Shown here in pieces: positions 1 through 64,000 of a stretch of 64,000 bases of DNA (position 1 is the stretch's first letter; each line of letters starts with the position of its first letter). The translations under genes were made by a program, and so were the position numbers. The stretch spans positions 1-64,000 of the forward strand of contig JBDKSB010000012.1 in NCBI GenBank assembly GCA_039683095.1. The letters are read 5' to 3'. Below the pieces are notes generated by a model. It had not been told where the DNA came from and did no database searches. It worked only from the letters and a program-made list of their open reading frames with translations. The DNA comes from Acidobacteriota bacterium. GTDB taxonomy: Bacteria > Acidobacteriota > Aminicenantia > Aminicenantales > Saccharicenantaceae.

Positions 1-32
1 AGCGGAGCGGCCGCTTCCGGTCGAGGCGGATC

Positions 33-272
33 TTATGTGACATGGAGCATCTCCCCGTTGGCCTCGGCGATCCGCTTGGCAGCCGCCTCGCGCTCCTTCT
101 GCCGTGCAACCTGGCGGGCAAGGCGGATGAGTGCCTCGTAATAGAGGCCTGTCGGACGATGCAGACCGGCCTCCCAGTTGTGTACAGAAATCCACGAACA
201 GCCGATCTTTCTGGCCAAGCCGTCCTGGCTTAGACCCATAGACGTGCGCAACTGCTTTACATCGATATTCAT
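33..272 (-). CDS. XRE-family helix-turn-helix regulator
   Basis: This 79-residue protein is almost entirely a Cro/C1-type HTH domain: residues 5-40 read as an antitoxin/repressor-like helix-turn-helix (LRTSMGLSQDGLARKIGCS, then a VHNWEAG recognition segment), followed by a charged helix. Such proteins bind operator DNA as dimers and often control mobile-element genes. The ATG at 272 has an AGGA 8 nt upstream. The 277-bp upstream gap holds two inverted repeats that could be its operators. It lies downstream of the sigma-like gene operon on the same strand. Its targets cannot be read from the sequence. Confidence 0.85.
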   Translation of the reverse strand: MNIDVKQLRTSMGLSQDGLARKIGCSWISVHNWEAGLHRPTGLYYEALIRLARQVARQKEREAAAKRIAEANGEMLHVT

Positions 273-363
273 GAGATTTGTCCTAGGGGGATTGAAAAGG
301 AAGAGCAGAGAATCGCTTGATTTCTCTGCTACCCCATAGTCGCAAAAAGAGGCCGAATGGCAA

Positions 364-387
364 AAAGAATCTTTATATAGATTCTTT
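364..387. promoter_or_regulatory. Perfect 9-bp inverted repeat, candidate operator
   Basis: AAAGAATCT and its exact reverse complement are separated by the 6-nt spacer TTATAT. The palindrome is AT-rich, lies about 100 bp upstream of the XRE start, and has no GC-rich stem or U tract that would suggest a terminator. A dimeric HTH protein such as the adjacent XRE regulator is the obvious candidate binder, by inference only. Confidence 0.45.
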
Positions 388-442
388 CATCTTCCACACG
401 AATTATCCAACCGAGATTGAACGAGAGGGGTGCAAGGGACGG

Positions 443-468
443 ATGATGCGGGAAAGTTCCCGTATCAT
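443..468. promoter_or_regulatory. 12-bp near-perfect inverted repeat with 2-nt centre
   Basis: ATGATGCGGGAA and TTCCCGTATCAT flank a 2-nt centre with one mismatch between the arms. The very short centre fits a two-fold protein-binding site better than an RNA hairpin. It lies between the sigma-like gene (stop at 550) and the XRE gene. Confidence 0.4.
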
Positions 469-549
469 GCGGGGTGTTACACCGCCAGCGGCAGGGGCAT
501 TTGCTATTGACGAGCCTCCAGAATCTGCGCGAAAAACGGCGACATTCGT

Positions 550-1074
550 TCACGGCGCGTCCCCGCGAAACTCTTTCAGCCGTATCTTCCGGGCTAAGTC
601 GCTCCGGATCTTCCTGCGGCTGTACCCAAGCCGACCCCTGACTTGGTTCTCCGTCAATCCGAAGCGCTCCGCCATCTCCCTGCGACTCGCCCCGGCGAGA
701 TGGGCCCGCATCAAGTCCGAGTGCATAACCTCGACCCCCGCGTCCTCGGCCATAATGGCAAGACGGGTGGGATCTGTGATCCTCTTCCGCATCATGTCGT
801 TTCTGGTCACCCGATCAAGCCGACGCCGTCGTGACGCTTCCCGTCGCCAGTAGTCGTATAGCCGCCTGAGAGCAACGAGCCGGCAGAATGACCGGACGCT
901 CTTTTCTCCCCGGTCTGCCCGAATCTCGCCCACCCGCTCGAGGCTCGCATAAACCCTGGCGAGAACCTCCTCCACGAGCGGAGCATCAAAGCCGCACCGG
1001 GCCCGCTTGGCGATGAAGTTCCGCAAGTCCATCTCGCACATCTGCTGGACCGTCCAGCGGTCGAGCTTGGTCAT
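550..1074 (-). CDS. ECF-type sigma-like factor of the mobile element
   Basis: The 174-residue protein is basic and helical. Residues about 30-80 resemble sigma region 2, with a ...SFCRLVALRRLYDYWRR segment. Residues about 128-160 form a clear HTH like sigma region 4 (HLAGASRREMAERFGLTENQ followed by VRGRLGYSRRKIR). ECF factors direct RNA polymerase to alternative promoters. The start ATG overlaps the stop of the upstream zinc-finger gene (ATGA), and no Shine-Dalgarno is seen, so translation is probably coupled. A plain DNA-binding protein of the same fold is the alternative. No anti-sigma factor is recognisable beside it. Confidence 0.6.
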   Translation of the reverse strand: MTKLDRWTVQQMCEMDLRNFIAKRARCGFDAPLVEEVLARVYASLERVGEIRADRGEKSVRSFCRLVALRRLYDYWRREASRRRRLDRVTRNDMMRKRITDPTRLAIMAEDAGVEVMHSDLMRAHLAGASRREMAERFGLTENQVRGRLGYSRRKIRSDLARKIRLKEFRGDAP

Positions 1075-1373
1075 GGGGCAAGCCCCGAAGTGCCAGCCGG
1101 CCCCTTGCTGTCAGAGGCAGGGGCGGACCCGCGGAACCTCGCCCGAAGGCCATCGGCCAGGCCGGAGTCAACCGCCTCCACGAGACGATCCGCCCACCAC
1201 GAGAGCTGCCGGCATTGCGCCGAGCAGAACGTCTGATCATAGCGTTTGGGCCGGAATCGCTTATGGCAAACCGGGCATTGGGCGTGAATATCCCCGCGCC
1301 CCCTACCGTTCGCCTCACCTGATGCATTAACGCACGGGTTCCGGGCAATCCGTTGGGTCTTCCGCGATGCCAT
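1071..1373 (-). CDS. Small zinc-finger protein, function unknown
   Basis: The 100-residue protein has one metal-binding motif, CPVCHKRFRPKRYDQTFCSAQC, split as CPVC and CSAQC, resembling small treble-clef or recombination-associated fingers. The tail is low-complexity. A longer reading frame exists upstream, but the ATG at 1373 has a perfect AGGAGG seven bases before it, so that start is preferred. It lies in a four-gene coupled operon: its stop overlaps the start of the sigma-like gene, and the preceding gene ends at 1382. I do not recognise a specific family. Confidence 0.6.
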   Translation of the reverse strand: MASRKTQRIARNPCVNASGEANGRGRGDIHAQCPVCHKRFRPKRYDQTFCSAQCRQLSWWADRLVEAVDSGLADGLRARFRGSAPASDSKGPAGTSGLAP

Positions 1374-1381
1374 TCGTCCTC

Positions 1382-1582
1382 CTATGCCCTGCCCTCGGGG
1401 CGATGCAGACGCTCCCATTCCCGTAGCCAATGGAGCAACGACCGCGCCGTCACGGGCACCACGGTTGATGTCCGGCAGGAAGCGCACGAGAACATCACCG
1501 GGATCGGGCCACTATGCTCGGCACGGGGCAGGATCTCGAGGTCGAACGCATGCCCGCAACGACAGCGCCCTCCTCTCATCAT
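1382..1582 (-). CDS. Small zinc-ribbon protein, function unknown
   Basis: This 66-residue protein has a CRCGHAFD knuckle near residue 7 and a CASC knuckle near residue 33, spaced like a short zinc ribbon. The C-terminal half is helical and rich in Arg and Trp. The ATG overlaps the TGA of the upstream 190-residue gene (ATGA), which supports translation as part of that operon. The cysteine pattern is the only functional clue, and it may bind DNA or act as a protein adaptor. Confidence 0.5.
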   Translation of the reverse strand: MMRGGRCRCGHAFDLEILPRAEHSGPIPVMFSCASCRTSTVVPVTARSLLHWLREWERLHRPEGRA

Positions 1583-2151
1583 GGCTCCTCCCCCTGCCCC
1601 CCATCCGTTCGCCCCCCTGGCGCGTCCTGGGGCGCGTCTGGGCCGTCCCCGGCAGGCAGGGAGGCCTTGACGGCCCTCTCGGCAGCTATCTCGGCATCGC
1701 GGATCTCGATATAGCGCGTCAAGGGGATAATCCCGTCATCCTCGCCCTTACCCTTGGCTTGGCGCAGGGTCTCAAGGGCAAGGCAGTTCTGGCGAATCGT
1801 ATTCGTGTACGCTATGAGCGATTTCCCCAGGATAGGGTGCAACTCAAGGGCCCCGTGCTTTAATGAGTCCTGGCGCAGCACCCCGGCCTTGCGGATGTAC
1901 AGAGTCGCCAACTTGATTACGCCTTGAGCTTCGATGAGCGACTCGACAAGCATGGCCGCCTCGGGGGTTATCTTGTCCGGTCCGCCGTGGCGCTCGATCA
2001 GCTCGTCCCGAAGGCGCTGGAGATCCTTGCGGACTTGGGTGAAGGCGCGGCCCGATGGGACGCGTTTGTTGTCAATCCATGAGATGATACCGTGGCGGAC
2101 CCGGCCCTTCTTGGCCAGCTCGACCGCCTCATTCTTGGCCTTTTCGGTCAT
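1579..2151 (-). CDS. Hypothetical protein heading the zinc-finger/sigma operon
   Basis: The 190-residue protein is largely helical. It starts with a basic segment (MTEKAKNEAVELAKKGRVRH), has central helices around residues 65-135, and ends in a Gly/Pro/Asp-rich tail from about residue 168. I do not recognise a family; its size and layout would be compatible with a phage small-terminase-like or DNA-binding protein, but no diagnostic motif is seen. It is the first of four genes joined by 1-4 nt stop/start overlaps (to position 550). The upstream 464 bp carry the repeat array and a 19-bp motif that overlaps a possible promoter. Confidence 0.6.
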   Translation of the reverse strand: MTEKAKNEAVELAKKGRVRHGIISWIDNKRVPSGRAFTQVRKDLQRLRDELIERHGGPDKITPEAAMLVESLIEAQGVIKLATLYIRKAGVLRQDSLKHGALELHPILGKSLIAYTNTIRQNCLALETLRQAKGKGEDDGIIPLTRYIEIRDAEIAAERAVKASLPAGDGPDAPQDAPGGRTDGGQGEEP

Positions 2152-2227
2152 GTCGTTTGCCTCTACGCTAAGTGATTGAAGTGACTAAAGATGCGGAATA
2201 ACGCCCAATTATGAGTCGCCCGTTTCT

Positions 2228-2246
2228 GGCACAATCTAGGCACACC
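2228..2246 (-). repeat. 19-bp motif, copy 1 (GGTGTGCCTAGATTGTGCC)
   Basis: On the minus strand this 19-mer matches the plus-strand copy at 6550-6568 in 17 of 19 positions; both differences are C/T. It sits 77-95 bp before the start of the 190-residue gene, overlapping a weak promoter-like region. Internally it has two loosely repeated TGTGYC units. It could be a recombinase or regulator site. Confidence 0.55.
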
Positions 2247-2375
2247 GGGCCGCCCCATAAGGCAGAGATAACGGGATTCCGAATCCATCTCTCGGGGCGG
2301 ATGCGGAGACCATCCAAGGGGTGCCGGGGTCGATGTCTATAGCCCTTGCTTCACCCCTTCCGGCGTGTCGATTGA

Positions 2376-2615
2376 GGTTTCCTTGATTCCTTGATGACCC
2401 CCACCCCCATACCCCCAAAACAGCCTTTTTGACCTCATGGGTCCACCCCCCATCAAGGAAACAAGAGAACCTACTATTCTTGGCATTCATATGGGGCGAA
2501 TCTTTAATAAGGTTTCCTTGAAAAGTGCTATCAAGGGAACTACAAGGGAACCTATCCGGAAGGGGGTTTACTTGAAAAAATGGGGGTTTCCTCGAAAGCC
2601 TGTTTTCAAGGGAAC
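2376..2615. repeat. Array of about ten short GGTTTCCTTGA-like repeats
   Basis: Copies or near-copies of GGTTTCCTTGA occur at 2376-2386, 2387-2394 (partial), 2511-2521, 2565-2575 and 2585-2595 on the plus strand. The reverse complement (CAAGGGAACC or CAAGGAAAC type) occurs at 2453-2462, 2462-2471, 2531-2540, 2543-2552 and 2606-2615. The array fills the 464-bp gap immediately after the primase stop codon at 2616. Iteron-like arrays next to replication genes often mark an origin; a regulator-binding array is the alternative. The remainder of the gap (2152-2375) holds the 19-bp motif and no gene I can support. Confidence 0.6.
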
Positions 2616-4631
2616 TCATGGCTTGATCCTGAAGGCCGTGCCGGTCCGGCCGCCCTTGGAAGTAGGAGGGATTTCGATCTCCTCGATGCGGCCCTCGTCG
2701 ATGAGCTGCTTGAGGATCTCGTCGGCGAGCTTGGCCTTGATGCGCGTCGCGCTGAGGATGTCGCTTCGTAGTATCTGCCCGCGCTTGCGAATGATCTTCT
2801 CGATGGTCGCCATTTGCTTGGAGAACCAGTCGAATCGGACCTCCTCTTGGAAGAACCGGGGCAGTTTGGCTTTGATCCATTCGATGACGGTGACAGCGTC
2901 GCGGAAGGATTGTTCGCCAACTTTGAGGGAGCCGTCCTCCGCGAGCTGGAAGAGACAGGCGAGCTTGATGAGCATGACCTCGAGGCGCTGGAAGACGGCC
3001 TGGAGGTCGCCCTCGGTCCGCATGACTTGGCGCATGTGTTCGCGGCCCCACTCCTCCATGAGCGGCAGGATCGGCCGAACGTCTATCTCTTGGTCGGGCT
3101 CCAGGGCGTCAAGCTCCCTCAGCCGGGTCTCAATGCCACGGTCGAGGTAGAGTGGGCTCGGGAGCCGGTAGTCGCGGTCCTGTTCGGGTGCGGGGACGAA
3201 GATAAAACGAGTCCAGATGCCGCCCTCGAAGTCCTTCTTCTTGAGGCTCTCGACGAACCATGTGGCGATGCCGGCGGAGAGGATACTGACGATGGGGTTC
3301 TCGACGACGATCTCCCCGCCATCTCCGACGGTCCAGCGCTTGAAGGCCTTCTTGTAGTCGTAGATATCGACGAGGAACGATGCAAGGCCCCGGTTGTACT
3401 CGGAGCCGAGCTGGAACTCTTTGACCTGGATGAGCTCGCGCCAGATGATGAGGCCCCGCGGGTACTTGTTGAGGATCTTGTAGAGCGCCTCGGGCGTGAA
3501 CGAGTCGGGCAGGAGGAGCGAAGAGTTGACCTCGTTGAGGTAATCGGCGACGACGTCGGTCGTGGTAGACTTCCGGTAATAGGTCGAGGGTGCCAGTAGC
3601 AGAATGTAGAGGTTGAGATTCGTCCGGCGAGGGAACATGAAGTAGAACTTATTGAGGACGCCGGAGAGGAGCGCGATGCCGCTGAAGAGGAGAAAGATCG
3701 GAGAGGCGTCCGTTGACCGGGCGATGGACTCGATGTAGCGGTTGAGGAAGGCGTTGTGGATGACCGGAAAGTCCGCGCCGGTCGGCGCGGACTCGGGTAA
3801 GTTCTCCGATGGCACGGGTTCCGGCTCGGGCTCCTTTGCGTCGAAGACGGGGGCGCTTGCCGCGATGTCCTCGAGGGCCGCCCGGAGCCCCTCCGTGTCT
3901 TGGGCGTCATGCAGTTCGATCCAGTCGGAGATGTCCTGGTCCTTCTCCAGGCCGGGGAGCTGGATGATCTTGACCTCGCGGGCATGGAGGGCGATGTCCT
4001 TGGCCCGCCTGACCGACTCGAACTCATAGCCGGTGTCGAGGCAGATCCGGACAGCCTTGCCCTTGAAAGGCTCCGCGAAATGCGGCCGCCAATGACTGAC
4101 GCCGAAGGGTGTCGTTGTCGCGGTGAGCCCGAGTCGCCTGACGTTGTCCGCGTCCTTCTCGCCCTCGACGAGCCAAACCGGGTCGCCGGCCAGGACTTCT
4201 GGGAGGTGGTAGAGGACCTGGCGGACCCCGGCCATTTTGCGGTCAGCCTTGAACGCCTTGGGCTCAAAGCGCAGGACGCTATAGAGCGGCCTTTTCTCCT
4301 CGTCGGTATAGGTGTAGGTTGCCGAGGGGGCGGGCCTGCCGTGGCCGTTGCCATTGCCGCCGTCGAGGTGGAAGTGCTCCGTTAGCTGGCGGATCGCTTC
4401 GCCCTTCGTCAAGCCCCGCGTCTCCATGAGGTAGTTGATGATGCTGCCGCCCTTCTTGCACGCATGGCAGTACCAGAGCCAGGAGCCCTCCTTTTGGGAG
4501 ACGTGCAAGCTGGGATTCTTATCGGCGTGGAGAGGGCAGAGCGTGTTCTCGCCGACGAAGGCGTGGCCCTCGTCTTCAAGGTATCGGCGGAGGTCGGAGT
4601 GGATGATCTGGTCGATGACTTGGTCGGTCAT
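2616..4631 (-). CDS. Primase-helicase-like replication protein (CHC2 zinc finger, Toprim-like, DUF3987)
   Basis: The 671-residue protein is multidomain. Residues 32-58 are a CHC2-type primase zinc finger (C32, H35, C55, C58). Residues about 150-205 look like a Toprim core with the acid E156 in VEGEKDA; the usual DxD is only partly kept (D199-T-G201). From about 288 to 560 is a DUF3987/helicase-like ATPase; its P-loop reads LLAPSTYYRKST, with Arg where the last Walker-A Gly normally stands. The C-terminal 90 residues look like a winged-helix domain. It probably primes and unwinds element DNA. The downstream DUF5659-like gene order and the adjacent repeat array fit a replication module. The altered Toprim and P-loop residues leave the activity uncertain. 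Confidence 0.8.
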   Translation of the reverse strand: MTDQVIDQIIHSDLRRYLEDEGHAFVGENTLCPLHADKNPSLHVSQKEGSWLWYCHACKKGGSIINYLMETRGLTKGEAIRQLTEHFHLDGGNGNGHGRPAPSATYTYTDEEKRPLYSVLRFEPKAFKADRKMAGVRQVLYHLPEVLAGDPVWLVEGEKDADNVRRLGLTATTTPFGVSHWRPHFAEPFKGKAVRICLDTGYEFESVRRAKDIALHAREVKIIQLPGLEKDQDISDWIELHDAQDTEGLRAALEDIAASAPVFDAKEPEPEPVPSENLPESAPTGADFPVIHNAFLNRYIESIARSTDASPIFLLFSGIALLSGVLNKFYFMFPRRTNLNLYILLLAPSTYYRKSTTTDVVADYLNEVNSSLLLPDSFTPEALYKILNKYPRGLIIWRELIQVKEFQLGSEYNRGLASFLVDIYDYKKAFKRWTVGDGGEIVVENPIVSILSAGIATWFVESLKKKDFEGGIWTRFIFVPAPEQDRDYRLPSPLYLDRGIETRLRELDALEPDQEIDVRPILPLMEEWGREHMRQVMRTEGDLQAVFQRLEVMLIKLACLFQLAEDGSLKVGEQSFRDAVTVIEWIKAKLPRFFQEEVRFDWFSKQMATIEKIIRKRGQILRSDILSATRIKAKLADEILKQLIDEGRIEEIEIPPTSKGGRTGTAFRIKP

Positions 4632-4891
4632 GGACGGCCCCCTCTCGCCATGCCACGCAAGGTTCGCATGTTCGTGAGGAAGGTCTGGGCGGGAACCGCG
4701 CCATCATTGAGATAACTCAGCCGAAAGTCTTCGATGGCTAGGTGCTGGAATATCCAAAACACGCGCCCATCGTGCTCTTCGGTTCCGACCAGGGTGCAGC
4801 CCCTGGATCTCAAGAATGCGGCGAGGCCGATCTCGGAAGTTTTAAGGGAGGGGATTTCGGGGGGGGTTGGACTTTCGCCCTTGGTTTTCAT
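4628..4891 (-). CDS. DUF5659-like small protein
   Basis: The 87-residue protein has the pattern IGLAAFLRSRGCTLVGTEEH, then RVFWIFQH and a C-terminal FLTNMRTLRG helix, which resembles the DUF5659 family found beside primases in phages and integrative elements. Its function is unknown. The stop overlaps the primase start by a few bases (4628-4631), so the two are translated from one message. The family call is from memory of the pattern, not a search. Confidence 0.6.
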   Translation of the reverse strand: MKTKGESPTPPEIPSLKTSEIGLAAFLRSRGCTLVGTEEHDGRVFWIFQHLAIEDFRLSYLNDGAVPAQTFLTNMRTLRGMARGGRP

Positions 4892-4943
4892 CTTATCTTT
4901 TCCTTTAATCTATATGCTGACGGGGCGCACGGCCCCGGCGTAA

Positions 4944-5234
4944 TTAGGCAGCGGGATGGTTGGCGATTACGACGCTATCCGCGTTCCGCGCCTCGAAAGA
5001 ACGCGCCTCGATCCAGACGCAAATCTTCGCGGGGTGAAATAGGATCTTGCCGCCAATGCGGACGTGCGGGATCTCGCTACGCTTCACCATCTCGTAGATA
5101 GACCATGACGAGAGGTGGAGCTTTTTGGCGAGTTGCCCAACGGAGAGAAGGTCGGGAACCTGGATCGCGGCGGGGCTATCGGCGTTTCCCTTGGCCTTGG
5201 GGCTGAAGAAGTTGCGCCGCTGAATTTCTCTCAC
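4944..5234 (-). CDS. Excisionase/AlpA-type helix-turn-helix protein
   Basis: The 96-residue protein contains a MerR-like/AlpA winged HTH at about residues 29-75: LLSVGQLAKKLHLSSWSIYE, then a VRIGGKILFHPAKICVWIEA strand-and-helix segment typical of HTH_17 excisionase-family proteins. These bind attachment-site or promoter DNA in mobile elements. Translation appears to start at a GTG at 5234 with a poor Shine-Dalgarno; a later start is possible because the first 25 residues are not part of the domain. It leads the minus-strand DUF5659-primase genes and is divergent from a small plus-strand gene. Confidence 0.8.
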   Translation of the reverse strand: MREIQRRNFFSPKAKGNADSPAAIQVPDLLSVGQLAKKLHLSSWSIYEMVKRSEIPHVRIGGKILFHPAKICVWIEARSFEARNADSVVIANHPAA

Positions 5235-5396
5235 CTCTAGAATTTAGCCAGAAGCGCATAAAGTTCAAGTGGAGAATTCAGCCCCCATAGCGCCCCACGC
5301 GCGGCGTCATGAGAATGGGGAGCGAGCCGAAAAGGGATGTGGATGACGGTAGCAACGAAGTGGCTGCCAAAGCGGGCAGGACTTGGGCGTGACTAT

Positions 5397-5426
5397 TTGA
5401 CAGGGTCGTCTTCATGGTCATATAGT
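5397..5426 (+). promoter_or_regulatory. Sigma-70-type promoter for the small plus-strand gene
   Basis: TTGACA at 5397-5402 and TATAGT at 5421-5426 are separated by 18 nt. The predicted start of transcription is near 5433, about 40 nt before the preferred ATG at 5474. The rest of the 239-bp divergent gap to the excisionase gene shows no other clear element. Confidence 0.65.
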
Positions 5427-5473
5427 TGTCGTCATAAATCCCACAGCATCGCGGCATGAAGGAGAAGAGGGAA

Positions 5474-5704
5474 ATGCAATACCGTGAATATTCCTTTGAT
5501 ATTGAAACCTATGATATTAAGCCCCCCGTCGGCGGTAAATATGGATTCGGCGGGAAGGTCCGGGACATGCGTTCTCCCGATAGAAAACCGGTTAACTATA
5601 TCGCTCATGAGCATTGGGGAGAAACGAAGGAAGAAGCATTCGCCAAAGCTCACAAAGAAGCGAAGAGCTGGGTTGACCAGCAGTTGACCCGCCAGAATAC
5701 TTGA
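5474..5704 (+). CDS. Small hypothetical protein with its own promoter
   Basis: This 76-residue protein begins MQYREYSFDIETYDIKPP, contains a VGGKYGFGGKVRDM stretch, and ends in a helix rich in Lys and Glu. An ATG at 5456 is in frame, but the ATG at 5474 has an AAGGAG nine bases before it and is preferred. It is the only plus-strand gene in the left segment, is preceded by a near-consensus promoter, and has clearly lower GC than the chromosomal genes. I do not recognise the family. Confidence 0.55.
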   Translation: MQYREYSFDIETYDIKPPVGGKYGFGGKVRDMRSPDRKPVNYIAHEHWGETKEEAFAKAHKEAKSWVDQQLTRQNT

Positions 5705-5727
5705 GCGGGATTATATTTAGGGCGAGG

Positions 5728-6195
5728 TTAGGGCTCGGCCTTTTTATCGTCGGGCCCTTTGGCAGGAGCCAAATCGGCCGCCTTTATCGATATTGCCTCG
5801 TCAAGTACTTTACAGTCCTCGAGAACTACGGTTGGCCGCAGGGTGTGAATAAACAATGCTTTCTCAAATGTGCGCAGAAAATCTATTCCAATCAGCACGT
5901 CGTTAGAATTTGGTTCGAGAATCACGACACCAATCTTTTTTACGTCTCCCAGCTGTGCTATTACCTGGGCTGTCAATTTATAGGAACTTCTTCCGTCCGC
6001 AACGGTCACCCCAGAAGTGCCAAATAGGGGTAAACCAAGGGGGAAGGCATGAAGAAGGGGCATACAAACAAAGCCAGAAAAGCCCGTATCAATAATTGCC
6101 TCGAACTCTTGGGGTGTTTGACTAAAAACCCCGCTTAAAAGAATCTTCAGGCGGGGAGCCCCGTCGTTACCTAAAGAGCCAATCTGTTGCGTCAT
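5728..6195 (-). CDS. Retropepsin-like (clan AA) aspartic protease
   Basis: The 155-residue protein has the hallmark IIDTGFSGFV motif with the catalytic Asp at residue 36, a flap-like region, and the hydrophobic VLIGIDFLR strand near residue 105. This is the single-domain bacterial clan AA form that must dimerise to build an active site. No signal peptide is seen, so it should act in the cytoplasm. The start lies inside the upstream gene with a 29-bp overlap and no Shine-Dalgarno, pointing to translational coupling. The C-terminal 25 residues are polar and probably disordered. The substrate is unknown; the obligate upstream partner is the natural candidate. Confidence 0.8.
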   Translation of the reverse strand: MTQQIGSLGNDGAPRLKILLSGVFSQTPQEFEAIIDTGFSGFVCMPLLHAFPLGLPLFGTSGVTVADGRSSYKLTAQVIAQLGDVKKIGVVILEPNSNDVLIGIDFLRTFEKALFIHTLRPTVVLEDCKVLDEAISIKAADLAPAKGPDDKKAEP

Positions 6196-6445
6196 TTATC
6201 GCGTGACTTACCCTAAATGCTCCCGTGGCCCCTACCCTTATCAAATGGAATATACCCAGGGGCGCGTCCTGGCGAGCATGGGTTAGTGCCTCAAGTGGGG
6301 AATCCGCAATATATGTTTTTTCGGTTAATACATCTATGGCAACGAATTTCCCCATATGTTCAATTTCATAGGCGTCTTTGTACTTCTTTAGATAGATAGC
6401 TTCGCCGCATTCGGCTATGGCCCTTGGATCTGACGATTGATTCAT
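6167..6445 (-). CDS. Small partner protein of the retropepsin
   Basis: The 92-residue protein has a helical N-terminus, then HMGKFVAIDVLTEKTYIADS followed by PLEALTHARQ, and ends FHLIRVGATGAFRVSH. I recall proteins of this pattern encoded just upstream of clan AA aspartic proteases; they have no assigned function. A GGAG lies six bases before the ATG. The gene overlaps the protease gene by 29 bp. A perfect inverted repeat just upstream (6468-6485) suggests autoregulation, which together with the small size would fit a toxin-antitoxin-like pair, but that is speculation. Confidence 0.6.
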   Translation of the reverse strand: MNQSSDPRAIAECGEAIYLKKYKDAYEIEHMGKFVAIDVLTEKTYIADSPLEALTHARQDAPLGIFHLIRVGATGAFRVSHAINDATDWLFR

Positions 6446-6467
6446 GGTGACTCCATCCTAGAATTAT

Positions 6468-6485
6468 GATTGACTTTTGTCAATC
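6468..6485. promoter_or_regulatory. Perfect 7-bp inverted repeat upstream of the retropepsin pair
   Basis: GATTGAC and GTCAATC flank a TTTT centre. On the minus strand it contains a TTGACA that is 17 nt from TAGGAT (6455-6460), a promoter-like pair, but transcription from it would start almost at the ATG and omit the Shine-Dalgarno. The repeat is therefore best read as an operator candidate. The rest of 6486-6692 holds the second 19-bp motif and AT-rich sequence with no gene. Confidence 0.4.
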
Positions 6486-6549
6486 AGCCCGCCTAGGGCT
6501 ATTATTGCAGTTTTGTCCCAGTTATTTTCTTTGGTTTTTTGGCTAAGTT

Positions 6550-6568
6550 GGTGTGTCTAGATTGTGTC
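6550..6568 (+). repeat. 19-bp motif, copy 2 (GGTGTGTCTAGATTGTGTC)
   Basis: This copy is in inverted orientation to 2228-2246 and matches it at 17 of 19 positions. It includes a tandem pair of TGTGTCTA units (6552-6559 and 6563-6570). It lies about 125 bp from the tRNA-Leu 3' end. Confidence 0.55.
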
Positions 6569-6692
6569 TAAAAATTCCAACCTGAACCGAATCCCGCCTG
6601 AAGGTTCCACAAACCTAAAGACCAAAAAACGGCCAAAAACCGCCCTTGAACATCGGCCCATTTTTTGGCGTAAATCGCTGATAATGAAAGAG

Positions 6693-6778
6693 TGCCGGTG
6701 GAGGGAATCGAACCCACACGCCTATCGCTAGGCACAGGATTTTGAGTCCCGCGCGTCTGCCAGTTCCGCCACACCGGC
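6693..6778 (-). tRNA. tRNA-Leu (anticodon CAA)
   Basis: The 86-nt class II tRNA folds with acceptor arm GCCGGTG/CACCGGC, discriminator A, a 5-bp anticodon stem around loop CTCAAAA (anticodon CAA), a long variable arm (CTAGCGATAG type) and a TTCGATT T-loop. CCA is not encoded. Its 3' end marks the probable insertion point of the mobile element to the left. Confidence 0.95.
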
Positions 6779-6871
6779 ACGGCTCGATAACTATAGGAGA
6801 AAAGACCGCCCGATTCAAGGACGAGCACGGCCGCGATTGTCTCTCCCCCGCCGGTCTGTTATAGTCGGACC

Positions 6872-7453
6872 ATGCCGACGCCCGAGCGCATCGCCAAGGT
6901 CGAGAGGGTCCTGGCCCGGCGCCAAGCCGACCTGCGGGTCGTCCTCGAAGGTCTGACCAACGCCCACAACGCCAGCGCGGTCATGCGGACGTGCGACGCG
7001 GCCGGCGTCCTCTACCTCGACCTCATCGGGCCCAATCCCGAGCTCCTGCGGCCGAACAAGGCCATCTCGACCCGGGCCGACAAGTGGCTGGAGATCGGCG
7101 TCCACCCGACGCCGCAGGCCTGCTTCGGGCCCTTGAAAGGGGCCGGCTACGAGATCGTGGCCACCCATCTCGTCCGCGACGCGGTCCCCTACACCGAGAT
7201 CGACTTCGCCCGGCCGACGGCGCTCGTTTTCGGCAGCGAAGCCGAGGGCATCAGCGAGGAGTGCCTGGCCTTCGCCGACCGGAACGTCCGCATCCCCATG
7301 TTCGGCATGGTCCAGAGCCTCAACCTGTCGGTCTCGGTCGCGGTCATCCTCTACGAGGCCCTGCGGCAGAGGGCGGCCAAAGGCTACGATTCCCGGCTCC
7401 CGGCCGCCGAGATCGAGTCGCTCCGGAAGCGCTGGCTGAACGCCGGGGAATAA
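6872..7453 (+). CDS. trmH: tRNA (guanosine-2'-O-)-methyltransferase, SpoU/TrmH family
   Basis: The 193-residue protein carries all three SPOUT knot motifs: motif 1 NAHNASAVMRTCDAAGV, motif 2 around ALVFGSEAEGIS, and motif 3 IPMFGMVQSLNLSVSVAV. The motif-1 Arg is the catalytic residue of the family. It should methylate the 2'-O of G18 in the tRNA D-loop using S-adenosylmethionine. Length is close to TrmH, slightly short of the E. coli enzyme because the C-terminal extension is reduced. It is the first clearly chromosomal gene right of the tRNA and appears monocistronic, with a hairpin directly after it. Confidence 0.9.
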   Translation: MPTPERIAKVERVLARRQADLRVVLEGLTNAHNASAVMRTCDAAGVLYLDLIGPNPELLRPNKAISTRADKWLEIGVHPTPQACFGPLKGAGYEIVATHLVRDAVPYTEIDFARPTALVFGSEAEGISEECLAFADRNVRIPMFGMVQSLNLSVSVAVILYEALRQRAAKGYDSRLPAAEIESLRKRWLNAGE

Positions 7454-7457
7454 AAAA

Positions 7458-7491
7458 GGAGGGACGGCCCCCTTGCGGGGACGGTCCCTCC
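7458..7491. terminator. Strong hairpin after trmH, GGGACGG family
   Basis: GGAGGGACGGCCCCC pairs with GGGGACGGTCCCTCC around TTGC with two internal mismatches. It separates convergent trmH and the htrA-like gene, and closely resembles the hairpin at 43818-43845. There is no U tract on the plus strand; on the minus strand it is followed by CTTTTTTA, which would make a good terminator for the ECF/htrA operon. Confidence 0.65.
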
Positions 7492-7518
7492 GGAACGAGA
7501 GAGACCGGAGCAGGCCTC

Positions 7519-9102
7519 TTAGATCCTTCTCAGGTTGCCCTTCAGGGTCACGTTGCGCCGCAGCATCGGGGACGAGCCGCCCGTCCAGTTCTGCAGCTCG
7601 TTCCGCAGGGCCTCGGTGTAGCCCTGCCAGGATTCGAGGAAGCTCTGCAGGCTGTCGGATTCGAGCGGGTCGCCGCTCTCCTGCTCGGCCACCTCGACCG
7701 TGAAGGTCATGGTCTTCTTGTCCCTCAGCACCTCCAGCTTGACCTTGTCGCCCTTGGCCTTCGACTGGATGTGGTCGATGAGCTCGTCCGCGGTCCCGAC
7801 GCGCCGGCCGTCGACGCCGACGATGATGTCGCCGACCTGGAGCTTGGCCATGTCCGCCGGGCCGCCCTCGGTCACCTTGGAGATGATCAGCGCGGCCCCG
7901 TCCTTGACCCCGAAGTGCGCGGCCAGCTCCGGATTGAGCTCGTTGCAGGCGATGCCGATGAATTTCCGCGCTTCGAAGGACCGGCCGGGGGCCTTTCGCG
8001 GATTGCCGGGAGCGCCCGGCCCCGGGGCGGCCCCCGGAGGCGGCGCGACCGGTCCGAACAGCCCGGGGAAGCGGATGGTCATCTCCTTCATGGCCTCGTC
8101 ATCGGCCAGCTCGCCGAGCTTGACCTTGATCTCCAGGGGCTTGCCGTCCCGCTCGATCCCCAGGACGATCTCCTGGCCCGGCTTCCTCTTGCGGATCTCG
8201 GCGGCCAGGACGTCGGGGCCGGAGACGGCGCGGTCCCCGATCTTGAGGACGACGTCGTCCGTCTTGAGCTTGGCCAGCCCGGCCGGGCTTTCCGGATCGA
8301 CGCTGCCGATGATCGTCCGCCCCTTCTCGTCCAGCTTGATGCCGATGCCCATCCAGCCGCGCTCGACCCGGCCTTTGTCCTTGATCTGGGCGGCGATATC
8401 CCTGACGACGTCGATCGGCACGGCCAGGGCCATGCCCGACGAGGGCGCCTCGGCCCGGCTGCCCATGACGTAGCCGGAGCCGGCCTGCTCCCGGTCGCGG
8501 AACTGGAAGACGACGGGCCGTTCCTCCATGTAGATGCCGCGCAGGAGCCCGACCATGCGCCCCTGATCGTCGATGACCGGGCCGCCGCTCGACCCGGGCG
8601 TCACCCAGACGTTCAGGCGGAGCTTGTCCTCGGCGACCGAGCTGACGATGCCCTGGGTCACGGCCGCGGTCCGTTCGGGCGAAACGCCCACGACGCAGAT
8701 CCACGAGCCGGGGGCCAGTCCGGACGACTTCCCCGTCCCGATCGCGGGCAGGTCCGCGTCCTTGGCCCGGAGCAGGGCCAGCTGGGTCTCGGTGTCGAAG
8801 CCCAGGAACTCCGCTTCCAGGACCTTGCCCTCGGACGTGGTGATGGAAACCTTCTCGTCGCGGGGCGAGACCAGCGCGGTCGTGGCGACGTAGCCGCCCT
8901 TCTCGATGACCACCCCGGTGGCCACGCGGCTGGTGCGGTTCCGGACCTCGACCCGGACGACGGACGGATAGACCTTCCTGGCGACGGCGGCGATGTCTGG
9001 ACCGCCCCCGCCCTTCGCCCCGGCCGCCTCGGCGCCGAACGTCGGAGCCAGGACGGCAAGGCAGGCCATGATGACAAGGGCCGGCTTGTTCATCTTGTTC
9101 AT
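7519..9102 (-). CDS. HtrA/DegP-like exported protein with two PDZ domains and a degenerate catalytic triad
   Basis: The 527-residue protein has a signal peptide (residues 1-27), a trypsin-like HtrA domain (about 35-245), PDZ1 (about 265-345) and PDZ2 (about 395-475). The nucleophile region TPGSSGGP is intact (Ser172), but the His position of the TNNHV motif is TTALV (Leu77) and the Asp of tDlAlL is Gln107; there is no His at all between residues 30 and 120. Family knowledge predicts loss of protease activity, leaving a periplasmic chaperone or sensor. It is the third gene of an ECF sigma/anti-sigma operon, with the order of rpoE-rseA-degP systems. AGGAGG lies upstream of the ATG; Met4 is an alternative start. 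Confidence 0.85.
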   Translation of the reverse strand: MNKMNKPALVIMACLAVLAPTFGAEAAGAKGGGGPDIAAVARKVYPSVVRVEVRNRTSRVATGVVIEKGGYVATTALVSPRDEKVSITTSEGKVLEAEFLGFDTETQLALLRAKDADLPAIGTGKSSGLAPGSWICVVGVSPERTAAVTQGIVSSVAEDKLRLNVWVTPGSSGGPVIDDQGRMVGLLRGIYMEERPVVFQFRDREQAGSGYVMGSRAEAPSSGMALAVPIDVVRDIAAQIKDKGRVERGWMGIGIKLDEKGRTIIGSVDPESPAGLAKLKTDDVVLKIGDRAVSGPDVLAAEIRKRKPGQEIVLGIERDGKPLEIKVKLGELADDEAMKEMTIRFPGLFGPVAPPPGAAPGPGAPGNPRKAPGRSFEARKFIGIACNELNPELAAHFGVKDGAALIISKVTEGGPADMAKLQVGDIIVGVDGRRVGTADELIDHIQSKAKGDKVKLEVLRDKKTMTFTVEVAEQESGDPLESDSLQSFLESWQGYTEALRNELQNWTGGSSPMLRRNVTLKGNLRRI

Positions 9103-9116
9103 GCCTTCAGATCCTC

Positions 9117-9542
9117 CTAATAAATGATCTCCGAAGACGGGATCTCGGAAACCTGCTCCAGTATGTAAACCGTCGTGGCTTGGGGCTGGGCCTGGGGTTG
9201 GGCCTCGCGGAACTCGGAGGCGTAATCCATGGTCTCGTAGACGGGGACGGCCAGGTTCCTCCCGGCGGCGGGGAGGCCCGTCGTCCCCGTTCCGGGCGCA
9301 ACGGTCAGGGCCTGCCGTTCGGCGTAGGTCAGGCCGGCGTCCTTCTCGGGCGCCGCGGGGCGGAAGACGAGGACCGCGGCCAGGATCAGGGCCGCCGAGC
9401 CGGCGAAGGCATACGCGAAACGCGCCCGCCGGGCCCGCTTCCTCTCCCTGCGGGCGGCCTGGAGCCGGCTCAGCACCGACTCCCCGAAGCCCGGGGGAGC
9501 CTGGACCTTGGTCAGCTTGCCGAGAAGTTCATGCCCTTCCAT
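9117..9542 (-). CDS. Putative membrane anti-sigma factor
   Basis: The 141-residue protein has a cytoplasmic basic N-terminal region (residues 1-42, ERKRARRAR just before the membrane), one transmembrane helix (about 43-63), and a Pro/Gln-rich external part. No zinc-binding HxxxCxxC motif is present. The topology and position immediately downstream of an ECF sigma gene, overlapping it by 14 nt, fit an anti-sigma factor; sequence alone does not prove it. It precedes the htrA-like gene by 14 nt. Confidence 0.6.
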   Translation of the reverse strand: MEGHELLGKLTKVQAPPGFGESVLSRLQAARRERKRARRARFAYAFAGSAALILAAVLVFRPAAPEKDAGLTYAERQALTVAPGTGTTGLPAAGRNLAVPVYETMDYASEFREAQPQAQPQATTVYILEQVSEIPSSEIIY

Positions 9543-10113
9543 GTTCGCTCACCTCGTGGTCGGCCGCGGCGTCCTCGCCGTACCGGGCCTTCTCCAGCTT
9601 GCGCCGGAGCTGCTCCCGGCCCCGGCTGATCCGGGCCTTGACCGTGCCGACCGGCCGGTCGATGATCTTGGCGATCTCCTCCTGGGAGAAGCCTTCCATG
9701 TCCTTGAGGACGACAGGGACGCGGTAGCGGGGATGGAGGGATGCCAGGGCCTCCCGGAGGTTGCGGACCAGGCCGGAATCGGCCGGGTCCTCGTAGCAGG
9801 TGCCGCTCGAGTAGTTGTTGGGGATATCCTCGAGGGGGACGGTGCTCATGCGCCTCGACCTGCGGCTCTCGGTCTTGGCCAGGTTCGACGCGATCGTGTA
9901 GATCCAGGACGACAGCGGGGCGATCGGCTTGTACCGGTCGGCCTTGAAATACACCCGGATGAAGGTCTCCTGGGCCAGTTCGACGGCCTTCTGATAGTCG
10001 CCTGTGAACTGATAGAGATAATTCACGATCCTGTCCTTATAAAGAGCCATGATCTGGCCAAACGCCCACTCATCGCCCTTCTGGACGCGCCGGATCAGCT
10101 CTTGTTCGTCCAT
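9529..10113 (-). CDS. ECF RNA polymerase sigma factor (RpoE-like)
   Basis: The 194-residue protein has sigma region 2 at about residues 22-90 (YQFTGDYQKAVELAQETFIR, then PLSSWIYTIASNLA) and region 4 at about 120-170 (LKDMEGFSQEEIAKIIDRPV, then GTVKARISRGREQLRR). A 30-residue linker includes the YSSGTCYEDPADSG segment. It should direct transcription of its own operon, and a candidate ECF promoter lies just upstream (10129-10155). It is divergent from a second ECF gene. The genes that follow (anti-sigma, HtrA-like) suggest control of an envelope-stress response. Confidence 0.92.
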   Translation of the reverse strand: MDEQELIRRVQKGDEWAFGQIMALYKDRIVNYLYQFTGDYQKAVELAQETFIRVYFKADRYKPIAPLSSWIYTIASNLAKTESRRSRRMSTVPLEDIPNNYSSGTCYEDPADSGLVRNLREALASLHPRYRVPVVLKDMEGFSQEEIAKIIDRPVGTVKARISRGREQLRRKLEKARYGEDAAADHEVSEHGRA

Positions 10114-10128
10114 TCTCCGTAGTCCTAA

Positions 10129-10155
10129 AACGCCGGTTTCCCCGGGAAAGTTACA
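10129..10155 (-). promoter_or_regulatory. Candidate ECF-type promoter (autoregulatory)
   Basis: On the minus strand TGTAAC is followed after 17 nt by CGTT, matching the AAC/CGT signature of many ECF sigma promoters. Transcription would start near 10121, leaving a leader of only about 8 nt before the sigma ATG at 10113. Confidence 0.5.
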
Positions 10156-10296
10156 TCGGCGCCGCTACCATTATATCAATTCGCGCCCCGTTTGCCCGGA
10201 GGCCGGCCCGCGGACGGCGCGGACGGCCGGGCTGACAGACTGACGGTCCCGTGTTGCCTGGAGGGGGCGATTTATAAGAAAATGGGCCCGCAAAAT

Positions 10297-10324
10297 GGAA
10301 CTTAGCTCCATCCGAATCCGTCAA
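10297..10324 (+). promoter_or_regulatory. Candidate ECF-type promoter (GGAACTT-16-GTCAA)
   Basis: GGAACTT at 10297-10303 and GTCAA at 10320-10324 are separated by 16 nt, close to the classic RpoE consensus. It lies just upstream of the second ECF gene. The leader before the GTG at 10339 would be very short. Confidence 0.5.
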
Positions 10325-10338
10325 CCAAGGTGAATTGA

Positions 10339-10893
10339 GTGGACTTGGAAGCGATCATCAGGGACTGCCTGGAGGGCAGCCAGGACGCCTGGAGAAGCCT
10401 GGTGGACGCGTATGCCAGGAGGATCTTTAGCATGGCCTATCAGTTCTGCGGCAGCCGGGAGGAGGCCGAGGACCGGACCCAGGAGGTCTTCCTCAAGCTT
10501 CACGGCGCCCTGCCGAAATACGATCCCGGCAAGAACTTCACGGCCTGGTTCCTGACCCTGGCCAAGAACCATCTCATCGACGAGTACCGCCGGACCAGGT
10601 GGGAAAAGACGCAGCGCGACGATTTCGACGAGCGCGTCCTGACCCAGGCGGCCGGCGGCGGCCCGGAGGAAAGCCTGGAAGCGAAAGAGACCAGGGCTCT
10701 CGTCTGGGCGGGGCTGAACAGCCTGTCGGCGGACATGCGGATGATCCTCATCCTGAGAGACCTGCAGGGGCAGAGCTACGAGGAGATCGCCGGGATCCTC
10801 GGGCTTCCCCTGGGGACGGTCAAGTCCCGCGTCAACCGGGCCCGGTTCCAGCTGGCCCAGGTCCTGAAAGATCGCCGGGGAGGCCTATCATGA
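10339..10893 (+). CDS. ECF RNA polymerase sigma factor
   Basis: The 184-residue protein has region 2 at about residues 20-85 (YQFCGSREEAEDRTQEVFLK, then FTAWFLTLAKNHLIDEYRR) and region 4 at about 125-175 (LRDLQGQSYEEIAGILGLPL, then GTVKSRVNRARFQLAQ). It starts with GTG. The stop overlaps the ATG of a zinc-finger anti-sigma gene (ATGA), the usual coupling for such pairs. Five downstream genes on the same strand encode membrane and DUF4097 proteins, so the module probably senses envelope state. It is clearly distinct in sequence from the divergent ECF at 9529. Confidence 0.92.
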   Translation: MDLEAIIRDCLEGSQDAWRSLVDAYARRIFSMAYQFCGSREEAEDRTQEVFLKLHGALPKYDPGKNFTAWFLTLAKNHLIDEYRRTRWEKTQRDDFDERVLTQAAGGGPEESLEAKETRALVWAGLNSLSADMRMILILRDLQGQSYEEIAGILGLPLGTVKSRVNRARFQLAQVLKDRRGGLS

Positions 10894-11405
10894 CGTGCGA
10901 ACGGATCGAAGAGCTCCTGTCCGCCTATCTCGAGGGCGAGTTGGGGCCGGCCGGGAAGGCCGAGGTGGAGGCCCACCTCGCCGCCTGCCCGGCCTGCGCG
11001 GAGTTCGCCGGCCTGATGAAGGAAGGCCTGGAGGCCGCGGCCGGCTTCCCCGAGATCGAGCCGTCGCCGGCCCTGGTCGCCCGGCTCTACGCTATCCCGG
11101 AGAAGGCCCGGGAGCGGAAGAGCGCCGCCCGGACCGTCTTCGACTGGCTGACCCGGCCGTCGCTTCAGCCCGTCTACGCGGCGGCGACCGCCGTCCTCAT
11201 CGTCCTGTCCTTCGTCCTCTTCCATCCGGAGGGCCAAGGCATCCGGAAGAGAATCGACGTCGGGCTGCACCGCGGCATCGGGACGGTCGAGAAGCTCTGG
11301 GCCGACGCCGGGACGCTCAAGGGCCAGGTCGGAGCCCTGACCGGCAACGTCATCAAGTCGTTCAACACCCTGGGCCTGCTCGGGGACAAGGAAGCAAAGA
11401 AATAA
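10890..11405 (+). CDS. Zinc-finger (zf-HC2) anti-sigma factor
   Basis: The 171-residue protein begins MTCERIEELLSAYLEGELGP and has the HxxxCxxC motif HLAACPAC at about residues 32-38, a zinc-binding anti-sigma domain. A transmembrane helix follows at about 99-115. The remaining 55 residues would be extracytoplasmic and helical. It should bind and inhibit the ECF factor encoded by the overlapping upstream gene. The start at 10890 is fixed by the ATGA overlap and by the anti-sigma domain. Confidence 0.88.
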   Translation: MTCERIEELLSAYLEGELGPAGKAEVEAHLAACPACAEFAGLMKEGLEAAAGFPEIEPSPALVARLYAIPEKARERKSAARTVFDWLTRPSLQPVYAAATAVLIVLSFVLFHPEGQGIRKRIDVGLHRGIGTVEKLWADAGTLKGQVGALTGNVIKSFNTLGLLGDKEAKK

Positions 11406-11423
11406 CGTAAACGGAGGCAAAAG

Positions 11424-11912
11424 ATGGAAGAGAAGCAAATCATGCCGCAGAGGCCGCTGAAGTCGCCCGGGTTCGCCGGGCTCCTGGGGATCTTTCCCTT
11501 CGGGGCCGGCGCGCTCTACAACGGGCAGTACACCAAGGCCCTGCTCCACCTGGTCATCTTCGCCGGCCTCGTCCACATGCAGGGGCGCGGCGGCGGGCAG
11601 CCGTTCCTGGGGCTGCTCCTGGCCGGCTACATCGTCTACCAGTTCTTCGACAACATCCAGTCGGCCAAGGCGATCAACGCGGCCGCGGCCGGCCAGGCGC
11701 CGGCGGGACAGGCGGTCGCGGAGCTGCCGGAGGCGTCGTCCGGGTCGATCTTCTGGGGAATCGTCCTCATCGTCCTGGGCGTCGTGCTCATCCTGGCCAA
11801 TTTCGAGGTCCTGTCCTACGACCGGCTGTTCGATTTCTGGCCGGTCGCGGTCATCGTCGTCGGCTTCAAGCTCGTGTACGACTCGATGACCAGGTCCAGG
11901 CAAGATAAGTGA
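11424..11912 (+). CDS. Multi-pass membrane protein with LiaI/LiaF-type C-terminal region
   Basis: The 162-residue protein has two hydrophobic segments in its N-terminal half (FAGLLGIFPFGAGALYNGQY, like TM2-type small membrane proteins, then a helix at about 57-78). Its C-terminal half is a DUF5668-type pair of membrane helices with SIFWGIVLIVLGVVLI and the FDFWPVAVIVVG segment. Such domains occur in LiaF-type envelope-stress proteins. GGAGG lies before the ATG. It is the third gene of the ECF operon and overlaps the next gene's reading frame only trivially. Confidence 0.8.
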   Translation: MEEKQIMPQRPLKSPGFAGLLGIFPFGAGALYNGQYTKALLHLVIFAGLVHMQGRGGGQPFLGLLLAGYIVYQFFDNIQSAKAINAAAAGQAPAGQAVAELPEASSGSIFWGIVLIVLGVVLILANFEVLSYDRLFDFWPVAVIVVGFKLVYDSMTRSRQDK

Positions 11913-11923
11913 CGGAGGCTCAC

Positions 11924-12148
11924 ATGGCAGATCATAAAAAGGGCAATTCCCTCGTCTGGGGCATCATCCTCATCGCCGTCGGCGTCCTCTTCCTGCTCCA
12001 GCAGCTCGACGTCGACATCTTCGACCAGGTCTGGCGGTTCTGGCCGGTCATCCTGATCATCTGGGGCGCCGACAAGCTCTGGCTCGGTCTCAAGGAGAGG
12101 AACAGGCAGGCCGAGAAGCCGGGCCCGGACAAGACCCATGAGATTTAA
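11924..12148 (+). CDS. LiaI/LiaF-type (DUF5668) membrane protein
   Basis: This 74-residue protein is two transmembrane helices in the DUF5668 pattern: LVWGIILIAVGVLFLLQQL, then a WRFWPVILIIWG hairpin, ending in a charged tail. It is homologous to the C-terminal half of the preceding gene product, so the two probably assemble together. An in-frame ATG lies five codons earlier, but the ATG at 11924 has GGAGG six bases upstream and is preferred. Its end overlaps the start of the DUF4097 gene by 11 nt. Confidence 0.82.
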   Translation: MADHKKGNSLVWGIILIAVGVLFLLQQLDVDIFDQVWRFWPVILIIWGADKLWLGLKERNRQAEKPGPDKTHEI

Positions 12149-13460
12149 AGAGGTCGTCCTCGTCGTCTTCCTGATCCTCGCCGGCCTGGTCCTCTTCCAG
12201 GTCAAGACCGGGCATTGGAACTTCGACTGGGCCTGGAACTGGGACGGCGAAGGGCTCAGCCTGGTCGGCAAGGAGGTCACGGCCGAGGAGACTCAAACGA
12301 TCGCGGCGCCGCTGCCGGCGGCGATCGAGATCGAGAACGGCCACGGCTGGGTCGAGGTCCGCGGCGCCGACCAGGACTTCGCCCAGCTGACCTTCAAGAA
12401 GGTCGTCTGGCGGCGGGACGAGGCCGCGGCCAGGGAACTCGCCGGCCGGATCAAATATACGGCGGCGACGGCCGCGGACACGCTGCACCTGGCCACCAAC
12501 CGGGAGGAGTTCAGGCGGAAGAACTTCGAAACGGGCTTCGTTCTGACCGTCCCCCGGTCGATGGTCGTCCGGGTCACGAACGGCTACGGCGCCGTCCGGA
12601 TCGAAGGCGTCAGGGAAGCCAAGGTCAACAACCGGCACGGCGAGGTCCTCGTCTCGAACATCGACGGGCCCTGCACCCTGGAGACGAGCCACGAGGACAT
12701 CGAGGCCCGGGAGATCAAGGGCGCCTGCGGCATCCGCAACAGCCACGGCGACGTCCGGGCCGTCTCGGTCACCGGCGACCTGTCGGTCGAGACGAGCTAC
12801 GCCCGCATCCGGGTCGAGGACGCCGGCGGCCGGGCCGACCTGCGCGGCTCGAATGCCGACATCGAGGCCCTGCGCGTCGCCGGCGCGGTGACGGCCGACA
12901 GCTCCTACGAGAAGGTCCATGTCGCCGACGTCGGCCCGGCCACGATCACCGGCCACAACATGGCCGTGTCGGCCGAGAACGTCCGGGGCGACCTGGACGT
13001 GCGGACGAGCTACGAGACCGTCAGGGCGACGGGCGTCCAGGGCAAGTTCACCGTCGAGGCGCACAACTCGGCGGTCGTCGGCCTGGACATCCAGGGGCCG
13101 GCGATCTCGGTCCGGACATCCTACGAGAACGTCTCGCTGGCCGGATTCGCGGCCGAGACGAGCGTCGTCGACCGCAACGGCAGCGTCAGCCTCGAGCCGC
13201 GGGCGCTCAAGGGCGGCCTGTCCGTCGACAACGAACACGGGTCGATCGTGCTCCTCTGGCCGCAGGGCGAACGGGCCCGGCTCGAGGCCCGGGCCAGGGG
13301 CGGCTCCGTCCACTGGGGCCTGCCCGACAAGCCGGACGTCAACGAGACGAACGGCACGGCGGTGGTCAAGGCCTTCTCGGCCGAAACGGCGGCGCCGCTC
13401 GTCATCCTGGCCACGGCCTACGACGATATCCGCATCGAGGAAGGCGCGCGCAAGTTCTAG
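12138..13460 (+). CDS. Membrane-anchored DUF4097-type beta-repeat protein
   Basis: The 440-residue protein has one N-terminal membrane anchor (residues about 5-22) followed by roughly 20 short beta-repeats. These alternate NGYG/NSHGD and TSYE/SSYE turns (for example VETSYARIRVED and VRTSYENVSLAG), the layout of DUF4097 right-handed beta-helix domains. The bulk should lie outside the cytoplasmic membrane. DUF4097 commonly accompanies LiaF/DUF5668 proteins, and here it closes the ECF operon. A role as surface sensor or scaffold is inference. A UUCG-capped hairpin follows the stop. Confidence 0.8.
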   Translation: MRFKEVVLVVFLILAGLVLFQVKTGHWNFDWAWNWDGEGLSLVGKEVTAEETQTIAAPLPAAIEIENGHGWVEVRGADQDFAQLTFKKVVWRRDEAAARELAGRIKYTAATAADTLHLATNREEFRRKNFETGFVLTVPRSMVVRVTNGYGAVRIEGVREAKVNNRHGEVLVSNIDGPCTLETSHEDIEAREIKGACGIRNSHGDVRAVSVTGDLSVETSYARIRVEDAGGRADLRGSNADIEALRVAGAVTADSSYEKVHVADVGPATITGHNMAVSAENVRGDLDVRTSYETVRATGVQGKFTVEAHNSAVVGLDIQGPAISVRTSYENVSLAGFAAETSVVDRNGSVSLEPRALKGGLSVDNEHGSIVLLWPQGERARLEARARGGSVHWGLPDKPDVNETNGTAVVKAFSAETAAPLVILATAYDDIRIEEGARKF

Positions 13461-13482
13461 CGCGGGTCGTCGGATAGATCAG

Positions 13483-13508
13483 GGGCCGGCGCCTTCGGGC
13501 GCCGGCCC
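13483..13508. terminator. 11-bp GC hairpin with UUCG tetraloop
   Basis: GGGCCGGCGCC and GGCGCCGGCCC flank TTCG, just after the ECF operon. No U tract follows, so it may act as a transcript-end stabiliser or a Rho-assisted terminator between convergent genes. Confidence 0.65.
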
Positions 13509-13560
13509 TGAGCAAAGCCGAAGAGAGGGATTCTGTCGGAATCTGGAGAAGAACCGTTTT

Positions 13561-14460
13561 TCAGGCGTGCTTGGAACGGCAGGCGTGGATGCGCTGGGCG
13601 ATGACCCCGTTGACCTTGATGTTGAAGAAGGAGATCAGGTTGGTCACGTCCTTCTTGTACTTCGTGACGTAGCGCACGAAGTCGGAGCGCTCCTTGAAGC
13701 GCAGGAGGTTCTCGAACTCCGTGATCGTGTCGTGGAGCTCGATGACGAAGTGGTTGATCGTCCGGTAGTGGGCGTTGATGTCGATGAGGTCGTGGCCGGA
13801 GAGCTTGGCGAAGTCGAGGTGGGGCGGCAGGCTCTGGAGGATGAGCAGGCCCTCGGTATGGAGCTCGTTGACCGAATCGCCGATCTCCTGGAAATACGAC
13901 CCGAAGTCCTGGGCCTTCCGCAGCTTGACCCCGGCCCGCTCGGGCAGCCGCTCGAACTGGGCCTTGAGCGAGACGATGGCGTCCTTGATGCCGAAGTACT
14001 TGCGGACCGGGCTGTAGAGGTCCAGGAAATCGCGGCCGATGTAGATCTTGTCCTCGTAGCGGGTCAGGAGCTCCTTGGGCTCGTGGGTGTAGAACTTGAT
14101 CTCGAAGCGCCGGCCGTCGGAGTCGCGCTCGCGCAGCCGGGCCAGGACGAGGCCGCCGTTCTGATCGATGAAATAGCTGCTGACGTCGACGAGGACCGAA
14201 TACTCGGCCAGGTTCAGGACGATGGCCTCCTTGAGGTAATCGAGGAGGGGCTCGTGGCGGGTGATGAACTCGGTGATGCCCTCGTCCGGGGTCGGGTTGA
14301 GGACCGAGTAGCTGGGCGAGAGAAGGTAGAGGGCCGGGCCGCGGCCGAGCTCGAGGTGCAGGTTCTTGAGGACGCTCTGATAGAGGTCGTCGAGGAGAGC
14401 CGGCTTGAGCGGCGGCAGGCCGGCCGGATCCAGCTTGGCGAGTTCTTCGACTTCGTTCAT
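13561..14460 (-). CDS. Hypothetical cytoplasmic protein
   Basis: The 299-residue protein has no signal peptide or membrane segment. It is mixed alpha/beta in the N-terminal half (strands around residues 40-50, 90-115 and 120-128) and mostly helical after residue 150, with a likely coiled-coil or helical-bundle region from about 195 to 285. I recognise no motif. It is convergent with the DUF4097 gene and 50 nt downstream of lipM on the same strand, so the two may share a message. No cysteines or metal-binding pattern stand out. Confidence 0.7.
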   Translation of the reverse strand: MNEVEELAKLDPAGLPPLKPALLDDLYQSVLKNLHLELGRGPALYLLSPSYSVLNPTPDEGITEFITRHEPLLDYLKEAIVLNLAEYSVLVDVSSYFIDQNGGLVLARLRERDSDGRRFEIKFYTHEPKELLTRYEDKIYIGRDFLDLYSPVRKYFGIKDAIVSLKAQFERLPERAGVKLRKAQDFGSYFQEIGDSVNELHTEGLLILQSLPPHLDFAKLSGHDLIDINAHYRTINHFVIELHDTITEFENLLRFKERSDFVRYVTKYKKDVTNLISFFNIKVNGVIAQRIHACRSKHA

Positions 14461-14509
14461 GACTTCGCCCTCACTTCGAGCCGAGTTTAGCCCCGGCCGG
14501 GGGCGAAAG

Positions 14510-15316
14510 TCAACGGCAGACGGGGCCGCGGCGGAAGGTCCAGGCGTCCGAGGCGTAGCGGGCGGCCTCGATGGCCCGCACCGCGTCCAGGTCGGCGGGA
14601 GCGAGGACGAAGGGCTCGAGAGAGACCCCGAAGAAACCGGCGAACCCCTGGACCAGCGGGCCGATGGCCGCCTCGAAATCGACGGGCCGGCCGAGGGACT
14701 CGGAGAGCGAGGTCATGCCCAGGCTCTCGGAGGTCTCCCCCGGCCTGGAGACGGCGGCCAGCAGGGCTTCGTCCTTGTCGAGGATGATCGAGCCGTGCTG
14801 GAGGAAGAGCGGGCCGGTGCGCTTCTGGGCGCTGCCGACGAGCTTGCGCCCGCCGATCTCGATCTCGTCGCGGGCGGGGAAGGCGAAGCAGGGCATGGTC
14901 CCCTTGGCGTAGCCCGCCGGCGAAGATTCGGCCAGGCGGGCCGATACGCCCAGGCCGGCCAGTCCGGCCAGCAGGGCCCGGGAGATCAGGCGGTAGGAGT
15001 CGCGGAGGGTCTCGGTAAAGACCGAGGCGTCGGACGAGGCCATCGAGTAGGTCACCTCGCGGTCGTGCAGGACCAGCTTGCCGCCGGTCATGCGCCGAAC
15101 GATATCGATGCCGTTGGCCCGGCAGAAATCGACGTCCACGACCCGGGCGGCGTCCTGGGAGTACCCCAGGGACGCTGTCGGCCGGGTCCAGCGGTAGAAG
15201 CGGAGGAAGGTCCGGGTCGAATCCGCCCGGGCGAGATCGAAAAGGCGCTCGTCGACGGCCATGTTCCAGGAGCCCGGAAGCGGGGCTGGCTCGACGATCA
15301 GCTGCCAGGTCTTCAT
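14510..15316 (-). CDS. lipM: LipM-type octanoyltransferase / lipoate-protein ligase family protein
   Basis: The 268-residue protein has the family core: ARxTGG-like RRMTGGKLVLHDREVTYS (residues 75-91), MPCFAFPARDEIEIGGRKLV (141-160) and GSAQKRTGPLFLQHGSI. The Cys at 143 occupies the catalytic Cys position of LipM, and Lys158 the conserved active-site Lys, which favours octanoyl transfer from acyl carrier protein over ATP-dependent lipoate ligation. It should start lipoylation of GcvH or 2-oxoacid dehydrogenases. The ATG lies only 13 nt after the tRNA-Gly gene on the same strand, so it is probably read from the tRNA promoter. LplA is the alternative call. Confidence 0.75.
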   Translation of the reverse strand: MKTWQLIVEPAPLPGSWNMAVDERLFDLARADSTRTFLRFYRWTRPTASLGYSQDAARVVDVDFCRANGIDIVRRMTGGKLVLHDREVTYSMASSDASVFTETLRDSYRLISRALLAGLAGLGVSARLAESSPAGYAKGTMPCFAFPARDEIEIGGRKLVGSAQKRTGPLFLQHGSIILDKDEALLAAVSRPGETSESLGMTSLSESLGRPVDFEAAIGPLVQGFAGFFGVSLEPFVLAPADLDAVRAIEAARYASDAWTFRRGPVCR

Positions 15317-15329
15317 GCGAGTAAAAAAA

Positions 15330-15404
15330 TGGAGCGGGCAATGGGACTCGAACCCACAACACCCGGCTTGGGAAGCCGGTACTCTACCATTGAGCTATGC
15401 CCGC
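15330..15404 (-). tRNA. tRNA-Gly (anticodon CCC)
   Basis: The 75-nt tRNA has acceptor arm GCGGGCA/TGCCCGC, discriminator T, an encoded CCA, anticodon stem CCGGC/GCCGG around TTCCCAA (anticodon CCC), and a normal T arm. A run of seven T follows on the minus strand, directly before the lipM start. Confidence 0.95.
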
Positions 15405-15459
15405 TCAACAGGCGCTGGGATTCTATCATAAAACCCGGCCAAGCCAAAACTCCGCTTCG

Positions 15460-15488
15460 TTGACAGGGCGGACGGGCCCCCCTATAAT
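15460..15488 (+). promoter_or_regulatory. Consensus sigma-70 promoter for the bactofilin gene
   Basis: TTGACA (15460-15465) and TATAAT (15483-15488) are separated by exactly 17 nt, a perfect consensus. The bactofilin ATG is at 15522 with an AGGGAG before it. Confidence 0.85.
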
Positions 15489-15521
15489 CCCGATAGGAAC
15501 GTCCCTTCAGGGAGAATTGCC

Positions 15522-15896
15522 ATGTCCGACGAATCCGCGAACCGCGCTGTGCCCTCCAACGCCGACCGGCCGACGGCCCACGGCGTCACCCGCCTGGGCT
15601 CGACCGTCGTCCTCACCGGGGACATCGAGGCCCACGAGGACATGCTCATCGAAGGCCGGGTCAACGGCAAGATCACCGTCCCGTCGGGGACGCTGACCGT
15701 GGCCAAGGGCGCCAAGGTCGAGGCCGAAGTCCGGGTGCGCGCCTTCATCCTCCACGGCGAGCTCAAGGGGACGGTCCGGGCCGGCGAAAAGGCCCTGATC
15801 GCCGAGACGGGCGAGATGAACGGCGACATCGTCACGCCCAAGATCACCATCGCCAACGGCGCCCGATTCTCCGGCGGCATCCGGATGAAGGAATAA
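15522..15896 (+). CDS. Bactofilin (polymer-forming cytoskeletal protein)
   Basis: The 124-residue protein has a short disordered N-terminus (1-25) and then a regular six-residue beta-helix: TVVLTGDIEAHEDMLIEGRV, NGKITVPSGTLTVAKGAKVE and following turns. This is the DUF583 bactofilin core. Bactofilins form filaments that organise cell shape or envelope synthesis. It is a lone gene behind a consensus promoter, ended by a hairpin overlapping its stop, with uvrB following. No membrane anchor is seen. Confidence 0.92.
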   Translation: MSDESANRAVPSNADRPTAHGVTRLGSTVVLTGDIEAHEDMLIEGRVNGKITVPSGTLTVAKGAKVEAEVRVRAFILHGELKGTVRAGEKALIAETGEMNGDIVTPKITIANGARFSGGIRMKE

Positions 15897-15921
15897 AGAG
15901 GGGTGGGCTTGACCCCCTCTT
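15896..15921 (+). terminator. Hairpin at the end of the bactofilin gene
   Basis: AAGAGGGG and CCCCTCTT form an 8-bp stem around a 10-nt loop and start within the TAA stop codon. Only two Ts follow, so terminator strength is uncertain. Confidence 0.5.
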
Positions 15922-15984
15922 GACGGCCCGGCCGGCCGGCACGGATAGATTGGAAAACAGGCAGCGCCCCGTCACGGAAGCGAG

Positions 15985-17991
15985 ATGTCCCGCAGACCCG
16001 ATTCATTCCTCCTGACCTCGGAGTTCGTCCCCAAGGGCGATCAGGTCCAGGCCATCGACAGTCTGACCGAGGGGCTCCGCTCGGGGGCCCGCCACCAGGT
16101 CCTCAAGGGCGTCACCGGCTCGGGCAAGACCTTCACGATGGCCAACATCATCGCCCGGGTCAACCGCCCGGTCCTGGTCATCTCCCACAACAAGACCCTG
16201 GCCGCCCAGCTTTACCAGGAGTTCCGCCGCTTCTTCCCCCGCAACGCCGTCGAGTACTTCGTCAGCTACTACGATTATTACCAGCCAGAGGCCTTCATCC
16301 CGGCCTCGAACACCTACATCGCCAAGGAAGCGACCATCAACGACGAGATCGACCGGCTCCGCCTCTGCGCCACGAACTCCCTGTTCGCCCGGCGCGACGT
16401 CATCATCGTCGCCTCGGTCTCGTGCATCTACGGCATCGGCGCGCCCGAGAACTACTACTCCATGAGCTTCTCCCTCACGGTCGGAGAGCCCCAGCCGCGC
16501 AAGGCGCTCCTCGAGAGGCTCGTGGCCGTCCAGTACGGGCGCGAAGAGGCCGATTTCAAGCGCGGCTCGTTCCGCGTCCGCGGCGACATCGTCGAGGTCT
16601 TCCCGAGCTACGAGGACGCGGCCTACCGCGTCGAGCTTGAGGACGGCCGGATCAAGGCCATCTCCGCCGTCGACCCGCTCCTCGGCAAGGTCCGGGACGA
16701 GCTCGACACGGTCATGATCCACCCCCGGACCTTCTTCTCGACCCCGGCCGAGACCCTGCGCTCGGCCGTCGCCGGCATCGAGGCCGAGCTCAAGGACCAG
16801 GTCGCCTTCTTCCAGGCCCGGGGCCAGGCCGTCGAGGCGGCCCGCATCGAGGAGCGGACCCTCTACGACCTGGAGATGCTGCGCGAGTTCGGCTACTGTC
16901 CCGGCATCGAGAACTATTCCCGCCACCTGACCGGCCGGGCCGCCGGCGAGCCGCCCTACACCCTGCTCGACTACTTCCCCGAGGACTTCCTGACCATCAT
17001 CGACGAGTCCCACGTCACCGTGCCCCAGATCGGCGGCATGTACGCCGGGGACCGCTCCCGCAAGCTGACCCTGGTCGAGCACGGCTTCCGCCTGCCCTCG
17101 GCGCTCGACAACCGGCCCCTCGATTTCGCCGAGTTCGAGGCCCGCGTCGGCCAGACCCTCTACGTCTCGGCCACGCCGGGCCTGTTCGAGATCAAGCGCT
17201 CGCCCGGCCGCGTGGTCGAGCAGGTCATCCGCCCGACCGGGCTGACCGACCCGGAGATCGAGATCCGGCCCGTCCGCGGCCAGGTCGACGACCTCATGGC
17301 CGAGATCCGGGCCCGGGCCGGCCGCCGCGAGCGCGTCCTGGTCACGACGCTGACCAAGAAGATGGCCGAGGACCTGGCCCGCCATTACCACGAGCTCGGC
17401 CTGCGGGTCCGCTACCTCCACTCGGAGATCGAGACCCTCGACCGGGTCAATGTCCTGCGCGACCTGCGCAAAGGCCGGTTCGACGCCCTCATCGGCATCA
17501 ACCTCCTGCGCGAGGGGCTGGACCTGCCCGAGGTCTCGCTGGTGGCCATCCTCGACGCCGACAAGGAGGGCTTCCTCCGCTCGGCCACGGCCCTCATCCA
17601 GACCTTCGGCCGGGCCGCCCGCAACGTCGCCGGCCGGGTCCTGCTCTATGCCGACACCATGACCGACTCCATGCGGCTGGCCATCGACGAGACGACCCGC
17701 CGCCGCCTGATCCAGCAGGACTACAACGCCGTCCACGGCATCACGCCGCAGTCGATCGTCAAGGGCATCGACGAGGTCCTGACCTCGGTCTACGAGCGCG
17801 ATTACCTCGACTACACGCGCCTGCCCGAGGAGAAGGACATCCTCCTGTCGCCGCAGAGGCGCAAGAAGCGGATGGAGGAGCTGTCGCGGCTCATGAAGGA
17901 AGCCTCGGACGCGCTCGAGTTCGAGAAGGCCGCCGCCTGCCGCGACGAGCTGGCCAAGCTCAAGAAGCGAGAGCTCGAGCTGGGGCTCTAG
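15985..17991 (+). CDS. uvrB: Excinuclease ABC subunit B
   Basis: The 668-residue protein is a full-length UvrB: Walker [11 protein letters not shown] near residue 43, the beta-hairpin [18 protein letters not shown] that clamps damaged [12 protein letters not shown] Walker B region, helicase motifs V/VI ([16 protein letters not shown] and QTFGRAARN) and a C-terminal UVR domain ([16 protein letters not shown]) that binds UvrC. It verifies lesions delivered by UvrA and recruits UvrC. uvrC follows 30 nt downstream, so the two form an operon. No weakened residues were noticed. Confidence 0.98.
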
Positions 17992-18021
17992 GGGCTATAA
18001 TAGGCTCGGGACGCGGCGCGC

Positions 18022-19806
18022 ATGGCGGACTTCGACGAGCTCAAGGCGCGGGCGGCCGAGCTTCCGGCCAAGCCCGGCATCTACTTCTTCAAGAACGCGG
18101 CGGGCGAGGTCGTCTACATCGGCAAGGCCCGCTCCCTGCGCGACCGGGTCCGCTCCTACTTCCTGGCCAACCCCGACTTCAAGGTCCGCAACATCATCCG
18201 CGAGACGGCGGACATCGACTTCATCCTGACCGGCTCGGAAAAGGAAGCGGCCTTCCTGGAGAACAACTACATCCAGCAGCACCAGCCGCGCTTCAATCTC
18301 CGTCTCAAGGACGACAAGAGCTTCCCCTACCTGAAGATCACGGCCGGCGAGACCTGGCCGGGCGTCTATTTCAGCCGCAAGGTCGAGCCCGACGGCTCGC
18401 GCTATTTCGGTCCGTTCAGCCCGGCCGGCCGGGCCCGCTCGTCCATCCACCTCGTCAACAGGCATTTCCTCGTCCGCGGCTGCGAGGAGGCCGTCTTCCG
18501 CGGCCGCAAGCGCCCCTGCCTGGAGTATGAGCTCAAGCTCTGCTCGGCGCCCTGCGTCGGATTTGTCTCCGAGGCCGACTATCGCGAGAACGTCGAGAAC
18601 GCCTGCCTCTTCCTCGAAGGCCGCCTGCCCGAGCTGGCCCGGACCCTCAAGGCCCGCATGGAGCGGGCGGCCGCCGAGGAGAAGTTCGAGGACGCGGCCC
18701 GCTGGCGCGACCTCCTGCGGACGATCGAGGACTACCGGGACCGCCCCGGCGCGATCTCCACGGCCCTCGAGGACCAGGACGTCGTCGGCCTGGCCCGCGA
18801 GGGGGGCCGGGCGGCGGCCTACGTCTTTTTCATGCGCAAGGGCAAGATCCGTAACTCGGCGGCCGGGATAGCCGCCGGCCCCGCGGACGCCTCAGACGCC
18901 GCCATCCTGGGCAGGTTCCTGGCCGGCTTTTACGCCGGCCGCGAGCTGCCGCCGCGCCTGCTCCTGCCTGCGGCGCCGGACCAGGCGGCGGGCCTTTCGT
19001 CGCTGCTCGGCTGGGCCGAGGTCCGGGTCCTTGTCCCCCGCAGCGGCAGGAACCTCAAGCTGGTCGAAATGGCCGGCCGCAACGCGGAGGCCTTCCTCCG
19101 CAAGCAGGCCGGCGAGGCCGGACCGCTCGAGGAGCTGCAGACCGCGCTCGGGTTGCCCGCCCCGCCCCGGCGGATCGAGGGCTTCGACATCTCCAACACC
19201 GGCGGCGAGGAGTCGGTCGGCTCGCTCGTCGTCTTCCGGGACGGCCGGCCCGACAAGGACGCCTACCGCAAGTTCCTCATCCGGACGGTCGAGGGATCGA
19301 ACGACGTCGCCAGCCTGGCCGAGGTCGTCACCCGGAGATACCGCAAGGTCCTCGACGAAGGGATGCCCCTCCCCGACCTGGTCATGGTCGACGGCGGCAA
19401 GCCCCAGCTCGGGGCGGCCGAGCAGGCGCTGGGCTCGCTCGGGCTTTCGCAGGTCCCGCTCGTGGCCATCGCCAAGAAAGAGGAGATCCTCTACACGCCC
19501 GCGCACCGGGAAGGGATCCGTCTCGACCGGACGGCCGGGGCGCTGAAGCTCGTCCAGGCCGTCCGCGACGAAACACATCGCTTCGCCATCACGTTCCACC
19601 GGGGCCGCCGGGAGAAAAAGAGCTTCGAGTCCGTCCTCGACGGCATCCCCGGCCTCGGCCCGAAGAAGAAGGCGGCGCTCCTGGCAAAATACCAGGATCT
19701 CGATCTGGTCTTGAAGGCCGAGCCGGCCGAGCTCGCGTCCATCCTCGGGGAGAAGCCTGCGGCCGCGGTAAAGGAAAGATTGGGCGCCTTGGCTAAGCCA
19801 AGCTGA
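18022..19806 (+). CDS. uvrC: Excinuclease ABC subunit C
   Basis: The 594-residue nuclease has the GIY-YIG 3'-incision domain at residues about 14-90 (PGIYFFKNAAGEVVYIGKAR), a UVR motif (about 205-235, FEDAARWRDLL), the RNase H-like 5'-incision domain (GFDISNTGGEESVGS, later VMVDGGKPQLGAA) and a C-terminal helix-hairpin-helix pair (IPGLGPKKKAALLAKY). It cuts both sides of the lesion in nucleotide excision repair. It lies directly downstream of uvrB. uvrA is not in the window. Confidence 0.97.
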   Translation: MADFDELKARAAELPAKPGIYFFKNAAGEVVYIGKARSLRDRVRSYFLANPDFKVRNIIRETADIDFILTGSEKEAAFLENNYIQQHQPRFNLRLKDDKSFPYLKITAGETWPGVYFSRKVEPDGSRYFGPFSPAGRARSSIHLVNRHFLVRGCEEAVFRGRKRPCLEYELKLCSAPCVGFVSEADYRENVENACLFLEGRLPELARTLKARMERAAAEEKFEDAARWRDLLRTIEDYRDRPGAISTALEDQDVVGLAREGGRAAAYVFFMRKGKIRNSAAGIAAGPADASDAAILGRFLAGFYAGRELPPRLLLPAAPDQAAGLSSLLGWAEVRVLVPRSGRNLKLVEMAGRNAEAFLRKQAGEAGPLEELQTALGLPAPPRRIEGFDISNTGGEESVGSLVVFRDGRPDKDAYRKFLIRTVEGSNDVASLAEVVTRRYRKVLDEGMPLPDLVMVDGGKPQLGAAEQALGSLGLSQVPLVAIAKKEEILYTPAHREGIRLDRTAGALKLVQAVRDETHRFAITFHRGRREKKSFESVLDGIPGLGPKKKAALLAKYQDLDLVLKAEPAELASILGEKPAAAVKERLGALAKPS

Positions 19807-19940
19807 AGATATCAAATAATTTGCCGGTTAGCTCCAGTTCGGCAAAAGGGACTATCCGCGGTTTTTCAGGCAAAAAGGACGGAAAAGCGCTCCGTTCGAT
19901 GAGCCGGTCAAGTCCGGACCGGCCGCGAGCCGGGGCCTGC

Positions 19941-21872
19941 TCAGAGGATGATCCGGACGAGCCAGCTCAGGGCCACCGCCACTGTGATGCTCAGTCCGGC
20001 CGAAACGAAAGCCCATTTCTTCCCGATCTCCTTCCACAAGATGGCGAACGTGGACAGGCACGGGATGAAGAAGCTGATGAAGACGGTGAAGACGACGACC
20101 TGCTCGCGGCTGATGGCCGAGAGCACGTTCGAGTAATCGACGCCGAGCGCCTGGAGCATCATGATGAGCGACAGCTCCTTGCGCAGGAAGCCGAAGACGA
20201 GGGTCACCCCCAGCTCGTGCGGCAGGCCCAGGCCCTTGACGACGAGCGGCGCCAGGACGTCGTTGATCCAGCGGTCTGCGTGAAAATAGACGAGCAGGCT
20301 CAGGACCAGGCTGCCGCCGATGAGCAGGGGCCAGGCGAACTTGACGAACGAGAGGACCTGGAGCCAGGTCTTGCTGAGCATGGCGCCGAGGCGCGGCGCC
20401 TTGAGCGACGGGATCTCCAGGATCAGGCCGGGCGACGGCTCCCTGATGAACCGGCTGACGATCCGGCCGACCAGGGCCACGACCAGGATGTTGGCCGCGT
20501 AGAAGCCCACGGCCCAGAGCGGCCCCAGATAGAAGGCCACCAGGGCCAGGACGATCGTCGTCCGGGCCGAACAGGGGATGAAGGGGATCAGGATCGAGGT
20601 CAAGACCCGGTCCCGCCGGGACTCGAGACCGCGGGCCGAGACGATGGCCGGGACGTTGCAGCCGAAGCCCAGGATGAACGACGGCACCGATCTGCCGTGC
20701 AGCCCGATCCGGTGCATGAAGGCGTCGAGGAGGAAGCCGGCCCGGGCCAGGTAGCCGCTGTCCTCGAGCGCCGCCATGAGGAAAAGAAGCGGCAGGAAGT
20801 ACGGCAGGACGATGCCGACGCCGCCGCCGACGCCCTGGACCAGCCCCTCCGCGAGATAGAACGGCAGGCCGTGCCCGAGACGCGCCGCGAGCGCCGATCG
20901 GAGCCCGTTGAAGGGTTTGAGGACGAGCGCTTCGAGGGGGCTCCCGATCCTGAAGATGACGAAGAAAAAGGCCAGGAACACCGCCGCCAAGATGATGTAG
21001 CCCAGAACGGGATGCATGAGGACCGCGTCGATCTTCTTGTCCCAGGTCACGCGCCGGCCATGGCGGACGCGGCTCGTGGCTTCGGCCAGCTTCATGGCCA
21101 GGTGGTGGCGTTCGGCCGAGACGACCTCGTAGGCCGGCGCGCCGCGCCGCCGTTCGAGGATCCCGCTGGCGCGGTCGACGGCCGCCTGGACGCCCGGCTC
21201 GATCTCGCCCAGGTACCCGGCGCAGGCCTGTCCGGCCGTTTCGATGAGCTTCGCGGCGACGAAGCGCGGGCTGGCGGCGACCGGGAAGGACGGCGGCAGG
21301 GCCCGCTCCACCCCGGCGACGACCTCCTCGACGTCGTCCGAGAACTTGAGTGGACGCGGCGCCTGCCCCTTGTCGAGGACCTCGAAGGCCCGGTCCAGCA
21401 GCTCCCGGACGCCGCGCCCGTAGGCCGCGATCGTCGGCACGACGGGCACGCCCAGGAGCCGCTCCACCCCGGCCGCGTCGATCTCGATGCCCTTGCGCTC
21501 GGCCACGTCGATCATGTTGAGAGCGACGACCAGGGGCCGGCCCAGCTCGATGAGCTCGAGGGTCAGCTCGAGGCCGCGGCAGAACGTCGAGGCGTCGACG
21601 ACGTTGATGACGAGGTCCGGCCGCTCCGAGAACAGATGGGTCAGGGCCACCTGCTCGGACGGGTCCGTCGGACAGAGGCAATAGGTCCCCGGCAGGTCGA
21701 CGATATCGAGCGACCGGCCTGCCACGACGACGCGGCTGTGGGTGTGCTTGACGGACGTGCCGGGGAAATTCGAGGTCTCGGCCTTGGGCCCGGCGATGGA
21801 ATTGAACAGCGTGCTCTTGCCGCCGTTCGGCTGCCCGACGAAGACGACGGTCGGGACCTCAGGACGGCTCAT
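19941..21872 (-). CDS. feoB: Ferrous iron transport protein B
   Basis: The 643-residue membrane protein has an N-terminal G domain (G1 GQPNGGKS near residue 13, G2 NFPGTSVK, G3 DLPGTY, G4-like LNMID), a helical GDI-type region, then the transmembrane core with the paired Gate motifs (LPYFLPLLFLMAALEDSGYL, RAGFLLDAFMHRIGLHGRSV and LGFGCNVPAI). It imports Fe2+ across the cytoplasmic membrane under anaerobic or reducing conditions. It overlaps feoA by 14 nt. It is convergent with uvrC, separated by 134 nt that hold only weak inverted repeats. Confidence 0.96.
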   Translation of the reverse strand: MSRPEVPTVVFVGQPNGGKSTLFNSIAGPKAETSNFPGTSVKHTHSRVVVAGRSLDIVDLPGTYCLCPTDPSEQVALTHLFSERPDLVINVVDASTFCRGLELTLELIELGRPLVVALNMIDVAERKGIEIDAAGVERLLGVPVVPTIAAYGRGVRELLDRAFEVLDKGQAPRPLKFSDDVEEVVAGVERALPPSFPVAASPRFVAAKLIETAGQACAGYLGEIEPGVQAAVDRASGILERRRGAPAYEVVSAERHHLAMKLAEATSRVRHGRRVTWDKKIDAVLMHPVLGYIILAAVFLAFFFVIFRIGSPLEALVLKPFNGLRSALAARLGHGLPFYLAEGLVQGVGGGVGIVLPYFLPLLFLMAALEDSGYLARAGFLLDAFMHRIGLHGRSVPSFILGFGCNVPAIVSARGLESRRDRVLTSILIPFIPCSARTTIVLALVAFYLGPLWAVGFYAANILVVALVGRIVSRFIREPSPGLILEIPSLKAPRLGAMLSKTWLQVLSFVKFAWPLLIGGSLVLSLLVYFHADRWINDVLAPLVVKGLGLPHELGVTLVFGFLRKELSLIMMLQALGVDYSNVLSAISREQVVVFTVFISFFIPCLSTFAILWKEIGKKWAFVSAGLSITVAVALSWLVRIIL

Positions 21873-22101
21873 GGGCGGGTTCGACGAGGATCTTCTGGGC
21901 CACGCCGCGGCTCAGGGCGACGGTCGTGTCCGAGGTGCGGTTGCGGACGAGCAGCGGCCCCCGGAGGATGGCCCGGCCGTCGAGCTGGATGAGGTCGTCC
22001 TTGTGGAAGCCGAGGGCCATCAGGCGGCGGCGAACGCCTTCCCGGCCGCGAAGGTCGACGATCCGCAGGGGCAGTCCGGGCGGGGCCTCGAGCAGGTTCA
22101 T
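21859..22101 (-). CDS. feoA: Ferrous iron transport protein A
   Basis: The 80-residue SH3-like FeoA has the family pattern MNLLEAPPGLPLRIVDL, the RRRLMALGFHKDDLIQL turn and a C-terminal LSRGVAQKILVEP strand. It regulates or stabilises FeoB. The ATG at 22101 gives the usual family length and has GGAGAAGG just upstream. An in-frame ATG at 22173 would add 24 residues and also has an AGGA, so the start is not certain. feoB overlaps its 3' end. Confidence 0.88.
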   Translation of the reverse strand: MNLLEAPPGLPLRIVDLRGREGVRRRLMALGFHKDDLIQLDGRAILRGPLLVRNRTSDTTVALSRGVAQKILVEPAHEPS

Positions 22102-22300
22102 TCCTTCTCCGACGCGTAATCTATCAGAACTTTCGGCGGGAATAAAGGCGATCGCCTCCGTCCCCCGGCTCATCGCCTAATTCCTACTATTTTTATAGTG
22201 TTTTTCGGCGGGCCCGTCGATCCTCCGCGGGTTCCGTGGAATTCCGTCTGAAAATGGGACATAATATCCTTTTCGAGCTTCCCGAAAGGAGACGATCGCC

Positions 22301-24391
22301 ATGTCCCGCAACCGCAGCCGTTATCGCGTCCCGATACTTCTGGCGGCCCTCGCCGCCCTCCTCCTCGTCCGGCCCGCCGCGGCCGACGAGGGCATGTGGC
22401 TCTTCAACAAGCCGCCCAAGGACATCCTCCTGAAGAAGTACGGCTTCGCCGCGACCCCGGAGTTCATGGACCACCTCCGGCTGGCCTCGATCTCCTTCGG
22501 CGGGGCCTCGGGCTCGTTCATCTCGCCGGACGGCCTGGTCCTGACCAACCACCACGTCGGCCAGGGCGCGATCCAGAACCTGTCCACGAAGGACCGCGAC
22601 CTCATGAAGACCGGCTTCTACGCCCGGACCCGGGCCGAGGAGCTCAGGGTGCCAGGCATGGAGTTGCGCGTCCTGGTCGGCATCGAGGACGTCACCGACA
22701 AGGTCCTCGGCGCCGAGAAGCCCGGCATGGGCCCGGTCGAGGCCGCCGAGGCCCGCCAGAAGGTCGTCGCCGGCCTCGAGAAGGACGCCGGGGCCGGGGA
22801 AGGCCTCCGCGGCGTCGTCGTCACGCTCTACTCCGGCGGCATGTACCATCTCTACACCTACCGGGTCCACAACGACGTCCGGCTGGTCTTCGCGCCCGAG
22901 TACGCCGCCGCGTTCTTCGGCGGCGACCAGGACAACTTCACCTACCCGCGCTACGATCTCGACATCACCCTCTTCCGCATCTACGAGAACGGCCGGCCCT
23001 ACAAGAGCGATCAGTTCATCAAGTGGTCGTCGGCCGGCGTCCGCGAGGGCGACCTGGTGCTCTGCTCCGGCCATCCAGGGTCGACCGGCCGCCTCCTGAC
23101 CACCAGCCAGCTCGAGTTCCTGCGCGACACGAGCTATCCCTTCAACATCGCCAACCTCAAGCGCCGCCAGGCCTACATGCACGCCTACGCCGCCAGGGGC
23201 GAGGAGCAGAAGCGCGTCGCCCTGCGCAACCTCTTCGGCATCGAGAACAGCCTCAAGGCGACGACCGGCTACCAGTCGGGCCTGCTCGACCCCGCCCTGA
23301 TGGCCAAGAAGCAGAAAGAAGAGGCGGCCCTGCGCGCCCGCGTGGCCCAGGACCCGGCCCTGGCCAAGGAGTTCGGCCCGGCCTGGGACGAGATCGCCGC
23401 CGCCGAGAAGGCCTATGCCGCGATGTTCAAGCCCCTGGCCTTCTTCGAGCGGGCCAACGGCTTCTACACGGCCTACTTCGCCATCGCCCGCAACATCGTC
23501 CGGCTGGCCCTGGAGAAGCCCAAGCCCAACACCGAGCGGCTGCGCGATTTCCGCGACGCCTCCCTGGCCTCGGTCGAGCGGGGCATCCTCTCCCCCGCCC
23601 CGATCTACGACGAGTTCGAGGCCGTCAAGCTCGGCGACTCCCTGGCCCAGCTCCAGGAGGAGCTGCCGGACATGATCGAGGTCCGCTGGATCCTGGCCGG
23701 CCGCTCGCCCCAGGACGCGGCCCGCGAGCTCGTCGCCGGCACGAAGCTCAGGGACATCGAGTTCCGCAAGAAGCTCCTGGAGGGCGGGGCCGAGGCCGTT
23801 TACCAGTGCCAGGATCCGATGATCAAGCTGGCCCTGCTCGTCGACCCGGTCTCGCGCGGCCTGCGGGCCGGCTACGAGAAGAAGGTCGAGGCGGTCGAGA
23901 CCGTCAACGGCGCCCGGATCGCCAAGGCCATGTTCAAGCTCGAGGGGACGTCCATCCCGCCCGACGCCACCGGCACTCTGCGGCTCAGCTTCGGGGCGGT
24001 CAGGGGCTACGTCGAGAACGGCAGGAAGGTCCCCTACCGGACGACCTTCGCCGGGCTCTACGGGAAGTCGGCCCAGGCCGGCAACAAGGACCCCTACGAG
24101 CTGCCGGCCAGCTTCCTGGCCAGGAAGGCCGCCGTCAACCCCGCGGCGCCGGTCGACTTCGTCTCGACGGCCGACTCGATCGGCGGGAACTCCGGCTCCC
24201 CCCTGGTGAACCGGAAAGGCGAGTTCGTCGGCGTCCTGTTCGACGGCAACATCCAGTCGCTGCCGACGCGGTTCGTCTACGAGGACAGCATCTCGCGGTC
24301 GGTCATGGTCGACTCCCGCGGCATCATCGAGGCCCTGCTCAAGATCTACGACGCCAAGCCGCTCGTCGACGAGATCCTCGGGCGGAAATAG
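22301..24391 (+). CDS. S46-family dipeptidyl-peptidase (DPP7-like)
   Basis: The 696-residue exported protein has a signal peptide (1-28) and starts its mature part DEGMWLFNKPP, as in S46 enzymes. The catalytic His lies in LTNHHVGQG (about residue 86), the Asp in the YPRYDLDITL segment, and the Ser in SIGGNSGSPLVN (about residue 631). The specificity position is Gly649 (LFDGNIQS), as in DPP7, which favours hydrophobic P1 residues over the acidic preference of Arg-bearing DPP11. It releases dipeptides from peptide N-termini in the periplasm. A GGAG lies before the ATG. A diverged paralogue is at 60463. Confidence 0.93.
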   Translation: MSRNRSRYRVPILLAALAALLLVRPAAADEGMWLFNKPPKDILLKKYGFAATPEFMDHLRLASISFGGASGSFISPDGLVLTNHHVGQGAIQNLSTKDRDLMKTGFYARTRAEELRVPGMELRVLVGIEDVTDKVLGAEKPGMGPVEAAEARQKVVAGLEKDAGAGEGLRGVVVTLYSGGMYHLYTYRVHNDVRLVFAPEYAAAFFGGDQDNFTYPRYDLDITLFRIYENGRPYKSDQFIKWSSAGVREGDLVLCSGHPGSTGRLLTTSQLEFLRDTSYPFNIANLKRRQAYMHAYAARGEEQKRVALRNLFGIENSLKATTGYQSGLLDPALMAKKQKEEAALRARVAQDPALAKEFGPAWDEIAAAEKAYAAMFKPLAFFERANGFYTAYFAIARNIVRLALEKPKPNTERLRDFRDASLASVERGILSPAPIYDEFEAVKLGDSLAQLQEELPDMIEVRWILAGRSPQDAARELVAGTKLRDIEFRKKLLEGGAEAVYQCQDPMIKLALLVDPVSRGLRAGYEKKVEAVETVNGARIAKAMFKLEGTSIPPDATGTLRLSFGAVRGYVENGRKVPYRTTFAGLYGKSAQAGNKDPYELPASFLARKAAVNPAAPVDFVSTADSIGGNSGSPLVNRKGEFVGVLFDGNIQSLPTRFVYEDSISRSVMVDSRGIIEALLKIYDAKPLVDEILGRK

Positions 24392-24430
24392 GCGGCCCGC
24401 TGGGGACGGCCCCCGCCGCGCGGGACGGGC

Positions 24431-25249
24431 TCAGTAGAGGACGGCGGCTTCGCCGAGCGCGGCGACACGCTTGTCGAGCCAGGCGATGATCAGGTCGCGC
24501 CGGGCCAGCACGGCCGCGATCTCGTCGCCGTTCAGGTATTCGCCGGCCGTCGCCCGGAGGCTCTCCCCGGTCAGGCCCTTGAGGGCCTCGACGAACGTCC
24601 GGGGCAGGCTGGCCATGATGAAGGTCGGCCCTTCCCGGAATTTCTCGTCGTAGATGAGCTTCCTTTTCGTCGCGAACGACCGGGAGTGGTCGATGAGGAA
24701 CATCCGCCAGTCGTCGGTGACGAGGTAGTTCCTCTGGTGGCGGTCGATGTTGTAGATGAGGTTGTCGAAGGCCCGCTGCAGGCAGAGGTCCCGGGCGAAC
24801 GCGGCGGCCCTGGCCGGCGGCGGGACGAGCTTCTTCTTCATGATCGTTTCCAGGCTCTGCCAGTATTCGACCCAGACCTGGCACGACCCGCGGTCGTTCC
24901 GGAACTCCCGCTCGACCGTGGGCGGGACCATGTGGAGGCCCAGGGCGCGGCTCAGTCGGTAGGCGGCGATCTCGCCCTTCCAGGTCTCCCTGAACCCGGC
25001 GACCCTCTCCCCGAGCGCGTTCTTCCACAGGGCTTTGTGCCGGATCCCGTCCTTCTCGAGCGTCAGCTCCCAGGGACTGGTCACGGCCAGGGGCCCGGTC
25101 AGCTGCTTCTGGCCGACGACCGCGGCCGTCTTGAGGAAATCCTCCCACCTGTCGTAGCCGGCCTGTTCGGCGGCGGTGAACTGGGCCGTCAGGCTGGCGC
25201 CGGCTGACAGGGCCGCGACGGCCGCGAAGACAAGGATCGATCTTTTCAT
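24431..25249 (-). CDS. Exported kinase-like protein (PI3K/HipA/Fam20-type fold suspected)
   Basis: The 272-residue protein starts with a clear signal peptide (residues 1-22). Residues 162-190 carry a kinase-like catalytic signature: FDNLIYNIDRHQRNYLV (Asp169, Asn174), then MFLIDHSRSF (Asp187), which resembles the D-x-x-H-x-x-N and DxG-like motifs of PI3/4-kinase, HipA and Fam20 proteins. An upstream WKGEIAAYRLSRALGL helix could supply the Glu. If active it would phosphorylate a protein or lipid outside the cytoplasm. The family is assigned from these motifs only. It is convergent with the S46 gene. Confidence 0.6.
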   Translation of the reverse strand: MKRSILVFAAVAALSAGASLTAQFTAAEQAGYDRWEDFLKTAAVVGQKQLTGPLAVTSPWELTLEKDGIRHKALWKNALGERVAGFRETWKGEIAAYRLSRALGLHMVPPTVEREFRNDRGSCQVWVEYWQSLETIMKKKLVPPPARAAAFARDLCLQRAFDNLIYNIDRHQRNYLVTDDWRMFLIDHSRSFATKRKLIYDEKFREGPTFIMASLPRTFVEALKGLTGESLRATAGEYLNGDEIAAVLARRDLIIAWLDKRVAALGEAAVLY

Positions 25250-25350
25250 GGCCCTTCCCTCCCCCCGTCACTTTGCTCCGGCCGGAGTGTAAGCCGGGAA
25301 CGGCGGCCCTGTCAACAGGGAAAGGGACGGGCGGACCGAAGACGGGCAAA

Positions 25351-25379
25351 TTGACTTCCCGGGGCCTTTTTGCTAATTA
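25351..25379 (+). promoter_or_regulatory. Sigma-70 promoter for secA, probably leaderless
   Basis: TTGACT (25351-25356) and TAATTA (25374-25379) are 17 nt apart. Transcription should begin at about 25386, at or next to the ATG at 25387. No Shine-Dalgarno precedes the ATG. Confidence 0.65.
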
Positions 25380-25386
25380 ATGGTAA

Positions 25387-27978
<2,592 letters not shown>

Positions 27979-28000
27979 TCCAGGGAGCCAAGGAGGAGCC

Positions 28001-29467
28001 ATGCTCGACGACAAGATCAGGGAAGCCCTCACCTTCGACGACGTTCTCATCCTGCCGGCCAAGTCCGACGTCGCGCCCGCCCAGGCCGTGGTCACCACCC
28101 GGCTGAGCCGCCACATCACCCTCAACATCCCCGTCGTCAGCGCGGCCATGGACACCGTGACCCTGTCGCGGATGGCCATCGCCCTGGCCCAGCAGGGCGG
28201 CCTCGGCGTCATCCACCGCAACATGTCCATCGAGAGCCAGGCCGAGGAGGTCGACAAGGTCAAGCGGCACGAGAGCGGCATGGTCGTCGAGCCCATCACC
28301 CTGCGGCCCCAGGACACGGTCGGCCGGGCCCTCGAGGTCATGAGGGAGCACCACATCTCCGGCCTGCCCATCACCGACGGATCGAACCAGCTCGTCGGCA
28401 TACTGACCAACCGCGACATCCGCTTCGAGAGCCGCCTGAGCCTGCCGGTCGAGAAGATCATGACCCGCAAGCTCGTCACCGTCCCGGTCGGGACGTCGCT
28501 CGAGGACGCCGAGAAGGTCTTCCACGAGCACAAGATCGAGAAGCTCCTCGTCGTCGACGAGGGCTACCACCTCAAGGGCCTGATCACCTACAAGGACATC
28601 CTCAAACGCATCCAGTATCCCGACGCGGCCAAGGACAGCCTGGGGCGGCTGAGGGTCGGGGCCGCCGTCGGCGTCGGCGCCGATTTCCTCGACCGGGCCC
28701 GGGCCCTGGTCGCGGTCAAGTGCGACGTCATCGTCGTCGACAACGCCCACGGCCATTCGCGGCGCGTCCTCGACACCGTCCGGACGCTCAAGAAGGAGTT
28801 CCCGAACCAGGAGATCATCGCCGGCAACATCGGCACGGCCCGGGCGGCCGAGGAGCTCGTCGACCTCGGCGTCGACGCGGTCAAGGTCGGGGTCGGGCCC
28901 GGCTCGATCTGCACGACCCGGATCATCACCGGCGCCGGCATCCCCCAGGTCACGGCCATCGCCGACGTCTACGAGGTGACGGGGAAGGCGGGCATCCCGC
29001 TCATCGCCGACGGCGGCATCAAGTACTCCGGCGACGTGACCAAGGCCATCGCGGCCGGCGCGGACACGATCATGCTCGGCAACCTGCTGGCCGGGACCGA
29101 GGAGGCCCCGGGCGAGGTCGTCATGTACCAGGGCCGGGCCTACAAGATGTACCGGGGCATGGGCTCGATCGCGGTCATGAAGGAGGGCAAGAGCAGCGAC
29201 CGCTACCAGCAGGACCTGCAGCCCACCGCCGCCAAGCTCGTCCCCGAGGGCATCGAGGGCCGGGTCCCCTACAAGGGCAGCACCACGGTCATCGTCCAGA
29301 TGCTCGTCGGCGGGCTCAAGGCCGGCATGGGCTACGCCGGCTGCCGGACGATCGAGGAGCTCAAGGCCAACGCCCGCTTCATCAAGATCACCCAGGCCTC
29401 GCTCAAGGAGAGCCACGTCCACGACGTGGTCATCACCCAGGAGGCGCCGAACTATCATCTCGACTGA
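28001..29467 (+). CDS. guaB: IMP dehydrogenase
   Basis: The 488-residue enzyme has the TIM-barrel core with two CBS domains inserted at residues about 95-210 ([20 protein letters not shown] and onward). The catalytic loop [13 protein letters not shown] holds the active Cys, and the flap [16 protein letters not shown] follows. It oxidises IMP to XMP with NAD+, the first committed step of GMP synthesis. GGAGG lies before the ATG. It is probably co-transcribed with secA. Confidence 0.98.
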
Positions 29468-29497
29468 GCGCTGACGGAACGCTCGAAAGGGGGGGCG

Positions 29498-29911
29498 ATG
29501 TCCGACTACGCGATCAAGACCGTTCTGGCCGTTGTGCTTCTGGGGACGGGCCTCTGCGCCTTCCTGGCCATGATGGCCCGATTCGGCCGGCCGGGAGACG
29601 AAGCCCGGTCGGAACGGCTCCGCCGGCTCCACAAGAAGGCCGGCTGGGCCTTCGTCGTCATCCTGGCGCCTCTGGCCGCCCTGGGCGCGAACTTCCTGGT
29701 TGAGATAGGCGACGGCCTCCCGACCCGCGGCGCCTTCCATTTCGTCCTGGCCGCCGGGCTGGTCGCCGTCCTGCTGGTCAAGCTCCTGATCGTCAAGGCC
29801 TACCGCCAGCAGCTTCGCTTCGCGCCCGCCCTGGGCATGACGGTCTTCGCCCTGACCCTGGTCATCTTCCTGATCACGGCGGGGTATTTCGTCCTGATCA
29901 AGCTCCTTTGA
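29498..29911 (+). CDS. Four-helix membrane protein, possibly cytochrome b561-like
   Basis: The 137-residue protein has four transmembrane helices at about residues 7-26, 49-70, 80-100 and 112-135. The LRRLHKKAGWAF motif before helix 2 and the RGAFHFVLA His before helix 3 have the spacing of heme-ligating His residues in small b561/ferric-reductase-like proteins, but only two His are seen. I make no firm functional call. It follows guaB by 30 nt and its end overlaps the convergent panD gene by 14 nt. Confidence 0.65.
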   Translation: MSDYAIKTVLAVVLLGTGLCAFLAMMARFGRPGDEARSERLRRLHKKAGWAFVVILAPLAALGANFLVEIGDGLPTRGAFHFVLAAGLVAVLLVKLLIVKAYRQQLRFAPALGMTVFALTLVIFLITAGYFVLIKLL

Positions 29912-30260
29912 CCTCGGCGATGCGGTTGCCCTCCCCCATCAGGACGACCTTCGGCCCGAACGTTTCCATCTCGTTCTCGTCCATGTAGCCGTAGGCGGCG
30001 ATGATGACGATGTCCCCCACCGAGACCTTGTGGGCCGCGGCGCCGAAGACCCCGACCTGCCGCGAGCCCTTCTCGCCGCGGATGATGTAGGTCGTGAAGC
30101 GCTTGCCGTTGGTGACGTTCCAGACCTCGATCCGCTCGTAGGGCCGCAGCCCCGCGGCCGTCATGACCTCCTCGTCGAGGGACAGGCTGCCCTCGTACGC
30201 GACATCGACCAGGGTGACCGTGGCCCGGTGGACCTTGGAACGCAGGAAGGCTCTGAGCAT
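29898..30260 (-). CDS. panD: Aspartate 1-decarboxylase
   Basis: The 120-residue proenzyme starts MLRAFLRSKVHRATVT and contains YEGSLSLD, where autocleavage between Gly24 and Ser25 makes the pyruvoyl cofactor; the downstream RFTTYII and GDIVIIAAYG strands fit the double-psi barrel. It makes beta-alanine from aspartate for pantothenate synthesis. Length is normal. It is the last gene of the panB-panC-panD operon, 10 nt after panC. Confidence 0.97.
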   Translation of the reverse strand: MLRAFLRSKVHRATVTLVDVAYEGSLSLDEEVMTAAGLRPYERIEVWNVTNGKRFTTYIIRGEKGSRQVGVFGAAAHKVSVGDIVIIAAYGYMDENEMETFGPKVVLMGEGNRIAEVKGA

Positions 30261-30270
30261 GGGATCCTCC

Positions 30271-31116
30271 TCAGGCGTGAAGCCGGACGTTGTCGATCAG
30301 GCGGGTCGCCCCGACGAAGACGGCCAGGGCCAGGAGGACCTCGCCGCGGAGCTCGGCGACGGGCTCGAGCGTCTCCGGATCGACGGCCTCGACGTAGTCG
30401 ATCCGGGCCAGCGGCTCGCCCTCGATGACCGAGCGGACGCCCGCGACCAGCCTGGCCCCGTCGCTCTCCCCCGCCGCGACGGCCTTCTCCGCCCAGCGCA
30501 GCGCGGTCGAGAGGACCAGGGCGGCTTTCCGCTCCGCGGGCGAAAGATAAGCGTTCCGCGAGCTCAGGGCCAGGCCGTCGGGCTCGCGCACGAGCGGACA
30601 GGCCACGACATCGACGTCGAGGTCGAGGTCCCGGGCCAGCCGCCGAACGATCACGAGCTGCTGGGCGTCCTTGGCCCCGAAGTAAGCGCGGTCGGGAGCG
30701 ACGATGTTGAAGAGCTTGAGGACGACCGTCGCCACGCCCCGAAAGTGCCCGGGCCGGGACCCGCCGCAGAGCCGGTCCTGAAGATCCTCGACCTGGACAT
30801 AGGTCCGGAAGCCAGCCGGGTACATCTCCGCGGCGTCGGGATGGAACAGGGCCTCGACGCCCGCCTGACGCAGGCAGACCGCGTCCTTGTCCAGGTCCCG
30901 GGGATACTTCTGGAAGTCCTCTTTCGGGCCGAACTGGGCCGGGTTGACGAAGATGCTGACGACCGTGACGTCGTCCCTCTCCCTCGACGCGCGGACCAGG
31001 CTGAGGTGCCCTTCGTGGAGGCAGCCCATGGTCGGGACGAGGCCGATCCGCTTCCCTTCCCGGCGCCACCCGCGGCAGAGGGCCTTCATCTCGGCGACGG
31101 TCTTGACGATGGTCAT
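30271..31116 (-). CDS. panC: Pantothenate synthetase
   Basis: The 281-residue enzyme shows VPTMGCLHEGHLSLVRAS (the ATP-binding HIGH-like motif), SIFVNPAQFGPKEDFQKYPR, the FGAKDAQQLVIVRRLARDL segment and LSSRNAYLS. It joins pantoate and beta-alanine using ATP. The ATG overlaps the panB stop (31113-31116), showing translational coupling, and panD follows. No unusual residues noticed. Confidence 0.97.
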   Translation of the reverse strand: MTIVKTVAEMKALCRGWRREGKRIGLVPTMGCLHEGHLSLVRASRERDDVTVVSIFVNPAQFGPKEDFQKYPRDLDKDAVCLRQAGVEALFHPDAAEMYPAGFRTYVQVEDLQDRLCGGSRPGHFRGVATVVLKLFNIVAPDRAYFGAKDAQQLVIVRRLARDLDLDVDVVACPLVREPDGLALSSRNAYLSPAERKAALVLSTALRWAEKAVAAGESDGARLVAGVRSVIEGEPLARIDYVEAVDPETLEPVAELRGEVLLALAVFVGATRLIDNVRLHA

Positions 31117-32000
31117 TTCCTGACCCTCCTCTTCGAGGCCGCGGCCGCCGCCTTCGCCAGCTCGTCCGCCACCTCGGGCTTGATATGGTAGGAGGTTTCG
31201 TCGTCGGGGAAGCGTCCGGCCCGGACGTCCCCGGCGTAGGCCGCCACGGCCCCGCTGATGACGCCGTGGATGTCGGCGTAGGCGCGGACGAACCTGGGCA
31301 TGTAGCCGGTCGAGAAGCCCAGCATGTCGTGGATAACGAGGACCTGGCCGTCGCAGGCCGGGCCGGCCCCGATGCCGATCGTGGGGATGCGCACGGCCCG
31401 GGTGACCTCGGCGCCGACCTCGATCGGCACCGATTCGACGACGACGGCGAAGGCCCCGGCCCGCTCGAGGTTCCGGGCGTCCTCGACGATGCGCCGAGCC
31501 TCCTCGACGGCCGCGCCGCGGACCCGGAAGCGGCCGAGGCGATGGATGGATTGGGGCGTCAGCCCGACGTGGCCCATGACCGGGATCTCGGCCTCGACCA
31601 TGGCCTCGACGAGCTTCAGCCGCTTCTTCGACGCCCCCTCGATCTTGACCGCCGCTGCGCCGCCCTCCTTGATGAACCGGGAGGCGTTGCGGATGGTCTC
31701 GTCGGCGCTCAGGTGGAACGAGAAATAGGGCATGTCGCCGACGACCAGGGCCCGCCGGACCGCCCGGGTCACGGCCCGGGTATGGTGGATCATCTCGTCC
31801 ATGGTCACGGGCACGGTGTTCTCGTAGCCCAGCACGACCATGCCCAGGGAGTCCCCGACGAGGACGATGTCGACGCCGGTCTCGTCCAGGATCTTGGCCG
31901 TGGGATGATCATAAGCCGTCAGGCAGACGATCTTTGGGCCCCCGGCCTTCCGGGCCTGGAGCAGGGGGATGGTGACGCGTTCGTCGGGCGAGTTGGCCAT
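31113..32000 (-). CDS. panB: 3-methyl-2-oxobutanoate hydroxymethyltransferase
   Basis: The 295-residue TIM-barrel enzyme has VCLTAYDHPTAKILDETGVD, the metal-site DSLGMVVLG, VKIEGA, MGHVGLTPQSIHRLG and IGIGAGPACDGQVLVIHDML. It transfers a hydroxymethyl group from methylene-tetrahydrofolate to make ketopantoate. A longer frame exists, but the ATG at 32000 has AGGA seven bases upstream and gives the standard N-terminus. It heads panB-panC-panD. Confidence 0.97.
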   Translation of the reverse strand: MANSPDERVTIPLLQARKAGGPKIVCLTAYDHPTAKILDETGVDIVLVGDSLGMVVLGYENTVPVTMDEMIHHTRAVTRAVRRALVVGDMPYFSFHLSADETIRNASRFIKEGGAAAVKIEGASKKRLKLVEAMVEAEIPVMGHVGLTPQSIHRLGRFRVRGAAVEEARRIVEDARNLERAGAFAVVVESVPIEVGAEVTRAVRIPTIGIGAGPACDGQVLVIHDMLGFSTGYMPRFVRAYADIHGVISGAVAAYAGDVRAGRFPDDETSYHIKPEVADELAKAAAAASKRRVRK

Positions 32001-32128
32001 TGTCCGTCCTTTCTCCCCATCCCGCCTGGCGCGGGATTGAGGTAAAGTCTGTCGCCGCCGCGAAATGTCCGGTCCCGGGGCGGACGCGCCGCCTCCGGGC
32101 CTCATCCGGGAACTATATTCTACGCCTT

Positions 32129-32806
32129 TCAGCCTTTTTTTGCGCCCTTGCCCCCGTAGCTCTGGGGGACGTAGTAGAGCGAGGCCTTCTTCATGTCGCG
32201 CAGCTGGTCGAGGAGGTCGAGGACGTCCTCCTCCCGGCCGAAGTCGATGTCGTCGGCCTTGACCACGAGCAGGGGCGCCCCCTGGTAGTTGAAGAAGAAA
32301 TAGTCGAAGGCCTCGACGATGTCCTCGAGGTACTTTTCGGAGATGTTCTTCTCGATCGAGTCCCCTTCCCTGGCGACGCGCCGGACGAGCGAGCCAAGCG
32401 AGATCTGCAGGTAGATGACGAGGTCGGGCTTGGGGACGCGCTCGGCCAGGATGCCGTAGATCTTCTCGTAAACGAGCAGCTCGTCGTCCGAGAGGGTCTG
32501 GTAGGCATAGATCTTGTCCTTCTCGAAAAGGTAGTCGCAGATGATCCGGTCGACGAACAGGTCCCTCTGGAGGAGGCGGACCTGCTGGTTGTAGCGGTTG
32601 GCCAGGAAGACGAGCTGGGTCAAGAAGGCCGAGCCCTCGCGCTCGTTGTAGAAATCCTTGATATAGGGGTTGCCGACGTTGTCCAGGATAACCTTGCCGC
32701 CGATCCGCTGGGCCAGGACGTTGGCCAATTGGGTCTTCTTGGACCGGAAGACGCCCTCGACGGCGATATGCTTGAACGGGACCTCGAGCGCGCTCTTCAT
32801 ACCCAT
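32129..32806 (-). CDS. Deoxynucleoside-kinase-family protein with an altered P-loop
   Basis: The 225-residue protein follows the bacterial dNK family outside the P-loop: VDRIICDYLFEKDKIYAY matches the vSDyifdKdriFA region, and DLVIYLQISLGSLVRRVA plus the ...YLEDIVEAFDYFFFNY lid region follow. The P-loop, normally GxxGxGKT, reads GVFRSKKT (residues 18-25): two of its glycines are Arg21 and Lys23. That should impair nucleotide binding unless compensated. It lies upstream of panB on the same strand with its own promoter. Met3 is an alternative start. Its substrate is unknown. Confidence 0.75.
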   Translation of the reverse strand: MGMKSALEVPFKHIAVEGVFRSKKTQLANVLAQRIGGKVILDNVGNPYIKDFYNEREGSAFLTQLVFLANRYNQQVRLLQRDLFVDRIICDYLFEKDKIYAYQTLSDDELLVYEKIYGILAERVPKPDLVIYLQISLGSLVRRVAREGDSIEKNISEKYLEDIVEAFDYFFFNYQGAPLLVVKADDIDFGREEDVLDLLDQLRDMKKASLYYVPQSYGGKGAKKG

Positions 32807-32821
32807 CTTGAAATCGATTAG

Positions 32822-32850
32822 GTTATAACCGAACTCTGACTGTAAGTCAA
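32822..32850 (-). promoter_or_regulatory. Sigma-70 promoter for the dNK-like gene
   Basis: On the minus strand TTGACT (32845-32850) and TATAAC (32822-32827) are 17 nt apart. The start of transcription should be near 32815, only about 9-15 nt before the candidate ATGs (32806 or 32800). Confidence 0.65.
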
Positions 32851-32885
32851 CGGCCGCCGGGGGCCCGGGCAGGTCCCTGCCGGGC

Positions 32886-33089
32886 TCAAGCCTGGGTCTT
32901 GGGCTGCTGGGGGACGACGATCCAGGCGATGATGTAGAAGAAGGTCATCGGGAACAGGGCCGTCACCAGGGTCAGGCCGACGCAGAGCAAGCGGACGATC
33001 GAGACGTCGACGTCGAAGTACTCGGCCAGGCCGCCGCAGACGCCGCCGAGCATCTTCTGGCTGACTGAACGATAAAGCCTTTTGGCCAT
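32886..33089 (-). CDS. PspC-domain membrane protein
   Basis: The 67-residue protein is one PspC domain: KRLYRSVSQKMLGGVCGGLA, then EYFDVDVSIVRLLCVGLTLV and a membrane helix ending IIAWIVVPQQP. PspC proteins are small inner-membrane factors of phage-shock/envelope-stress responses. No pspA or pspF is nearby. GGAGG lies before the ATG. It is divergent from the AOR gene, and a TATAAT lies at about 33136 on its strand. Confidence 0.92.
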   Translation of the reverse strand: MAKRLYRSVSQKMLGGVCGGLAEYFDVDVSIVRLLCVGLTLVTALFPMTFFYIIAWIVVPQQPKTQA

Positions 33090-33195
33090 TGCGCGTTCCT
33101 CCTCTCTTGGGGCTCGCGGTCCCCGTTCACCTGATTATACGAGAATCGCATCCTTTTCGCCCGGAAAAGGAAAGAAAATGTCACCACGCAGCGCC

Positions 33196-33224
33196 TTGAC
33201 TCCGGGAGCGCCTCCGGTTACGAT
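33196..33224 (+). promoter_or_regulatory. Sigma-70 promoter for the AOR operon
   Basis: TTGACT (33196-33201) and TACGAT (33219-33224) are 17 nt apart. Transcription near 33231 rules out starts upstream of 33262 for the oxidoreductase gene. Confidence 0.6.
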
Positions 33225-33261
33225 TGAGAGGGTTATTTTCATCTCCGGAAAGGACGTCATC

Positions 33262-35100
33262 ATGAACGGTTGGACCGGACGATTCCTGCGGGTCAACCTG
33301 ACCACAAGAACCTATAAAACGGAGCCCTTCAGCGAGGATTTCGCGCGCAAATGGATCGGCGGCCGGGGCTTCGCGGTCAAGATCCTGTTCGACGAGCTCG
33401 CCCCCGGCATCGACCCCCTCGGCCCGGACAACAAGTTCATTGTCGCCCTCGGCCCCATCGCCGGCATCCCGGCCCCCAACACAGGGAAAGCGGTCGTGGC
33501 CGGCAAGTCGCCGAGCACGGGCGGCTACGGCGACGGCAACCTCGGGACCCGGGTCGCCGAGCAGCTCCGGAAGGCGGGCTACGACGTCCTGATCGTCGAG
33601 GGCCGGGCCGCCTCCCCGACCATGCTTTACATCGAAGACGACAAGGTCGAGTTCCTGCCGGCCGACGCGGTCTGGGGCAAGGGCACCTACGAGACGAACG
33701 ACTGGATCTACGCCAGGTATGGCAAGGGTGTCGGCGTCCTCAACATCGGCCAGGGGGGCGAGAACCTGGTCCGTTACGCCGTCGTCCGCAGCCTGGAGGG
33801 ACGGGCCGGCGGCCGCACCGGCATGGGCGCGGTCATGGGCTCCAAGCTCCTCAAGGCCATCGTCGTCAAGGGCACGAAGCCGATCCCCCAGGCCGATCCG
33901 GCCGGCATGAAGAAGGTCGGCACGGACGACCTGCGGGAGGTTCACGCCATCGACAAGAAGACGGGCTGGTCGATCCAGAGCACCAACGGGGTCCTCGCCT
34001 GGTGCAACGAGGTGGCCGCCCTGCCGGTGCGGAACTTCCGCAAGACTCACCACCCGGACGCCTGGAAGTGCGACGGCGAGCGGCTGAACAACGCCCGCAT
34101 CGCCACCTACGGCTGCCCCAACTGCACCATGCGCTGCGGCATCACCATCCGCGACGAAGAGGGCCGCGAGTCCGAGCTCGACTACGAGAACGTCGGCCTG
34201 CTCGGCCCCAACCTGGAGATCTTCGACCTGCCCCCGATCGGCTCGCTGAATTACATGTGCGACGACTACGGCGTGGACACGATGTCGGGCGGCTGCGTCC
34301 TCAGCTTCTACGCCGACGCCGTCGACCGCGGCGCCGCGCCCGGCAGCCTCCGGTTCGGCGACACGGCCGGCTTCAAGAAGCTCCTGACCTCGATCGCCCT
34401 GCGCCAGGGCGAGATCGGCAATATCCTGGCCGAGGGTTCCATGCGGGCCGCGCGCAAGTTCGGCCACGGCTCGATCGACTACGCCATGCAGGTCAAGGGC
34501 CTCGAGGTCGCCGCCTACAACTGCAAGTTCATCCCGGGCATGGCCCTGGCCTTCGGGGTCAGCCCCATCGGCGCCCACCACAAGGAGTCGTGGGTCATCA
34601 CCTTCGAGCTCAAACAGTCCGTGCGCGAATCCTACGGCCCGGAAAAGGCCCGGAAGGTCATCGAGCTCCAGCGCATCCGCGGCGGCCTTTTCGAATCCAT
34701 CGTCGCCTGCCGCTTTCCCTGGATCGAGAACGGCTGGAGCCTCGAGCACTACCCCAAGTACTTCAAGCTCGTCAGCGGGCTCGATTGGACCCTGGACGAC
34801 TTCTGGACCGTCTCGGACCGGATCTACGCCATGATCAAGCTCTTCTGGCTCCGGGAATATCCCGGGACCGATCGCCGGCTCGATTATCCCCCGGCCGTCT
34901 GGTTCGACCCGGCGAACGTCGACACCGAGGGCCCCATCGCCGGCAAGTGCCTCGAGTACGACAAGTACGACGCGCTCCTCCAGCACTATTACGACCAGCG
35001 GGGCTACGACCGGCGCGGCATCCCGACCAAGGAGACCCTGAAGCGGCTGGGCGTCGCCGCGGAGGGCCTGGCGGCGGAAAAATACGGGTCGCTCACATGA
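33262..35100 (+). CDS. aor: Tungsten/molybdopterin aldehyde:ferredoxin oxidoreductase family protein
   Basis: The 612-residue protein shows the AOR N-domain MNGWTGRFLRVNLTT and the WIGGRGFAVKILFDEL pterin-binding region, then domain 2/3 with the [4Fe-4S] ligands CPNCTMRC (residues about 289-296) and a fourth Cys in FESIVACRFPW. It oxidises an aldehyde to the acid with ferredoxin as acceptor, using a bis-pterin W or Mo centre. The substrate class is not fixed by sequence. AGGA and a matching promoter support the ATG at 33262. A MoaD-like gene overlaps its stop, and mobB lies nearby. Confidence 0.92.
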   Translation: MNGWTGRFLRVNLTTRTYKTEPFSEDFARKWIGGRGFAVKILFDELAPGIDPLGPDNKFIVALGPIAGIPAPNTGKAVVAGKSPSTGGYGDGNLGTRVAEQLRKAGYDVLIVEGRAASPTMLYIEDDKVEFLPADAVWGKGTYETNDWIYARYGKGVGVLNIGQGGENLVRYAVVRSLEGRAGGRTGMGAVMGSKLLKAIVVKGTKPIPQADPAGMKKVGTDDLREVHAIDKKTGWSIQSTNGVLAWCNEVAALPVRNFRKTHHPDAWKCDGERLNNARIATYGCPNCTMRCGITIRDEEGRESELDYENVGLLGPNLEIFDLPPIGSLNYMCDDYGVDTMSGGCVLSFYADAVDRGAAPGSLRFGDTAGFKKLLTSIALRQGEIGNILAEGSMRAARKFGHGSIDYAMQVKGLEVAAYNCKFIPGMALAFGVSPIGAHHKESWVITFELKQSVRESYGPEKARKVIELQRIRGGLFESIVACRFPWIENGWSLEHYPKYFKLVSGLDWTLDDFWTVSDRIYAMIKLFWLREYPGTDRRLDYPPAVWFDPANVDTEGPIAGKCLEYDKYDALLQHYYDQRGYDRRGIPTKETLKRLGVAAEGLAAEKYGSLT

Positions 35101-35324
35101 AGGTCACGGTCAAGCTCATCGGGCCGTTCATCCAGATCTTCGGCTTCGGCGAGAAAGCGCTGGACGTCCCGGCCGGGACGACCGCCGACGACCTCGTCGG
35201 CCTGGCCGGCGTCGACAAGTCCAGGCCCAGGATCGTCACCCGGAACGGCCGGGCCGTCGGGCCGGGCGAAGCCCTGGCCGACGGCGACCGGATCGCGATC
35301 TCGCCGATCTATTCGGGAGGCTGA
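35097..35324 (+). CDS. MoaD/ThiS-like sulfur carrier protein
   Basis: The 75-residue beta-grasp protein ends in SPIYSGG, the diglycine tail that is activated as thiocarboxylate. Its N-terminus MKVTVKLIGPFIQIFG and the GEALADGDRIAI strand match MoaD-type carriers placed directly after AOR genes. It should supply sulfur for the pterin cofactor of the adjacent oxidoreductase. The ATG overlaps the aor stop. Confidence 0.85.
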   Translation: MKVTVKLIGPFIQIFGFGEKALDVPAGTTADDLVGLAGVDKSRPRIVTRNGRAVGPGEALADGDRIAISPIYSGG

Positions 35325-35371
35325 GCCGGCCTGCGTCCGTCCGGGGCCGGGAACGAAAAAGGATTTTCGCC

Positions 35372-36949
35372 ATGACCATGATCCTTGTCGGCGGCGTCTG
35401 GCGCGAAGCCCGGGTCCCGGCGGGGTCCTTCATGGCCGTGGACCCGGCCACGGGCGAGGCCATCCCGGGCGATTATCCTGTTTCCTCCTGGCCCGATCTC
35501 CGGGACGCGCTGGAGGCCGGGGCCGAGGCCTCCTTTGCGATGGCCGAAACGGAGCCCGGCCGGATCGCCGCGTTCCTGGAGGCCATGGCCGCCGGGCTTG
35601 AACGCCGGACCGAAGCGCTCGTCGAGACGGCCCATCGGGAGACCGGCCTGCCGGCCGGATCCCGTCTCCGCTCGAGCGAGCTGCCCCGCACGACCGGCCA
35701 GCTGAGGCAGGCGGCCGCGGCCTGCCGAGACCGCTCCTGGGTCCGGGCGACGATCGATACCAAGCTCGACATCCGTTCAAAGCTCGGACCGCTCGGCGGC
35801 CCCGTCGCGGTCTTCGGCCCCAACAACTTCCCCTTCGCCTTCAACGCCGTCGGGGGCGGCGATTTCGCGGCCGCCCTGGCGGCCGGCAACCCGGTCATCG
35901 CCAAGGCCAATCCCCAATCGCCCGGCACGACACGGCTGATGGCCGAGGCGGCGGCGGAGGCCCTGGCGGAAAGCGGGCTGCCCGCGGCCGCCGTCCAGGC
36001 CCTCTATCATTTCCCGGTCGACGAGGGGTTGAAGCTCGTCTCGCATCCGCTCATCGGCGCCACGGCCTTCACCGGCAGCCGGCCGGCGGGGCTGGCCCTC
36101 AAGGAAGCGGCCGACCGGGCCGGCAAGCCCATCTATCTCGAGATGTCCAGCGTCAACCCGGTCTTCATCCTGCCCGGCGCCGTCAGGGAGAGGGGCGCCG
36201 AGCTGGCGTCCGAGCTGGCCGGCTCCTGCTCCGCCGGCATGGGTCAATTCTGCACCAAGCCCGGCCTCATCGTCCTGGTCGGCTCTCCGGAAAGCGAGGG
36301 CTTTCGGGATGCGCTCGCGTCGGCCTTCGACGCCGTCCCGCCGGGCGTCCTTCTCGGGCGTAGCGTCCTCCGGGGATTGGAGGCGGGGGTCGAGCGCCTG
36401 CGCCGGCTCGGGGCCGGGCTTGAAGCCGGGGCGGGACCGGTGGAAGGGCCGGGCTGCCGGTTCAGGCCGGCCCTTTTCGGCATCTCGGGGGCCCGGTTCC
36501 TGGAAGACCCGGCGGCCTTCCAGGTCGAGTCCTTCGGATCCCTTTCGCTCCTCGTCGCGGCCCGCGACCTGGCCCAGGCCAGGGACATCGCCGCCTCGCT
36601 CGAAGGCCAGCTGACAGCGACCGTCTTCAGCGCCGGCGACGGCTCGGACGAGGCCGGCTATGCCGCCCTCGAACCCCTGCTCCGGCGCAGGGCCGGCCGG
36701 CTCCTCAACGACAAGGTGCCAACGGGCGTGGCCGTCTCCCCGGCCATGAATCACGGCGGCCCCTTCCCCGCCTCGGGCCACCCGGGGTTCACGTCGGTCG
36801 GCATCCCGGCGGCCCTGACCCGGTTCGCCGCCCTGCACTGCTACGACCACGTCCGTCCGGACAGATTGCCGCCCGAGCTGAGGGACCGCAACCCGACGGG
36901 GATGATGTGGCGGCTCATCGACGGCGACTGGACACGCCGGTCGCTGTGA
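35372..36949 (+). CDS. 2-oxoglutarate-semialdehyde-type NADP+ aldehyde dehydrogenase
   Basis: The 525-residue enzyme has VFGPNNFPFAFNAVGGG (cofactor-binding Rossmann start), AFTGSRPAGLAL, the general base in YLEMSSVNPVF and the catalytic Cys in MGQFCTKPG. The overall sequence and length match the alpha-ketoglutaric semialdehyde dehydrogenase group of pentose-acid and hydroxyproline breakdown; the true aldehyde is uncertain. AAGGA lies eight bases before the ATG. It follows the AOR-MoaD pair by 47 nt, so two different aldehyde-oxidising enzymes share one cluster. Confidence 0.85.
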   Translation: MTMILVGGVWREARVPAGSFMAVDPATGEAIPGDYPVSSWPDLRDALEAGAEASFAMAETEPGRIAAFLEAMAAGLERRTEALVETAHRETGLPAGSRLRSSELPRTTGQLRQAAAACRDRSWVRATIDTKLDIRSKLGPLGGPVAVFGPNNFPFAFNAVGGGDFAAALAAGNPVIAKANPQSPGTTRLMAEAAAEALAESGLPAAAVQALYHFPVDEGLKLVSHPLIGATAFTGSRPAGLALKEAADRAGKPIYLEMSSVNPVFILPGAVRERGAELASELAGSCSAGMGQFCTKPGLIVLVGSPESEGFRDALASAFDAVPPGVLLGRSVLRGLEAGVERLRRLGAGLEAGAGPVEGPGCRFRPALFGISGARFLEDPAAFQVESFGSLSLLVAARDLAQARDIAASLEGQLTATVFSAGDGSDEAGYAALEPLLRRRAGRLLNDKVPTGVAVSPAMNHGGPFPASGHPGFTSVGIPAALTRFAALHCYDHVRPDRLPPELRDRNPTGMMWRLIDGDWTRRSL

Positions 36950-37208
36950 CCGCCGGACGGTTTCCCGGGGCCTGCGCCGGAACCGCGACCCGGGAATCGC
37001 TCCATGCCGTCCTGCCGGACGGAATGCGGCCCGCTTGGCGCTTCCTGCCGCCGGCCCTTTTTCCCGGCAGGCCGGCACGGCGCCGCCCCCCGCCGTATTC
37101 CGGGATTCGGCGTCCTGCCCGACGGGATTGGACAGGGCGGACCGCCCCGCCGGGGCCGGCGCCGGCCACGGTCCCGCCTTAAGCGCGGGCGAGAGTTGCG
37201 CCTCCTCA
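36950..37208. other. Intergenic stretch before the sigma-54-type promoter
   Basis: These 259 GC-rich bases separate the aldehyde dehydrogenase gene from the sigma-54-type promoter. Short reading frames exist but have no family pattern or Shine-Dalgarno. A 6-8 bp GGCGG/CCGCC-type repeat richness is visible; upstream activator sites for sigma-54 would be expected here, but I cannot identify one. Confidence 0.5.
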
Positions 37209-37226
37209 TTGGCACGTTTTATGCAA
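37209..37226 (+). promoter_or_regulatory. Sigma-54-type (-24/-12) promoter
   Basis: TTGGCAC starts at 37209 and ATGCAA ends at 37226; the -24 GG (37211-37212) and -12 GC (37223-37224) are exactly 10 nt apart, the RpoN spacing. Transcription would start near 37236, 43 nt before the secreted-protein gene. Confidence 0.6.
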
Positions 37227-37278
37227 AAAGATCAAACGAAAGGTTTCGGGCGCTCGAGAAAGCTTTTCAAATCTAAGC

Positions 37279-37686
37279 ATGAGGAGGCTTCAAGTGAGAT
37301 CAAGGATCATTCTCGCGCTGGCTGTCGCCGGCCTGATGGCCCTCGGCTCGGTTTACGCCGCCCAATCCGCCGAGGCCGTCAAGGCGAAGATCGACTTCGC
37401 TTTCGCCGCCGGAGGCAAGGTGCTGCCCGCCGGCGAGTACGAGTTCCAGAAGGACGACGCGGCGTACGTCTTCAGGATCCAGGGCCAGGGCAAGACGGGC
37501 GACATCGTCAACATCGTCACCTCGCTCACGAGGGACCTGCATGCGGAGCCCCAGGCCGCCAGCCTCGTCTTCGACGTCGTCGGGAACAAGTACATCCTCT
37601 CGGAGATCTGGATCCCCGGCTACGACGGCTACCTGGTTCAGGCCACCAAGGGCCGCCACACGCACAAGATCGTCAAGGTCAGCTGA
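37279..37686 (+). CDS. Small secreted protein, paralogous to 56984-57406
   Basis: The 135-residue protein has a signal peptide (1-31) and a mature domain starting AKIDFAFAAGGKVLPAGEYE, with FDVVGNKYILSEIWIPGYDG and a GHTHK-like TKGRHTHKIVKV end. The second copy at 56984 shares the AGGKxLxAGEY start, the LVFDEVG segment and the WLPGEDGYRVHVTKG end. The fold looks like an all-beta domain of about 100 residues. Function unknown; I recall similar proteins as common in Acidobacteria. It is preceded by a sigma-54-type promoter. Confidence 0.8.
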   Translation: MRRLQVRSRIILALAVAGLMALGSVYAAQSAEAVKAKIDFAFAAGGKVLPAGEYEFQKDDAAYVFRIQGQGKTGDIVNIVTSLTRDLHAEPQAASLVFDVVGNKYILSEIWIPGYDGYLVQATKGRHTHKIVKVS

Positions 37687-37746
37687 GTCTTTGAAGTGGA
37701 CGGCGGCTGCCGGAGCGGCCGCCGTCCTTTCATTCCGGCAGGCCCC

Positions 37747-38424
37747 TCACGGCTTGGTTCGGGGCTTGTCCTTGCCGCCCGTCCGGTCGATGACGAGCCT
37801 GATCTTCTTCGGGTTCGGGTCGATCCCGCTCAGGGAAGTCACCATCCCCAGCACGGTCTTCTCGATGAACGTCCGGACGAACGGGTTCAGGTTGACCTCC
37901 CGTCCGTCCACCTCGAGCGTGATGTCCGCCATGCCCCCCTCCTTCAGCGACAGGATGCGGTCCGCGATCCCGGCGATGTCGTCCGGCCCGAAGACCGGCG
38001 CCGCGGCCCCCGCCGGCGGGGCCCCGTCGGTGACGATCGCGAGAAGCTCGGCGGCCGGGCTGACCGGGATGTCGGACAGGCCGGCCCTCAGCACCTCGAT
38101 CTTGCGCGGCCCCCGGACGTCCTTGCCGCCCTCGATGAGGACCACGTCGGCCTCGGGAAAGAGCCGCTCGGCCAGGGCCGAGGCGTCTGCGTCGGGCGCG
38201 CTCCCCAGGGCCGCCCAGCCTTCCGGCGAGACCATGGCCACGTTATCGGCCCCGGCCGCGCTGAAATCCGCCGTGTCCTTCCCCTCCGTGTCGAGCGAGA
38301 AGCCGTGGGAGCAGCGCTTGACGGCCGAGACCCTCAGCCCCCGCCGCCGCAGCTCGCCGATGAGCCGGACGGCCAGGCGCGTCTTGCCGGTTTCGGAGTA
38401 GCCGACGACCGCCACGATCCTCAT
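37747..38424 (-). CDS. mobB: Molybdopterin-guanine dinucleotide biosynthesis adapter protein, extended
   Basis: The 225-residue protein has the MobB P-loop VVGYSETGKTRLAVRLI, AVKRCSHGF, and DVVLIEGGKDVRGPRKIEVL at residues about 92-112. The first 165 residues cover the usual MobB; the last 60 (ITLEVDGREVNLNPFVRTFI, then IRLVIDR) form an additional domain that is not part of the E. coli protein. It helps load GTP for making the guanine-dinucleotide pterin. It lies convergent to the secreted-protein gene, near the AOR cluster it may serve. Confidence 0.85.
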   Translation of the reverse strand: MRIVAVVGYSETGKTRLAVRLIGELRRRGLRVSAVKRCSHGFSLDTEGKDTADFSAAGADNVAMVSPEGWAALGSAPDADASALAERLFPEADVVLIEGGKDVRGPRKIEVLRAGLSDIPVSPAAELLAIVTDGAPPAGAAAPVFGPDDIAGIADRILSLKEGGMADITLEVDGREVNLNPFVRTFIEKTVLGMVTSLSGIDPNPKKIRLVIDRTGGKDKPRTKP

Positions 38425-38497
38425 CGCGTTCTACATAGCACAGGGCCCGGGGCAAGTCAAAGCGCCGGCGGCCTGCCGCGCCCGGGGCGGCCGGGCC

Positions 38498-40129
38498 TCA
38501 CTCCCAGGCGACCTTCATGTTCTCCGGGCCGCGGCGGGTCACTTCCGGGTGACGGTCGAGCTTCAGCAGGGCCGGCTTGTCGCCGATGTCCCTGGCCACG
38601 AGATAGACGAGCCGGCAGACCTTCTCCATCTTGGCGTAGTCGACCTTGGCCTCGACGTCCCCCTCCGTGTGGTAATCCCCGGTCGTGCCGCAGAAGAACC
38701 ACACGCCGGGGATGCCGTAGCGGATATAGGGATACTGGTCGCTGCGGAAGAAGAAGCGGTCGGGGTGGCCGGGGGCCTCGTACGTGTAGTCCAATATAAG
38801 CCCGGGTCCGGGCCGCCTGTTGATGGCCTGGATGCTGGCGTCGAGCTCGGAGCTGAGCCTGTTCGAGCCGACGAGGTAGATGTGGTTCGCGGCGTTGCGC
38901 GAGATCATGTCCAGGTCGAGGTTGGCGCTGATCTTCTCGACCGGCACGGGGCAATGCTGGACGAAGTAGTACGAGCCGAGGAGCATCAGCTCTTCGGCCG
39001 TGTTCCAGACGAAGATGACCGACCGCTTGGGCGGCGCGAGGCGCAGGGCCCGGGCGATCTCGAACATGCCGACCACGCCCGAGATGTTGTCATCCGAGCC
39101 GGGATAGACGCGGCCTTCGCGGACGGCCAGGTGGTCGTAATGCGAGGTGACGGTCAGGTACTCGCTCCTCAGGACCGGATCGGAGCCCTCCACGACGCCG
39201 ACGACGTTGAAGGCCCGGTCGCGCCGCCGGATCGCGGCGATCCCGATCTCGAGCCGGCGGCCGGGAAGCCCTTTCGCCGCCACGCGCCTCCCGCCTCGGA
39301 GCTCTCCGGACATCCGCGCGAGGTCCTCCGGCGCGCAGCCCAGGATCGCGGCGCCGGCGGCCCGCCGCACGTCGACCTGGAGGAACGGGGCAGCCGCGGC
39401 GGCCGGGGCCGCGGCGCCGGGGGCGGCGTTGTCGATGTCCGGGACGCGCGCCCGCTGGGGCAGATCGAAGCCCAGGCCCTTTTCGACCAGCCGCCGCTCC
39501 CGGGCCTCGTCGATGATGGTGACCACGGCCGCGGCGCCGCGCCCGCCGAGGGCGGCGTAACGGCCGTTGAGGAGGCGGCGGTTCTCGGCCGGCTTGAGGG
39601 GGTGCCCTTCCGGGAGGACGGCCTCCAGGACGACCGCAACCTTCCCCCCGAGGTCCAGGCCGGCCAGGTCATCCCAGCCGAGCTGCGGGGCGGACAGGCC
39701 GTAGCCAACGAACACGATCTCGCCGGAGGCCCGGCCGGTCTCGAACCAGCGGCCGGCCGTGGCATCCGCGGGAAAGGCGAAGGTCCGCTCGCCCGCAGCA
39801 GTGGTCAGCCGGAGCCGCGAGGCGGACGGCGCGACCGCCGTGACCTCGACCGGCACCTCCTGGAAAAAGGAGCCGTCCGGCATGAGCGGCGCGAGGCCGA
39901 GCCGCCCGGCCGTCAGGGCGATGTACCTGGCGGCGATATCCTGCTCGACCGACGGGGTGCTGCGGCCCCGGAATTCCGGGGCGCTGAGGAACTTCTGGGG
40001 GAAGGTCATGTCCCCGGCCCGGATGGACTCCAGGGCCTGGCGACCGGGGCCTTTCGAGCAGCCGGCCAGAGCGAGGGCGAGGACGAAACCGGCCGCCGCG
40101 AGCACGATCGGGATCCTGCGGGTTCTCAT
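38498..40129 (-). CDS. M28-family zinc peptidase lipoprotein
   Basis: The 543-residue protein has a lipobox LALAGC (Cys at about residue 23), a PA-type inserted domain (about 90-280), and the M28 catalytic domain: SHYDHLA, YPGSDDNISG, NTAEELMLLGS, ANLDLDMISRN and DYHTEGD supply the two-zinc ligands and the general base Glu. It probably removes amino acids or releases dipeptides at the outer surface or periplasm. A longer frame exists, but the ATG at 40129 has GGAGG six bases upstream and gives the signal sequence. Confidence 0.92.
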   Translation of the reverse strand: MRTRRIPIVLAAAGFVLALALAGCSKGPGRQALESIRAGDMTFPQKFLSAPEFRGRSTPSVEQDIAARYIALTAGRLGLAPLMPDGSFFQEVPVEVTAVAPSASRLRLTTAAGERTFAFPADATAGRWFETGRASGEIVFVGYGLSAPQLGWDDLAGLDLGGKVAVVLEAVLPEGHPLKPAENRRLLNGRYAALGGRGAAAVVTIIDEARERRLVEKGLGFDLPQRARVPDIDNAAPGAAAPAAAAAPFLQVDVRRAAGAAILGCAPEDLARMSGELRGGRRVAAKGLPGRRLEIGIAAIRRRDRAFNVVGVVEGSDPVLRSEYLTVTSHYDHLAVREGRVYPGSDDNISGVVGMFEIARALRLAPPKRSVIFVWNTAEELMLLGSYYFVQHCPVPVEKISANLDLDMISRNAANHIYLVGSNRLSSELDASIQAINRRPGPGLILDYTYEAPGHPDRFFFRSDQYPYIRYGIPGVWFFCGTTGDYHTEGDVEAKVDYAKMEKVCRLVYLVARDIGDKPALLKLDRHPEVTRRGPENMKVAWE

Positions 40130-40206
40130 GGGCGCCTCCCGGACCGCGGATGTCGAGCCCCCTTCGTAACCCAACGGGCGCGCCCTGTCAAACGGAAATC
40201 GAAGGA

Positions 40207-40236
40207 TTGCTTTTACCACGGGGGAACGGATATAAT
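40207..40236 (+). promoter_or_regulatory. Sigma-70 promoter for the permease gene
   Basis: TTGCTT (40207-40212) and TATAAT (40231-40236) are 18 nt apart. The start of transcription near 40243 supports the ATG at 40270 over earlier in-frame starts. Confidence 0.7.
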
Positions 40237-40269
40237 CCACCTCTTTACCGCCCTGAAGAGAGGCTTGAC

Positions 40270-41676
40270 ATGAACATATGGAAGACAAAAACCCCGGCCC
40301 AGATCGAAGAAGCGGCGGAACACACCCAGCTCAAGAAGAACCTGACCGCCTTCGACCTGGCCGCCCTGGGCATCGGTTCGGTCGTCGGCACCGGCATCTT
40401 CGTGGCCACCGGGCAAGGCGCCCATCTGGCCGGCCCCGGCGTGCTGCTGTCGTTCATCATCGCCGCCGTCACCTGCGGCTTCTGCGCCCTGACCTATTCG
40501 GAGCTGGCCTGCATGTTCCCCGTGGCCGGCAGCACCTACTCTTACTCGTATGTCGCCTTCGGCGAGGTTATCGCCTGGATCATCGGTTGGGACCTGATGC
40601 TCGAGTACCTCGTCGCCGCCAGCGCCGTCGCGTCGGGCTGGTCGACGACGTTCATCGGCTTGCTCAAGGAATGGGGGATCAAGCTGCCCCAAGCCCTGCT
40701 GACGCCGCCGATCACGATGTCCGGCAGCAAGGTCGTCGCCTCGGGGGGCATCATCGATCTGCCGGCCATCCTCATCACCCTGGGCATCACCTGGATCCTC
40801 TATATCGGCATCCGCGAGAGCGCCAAGATCAACAACATCATCGTCGGCATCAAGGTGGCGGTCATCGTGCTGTTCGTCATCCTCGGCGTCACCCACGTCA
40901 AGCTGAGCAACCTCACGCCGATGATGCCCTTCGGCTGGAAAGGCGTAATGGCCGGCGCGGCCATCATCTTCTTCGCCTACATCGGCTTCGACGCCGTTTC
41001 CACGGCGGCCGAGGAGACCAAGAACCCGAAACGGGACGTTCCGCTCGGGCTGATGCTCTGCCTGGGGGTGGTCATCGTCCTCTATGTCACCGTCGCCTTC
41101 ACCCTGACCGGCATCGTGCCCTTCAAGCAGATCGATATCGGCAACGCCCTGCCCGCGGCCCTGGCCCGGATCGGCATCCGTTGGGGCGGCGCCCTGGTCG
41201 CCACCGGGGCCATCATCGGCATGATCTCGACGCTGCTGGTCACCCTCTACGGCCAGATCCGCATCTTCATGGTCATGGCCCGGGACGGCCTGCTGCCCCC
41301 GGCCTTCGCCAAGGTCCATCCCAAGCACCGGACGCCCCACCTCTGCACCTGGATCACCGGCATCGCCACGGCCATCATCGCCGGCCTCTTCCCTCTTGAC
41401 GCGATCATCAACCTCTGCAACATCGGCACGCTCTTCGCCTTCGTCCTGGTCTCGGTCGGCGTCGTCCTGTTGCGCAAGACGCGGCCCGAGGTCGAGCGGA
41501 AGTTCAAGACCCCCGGCGTCCCGTTCACCCCGCTCATCACCGTGGTCTTCTGCTTCTATCTTATGGCCAGCCTGCCTAAGGTGACCTGGATCCGGTTCGG
41601 GGTCTGGCTCCTGGCCGGCCTGGCGATCTATTTCGCCTACGGCGTCCGGCACAGCAAGCTCCAGAAGACGGCCTGA
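40270..41676 (+). CDS. APC-superfamily amino-acid permease
   Basis: The 468-residue protein has 12 predicted membrane helices. The first carries LAALGIGSVVGTGIFVATG, the unwound GIGxxIGxGIF substrate site of the family. AGPGVLLSFIIAAVTCGFCA, YLVAASAVASGWS and FFAYIGFDAVSTAAEETKNP follow. Overall it is closest to the cationic-amino-acid transporter (YfnA/CAT) group. It imports amino acids with protons, or exchanges them; the exact substrate is not readable. It fits a peptide-using lifestyle with the neighbouring peptidase. The ATG at 40270 has AGAGG upstream. Confidence 0.9.
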   Translation: MNIWKTKTPAQIEEAAEHTQLKKNLTAFDLAALGIGSVVGTGIFVATGQGAHLAGPGVLLSFIIAAVTCGFCALTYSELACMFPVAGSTYSYSYVAFGEVIAWIIGWDLMLEYLVAASAVASGWSTTFIGLLKEWGIKLPQALLTPPITMSGSKVVASGGIIDLPAILITLGITWILYIGIRESAKINNIIVGIKVAVIVLFVILGVTHVKLSNLTPMMPFGWKGVMAGAAIIFFAYIGFDAVSTAAEETKNPKRDVPLGLMLCLGVVIVLYVTVAFTLTGIVPFKQIDIGNALPAALARIGIRWGGALVATGAIIGMISTLLVTLYGQIRIFMVMARDGLLPPAFAKVHPKHRTPHLCTWITGIATAIIAGLFPLDAIINLCNIGTLFAFVLVSVGVVLLRKTRPEVERKFKTPGVPFTPLITVVFCFYLMASLPKVTWIRFGVWLLAGLAIYFAYGVRHSKLQKTA

Positions 41677-41714
41677 CGGGCGCCGGCTGACCGGGACGTT
41701 CCGGCCCGCTCGCG

Positions 41715-41743
41715 TTGACAGGGCTGGAGCGGTTTGCTAATCT
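41715..41743 (+). promoter_or_regulatory. Sigma-70 promoter for the TonB receptor gene
   Basis: TTGACA (41715-41720) and TAATCT (41738-41743) are 17 nt apart. The leader to the ATG at 41853 is about 100 nt and contains a GCCGT/ACGGC short stem, but I match it to no riboswitch class. Confidence 0.7.
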
Positions 41744-41852
41744 ATCGCATGTCTCCGAGCCGGAGGGGCTAAAGCCTTATCGGGCCACGCCATCCGGCCG
41801 TCAGGGAGAAGCTGGAAACGGCTTTTCCTTCCACCGCGAAAAGGAGAATACC

Positions 41853-43811
41853 ATGAGTTTTTCTCTGCGCCTCATCCTCAAGTCCGCCGGCGCGGCCCCC
41901 CTCCTCCTGGCCCTCGTTCTCGGATCGTCCCCGGTCCTGGCCCAGGAATCCCGGGAGGACCAGAAGGCCAAGACCGAGCAGGAAAAGCCGGTCCGGATCA
42001 CCGAGGAGATCCAGGTCATCGGCAAGGCTCCCAAGGACGTCCCCCTGGCCACCGTCTCGACGGTCCTGGAGACGGACATCATCAAGCTCAAGCCCCGCGA
42101 CCTGTCCGACGTCGTCAAGTACATCCCCGGGTCCATGGTCACCTTCGGCGACAAGGACACCTACACCCTGAAGCTCCGCGGCATCGGCTCCAACCGGATC
42201 GCCCTGCTCGTCGACGGCGTGCCGGTCTATGAGCCGTACTTCGCCACCTTCGACCTCAAGACGGTCTCGGCCGGCGGCATCGACGCCATCCAGGTGACCA
42301 AGGGGCCGTCCTCGGTGCTTTACGGGCCCAACACGCTGGGCGGCCTGGTCAACGTCATCACCAAGCGGCCGACGGCCCGGCCCAGCCTGACGCTGGCCGC
42401 GAGCTACGGCGACCAGGACACCTGGAGCCTTGGCGGCGACGGGTCGTACGCCTGGAAGAAATTCTCGCTCGTGGCGAGCGCCCTGTACCAGGCTTCGGAC
42501 GGCTTCTATTACCCCAGCGCCCAGGGCGGTGACGACACGCTGCGCGCCAACAGCGATTTCGAGCGCTTCAACCTCAGCGGCAAGCTCTACTACACGCCCT
42601 CGAGCAAGACCGAGATCATGGTCAGCGGCGGGACGTACCAGTCCGATTACGGCATGCCGCCGGCCCTGTTCACCCAGCGGGCCCGGTACTGGCGCTTCCC
42701 CAGGTGGGATCGCTCGACCCTCAGCGGCGGCGGCTTCACCTCGCTCGGCGGAGACGCCGTCCTGCGCTTCCGCGGCTTTTACGTCAACTATTACAACACC
42801 CTCGACTGGTACAACGACCCGGCCATGACCGATCTCAGCTCGGCGAGCACCTACGACAACTCGTCCTACGGCGGGTTCGCCCTGGCCGAGGTCCCCGCCG
42901 GCGACCGGAACATGGTCAAGGTCAGTCTCCTCTACCAGAAGGACATCGCCCGCATCCAGGACGACACGGGCTTGCCCTGGACGAAGTACGACCAGGGCAC
43001 GATGTCGACCGGGGTCGAGGAGCAGTTCAGCCTAACGGACCAGTGGAAGATCATCGGCGGCCTGAGCCTCGACTACATCCACAAGTTCGCCGGGGGCACG
43101 CACAACACCTCCGTCAACCCCCTCGTCGGCGTCAAGTTCACGCCCAACGATAACCTCGATTTCCACGTGTCCTTCGCCCGCAAATCACGCTTCCCCTCGA
43201 TGCGCTCCCTGTATTCGTCGAGCTCGGGCAACCCCGACCTCCTGGCCGAGTCGGGCACGAGCTTCGAGTTCACGGGCACCTGGAACGGCCCCGTCTACGT
43301 GATGGGGAGCGTCTTCTTCAACCGCTTCCGGAATTTCATCGATTCGATCTCCCTGCCGGACGGGACCAGGCGGTATTTCAACGTGGGCAAGGCCCACATC
43401 TACGGCTTCGAGGTCCAGGCCCAGAAGAGCCTGCGCTGGCTGCAGGCCACGGTCAACTACACCTACCTCGATCCGCAGAACGACACGGACAGCCGGCCGC
43501 TCGACGCCCAGCCCAAGAACAACCTCAACTTCGACGTCTCGTTCCTGCCGGCCAAGGGCGTCCGGGCTGGGTTCTACGGCATGCTGGGCTCGAAGTCCTG
43601 GTGGTGGAACACCCGGACCAATCCCGCCAGCCTGCTGACGATCCCCTCGTTCTTCAATCTGGACGCCATCGCCAGCTACAAGATCAAGGACCGCTACGAG
43701 CTCTTCATGAAGCTCGGCAACATCTTCAACCACTACTTCTACACCGAGCCCGGCTTCCCCTGGCGGGGCCGCTACTTCGAGGTCGGCGTCAATCTGGATG
43801 TGCTGAAATGA
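41853..43811 (+). CDS. TonB-dependent outer-membrane receptor
   Basis: The 652-residue protein has a signal peptide (1-31, ending VLAQ), a TonB-box-like segment (ITEEIQVIGK), a plug domain (DVPLATVSTVLETD, LRGIGSNRIALLVDGVPVYE, VTKGPSSVLYGPNTLGGLVN) and an antiparallel beta-barrel to the end, with the C-terminal strand EVGVNLDVLK. It imports an unknown ligand, such as a siderophore, vitamin or saccharide, with energy from TonB-ExbBD, which are not in the window. AAGGAG six bases upstream fixes the start. Confidence 0.93.
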   Translation: MSFSLRLILKSAGAAPLLLALVLGSSPVLAQESREDQKAKTEQEKPVRITEEIQVIGKAPKDVPLATVSTVLETDIIKLKPRDLSDVVKYIPGSMVTFGDKDTYTLKLRGIGSNRIALLVDGVPVYEPYFATFDLKTVSAGGIDAIQVTKGPSSVLYGPNTLGGLVNVITKRPTARPSLTLAASYGDQDTWSLGGDGSYAWKKFSLVASALYQASDGFYYPSAQGGDDTLRANSDFERFNLSGKLYYTPSSKTEIMVSGGTYQSDYGMPPALFTQRARYWRFPRWDRSTLSGGGFTSLGGDAVLRFRGFYVNYYNTLDWYNDPAMTDLSSASTYDNSSYGGFALAEVPAGDRNMVKVSLLYQKDIARIQDDTGLPWTKYDQGTMSTGVEEQFSLTDQWKIIGGLSLDYIHKFAGGTHNTSVNPLVGVKFTPNDNLDFHVSFARKSRFPSMRSLYSSSSGNPDLLAESGTSFEFTGTWNGPVYVMGSVFFNRFRNFIDSISLPDGTRRYFNVGKAHIYGFEVQAQKSLRWLQATVNYTYLDPQNDTDSRPLDAQPKNNLNFDVSFLPAKGVRAGFYGMLGSKSWWWNTRTNPASLLTIPSFFNLDAIASYKIKDRYELFMKLGNIFNHYFYTEPGFPWRGRYFEVGVNLDVLK

Positions 43812-43817
43812 CCGGGA

Positions 43818-43845
43818 GGGACCGTCCCCGAACGGGGGCGGTCCC
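43818..43845 (+). terminator. Hairpin after the TonB receptor, GGGACCG family
   Basis: GGGACCGTCCCC and GGGGGCGGTCCC flank GAAC with one wobble pair. It closely matches the hairpin at 7458-7491. The minus-strand neighbour ends at 43917, so it may serve both sides. Confidence 0.6.
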
Positions 43846-43916
43846 CCGTCCTGCCCGCGGGTTCCAGGAACCGGAAAGGTGAGTCAGTCGGGGAAGGCTC
43901 CGGCCTTCCCCTTTTT

Positions 43917-44462
43917 TTACAGTCCGAGCTCGGCCTCGATCCCCTGCATGGCCGCGATGGCGATCGACAGGAACTCGTCGAGCTCGAGGCCGAGGTTGCG
44001 GCATTGCTCGATCTCCTCGCGGCGGGCGCCGCGGGCGAAGCTCTTCTCTTTGTAGCGGCGCTTGAGGAACTCGAGATCGATGGACTTGATCTTCTTCGTC
44101 GGGTGCATCAGGGTCGCCGAGATGATCAGGCCGGTCAGCGGGTCGACGGAATAGATGGCCCAATCCATGGGCGATTCGCAGGGCGCCTTGCCGGCGTGGG
44201 CGGATACGGCATGGATGACCGCTTCGTCGATGCCCTTCTCCCGCAGGATCTTGACCGTCTCGGTCGTGTGGAGCTCGGGGCTCTTGTCCGTCACTTCGTA
44301 GTCGAGGTCGTGGAGGATGCCGGCCAGGGCCCAGGGCTCGGGGTCGTGGCCTAGCCGCACGGCCAGGGCGCGCATGCAGGCCTCGACCGACAGGCAGTGC
44401 TTGATGAGGTTCTTGTTCTGGAGATGCTGTTTGAGCAGCGCGAGCGCTTCGTCGCGAATCAT
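43917..44462 (-). CDS. HD-domain (HDIG) phosphohydrolase-like protein
   Basis: The 181-residue protein has His22, then the metal-binding HD in AGILHDLDYE (His51-Asp52), His84-region AVSAHAGKAP and Asp106 in YSVDPLTGLI, the order of HD-superfamily metal ligands. Such enzymes hydrolyse phosphate esters of nucleotides or similar small molecules; the substrate is unknown. A GGAGAG lies seven bases before the ATG. It follows the TonB receptor convergently. Confidence 0.82.
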   Translation of the reverse strand: MIRDEALALLKQHLQNKNLIKHCLSVEACMRALAVRLGHDPEPWALAGILHDLDYEVTDKSPELHTTETVKILREKGIDEAVIHAVSAHAGKAPCESPMDWAIYSVDPLTGLIISATLMHPTKKIKSIDLEFLKRRYKEKSFARGARREEIEQCRNLGLELDEFLSIAIAAMQGIEAELGL

Positions 44463-44529
44463 CGGTCTCTCCTTTCAGGAAGGCGGATTCTACGGCATCC
44501 GTCCGGGCTTTTCAACCCGGCGGCGGGCT

Positions 44530-45651
44530 TCAGCGGGACCTGAGGAAGACGATCCTCTGCCGGCCGGACTCCTCGTCCCCGACGAAAACGATGACGTAGG
44601 GCGACGACCAGACCGCGCCCGCGACGAGGGGCCCGGAGGCATCGTATCGGCCGGCGCTCCTGCCCGTCCGCAGGTCGAGCGCCGTGACGGTCGGCGAGGC
44701 CGAGGAGACGAGGACGAGCGGGCCGGCCGCGGCGAGCTCGTAAACGATCCGGGACGGGACCGGCTCCCAGGACAGGATCGAGCCGCCGCGCCGGGCTAGC
44801 CGGTAGACCACGCTGTTCGAGGCGGCCACGGCGACTGTCCCTCCCCGTACGACGGCCGGGTGAAGCGGGGCGCCCTGCAGCCGGCGCCGCCAATTCACCT
44901 TTCCCGAAAATGCGTCCAGACAATAGAACATGCGCTGCGTATCGCCGAAGAAGATGTGACGTCCCATCTGGGCCGGGTCCGCGGCGACGGCCCCTTCGGC
45001 CCGGAACTCCCAGGCCGGCCGGCCTCCCTTGCCGATGGCCTGAAGCCGGCCGTCGGCGCGGCCGAAGAGCGTCAGAGCCAGCCCGCCGTCTTTATCCCGG
45101 ACGGGAACCGGTCCGGCCGTGATCCCGGCCTCCGGTCCGGGCAGCTTGCTCCCGTGCGCCTGGTCTCCGTCTGGCGCGGAGGCCATGACCGCCCCGTCGC
45201 CTGTCCCGAACACGACCCCGCCTTCGAAGATATGGGCGGGCGTCGTCACCTGCGGGGCGAAGGCCCTTTTAAGGAGAGCCAGCCCGGGACGGACGATCCC
45301 GTAGAGAACGCCGCCATCGTCATGGAAGAGGACGAAATCGCCGTGGATCTCTGGAGACGAGGAAATCGGGTGGTCAGCCTTGAATCGCCACAGGACGGCC
45401 CGGGACGGGACGGCGACGGCCGTAAGATAGCCCTCCCTCGTGAGACAATAAACGACATCACCCTGCGCCCGCGGCTGGCCGGCGATGAGGCCGTCGATCT
45501 CGAGCGACCCGGCCTCGGCGAGCGGGAAGCGCAGGGGAAAGGGATCGACGAGGGATCTCCGCGACGGCGCGGCGGACGCCGAGCATGCTGCGGACGCGGC
45601 GCACAAAGAGAGGAGAACGACGGCGGTGGAGAGCTTCGGTTTTCGGGCCAT
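44530..45651 (-). CDS. PQQ-type beta-propeller exported protein
   Basis: The 373-residue protein has an N-terminal export signal (MARKPKLSTAVVLLSLCAAS) with a weak lipobox (ASAAC, Cys near residue 23). The rest is repeated beta-propeller blades, with LWRFKADHPISSSPEIHGDF, YCLDAFSGKVNWRRR and TALDLRTGRSAGRYD resembling PQQ/YVTN blades. No enzymatic site is visible; a BamB-like scaffold is one possibility. The ATG at 45651 is preferred because a TATAAT at 45664-45669 overlaps the earlier in-frame ATG, giving a leader of about 6 nt. Confidence 0.8.
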   Translation of the reverse strand: MARKPKLSTAVVLLSLCAASAACSASAAPSRRSLVDPFPLRFPLAEAGSLEIDGLIAGQPRAQGDVVYCLTREGYLTAVAVPSRAVLWRFKADHPISSSPEIHGDFVLFHDDGGVLYGIVRPGLALLKRAFAPQVTTPAHIFEGGVVFGTGDGAVMASAPDGDQAHGSKLPGPEAGITAGPVPVRDKDGGLALTLFGRADGRLQAIGKGGRPAWEFRAEGAVAADPAQMGRHIFFGDTQRMFYCLDAFSGKVNWRRRLQGAPLHPAVVRGGTVAVAASNSVVYRLARRGGSILSWEPVPSRIVYELAAAGPLVLVSSASPTVTALDLRTGRSAGRYDASGPLVAGAVWSSPYVIVFVGDEESGRQRIVFLRSR

Positions 45652-45744
45652 GGCGCCGCTGTTATTATATATCAATCAGGATAGGGGGGCCGCCTTTTGC
45701 CAGGACGGCCGCAAACTGGTATGATTCCGGACTGAGAGCCGGGC

Positions 45745-45957
45745 ATGGTCAACTACATCCTGCTGTACAAGATCCGCCGCATCGTCAAGAAGATCCTCAA
45801 GGACAAGATCGCCGACGACGAGATCGCCACGACCCCGAAGTCCTGCATCGGCTGCCTGGCCGACGACATCAGCTGGGAGATCTATTACCTGCTCAAGGAG
45901 CGGGAAGAGAAAAGCGCTGACAGATCCGGGACGGAACCGTCCGAGGGCGGGGCCTAG
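45745..45957 (+). CDS. Small hypothetical protein with a CxxC motif
   Basis: The 70-residue protein begins MVNYILLYKIRRIVKKILKD, has one SCIGCL motif (Cys34, Cys37) and a polar, acidic tail. It could be redox-active or metal-binding with a partner. The Shine-Dalgarno is weak (GAGAG). Its stop overlaps the convergent rarA stop by 4 nt. I do not recognise a family. Confidence 0.5.
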   Translation: MVNYILLYKIRRIVKKILKDKIADDEIATTPKSCIGCLADDISWEIYYLLKEREEKSADRSGTEPSEGGA

Positions 45958-47336
45958 GACCCGCCCGTCTTATCCCCCTCGTCTCCGGCCTTCGCGCCTT
46001 CCCGGATCCGGGCCTTCAACGCGTCCCACCAATCGATCCGTTTGCGGATCTCCTTCTCGAAGCCGAGGCTCCCCGGTTCGTAGTACTTCCTGCCCCGCAG
46101 TCGCTCGGGCATGGTCTCCATGTCCGTTGTCGCCAGCGGATTGTCGTGGGCGTATTGATACTCCCGGCCGTAGCCGATCTCCTTCATGAGCGAGGTCACG
46201 GCGTTGCGGATCTGGAGCGGCACCGGCTCGTGGGGGCTCCGCTCGATCTCCTTCTGGACCGCCCCGTAGGCGGCGTAGGTCCGGTTGCTCTTGGGCGCGG
46301 CGGCCAGGTAGATGACCGCCTCGGCCAGGGCCAGCTCCCCTTCGGGCGACCCCAGGAAGTCGTAGGCCTCCTTGGCGTGGAGGGTCAGGGCCAGGGCCTG
46401 CGGATCGGCCAGCCCCACGTCTTCCGAAGCGAAGCGGACCAGGCGGCGGGCGACGTAGAGCGGGTCCTCGCCCGAGGCCAGCATGCGGGCCAGCCAATAG
46501 AGCGAGGCGTCGACGTCGCTGTTGCGCAGGCTCTTGTGCAGGGCCGAGATGAGGTTGAAGTGCTCCTCCCCCGACTTGTCGTAGAGGAGCGTCCGCTGCT
46601 GCAGGGCCTCCTGGACGTTGGCCACGGAGATGGTCTTGTCGCCGCGGGTCAGGCCGGCCGCGATCTCGAGCGTGTTGAGGGCCCTCCGGGCGTCGCCGTT
46701 GGCGTAATCGACGAGCATGTCCCGGGCCGCCGGGTCGATCGCCAGTCCGTCCGCGCCCAGCCCCCGTTCCCTGTCCTCGAGGGCGTCCTGGATGATGTGG
46801 GCAAGGGCGTCGTGATCGAGCTCCTTGAGGACCAGGACCCGCGTCCGGGACAGGAGCGGGGCGATGACCTCGAACGACGGGTTCTCGGTCGTCGAGCCGA
46901 ACAGGATGATGTCCCCCTTCTCGACGTAGGGCAGGAAGGCGGCCTGCTGGGCCTTGTTGAAGCGGTGGATCTCGTCGATGAACAGGATCATGGGCTTGCC
47001 GAACAGCCTCTTCTGCTGCTCGGCCCGGGCCATGAACTCCTTGACCTCCTTGATCCCGGACAGGACGGCGCTGAAGAACTCGAAGGGCAGGTCGAAGCGG
47101 CGGGCCAGCATGGTCCCCAGGGTCGTCTTGCCGGACCCCGGCGGCCCCCAGAAGATGATGGACACAAGGCGGTTGGACTCGATGAGCTCGGCCAGGAGCT
47201 TGCCCGGCCCGAGGATGTGGTCCTGGCCGTAGACGCGGTCGAAGGATTGCGGCCGCATGCGCTCGGCCAGCGGCGTGTGGGTCCCCGGCCCGCGGTCTTT
47301 CCTGTTGGCCTTTCCGGTCTTTTCCATGGGCGGCAT
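45954..47336 (-). CDS. rarA: Replication-associated recombination protein A (RarA/MgsA)
   Basis: The 460-residue AAA+ protein has the N-terminal LAERMRPQSFDRVYGQDHIL, Walker A FWGPPGSGKTTLGTML, Walker B ILFIDEIHRFNKAQQ, sensor 1 GSTTENPSFEV and the family C-terminal domain (SDVDASLYWLARMLASGEDP, later GRKYYEP). It acts at stalled replication forks. A TATAAT at 47346-47351 predicts transcription within 3 nt of the ATG at 47336, and no Shine-Dalgarno is visible; Met4 at 47327 is the alternative start. Confidence 0.95.
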   Translation of the reverse strand: MPPMEKTGKANRKDRGPGTHTPLAERMRPQSFDRVYGQDHILGPGKLLAELIESNRLVSIIFWGPPGSGKTTLGTMLARRFDLPFEFFSAVLSGIKEVKEFMARAEQQKRLFGKPMILFIDEIHRFNKAQQAAFLPYVEKGDIILFGSTTENPSFEVIAPLLSRTRVLVLKELDHDALAHIIQDALEDRERGLGADGLAIDPAARDMLVDYANGDARRALNTLEIAAGLTRGDKTISVANVQEALQQRTLLYDKSGEEHFNLISALHKSLRNSDVDASLYWLARMLASGEDPLYVARRLVRFASEDVGLADPQALALTLHAKEAYDFLGSPEGELALAEAVIYLAAAPKSNRTYAAYGAVQKEIERSPHEPVPLQIRNAVTSLMKEIGYGREYQYAHDNPLATTDMETMPERLRGRKYYEPGSLGFEKEIRKRIDWWDALKARIREGAKAGDEGDKTGGS

Positions 47337-47389
47337 CGCGGTCGGATTATATCACATCCCGCCGGACCGGCCGGGACGCCCCGGACGCC

Positions 47390-47417
47390 TTGACCTCGAT
47401 CCCGGAACCTGTTAGAT
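47390..47417 (+). promoter_or_regulatory. Promoter of the MerR-type gene
   Basis: TTGACC (47390-47395) and TTAGAT (47412-47417) are 16 nt apart. Transcription near 47424 leaves only about 8 nt before the GTG at 47432 and excludes the earlier in-frame ATG at 47390. Confidence 0.5.
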
Positions 47418-47431
47418 TTGGCCGGACGCCC

Positions 47432-47833
47432 GTGAAAAAAGAAGCCCTTCAACCGACAAAACCGGGCAGGGACGATCAGGCCAAAGCCAAGCTCGTCTAC
47501 AAGCTCGACGAGGTCAGCCGCCTGACCGGCGTCGATGTCGCCACGCTGACGGCCTGGGAACAGGAATTCCCGTTCCTCAGCGCCGGCCTGACCGGGGCCG
47601 GCGAGAAGTTCTTCCGCCAGCAGGACGTGGCCATCGTCGCCCGGGTCAAGGAGCTCATGGCCGCGAAAACGCTGACCATGGCCGGGATCAAGCGCCGGAT
47701 CGAGGAGGAGTTCCACCTGGCCCCGTCCCACCCGGTCCATCCCGAACGGCTTCGCAAGACGCTCAACAACGTCCGCGACGAGCTCCAGGACATCGTTTCC
47801 GCGCTCGACGGCGGACGGAAAAAAAAGACCTGA
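47432..47833 (+). CDS. MerR-type transcriptional regulator
   Basis: The 133-residue protein has a MerR winged HTH at about residues 19-90 (VYKLDEVSRLTGVDVATLTA, then WEQEFPFL and VKELMAAKTLTMAGIKRRI), followed by a short helical C-terminus with no ligand-binding domain. The GTG at 47432 is chosen from the promoter position; an ATG at 47390 lies inside the -35 region. It is divergent from rarA and lies upstream of tRNA-Pro. Its targets are unknown. Confidence 0.8.
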   Translation: MKKEALQPTKPGRDDQAKAKLVYKLDEVSRLTGVDVATLTAWEQEFPFLSAGLTGAGEKFFRQQDVAIVARVKELMAAKTLTMAGIKRRIEEEFHLAPSHPVHPERLRKTLNNVRDELQDIVSALDGGRKKKT

Positions 47834-47851
47834 AAAGCCCCGCGATTCTGC

Positions 47852-47857
47852 TATAAT
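47852..47857 (+). promoter_or_regulatory. -10 element of tRNA-Pro
   Basis: A perfect TATAAT lies 15 nt before the tRNA 5' end. The -35 region (near 47830, CTGAAA) is weak. It is the most likely start of the tRNA-Pro transcript. Confidence 0.55.
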
Positions 47858-47871
47858 AGGGGCCCCTGGTC

Positions 47872-47948
47872 CGGGACGTGGCGCAGCCTGGTAGCGCACA
47901 TGCTTGGGGTGCATGGGGTCGGCGGTTCGAATCCGCCCGTCCCGACCA
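47872..47948 (+). tRNA. tRNA-Pro (anticodon GGG)
   Basis: The 77-nt tRNA has acceptor arm CGGGACG/CGTCCCG, discriminator A and an encoded CCA, anticodon stem CATGC/GCATG around TTGGGGT (anticodon GGG), and a standard GTTCGAATC T loop. The cupin and surE genes follow closely and may share its transcript. Confidence 0.95.
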
Positions 47949-48002
47949 ACTCTCACCCCGCAGATCCCGCCCCGGCCGCCGGCGGGGGCCGAGGAGCTCA
48001 CG

Positions 48003-48356
48003 ATGGCCGCGACGAAGAAGAACAAAGCCGCAGACGATCTGAAGGGCCGGGCCCTCGCGCCGGCCGGCCTGGTCGCCTATCAGGACGATGCGATCGTCAG
48101 CCGCGAGATCATCAGCCGGAAGGCCGGCTCGGTGACCGCCTTCGCCTTCGCCAAGGGCGAGCGGCTGAGCGAGCACACGGCCCCCTACGACGCCCTGGTC
48201 ATCGACCTCGAAGGCCGGGCCGACGTCGTCATCGGCGGACGGGCCAACCGGGTCAAGCCGGGCGACATGATCATCATGCCGGCCGCCGTGCCGCACGCCC
48301 TCAAGGCGGTGACCCGGTTCAAGATGCTCCTGGTCATGATCAAGAAGCCCTCGTGA
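48003..48356 (+). CDS. Cupin-domain protein
   Basis: The 117-residue single-cupin protein has motif 1 around LSEHTAPYDALVIDLEG and motif 2 PGDMIIMPAAVPHALKAV, so one of the usual His ligands of motif 1 is present (EHTAPYDA) and one in motif 2. It may bind a metal; the substrate is unknown. GAGGAG six bases before the ATG fixes the start. surE overlaps its stop, so the two are translated together. Confidence 0.85.
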   Translation: MAATKKNKAADDLKGRALAPAGLVAYQDDAIVSREIISRKAGSVTAFAFAKGERLSEHTAPYDALVIDLEGRADVVIGGRANRVKPGDMIIMPAAVPHALKAVTRFKMLLVMIKKPS

Positions 48357-49162
48357 GCACGACGGCCCGGACCGAAGCGAGCCGCGGGGGCCGGCGCCCG
48401 GTCATCCTCCTGACCAACGACGACGGGTTCTACCGCGAGACGATCCAGGCCCTCTTCCGGGCGCTGGGAACGCTCGGCACGACCTACATCGTCGCGCCGG
48501 ACCGGGAGAAGAGCGCCTGCTCCCTGGCCGTCACCCTGCGCCAGCCTCTGCGGGCCCAACGGATCAAGCCGCGGGTCTGGGCGGTCGACGGCACGCCCGT
48601 CGACTGCGTCTACTTCGCCCTCCAGAAGTTCCTGCCGCGGCGGCCGGACCTCATCGTCTCGGGCATGAACCCGGGGCCGAACCTGGGCCAGCAGGACATC
48701 AATTATTCGGGGACCGTGGCCGGCGCCATCCAGGGATCGTTCCACGGCATACCCTCGATCGCCGTATCGCTCCTGCCGGACGCCAGGGGCCGCTTCGACC
48801 TGAAGGCGGCGGCGGCCATCGTGCGGCTGATCGCGGCCGACGTCCTGGCCGGCGGCCTGCCGCCGGCGACCGCCCTCAACGTCAATATCCCGCCGGCGCC
48901 GGTCAAAGGCGTCAAGATCACCCGCCTAGGCTGGAAGTTCTACGACCCCGAGATCATCGAGAAGACCGATCCCCGCAACTCCTCCTATTACTGGATAGGG
49001 ACGGGGACGCCGCGCCGGGTGGGCGACGCCGGAACGGACGTCGTGGCCGCCCACGCGGGCTACATCTCCCTGACCCCCCTGCAGACCGACATGACCGCCC
49101 ATCACGCCATGGGCGCGGCCAAGCTGCGCCGGATCGCCAAGAGGCTCCGGTCGGCCGGCTGA
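48353..49162 (+). CDS. surE: 5'-nucleotidase SurE
   Basis: The 269-residue enzyme has the SurE N-terminal site LLTNDDGFYRETIQALFRAL (the DD metal ligands), APDREKSACSLAVTLRQPL, VSGMNPGPNLGQQDINYSGT and GIPSIAVSL. It removes phosphate from nucleoside monophosphates. It starts with GTG overlapping the cupin stop (GTGA). The final LTPLQTDMTAHH matches the family C-terminus. Confidence 0.95.
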   Translation: MSTTARTEASRGGRRPVILLTNDDGFYRETIQALFRALGTLGTTYIVAPDREKSACSLAVTLRQPLRAQRIKPRVWAVDGTPVDCVYFALQKFLPRRPDLIVSGMNPGPNLGQQDINYSGTVAGAIQGSFHGIPSIAVSLLPDARGRFDLKAAAAIVRLIAADVLAGGLPPATALNVNIPPAPVKGVKITRLGWKFYDPEIIEKTDPRNSSYYWIGTGTPRRVGDAGTDVVAAHAGYISLTPLQTDMTAHHAMGAAKLRRIAKRLRSAG

Positions 49163-49192
49163 GCCCGGGCAGGGGCGGCCGGGACGGCCCGG

Positions 49193-49852
49193 CTAGGGCT
49201 TGGGGATCGCGGCCCGTTTCCTTCGCCTGTTCCGGAGGTATTCGACGGCGATGGGCAGGGCCGAGATGAGGATGATGGCCAGGATCGCGACGGAGAAGTT
49301 CTTCCTGACGAAGGGGATGGCGCCGAAGAAATAACCCGCGCCGACGAGCAGGAGGACCCAGCCGGCCCCGCCGAGGACGTTGAACGACAGGAACCGGCCG
49401 TACGACATCCGGCCGATGCCCGCGACGAAGGGCGCGAACGTCCGGATGATGGGCACGAAGCGGGCGATGATGATGGTCTTGCCGCCGTGCTTCTCGTAGA
49501 AAGCGTGGGTCCGGTCGAGGTATTCCTTCTTGAAGAAGCGGGCGCCGTCCTTGCTGAAGGCCCTCTGGCCGAGACGGCGGCCGATCCAGTAATTGACGGT
49601 GTCCCCGATGACCGCGGCCGCGGCCAGGACGACGACGAGCACGCGGGCGTCGAGGCTGCCGGCCGCGGCGAACGTCCCGGCGGCGAAGAGCAGCGAATCG
49701 CCGGGCAGGAAAGGCATGATCACGAGCCCGGTCTCGATGAAGATGACGACGAAGAGTATGGAATACGTCCACAGTCCGTACTGGCTGATGATCGCGCCGA
49801 GATAGCGGTCGAGGTGCAGGACGATATCGGCGATCTTCCGGACAAGCTCCAT
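49193..49852 (-). CDS. DedA-family membrane protein
   Basis: The 220-residue protein shows FLPGDSLLFAAGTFAAAGSL and the R-x-x-P-x-x-R-T motif in IIIARFVPIIRTFAPFVAGI, diagnostic of DedA/SNARE-associated (VTT) proteins, with about five membrane segments. They act as lipid flippases or scramblases and in membrane homeostasis. AAGGGA lies close before the ATG at 49852; longer frames upstream lack family similarity. It is convergent with surE. Confidence 0.93.
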   Translation of the reverse strand: MELVRKIADIVLHLDRYLGAIISQYGLWTYSILFVVIFIETGLVIMPFLPGDSLLFAAGTFAAAGSLDARVLVVVLAAAAVIGDTVNYWIGRRLGQRAFSKDGARFFKKEYLDRTHAFYEKHGGKTIIIARFVPIIRTFAPFVAGIGRMSYGRFLSFNVLGGAGWVLLLVGAGYFFGAIPFVRKNFSVAILAIILISALPIAVEYLRNRRRKRAAIPKP

Positions 49853-49913
49853 TAGTCCCTTAATATACCCGGGGCGGGCCGGGTAATCAAACCCCCTATG
49901 GTAATATAGGTCC

Positions 49914-50873
49914 ATGACCATGAACGCCCTGAAACTCGAACGCGTCGAGAAGGCCCTGGACCGCCTCTCCCCGCTCGAGAAGTCCTGCGCGCTCTGCCCC
50001 CGGGACTGCCGCGCGGACCGGACGGCGGGCGCCGGCGGCGTCTGCCGGACGGGGCGCCTGGCCTCCGTGTCCCACGCCCTTCTCCACTTCGGCGAGGAGC
50101 CGGTCATCAGCGGCAGATCCGGGTCGGGGACGATCTTCTTCACCGGCTGCAACCTCAAGTGCCTGTTCTGCCAGAACTACCAGTTGAGTTGGCTTCTCGA
50201 GGGCCGGCCGGTCTCCGACGAGGCGCTGGCGGCCATGATGCTCGACCTCCAGGCCCGGGGGGCCCGCAACATCAACCTGGTCTCGCCGAGCCACGTTGTC
50301 CTGCCGATCCTGCGGGCTTTGCGCCAGGCCCTGACCGATGGCCTCGAGCTTCCCATCGTCTGGAACTCCAACGGTTACGACGGCCTCGAGGTCATCCGGG
50401 CCCTGGAGGGCGTCGTCGACATCTACCTGCCCGACCTCAAGTACCATTCCGCCGAGCTCTCCAAGCGCTACTCCGCCGCGCCCGACTACTTCGAAAAGGC
50501 GTCCGCGGCCGTCAAGGAGATGTCGCTGCAGCAGCCGGCCCTAGATATCGGCTCCGGCGGCACGGCCCGCCGCGGCCTCGTCGTCCGCCACCTCGTCCTG
50601 CCCGGCGCGGTCGAGGATACGCTCGTCCTGCTGGACTGGGTCGGCCGGAACCTCTCGCCGTTCATCGGCTTGAGCCTGATGAGCCAGTACCATCCCTGCT
50701 TCAGGGCGCCGGAGGAGCTCCGGCGCGGCGTCTCAGCCGGCGAGTACCGGCGGGCCGCCGACGCGGCCCTGGCCCTGGGGCTCGACCGGCTCTTCCTCCA
50801 GCCCCAGCCATTTCAGGTGGACGAGCACCTGATGCCGGACTTCCGGAACGAGAAGCCCTTCCGCTGGAAATGA
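49914..50873 (+). CDS. pflX: PflX-type radical SAM protein
   Basis: The 319-residue protein has an N-terminal Cys cluster (CALCPRDCRADR) and the radical-SAM CNLKCLFCQNYQLS motif at about residues 79-92 (CxxxCxxC), then VSPSHVVLPIL, the NSNGYDG and DIYLPDLKYHS segments of the PflX/PflA-like group. It should activate a glycyl-radical enzyme or a related target; none is visible nearby. The ATG at 49914 or Met3 is the start. It is divergent from dedA. Confidence 0.85.
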   Translation: MTMNALKLERVEKALDRLSPLEKSCALCPRDCRADRTAGAGGVCRTGRLASVSHALLHFGEEPVISGRSGSGTIFFTGCNLKCLFCQNYQLSWLLEGRPVSDEALAAMMLDLQARGARNINLVSPSHVVLPILRALRQALTDGLELPIVWNSNGYDGLEVIRALEGVVDIYLPDLKYHSAELSKRYSAAPDYFEKASAAVKEMSLQQPALDIGSGGTARRGLVVRHLVLPGAVEDTLVLLDWVGRNLSPFIGLSLMSQYHPCFRAPEELRRGVSAGEYRRAADAALALGLDRLFLQPQPFQVDEHLMPDFRNEKPFRWK

Positions 50874-50897
50874 CCGGCCGGGCCGGCGGCCGCGACC

Positions 50898-51650
50898 TCA
50901 GCCGAACCGTCCGGTGATATAGTCCTCGGTCCGGGGATCGCGGGGCGCGGTGAAGATGCGGCGGGTCTCCCCGATCTCGACCAGCTCGCCGAGCAGGAAA
51001 TACCCGGTGACATCGGAGACGCGGGCCGCCTGCTGCATGTTATGGGTGACGATGACGATGGTGTAGCGCTTCTTGAGCTCGGCCATGAGGTCCTCGATGT
51101 TGGCCGTCGCGGCCAGGTCGAGGGCCGAGCAGGGCTCGTCCATGAGCAGGATCTGAGGCTCGACCGCCAGGAGCCGGGCGATGCACAGCCGCTGCTGCTG
51201 CTCGCCCGAGAGCAGCAGGGCGTTCTCGTCGAGGCGGTCCTTGAGCTCGTCCCAGAGGTGGACGGCCTCGAGGCTGCGGACGAGCCGGGCCTCGACGGCC
51301 CCGGGGTCCCGGAGGCCGTGGACGCGGAGCCCGTAGACGACGTTGTCGAAAACGCTGAGGGGGAAGGGATTGGGCCGCTGGAAGACCATGCCGACCTTCT
51401 TGCGCAGCTCCAGGAGATCGGTGCCGGGGGCGTAGATGTCCTGCCCGCCGATGAGGATCCGGCCGGTCACCCGGACGTCGTCGATGAGGTCGGCCATGCG
51501 GTCGAGCGTCCGGAGGAAGGTCGTCTTGCCGCAGCCGGAGGGCCCGATCAGCGCGGTGATGCGGCGCTCCTCGATGTCCAGGGTGATCCCCCGCAGGGCC
51601 TGGAACCGGCCGTAGAAGAAGTCGAGATCGCGGACTTCGATGATGGCCAT
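50898..51650 (-). CDS. pstB: Phosphate ABC transporter ATPase, PstB copy 1
   Basis: The 250-residue ATPase has Walker A GPSGCGKT (36-43), Q-loop Gln91, Walker B ILLMDEP (Glu172) and the switch His203 (VTHNMQQA). The ABC signature is LLSGEQQQR, with Glu150 in place of the second Gly of LSGGQ. It is the last gene of pstS-pstC-pstA-pstB-pstB, 6 nt after the second PstB. The paired subunit keeps the signature but has lost residues that this copy keeps, so a heterodimer is likely. No phoU follows. Confidence 0.93.
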
Positions 51651-51656
51651 GGCCGT

Positions 51657-52415
51657 TTACCCAAACCTGCCCCGGAGATAGTCGTCGGTCCGCGGATCGT
51701 CGGGGGCGGTGAAGATCTTGGCCGTTGGGCCGACCTCGACGAGACCGCCGTTCAGGAAGAAGGCCGTCCGGTCGGCGACCCGGGCCGCCTGCTTGGTGTT
51801 GTTGGTGACGAGGATGATCGTGTAGTCCTTCTTGAGCCGGCGCAGCGACTCCTCGATCTTCATCGTCGAGATGGGGTCGAGGCCGGAGGTCGGCTCGTCG
51901 AGGAGGATGAACTCGGGCTTGACGGCCAGGATGCGGGCCAGGCAGAGACGCTGCTGCTGGCCGCCCGAGAGCTTCTGGCCGCTGGTCTCCAGGCGGTCCA
52001 GGACCTCCTCCCAGAGGCCGCCCTTCTCCAGGCTGTCCCGGACGATGGCATCGAGCTCGTCGCGCCGGCGGACTCCGGCCCGCCGGGCGCCGAAGGCGAC
52101 GTTCTCGTAGATCGATCGCGGCAGGGGGACCGGCGTCGCGAAGACCATGCCCAGCCGCCGCCGCAGCTCGACCACGTCGACGTCCGGCGCGTAGATATCC
52201 CGGCCGTCGACGGCGATGACGCCCTCGTGGCGCGAGCCGCGGACCAGGTCGTTGAGGCGGTTGAGGGCGCAGAGAAAAGTCGACTTGCCGCTCCTGGCCG
52301 GGCCGATGATCCCCAGGATCTCGTGCCGCCGCACCTCGAGGTCGAGGGCCTGGATCTTGCGGACCTCGCCGAAATACTGGCTGAAGCCCCGGACCTCGAT
52401 GGCGATATCGCTCAT
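51657..52415 (-). CDS. pstB: Phosphate ABC transporter ATPase, PstB copy 2, Q- and H-loop altered
   Basis: The 252-residue ATPase has Walker A GPARSGKS (38-45), signature KLSGGQQQR (150-153) and Walker B FILLDEP (Glu174). The Q-loop Gln is Ala93 (VFATPVPLP) and the switch His is Asn205 (ILVTNNTKQ). It follows pstA with 2 nt spacing. By its losses it should contribute one intact signature but a defective Walker-site side, and so be subordinate to copy 1. The start at 52415 is the first ATG giving the family N-terminus. Confidence 0.9.
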   Translation of the reverse strand: MSDIAIEVRGFSQYFGEVRKIQALDLEVRRHEILGIIGPARSGKSTFLCALNRLNDLVRGSRHEGVIAVDGRDIYAPDVDVVELRRRLGMVFATPVPLPRSIYENVAFGARRAGVRRRDELDAIVRDSLEKGGLWEEVLDRLETSGQKLSGGQQQRLCLARILAVKPEFILLDEPTSGLDPISTMKIEESLRRLKKDYTIILVTNNTKQAARVADRTAFFLNGGLVEVGPTAKIFTAPDDPRTDDYLRGRFG

Positions 52416-52417
52416 GG

Positions 52418-53257
52418 CTAGGAATACTTCCTGATGAAGCGGTTCATCAGGTAATAGGTCAAGATATTGATGGTCAGGATGGCGATGATCAGGACGGCCG
52501 CGGTGCCGTAGGCGTTTTGCATCGAGATGCCCTCGCGGGCCAGGATGTAGAAGTGGACGGCCATCGTCCGGCTCGAGGAGAAGATCGAGGTCGGCAGCCG
52601 CAGGGCGCTCCCGGCGGTGAAGATCGTGGCGGCCGTCTCGCCGATGCTCCGGCCTATGCTGAGGACGATGCCGGTGACGATGCCCGGCAGGGCCGACGGC
52701 AGGACGACCCGGGTCACGGTCTGCCACTTGGTGCTGCCCAGGGAGAAGCTGACCTTGCGGTACTCGGCCGGGACGCTCTTGATGGCTTCCTCGGAGGTCC
52801 GGATGATGGTCGGCAGGAGCATGAAGGCCAGGGTCAATCCGCCGCTGAGGATGGACCAGCCGAACCTGAGCTTGGTGACGAAAAGGATGAAGCCGAACAG
52901 GCCGAAGATGATCGAGGGGATGCCGGCCAGGCACTCGGCCCCGAAGCGGATGACCCGGGTCACCGGGCCGCCCCAGGTGTACTCCGTCAGGTAGATGGCC
53001 GTGCCGACCCCGAGCGGGGCGGCGATGAGGACGGCCAGCGCGGTCAACGCGACGGTCCCGACCGCGGTCGAGAAGATGCCTCCCGACTTGCCCATGTCCA
53101 CGGGATTGGAGGTCAAGAACTCGAAGCTGAGGACCGGCAGGCCGCGGCGCAGGATGAAGAGGATGATGAAGAGCAGGACCGCGACCGTGATCAGGGTCAT
53201 GGCCCACAGCCCGGTCCGGGCGGCCTTCTCCGCGGCGCGGGGGCCCAGGCGCTTCAC
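52418..53257 (-). CDS. pstA: Phosphate ABC transporter permease PstA
   Basis: The 279-residue permease has six membrane helices and the EAA loop region SEEAIKSVPAEYRKVSFSLG, then TKWQTVTRVVLPSALPGIVT, as in PstA. It pairs with PstC to form the phosphate channel. It starts with GTG overlapping the pstC stop (GTGA) and is followed by pstB copy 2. The GSALRLPTSIFSSSR loop is typical of the group. Confidence 0.94.
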   Translation of the reverse strand: MKRLGPRAAEKAARTGLWAMTLITVAVLLFIILFILRRGLPVLSFEFLTSNPVDMGKSGGIFSTAVGTVALTALAVLIAAPLGVGTAIYLTEYTWGGPVTRVIRFGAECLAGIPSIIFGLFGFILFVTKLRFGWSILSGGLTLAFMLLPTIIRTSEEAIKSVPAEYRKVSFSLGSTKWQTVTRVVLPSALPGIVTGIVLSIGRSIGETAATIFTAGSALRLPTSIFSSSRTMAVHFYILAREGISMQNAYGTAAVLIIAILTINILTYYLMNRFIRKYS

Positions 53258-54144
53258 TGGGTCTTCCTCCGCCTGGCCGAGGTGGCGTTGGCGATCGTGT
53301 TGAGGGCCATGATGATGACGAAGAGAACGACGCCGGTGGCGAACAGGGCCTCGCGATGCTCGCCCGTGGCGTAGCTCATCTCCAGGGCGACGTTCGAGGT
53401 CAGCGTCCGGACGGGCGCCAGGAGCGAATGGGGGACCTCGGCGGCGTTCCCGGCGATCATGATCGTGGCCATGGTCTCGCCGATGGCCCGGCCCATGCCC
53501 AGGATGACGCTGGCGATGATGCCCGAGCGGGCGGCCGGGAAGAGTACCATCCTGACCGTCTGCCAGCGGGTCGCGCCTAGGGCGATCGAGCCCTCGCGGT
53601 AGGACGGCGGCACGGCCTGGAGCGCGTCGACGGAGATGGAGATGACGGTCGGCAGGATCATGACGCCGAGGATGATCGAGGCGGCCAGGACGGACAGGCC
53701 CGGCCCGCCGAAGGCCCGGCGGATGAAGGGGACGAGGATGACGACGCCCATGAAGCCGTAGACGACCGACGGGATGCCCGCCAGCAGCTCGATCACGGGC
53801 TTGATGAGGCGGCGGACCTTCTTGGAGGCGAACTCCGTCAGGACGATGGCGCAGGACAGGCCGAAGGGGACGCCGATGACCAGGGCCCCGGCCGTGACGG
53901 CCAGCGAGCCGACGATCATGGGCCAGAGCCCGAAGAGCTTCTCAGAGGGGTACCAGTCGGAGCCGGCCAGGAAGCTCTTGAGGCCGTAGCGGAACATGAT
54001 CGGCGTTCCCTGGCCGACGATGAAGACGGTGATGACCAGGAGAACGGAGACGGCCGAGAAGGCGACGACCAGGAGGGCCAGCCGGATGAGCCGGTCGTTC
54101 CGCTCGAGCCTGTTCCCCGCCCTGGCTCTCTTGGCTCCGGTCAT
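53254..54144 (-). CDS. pstC: Phosphate ABC transporter permease PstC
   Basis: The 296-residue permease has an N-terminal basic segment, six membrane helices, and the VDALQAVPPSYREGSIALGA EAA loop followed by TRWQTVRMVLFPAARSGIIA. It is the first permease of the operon, 20 nt after pstS, and is translationally coupled to pstA. Length is normal for PstC. Confidence 0.94.
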   Translation of the reverse strand: MTGAKRARAGNRLERNDRLIRLALLVVAFSAVSVLLVITVFIVGQGTPIMFRYGLKSFLAGSDWYPSEKLFGLWPMIVGSLAVTAGALVIGVPFGLSCAIVLTEFASKKVRRLIKPVIELLAGIPSVVYGFMGVVILVPFIRRAFGGPGLSVLAASIILGVMILPTVISISVDALQAVPPSYREGSIALGATRWQTVRMVLFPAARSGIIASVILGMGRAIGETMATIMIAGNAAEVPHSLLAPVRTLTSNVALEMSYATGEHREALFATGVVLFVIIMALNTIANATSARRRKTQ

Positions 54145-54165
54145 CGCCCGCCCCTCCCCTTCCGG

Positions 54166-54966
54166 TCAGCGGACCGGGAGGAGGCCCTCCTTCGTGACCA
54201 GCTTCTGGCCTTCCGCGGACAGGACGAAGTCGATGAACTCCCTGGCATGGCCGGCCGGCTCGCCCCGGCTGACGAAGAGGAACGGCCGGACGAGCCGGTA
54301 GCGGCCATTCTGGATGTTCTCGTCCGTGGCCGCCGCCCCGTCGAGGGCCAGGGCCCGGACCGCGGCGTTGACCAGGCCCAGGGAGATGAAGCCGATCGCC
54401 TGGGGGTCATGGGCGACGATCTCCCGGACCGTGCCGTTCGAGTCTTCGGTGATGGCGCCGCGGAAGATCCGCGTCTTGCCCATGACCAGCTCCTGGAAGG
54501 CGCCCCGCGTGCCGGAGCCCTCCTCGCGGGTGACGACGGTGATCCGCTTGTCCGGCCCGCCGAGGGGCCGCCAGCTCGTGATGTCGCCCGCGAAGATCTG
54601 CTTGACGTCCGGCGCCCGGAGGCCGCGGATGGGGTTCGAAGGATGGACGATGACGGCCAGCCCGTCCCGGGCGACGACGATCGCGACGAGGTCCCGCTCG
54701 CCGCCCTTGAGCTCGCGCGAGGACATGCCGATCTGGCAGGCCCCGCTCCTGCAGGCCTCGATGCCGGCGCTCGAGCCGCCGCCCTGGACGTTGACGCCGT
54801 AGTCACGGTGAGCCTGCATGAACACCTCGGCCCACTTGTCGGCGAAAGGCTGGATGCTCGTCGACCCGGCCAGGGTCAGGTCGGAACCGGATCCGGCCCG
54901 GCGGCAGCCCGGAAAAAGCGCGAGGCCCAGGGCCAGGGCGAAGCAGGCAAACCGGTGGCGCATCAT
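54166..54966 (-). CDS. pstS: Phosphate-binding protein PstS
   Basis: The 266-residue protein has a signal with lipobox-like LALFPGC (Cys21), then the binding domain SDLTLAGSTSIQPFADKWAE, YGVNVQGGGSSAGIEACRSG and VVTREEGSGTRGAFQELVMG, which holds the phosphate-contacting Ser/Arg residues. It captures periplasmic phosphate for PstCAB. A TATAAT at 54998-55003 lies on its strand; no Pho-box repeat is evident. It heads the operon. Confidence 0.94.
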   Translation of the reverse strand: MMRHRFACFALALGLALFPGCRRAGSGSDLTLAGSTSIQPFADKWAEVFMQAHRDYGVNVQGGGSSAGIEACRSGACQIGMSSRELKGGERDLVAIVVARDGLAVIVHPSNPIRGLRAPDVKQIFAGDITSWRPLGGPDKRITVVTREEGSGTRGAFQELVMGKTRIFRGAITEDSNGTVREIVAHDPQAIGFISLGLVNAAVRALALDGAAATDENIQNGRYRLVRPFLFVSRGEPAGHAREFIDFVLSAEGQKLVTKEGLLPVR

Positions 54967-55041
54967 CCTATTACAGGTGGAAAGCTCTCGGGCAGGAATT
55001 ATACCCTAAAAGCCCCCTGGAGGCGATAACCGCCGGGCGAT

Positions 55042-56928
55042 CTAGTTGCCGGCCTCGGCGTCATCGAGATCGCGCATCCGGCTGTCGTAGCCGGCTTTTT
55101 TCGCGTCGTACTCCCCGGTCACCTTCTCCAGCTCGTCGAGCAGGCCGTCGTTCTCTTTCTTCGCCTTGTGCATGGCCTTGGAGACCTCGACGACCCTGGC
55201 TCCATCCCGGTCCGACGAGGCCCGGACGAGCTGGGCGTTGCAATCGCGCAGCGCGGCGTCGTTGGCCTCGACGGCCTTCTCGATCTCGGCGATCCGGGCC
55301 TCCAGGGGCCGCAGGGCGCGCGACCGCTCGGCGACGATCTCGGAGCGCAGCCGGCGCAGCTCCTTGGGCGTCCAGCGGGGCCGGCCGGCCGCCTCGCCCG
55401 CCGCCGCCGGCGGCGGCACGGCCGCGAGCGACCCCTGCATGACCTCGTCGCGCCAGCCGACCTTGTCCAGGAACCTCTGGTAGCCGCCCTCGTAGACGAC
55501 GATGTCGTCGTTGTCGAAGACGACCAGCCGCTCGGCCAGGGCGTGGAGGAACATCTCGTTGTGCGTGACCATGACGACCGCGCCGTCGAAGGCGTCGATG
55601 GCCTCGAGCAGGGCGTCGTTGGATTCGATGTCGAGGTGGTTGGTCGGCTCGTCGAGGAGCAGCAGGTTGACCGGGGTGGCGATGAGCTTGCCCAGGAGGA
55701 CCCGGCTCTTCTCGCCGCCCGAGAGCACCTTGATGGGCTTGAGGGCGTCGTCGCCCTCGAACATCATGCCGCCGGCGATGAACCGGGCCCGCTTCGGGTC
55801 CCCCTCGGGATCGCCCGAGGTGATCTCCTCGAGGACGGTGTTGGACTCGGACAGGGTCGAGATGTGGGTCTGCTCGAAGTAGCCGGCGGTCACGGACTGG
55901 GGCTCGTCGATCCGGCCGGACCGGGGCGCCAGGTCCCCGGCCAGGAGCCGGAGCAGGGTCGTCTTGCCCCGGCCGTTGCGGCCGATGATGAAGACCCGGT
56001 CCCTGGCCCCGATGCTGATGGTGAACCGGCGGATGAGCGGCCGGTCCGGCGTGTAGGAGAAGGACAGGTCGCGGACGTCCAGGGAGTACTTGTGGTAGCC
56101 CGGCTTCTCGGCGAAGGCGAACTCGAGGTTCTTGACCTCCTCGAGCTTTTGCCGCTTCTCCATCTTCTCGAGCGACTTGACCCGCGACTGGACCAGCCCG
56201 CCCAGCCGGGCCTTGGCCCGGAATCGGTTGATGAACAGGTCCATCTCCTTGCGCTTGCGCTCGTCGTTGAGCCGCGTCTTTTCGTAGATCTCCTCCTCGG
56301 CCGCGATCTGCTCGTAGTACTTGCCGGTGTCGCCCTCGATCTTGCGGACCTTGCGGCGGTGGATGCCGAGGACGTGGGTGACAACGTTGTCCATGAAGCC
56401 GCGGTCGTGGGTGATCAGCAGCAACTCGCCCGGCCAGGCGGCCAGGAAGCGCTCGAGCCAGCGCAGCGAGGTGATGTCGAGGTAGTTGCTCGGCTCGTCC
56501 AGGAGGAGCATCTGATAGTCGCCGACCAGGACCCTGGTCAGGTTGAGGCGGACCTGGTAGCCGCCCGAGAGCTCGGCCGGCTTCTTCTCCAGGTCGGCCT
56601 CGCCGAACCCGAGGCCGGCCAGGATCTTCTCGACCCGCCAGACCTCGTTCTGGGCGTCGTGGGGCAGGGCCTTGGCCGCCTCGGCCAGGACGGTCGCCTC
56701 GGAGAAGCGGGGCCGCTGCTCGAGGTAGCCGATGCGGTACTTCCGGGGCCTGGTGATCGTGCCCGAGTCGGGCTCCTCCTCCCCGGTGATCATCCGGAAG
56801 AGGGTGGTCTTGCCGTGGCCGTTGCGGCCGACGACCCCGACCCGCTCCTTGCGGTTGATCTTGAAGCTGATGGAGTCGAAGAGAGCCTGCTTCCCGAAGC
56901 TCTTCGAAAGGTTATCGACGACGATCAT
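55042..56928 (-). CDS. ABC-F family ATPase (translation factor type)
   Basis: The 628-residue protein has two ABC cassettes: Walker A GRNGHGKTT (about residue 35) and GRNGRGKTT (about 335); signatures LSGGYQVRLNLTR and LSGGEKSRVLLGK; Walker B LLLDEPSNYLD and LLLDEPTNHLD. An inter-domain linker lies at about 225-300, and a Uup-like coiled-coil C-terminal region at about 510-620. Such proteins act on the ribosome rather than in transport. A TATAAT lies at 56961-56966 on its strand. Confidence 0.93.
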   Translation of the reverse strand: MIVVDNLSKSFGKQALFDSISFKINRKERVGVVGRNGHGKTTLFRMITGEEEPDSGTITRPRKYRIGYLEQRPRFSEATVLAEAAKALPHDAQNEVWRVEKILAGLGFGEADLEKKPAELSGGYQVRLNLTRVLVGDYQMLLLDEPSNYLDITSLRWLERFLAAWPGELLLITHDRGFMDNVVTHVLGIHRRKVRKIEGDTGKYYEQIAAEEEIYEKTRLNDERKRKEMDLFINRFRAKARLGGLVQSRVKSLEKMEKRQKLEEVKNLEFAFAEKPGYHKYSLDVRDLSFSYTPDRPLIRRFTISIGARDRVFIIGRNGRGKTTLLRLLAGDLAPRSGRIDEPQSVTAGYFEQTHISTLSESNTVLEEITSGDPEGDPKRARFIAGGMMFEGDDALKPIKVLSGGEKSRVLLGKLIATPVNLLLLDEPTNHLDIESNDALLEAIDAFDGAVVMVTHNEMFLHALAERLVVFDNDDIVVYEGGYQRFLDKVGWRDEVMQGSLAAVPPPAAAGEAAGRPRWTPKELRRLRSEIVAERSRALRPLEARIAEIEKAVEANDAALRDCNAQLVRASSDRDGARVVEVSKAMHKAKKENDGLLDELEKVTGEYDAKKAGYDSRMRDLDDAEAGN

Positions 56929-56983
56929 AGACGGATCCCTGGGCGAAATTCGAACGGACTATTATAGCAGACCGGGCGGCGGG

Positions 56984-57406
56984 TTACTTGGCCGCCGCCC
57001 CGGTCACGGTCTTGGTCTTGTGGGCCCCCTTGGTCACGTGGACGCGGTAGCCGTCCTCGCCCGGCAGCCAGACCTCGGCCAGGACGTACACCGTGATGTA
57101 CTCCGTGTACGACGGCGCGAAGTCGCCGACCTCGTCGAAGACGAGCCGGGGCCCGGCCACGGGCGGGGCCGGCTGGGGTATCCGCTCGAGAACCGCCAGC
57201 GGAGTCTCCTTGCCGGTCGAGGCCTGCTTGAGGACCAGGCCGCCGCCGGCCGCCTTGACGACCGCGTATTCGCCCGCGGCCAGGCTCTTGCCGCCCGCTT
57301 TGAAAGCGAAGGGCGCCTTGAACGACGCCTGGGCGAAGGCCGGCGCGGCGCCGGCCGCGAAGACGATGGCCAGGGCCGCGAAAAGTGCCGCCGGTTGACG
57401 CTTCAT
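56984..57406 (-). CDS. Small secreted protein, paralogous to 37279-37686
   Basis: The 140-residue protein has a signal peptide (1-26, ending AFAQA) and a mature beta domain: FKAPFAFKAGGKSLAAGEYA at the start, LVFDEVGDF in the middle and WLPGEDGYRVHVTKG near the end, aligning with the paralogue at 37279. It is 22 nt downstream of the Tat-exported PLP enzyme gene, with AGGAGG before its ATG, and probably shares its message. Function unknown. Confidence 0.8.
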   Translation of the reverse strand: MKRQPAALFAALAIVFAAGAAPAFAQASFKAPFAFKAGGKSLAAGEYAVVKAAGGGLVLKQASTGKETPLAVLERIPQPAPPVAGPRLVFDEVGDFAPSYTEYITVYVLAEVWLPGEDGYRVHVTKGAHKTKTVTGAAAK

Positions 57407-57428
57407 CTGACGCCTCCTTGTCCCCGTC

Positions 57429-58799
57429 TCAGACCGTCACCTCGGCCGGGTAGCCCGGGATCGGGTCGGCCGCCTCGGGCACGCCGCTCTTGGCCGCCTC
57501 GGCCATGGCCTCGATGAACGTGTCGATCTCCTCGAGCGTCGTGTAGACGTTCGGCGAGACGCGCAGGGCCTGGTAGTCGAAGACCGAGTTCGGCGGCGCC
57601 CCGCCGACCAGCGGAACGACGATGATGCGGTAGTTGTTGCGGAGCCAGGTGGCCAGCTGGCGGACGTCGATGCCCTCGATGTTGACGGCCATGACGCCCC
57701 AGGCCTGGGCCGGCTCGCTCGTCTCGGTCAGGATCTTGATCTTCGAATAGGGCTTGAGGGCATTGACCCAGCGCATGTTCAGGTAGCGCAGCCGGGCCGC
57801 CTTGCGCTCGGCCCCGATGGCCTGGTGGAAAGCAAGCGATTCGCCGAGGGCCGCCCGGATGGCCCAGGGGTGGGTGCCGATCGACTCGAACTTGCGGATG
57901 TCGTTGTCCTGCTGCTCCGGCGCGGCCTGCAGCGGCCAGAACCGGGGGATCATCTCCTTGCGGACACAGAGGCAGCCGTTGCCGAGCGGGGCCAGGAGCC
58001 ACTTGTGGAGGCTCACCCCGTAGGCGTCGCACTCGAGGTCATGGAGCTTGAAGGGGAAATGGCCCAGGGCGTGGGCGCCGTCGACGATGGTGACGATGCC
58101 CTTGGACCGGGCCAGGAGGGAGAGCCGCCGGACCGGGAAGAGCTGGGCCGTCAGGTTCGTGATGTGGGTGAAATGGAAGACCTTGGTCCGCGGCGTGATG
58201 GCCTTCTCGAACATATTGTAGAGGTAGTCCTGGGTCGTCGGCACCGGGAACTGGAGCCGGGTGACCTTGATGCCCTCGCGGCGCATCCGCTGGTCCCACG
58301 TCGTCAGCATGCGGGGGTAATCCTGCTCGGTCGTGATGACCTCGTCCCCGGCCTTGAGGTCGAGCCCGTTCTGGGCGATCTGCAGGGCCTCGCTGGCGCC
58401 CCGGGTCAGGGCCATCTCCTCCTTGTCGCAGCCGAACTCGTTGGCCATGCGCCGGCGCAGGGTCTCGCTGTTCCCGGCCACCATGCCCTGGTAGTGGACG
58501 GGCAGCATGTTGATCATCTCCATGTAGCGGAAGGTCGAATCCAGCGACACCCGGGGCATGGGGCAGGTGAAGCCGTTGTTCAGGTTGATGAGCTCGCGGT
58601 CAAGCTTGAAAGCCAGCTGGATCTCGCGCCAGTAGAACTCGTCCCTGGCCACCTCCTCGGCCGTCTTGCCCGCGACCGATTGGGACGCCTCGGCGATGCG
58701 CGGCAGTCCCATCGGGTCGAAGGCCACGGCGGCCGCGCCGAACGCGCCGACCGACCTCATGAACGCTCTCCGGCTCCAGGTTCCGCTCGGTTTCTTCAT
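57429..58799 (-). CDS. Tat-exported class V aminotransferase-type PLP enzyme
   Basis: The 456-residue protein starts with a twin-arginine signal (WSRRAFMRSVGAFGAAAVAF). The mature part is a class V PLP fold: Asp240 (VDGAHALGHFPF) and Lys266 (GVSLHKWLLAPLG) are the PLP-binding residues, as in cysteine desulfurases and isopenicillin-N-epimerase-like enzymes. It is folded with its cofactor before export. The reaction is unknown; an epimerase, lyase or aminotransferase is possible. The next gene is the small secreted protein. Confidence 0.85.
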   Translation of the reverse strand: MKKPSGTWSRRAFMRSVGAFGAAAVAFDPMGLPRIAEASQSVAGKTAEEVARDEFYWREIQLAFKLDRELINLNNGFTCPMPRVSLDSTFRYMEMINMLPVHYQGMVAGNSETLRRRMANEFGCDKEEMALTRGASEALQIAQNGLDLKAGDEVITTEQDYPRMLTTWDQRMRREGIKVTRLQFPVPTTQDYLYNMFEKAITPRTKVFHFTHITNLTAQLFPVRRLSLLARSKGIVTIVDGAHALGHFPFKLHDLECDAYGVSLHKWLLAPLGNGCLCVRKEMIPRFWPLQAAPEQQDNDIRKFESIGTHPWAIRAALGESLAFHQAIGAERKAARLRYLNMRWVNALKPYSKIKILTETSEPAQAWGVMAVNIEGIDVRQLATWLRNNYRIIVVPLVGGAPPNSVFDYQALRVSPNVYTTLEEIDTFIEAMAEAAKSGVPEAADPIPGYPAEVTV

Positions 58800-58897
58800 G
58801 CTCTGCCTCCTCGGGAAATGGGTTGATGCGATCGACGCAAGGGCGATTTTAAAACAGTCGGCGAAACCAGGTCAAGGTCCCGGCGGGAGGACCCCGG

Positions 58898-60466
58898 TCA
58901 GTTCCAGGCCGCCGGCCGGTCGCCGTAGACGATGAGGTCGCCGAGGCCGACCGTCCCGCCCGGCCTGGGGTTCAGGAGCCTGAGCCCGAGAGTGTGGCGG
59001 CCCTTGGCCAGCCCGTAGCCCCAGGCGATCTCGAGCCGGCGGACGAGCTCGTCGACCGGCAGGGCGATGATGGACGGCGGCCCGCCGTCGACTGTGAGCT
59101 CGACCTCGAAGGCGTACGGGTCCGAACCGGGCGCGGCCATCTTCGTCGGCCCGCCGCCCAGGACGAAGCCCGTGCCCTCGAACTCGATCAGGGCCGGCGT
59201 TTCGAGGATCGCGCCCAGCCGCCGCCGCTCGACCGGATAGCAGCCCGGGAAGCTCGTCTCGAGCCGCACCGGCCGGACGGTCTCGACCGGCAGCCGGACG
59301 CTCTCCCCTTCGACGCGGCCGCCGCTCGCGCGGACCGCCTCCAGGGCCAGGGCCAGGGTCGTCTCGCAGGCCTTGTCGAGGGACATCTCCGTATAGGGGA
59401 ACGGCTTGTCCTCGATGGCCCGGAGAGGGTCGCGCCACTTCGGCGGGATGGCCTCGCAGCCCAGCATCGTCCCCAGGACGCCACCGGCGCTGGCCGGGTT
59501 GCAGTCCGAGTCCTGGCCGCACCGGGCCGCGATCTCGAGCGTCCGGCCGAAATCGCCGTGGCCGTAGAGCAGGCCGATGGCGACATAGGCCCCGTTGACC
59601 CGGGCGTCGATGTTCCCGGGATCGAACACGAAATCGGGGCAGCCGGCGTCCCCGGCCCAATTGCGCTCGACGGCCAGCCAGGCCGCCTTCCAATCAACCG
59701 GGTCGGCCTTGTAGCAGGCCAGGACGTCCCGGATGCAGCCGGCAAACCCGGACTCCGGCGGCAGGACCTTCAGGGCCCCCTCGACGACCGGCTCGACTTC
59801 GGCGCTGACGAAAGCCAGGCTGTACATGGCCGCGACGAAAACCCCGCCGTACCAGCCGTCCCCGTAATTCATGATGTGGCCGACCCGGTCGCAGATCTCC
59901 GCGCCGGCGTTGACCAGGCCCGGGCTGACGAGGCCGGCGAAGTCGGCCTCGATCTGGAAATCGATGTCGTCGGCGTGCGGCGAGTTCCTCCAGTGGCCCG
60001 AGTCCGGCGGCAGGAGGCCGTGGAGGATGTTGTAGCGGGCCGCCTGGTTGGCGTGCCAGAGCGGGTAGGCGGCATGGGCGAAGGCCTGGGCATACCGGGC
60101 CGCCGGCGCGTCGATGCCCTCGCGGGACATGACCTCGAGGAAGGTCAGGTCCATGTAGACGTCGTCGTAGAGGCCGGGCGAACGCTCGAAGCGCCGGGCC
60201 ACGATGCCGTCATCCCAGGGGATGGGCTGGTAGTCGGCGATCATGGCCCCCGGAAAGCGGAACTCCGTCGGGCCGCCGAAGGTGCAGCCGATGACCTGTC
60301 CGGCCCAGCCGCCCCTGATCCGGTCGAGCAGCCCGGCTCGGGAGAGCTCGGACCCCGGGCCCGCGGCCGAAGCCCCCCTGGGGGCCGGGCGGCAGGCGAC
60401 GGCCGCCGCCCCGGCCAGAACGATCAGGCCGGCGAAGCCGAAGGCCAGGCGGCGGCCCTTCATCAT
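58898..60466 (-). CDS. ADP-ribosylglycohydrolase-family lipoprotein
   Basis: The 522-residue protein has a lipobox AAVAC (Cys25). Residues about 45-360 are the ADP-ribosyl-glycohydrolase fold with GGWAGQVIGCTFGGPTEF, the metal ligands in SPGLYDDVYMDLTFL (Asp-Asp) and GQDSDCNPASAGGVLG. A C-terminal beta-sandwich (about 390-522) follows, like a carbohydrate-binding module. An extracytoplasmic member could remove ADP-ribose or act on a related glycoside; the substrate is unclear. Its start overlaps the stop of the upstream S46 peptidase gene. Confidence 0.82.
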   Translation of the reverse strand: MMKGRRLAFGFAGLIVLAGAAAVACRPAPRGASAAGPGSELSRAGLLDRIRGGWAGQVIGCTFGGPTEFRFPGAMIADYQPIPWDDGIVARRFERSPGLYDDVYMDLTFLEVMSREGIDAPAARYAQAFAHAAYPLWHANQAARYNILHGLLPPDSGHWRNSPHADDIDFQIEADFAGLVSPGLVNAGAEICDRVGHIMNYGDGWYGGVFVAAMYSLAFVSAEVEPVVEGALKVLPPESGFAGCIRDVLACYKADPVDWKAAWLAVERNWAGDAGCPDFVFDPGNIDARVNGAYVAIGLLYGHGDFGRTLEIAARCGQDSDCNPASAGGVLGTMLGCEAIPPKWRDPLRAIEDKPFPYTEMSLDKACETTLALALEAVRASGGRVEGESVRLPVETVRPVRLETSFPGCYPVERRRLGAILETPALIEFEGTGFVLGGGPTKMAAPGSDPYAFEVELTVDGGPPSIIALPVDELVRRLEIAWGYGLAKGRHTLGLRLLNPRPGGTVGLGDLIVYGDRPAAWN

Positions 60467-62622
60467 TTCCCTGCCAGGCCCATCTCCCGGACGATGTGCG
60501 TCGCGCCGGAGAACTTGTCGGTCACCCAGAGCACGTAGCGGAGGTCGACGCTGATCGAGCGCTGCAGCTCGGGGATGATGTAGTAGTCGCCGATGACGCT
60601 CTCATAGGTCATATCGAAGATGATGCCGATCTGCTCGCCCCTGGCGTTGAGGGTCGGGGAGCCGGAGTTGCCGCCGGTCACGTTGGTCGTGTTCAGGAAG
60701 CAGGCCGGGACGTCCCCGAGCCGGGGGTCGGCGTAGGGGCCGAAGTCCTTAGACTTCCAGAGGTCCTTGATCTTGGCCGGGACCCGGAACGGGGAGACGC
60801 CGGTATCCTTCTCGACGACGCCCTTGACCGTCGTCTGCGGCAGGTACAGGACGGCGTCCCGCGGCTGGTAGCCCAGGACCGGGCCGTAGGTGAAGCGGAT
60901 GGTGCCGTTGGCGTCGGGCGGATAGGTGCCCTTCTTCATCTCCAGGATGGCCGCTTCGTAGGTCATCTTGAGATCGGCGCCTTCCCGGGAGAAGCCCTTG
61001 CTCTCCTCGCGCACGCCTTTGAGCTCCTGCTCCATGCCGGCGGCGATCTTGAGGAACGGATCGTCGACCGCGGCCAACTGGGCCGGCTTGAGTCCGACGA
61101 GCTCGAGCCTCTTCGCCGGATCGCCCAGCGCCGTCCCGGCGTACATGGCGTCCACCCGGGCGGCCACGTCGGCGTCGGCGCCGGCGGCCAGCTGCCGGAG
61201 CGAGGCGGGCCAGGCCGCGACGTCGGGATGGGCGGCCTTGAGCCGCTTGAGCGTCCACTTCAGCAGCTCCCGGTCGGTGGCGAAGACATAGCCGCGCTCG
61301 GCCAGCTGCAGGCCCTGCTTGAACCGGGGCAGGTTCCGCTCCTGGAAGGCCGGCTCGCGGTCCTTGTCCGGCTTCTGCGTCTCGTTCACGGCCCGCAGGA
61401 TGTTGTAGGCCTGGGACATGATGGTCGAGCCGCCGAGGACGCCGTTCAGCAGCTCCGTCCTGGCCCCGAAGGCCTTCTGGCGGACCTGGAAGGCCTCGAG
61501 TGCGGCCGGAGCGGCGCCGTACTTCCTGGCCCGCGCCGGATCGGCGGCGATCCAGTCGAGGAGTTCCTTCTCCTGGGCCGCCTTCTTGGCCGCGAGGTCG
61601 TACTTGACGAAGCCCTCGAGCTTGCCCTGATAATTCTTGAGGCCGTTGTAGAGGCCCTTGACCAGGCCGGCGTAGCGGATCTCGACCTCCTTGTCGGCCT
61701 TGCCGGCGGCTTCGTAGAAGCCGATGAGGTCCTGGACGTCCTTGACCCGCTTGGCCATGTTCTCCTGGTCGGCCTTGAGCTCGGCCAGGGCGTAGTTGCG
61801 GTAGGTCCGTCCCGGATAGCCCATGACGAAGGTGAAGTCGCCTTCCTTGAAGCCGTCGAGGGAGACCTTCAGCCAGACCTTGGGCTTGTAGGGGACGTTC
61901 GACGGGCTGTAATCGGCCGCCGTCCCGTCGGGGGCGACATAGGCCCGCAGGAACGAGAAGTCGCAGGTGTGGCGGGGCCACATCCAGTTGTCGGCCTCGC
62001 CGCCGAAGTTCCCCAGGTCCAGGGGCGGCGCGTAAACGAGCCGGACGTCGCGGATCTGCTTGAAGGTATAGAGATAGTAGGCGTTGCCGCTGTACATCGA
62101 GGCCAGCGTGCAGCGAAGGTCCTGGCCGGCCTTTTCGCCGGACGCGATGAGGTCCTTCTGGGCCTTGTCGAAGGCGTCGTAGCGCTGCCGCGGCGTCATC
62201 TTGGGCCTGAAGTAGGCGTTGACCTTGGCCGTCACGTCCTCGTAGCCGATGAGGACGCCGGCCTGGTAGCCCTGGGCCGGGATCTCCTCGCCCCTGGTCC
62301 GGGCCAGGAAGCCGTCGCTGATGTAGTCCTTCTCCTTGCTCGAGGCCCTCTGGATAGCGCCGTAGGCGACGTGGTGGTTGGTCAGGACGAGGCCCTCCGG
62401 GCTGACGAACTCGCCCGTGCCGCCGCCGAGGTTGACAACGGCGCTCATGAGGCCGGTGCCGTCCTTCTTATAGAGCTCGCCCGGGTCCATCTGCAGGCCC
62501 TGGGCCTTGAGGTTGAGGTCCTTCATCTGGTGGGGCATCCACATGCCCTCGTCGGCGCCGGCCGAGAAGACCAGGGCCAGGGCGAAGGCCGCGAACGCGA
62601 GATAACGGGCGAATCTTTTCAT
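60463..62622 (-). CDS. S46-family dipeptidyl-peptidase, divergent specificity residue
   Basis: The 719-residue exported peptidase has a signal peptide (1-22) and mature start DEGMWMPHQM. The catalytic His lies in LTNHHVAYG, the Asp in NWMWPRHTCDFSFL and the Ser in TGGNSGSPTLN. The residue that is Gly in DPP7 and Arg in DPP11 is Met671 (IIFDMTYES). Activity is therefore plausible but with unknown P1 preference. It is clearly a different subgroup from the copy at 22301. It overlaps the ADP-ribosylglycohydrolase gene by 4 nt. Confidence 0.92.
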   Translation of the reverse strand: MKRFARYLAFAAFALALVFSAGADEGMWMPHQMKDLNLKAQGLQMDPGELYKKDGTGLMSAVVNLGGGTGEFVSPEGLVLTNHHVAYGAIQRASSKEKDYISDGFLARTRGEEIPAQGYQAGVLIGYEDVTAKVNAYFRPKMTPRQRYDAFDKAQKDLIASGEKAGQDLRCTLASMYSGNAYYLYTFKQIRDVRLVYAPPLDLGNFGGEADNWMWPRHTCDFSFLRAYVAPDGTAADYSPSNVPYKPKVWLKVSLDGFKEGDFTFVMGYPGRTYRNYALAELKADQENMAKRVKDVQDLIGFYEAAGKADKEVEIRYAGLVKGLYNGLKNYQGKLEGFVKYDLAAKKAAQEKELLDWIAADPARARKYGAAPAALEAFQVRQKAFGARTELLNGVLGGSTIMSQAYNILRAVNETQKPDKDREPAFQERNLPRFKQGLQLAERGYVFATDRELLKWTLKRLKAAHPDVAAWPASLRQLAAGADADVAARVDAMYAGTALGDPAKRLELVGLKPAQLAAVDDPFLKIAAGMEQELKGVREESKGFSREGADLKMTYEAAILEMKKGTYPPDANGTIRFTYGPVLGYQPRDAVLYLPQTTVKGVVEKDTGVSPFRVPAKIKDLWKSKDFGPYADPRLGDVPACFLNTTNVTGGNSGSPTLNARGEQIGIIFDMTYESVIGDYYIIPELQRSISVDLRYVLWVTDKFSGATHIVREMGLAGK

Positions 62623-62658
62623 GTTGCCTCCTTCGGGGTCGGTCCCCGTTCGTTCCTG

Positions 62659-64000
<1,342 letters not shown>

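Follow-up and report, generated by a model that had tools for sequence, protein, structure and literature searches.

In SaPI and PICI elements the replication origin lies directly 3' of the rep gene and is read by the C-terminal domain of Rep (PMC7581432, PMC6092414), and in SCCmec the Cch2 protein binds direct repeats just behind its own gene through its C-terminal domain (PMC7581432). The integrated island SGI1 has an iteron origin immediately downstream of rep (PMC7433901), while ORF904 of pRN1 is a primase-helicase with a C-terminal winged helix and an origin 3' of its gene (PMC4234260). The PICMI satellites of Vibrionaceae encode an integrase, AlpA and a DUF3987 primase, and a primase of the DUF3987/DUF5906 type is needed for their replication (PMC10803314). 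DUF3987 itself has been proposed to be a helicase (PMC5862659).

The locus described here lies in a stretch of 64,000 nucleotides (the window), which is the start of contig C12 in an assembly of 13 contigs and 3.29 Mb. It contains an array of short repeats behind the gene of a DUF3987 primase, and this array very probably serves an integrated phage-like element as its replication origin, bound by the element's own primase-helicase in the manner of the SaPI and PICI origins.

The repeat array and the primase-helicase

The original prediction of about ten repeat copies filling 240 bp is borne out by ten sites of the GGTTTCCTTGA type (11-mers with up to 3 mismatches), five on the plus and five on the minus strand, all within 2376-2616. 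The features of the array and of the primase gene are the following (mismatches to GGTTTCCTTGA in brackets).

2376-2616, both orientations: iteron array of ten sites of ~11 bp, proposed replication origin
2376 (0), 2384 (2), 2511 (0), 2565 (1), 2585 (1), plus strand: individual sites
2453 (1), 2461 (3), 2531 (2), 2542 (2), 2606 (2), minus strand: individual sites
2376-2396, plus strand: sites 1-2, a tandem pair at 8-bp spacing that forms one arm of a 22-nt inverted repeat (86%)
2451-2472, minus strand: sites 3-4, in tandem, 8 bp apart, the other arm of the 22-nt inverted repeat
2473-2510: AT-rich spacer of 38 bp between the site groups, candidate melting site
2511-2616, both orientations: sites 5-10, of which the last overlaps the stop codon of the primase
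2616-4631, minus strand: primase of 671 aa with DnaG zinc ribbon, TOPRIM, DUF3987 and C-terminal winged helix
2625-2828, minus strand: the C-terminal winged helix (residues 602-669), which is proposed to read the repeats
1579-2151, minus strand: protein of 190 aa with no assigned function, the next gene after the array

The array had been placed downstream of the primase with its last copy at the stop codon. Both statements hold, with the strand corrected: the primase is encoded on the minus strand, and the site at 2606-2616 overlaps the final base of its stop codon (2616-2618). The array occupies about half of the gap between the primase and the next minus-strand gene.

The density of repeats in the array is far above chance. 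Counting 10-mers with one mismatch, 7 non-overlapping copies are found in the 241-bp array stretch, against a maximum of 4 in 200 Markov sequences and of 5 in 80 stretches of 241 bp from elsewhere in the window. Matches with up to 2 mismatches number 29 in the whole window (11.9 +/- 3.35 in shuffles), and nine of them fall in the array. Scattering of the same repeats around the chromosome had been named as an observation that would speak against the prediction. The 3.29-Mb genome holds 8 exact copies of the word, and reading through their list gave no second cluster, with at most 2 exact copies per 300 bp elsewhere; a genome-wide repeat family was ruled out on this ground.

The tandem steps in the array are 8, 8 and 11 bp. 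Two groups of sites (2376-2472 and 2511-2616) flank the spacer, which is 66% AT in a window of 33.5% AT; this grouping was made by eye, and a GC-rich stretch of 54 bp splits the first group. The latter (2397-2450) is the C-tract sequence ACCCCCACCCCCATACCCCC, lying between sites inside the array, and the G-tract run opposite to it might form a quadruplex.

In the primase, Pfam identifies the DnaG zinc ribbon and DUF3987, and the TOPRIM residues EGEKDAD are kept in its relatives. The last 70 residues are predicted to follow the order helix-strand-helix-helix-strand-wing-strand. The best Foldseek matches of this C-terminal domain (model pLDDT 72) are winged-helix DNA binders, with an operator-bound ROK repressor at the top (E 1.1e-4). 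Apart from the TOPRIM and C-terminal domains, the model of the full-length protein is of poor quality, and this includes the helicase part.

The integrated element

The primase and the array belong to an element whose other features are found on the window and on a second contig, C11.

4628-4891, minus strand: small DUF5659 protein, upstream of the primase
4944-5234, minus strand: AlpA/excisionase-like HTH_17 protein
6687-6749: attachment-site repeat inside a tRNA-Leu gene (6692-6778, minus strand), 61 of 63 positions identical to C11:4730-4792
C11:3438-4700: tyrosine integrase, beside the attachment-site repeat at C11:4730-4792
C11:650-2041: TerL gene

The attachment site recurs beside the integrase on C11, and the element therefore spans the ends of C11 and C12. 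Both contigs end, at their position 1 (the window and locus L208, respectively), inside one integrated element. Its length is at least ~11.4 kb plus the gap between the contig ends, for which no overlap was found. With a very small gap between the contigs, the element would measure no more than ~11.4 kb and have a TerL gene but no visible capsid genes. Five further contigs were considered as the missing middle and rejected: all are at least 65 kb long, and the only Phage_portal match is more than 220 kb away. That portal gene (C12:229232-230200, E 2.5e-62) points to a separate prophage in the genome.

If the two contigs join at their starts, as we infer, the main genes, integrase and TerL among them, would run in one direction, in the order AlpA-like, DUF5659, primase, array, small genes, terminase and integrase. 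The genes after the array include a weak match to HNH endonucleases and a weak match to late transcriptional activators. The protein encoded at 550-1074 (minus strand) weakly matches sigma factors and late activators of phages and is a candidate late-gene regulator. A gene for a retropepsin-like aspartyl protease (5728-6195, minus strand; gag-asp_proteas, E 1.6e-5, just below the cut-off) is located between the AlpA-like gene and the attachment site.

Arrays behind homologous primases

Comparison with related elements had been proposed as a way to see whether the array tracks the primase. For this, 160 homologue loci, with primases mostly 22-36% identical to that of the window, were scanned for local repeat arrays by a scheme blind to gene positions, and a locus was counted as a hit if its strongest array started no more than 100 bp ahead of the primase stop or 250 bp past it. 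The first, exploratory set comprised, after dereplication, 95 loci in which any array was present. In 26 of them the strongest array was at the 3' end of the primase (2.84 expected under uniform placement), and in only 4 at the 5' end. The second set (59 dereplicated loci) was collected with other queries, all clusters already seen were then removed, and the rule was fixed beforehand; the top array was at the primase stop in 27 loci (2.08 expected), and among the arrays with a score of at least 7 in 20 of 29 (1.0 expected). Arrays thus occur at the same place behind homologous primases in both sets. The binomial values for uniform placement are below 1e-17 and, because the loci share ancestry, are to be read as "strong" rather than literally.

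In the second set, 36 of the 1125 other ORF 3' ends (3%) carry such an array. With the comparison limited to gene ends that run into non-coding DNA, the proportions are 21/55 for primases (38%) and 17/339 for other genes (5%), and this gap-matched control rules out an artefact of non-coding gaps. In the majority of the homologues no array could be detected at the stop codon of the primase. Strong arrays of 11-16 copies were also seen away from the primase 3' end (L118:2596, L188:3, L154:11114 and L112:2849); these are possibly other origins, CRISPR-like repeats or coding repeats.

Among the nearest DUF3987 or TOPRIM relatives, arrays start within ~100 bp of the stop in L219, L220, L215, L035, L032, L221 and L224. 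L219, L220, L215, L221 and L224 come from the same phylum as the window, and in three of them the array begins at the stop codon itself: TAA followed by GTTCGCAC and then GCGAAC words in L219, TGA followed by GTTCGCTAATTCGCA in L220, and TAGCAGGGTGTTAGCAG in L215. In the nearest homologue (L218, 36% identity), TTGCTATGG words flank a (TA)n/T8 tract ~600 bp downstream of the primase, past a small ORF. No array was found at the primase stop in L112, L051, L223 or the same-genus locus L209, and scans with L035 and L218 as queries gave nothing new. A shared [AG]GTTNSC core for the DUF3987 subfamily (7 matches in the window, 7 in L219, 6 in L220 and 4 in L215 vs 1.26 in the background) was set aside, as its choice was guided by the data and L218 shows it only weakly. 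An array was seen in a single named phage, Salinibacter M8CR30-2, where it lies 430 bp downstream of the primase; the lytic phages Jojan60, Nonagon, Mel-JY34 and Ranunculus show none at the primase stop. A DNA polymerase gene is annotated in the stretches fetched for Jojan60 and Mel-JY34.

The loci with arrays were found in phage contigs and in genomes labelled with many bacterial phyla; Desulfofundulus and Komagataeibacter loci (L064 and L077) are among those where the array is strong. A DnaG-type front end is common to their primases, and the helicase varies (DUF3987, AAA_25, DUF927, VapE-like or D5). All 65 of 65 arrays are mixed in orientation, and their same-strand steps are most often 8-11 bp long, close to one turn of the helix, as in the window; the repeat words differ between lineages and the anatomy is constant. 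Specific covariation of the C-terminal domain with the repeat word was considered and rejected (Mantel rho 0.043, p 0.054). Words are more similar in pairs of primases with similar C-terminal domains (p ~0.01), and also in pairs whose bodies are similar but whose C-terminal domains are not (p 0.0004), therefore the claim for the C-terminal domain is not specific. Judged from these sequence comparisons, word similarity follows the overall relatedness of the primases and not the C-terminal domain alone, so the domain that reads the repeats is not pinned down. One primase with an AAA_25 helicase (L034:2262) has the word AGTTTCCT, near the GGTTTCCT of the window, despite a C-terminus that looks unrelated.

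Function of the array and comparison with known systems

As a replication origin, the array could work as follows. The primase-helicase of the element would bind the 11-bp sites directly behind its own gene, probably through the modelled C-terminal winged helix, and would assemble as helicase rings on both groups of sites. The AT-rich stretch between the groups, which is short and only 66% AT, would then melt, the primase-helicase would unwind the excised circle, and the primase would prime synthesis by the host polymerase.

The repeats could instead be operators, at which copies of the AlpA-like, XRE or zinc-finger proteins control the late genes starting at 2151. The next gene starts 225-465 bp downstream of the array, and genes for HTH proteins are located in the neighbourhood. 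Against this, the array is associated with the primase stop from one lineage to the next, other gene ends with non-coding DNA are not similarly enriched, and a search of the array for a promoter-like site found none; we consider operators unlikely. Packaging sites usually adjoin terminase genes. The element encodes TerL and the protein with the weak HNH match, so it is probably packaged, and the array might serve as a cos/pac or a partition site, yet its conserved partner is the primase, and the genes scanned include no ParA or ParB, which makes this reading highly improbable. The repeats might also act at the RNA level, terminating the primase message or giving it a structured 3' end, and convergent copies are able to pair into stems. 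Such a role can be given hardly any credence, since the array folds no better than shuffles (z -0.26, DNA parameters), a terminator search within it was negative, and the Rfam matches are to tRNA only. The original prediction spoke of an origin or master control region; the origin is upheld by the arrays behind homologous primases and the lack of clustering elsewhere in the genome, whereas master control goes beyond the evidence.

A wider proposal is that integrative phage-like elements follow a general rule and carry the origin directly behind the gene for their TOPRIM primase-helicase, with one primase front end, interchangeable helicases (DUF3987, AAA_25, DUF927, VapE, D5) and a private repeat word for each initiator. 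We regard the arguments for and against such a rule as evenly balanced. TOPRIM primases with the same anatomy behind their genes are fused to helicases of at least five families. If the rule is true, the origins of uncultivated temperate elements could be read straight from sequence in a simple way, a helicase role of DUF3987 would gain support, and many natural pairs of initiator and repeat would be available for studying how origin specificity changes.

Of the known systems, the SaPIs and PICIs have an initiator helicase gene followed directly by short iterons in two groups around an AT-richer stretch (PMC6092414, PMC7581432). In the window, too, the array is immediately 3' of the proposed initiator gene, and its sites may likewise form two groups around the spacer. 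An integrase (here a tyrosine integrase), an AlpA-like gene and a specific attachment site are present in both. They differ in using an AEP primase with a DUF927 or D5 helicase, whereas here a DnaG/TOPRIM primase is fused to DUF3987 and TerL is present; the likeness is one of layout. With the PICMIs the element shares the trio of integrase, HTH_17/AlpA and DUF3987 primase. The PICMIs are inserted at fis, and iterons are absent from the main text of the paper (PMC10803314), whereas the present element is inserted in tRNA-Leu and adds TerL and regulatory genes. SCCmec Cch2 belongs to another helicase family, with only three iterons and another primase system. The pRN1 origin is a 100-nt stem-loop without iterons, in contrast to the window array, which has no unusual fold. 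SGI1 has 17-bp direct iterons, a DnaA box and a plasmid-type Rep. Iteron plasmid replicons have a Rep_3/RepE-type initiator without a helicase, whereas the initiator candidate here is a zinc-ribbon primase with DUF3987. Within the open-access subset of the literature that was compared, to which older work on phage origins behind primases may have to be added, the extension of the layout to DUF3987/TOPRIM fusions is new. The local element follows the known rep-ori logic, and, if the general rule is true, the origin layout that has been described as unique to PICIs would be a single instance of a far broader design.
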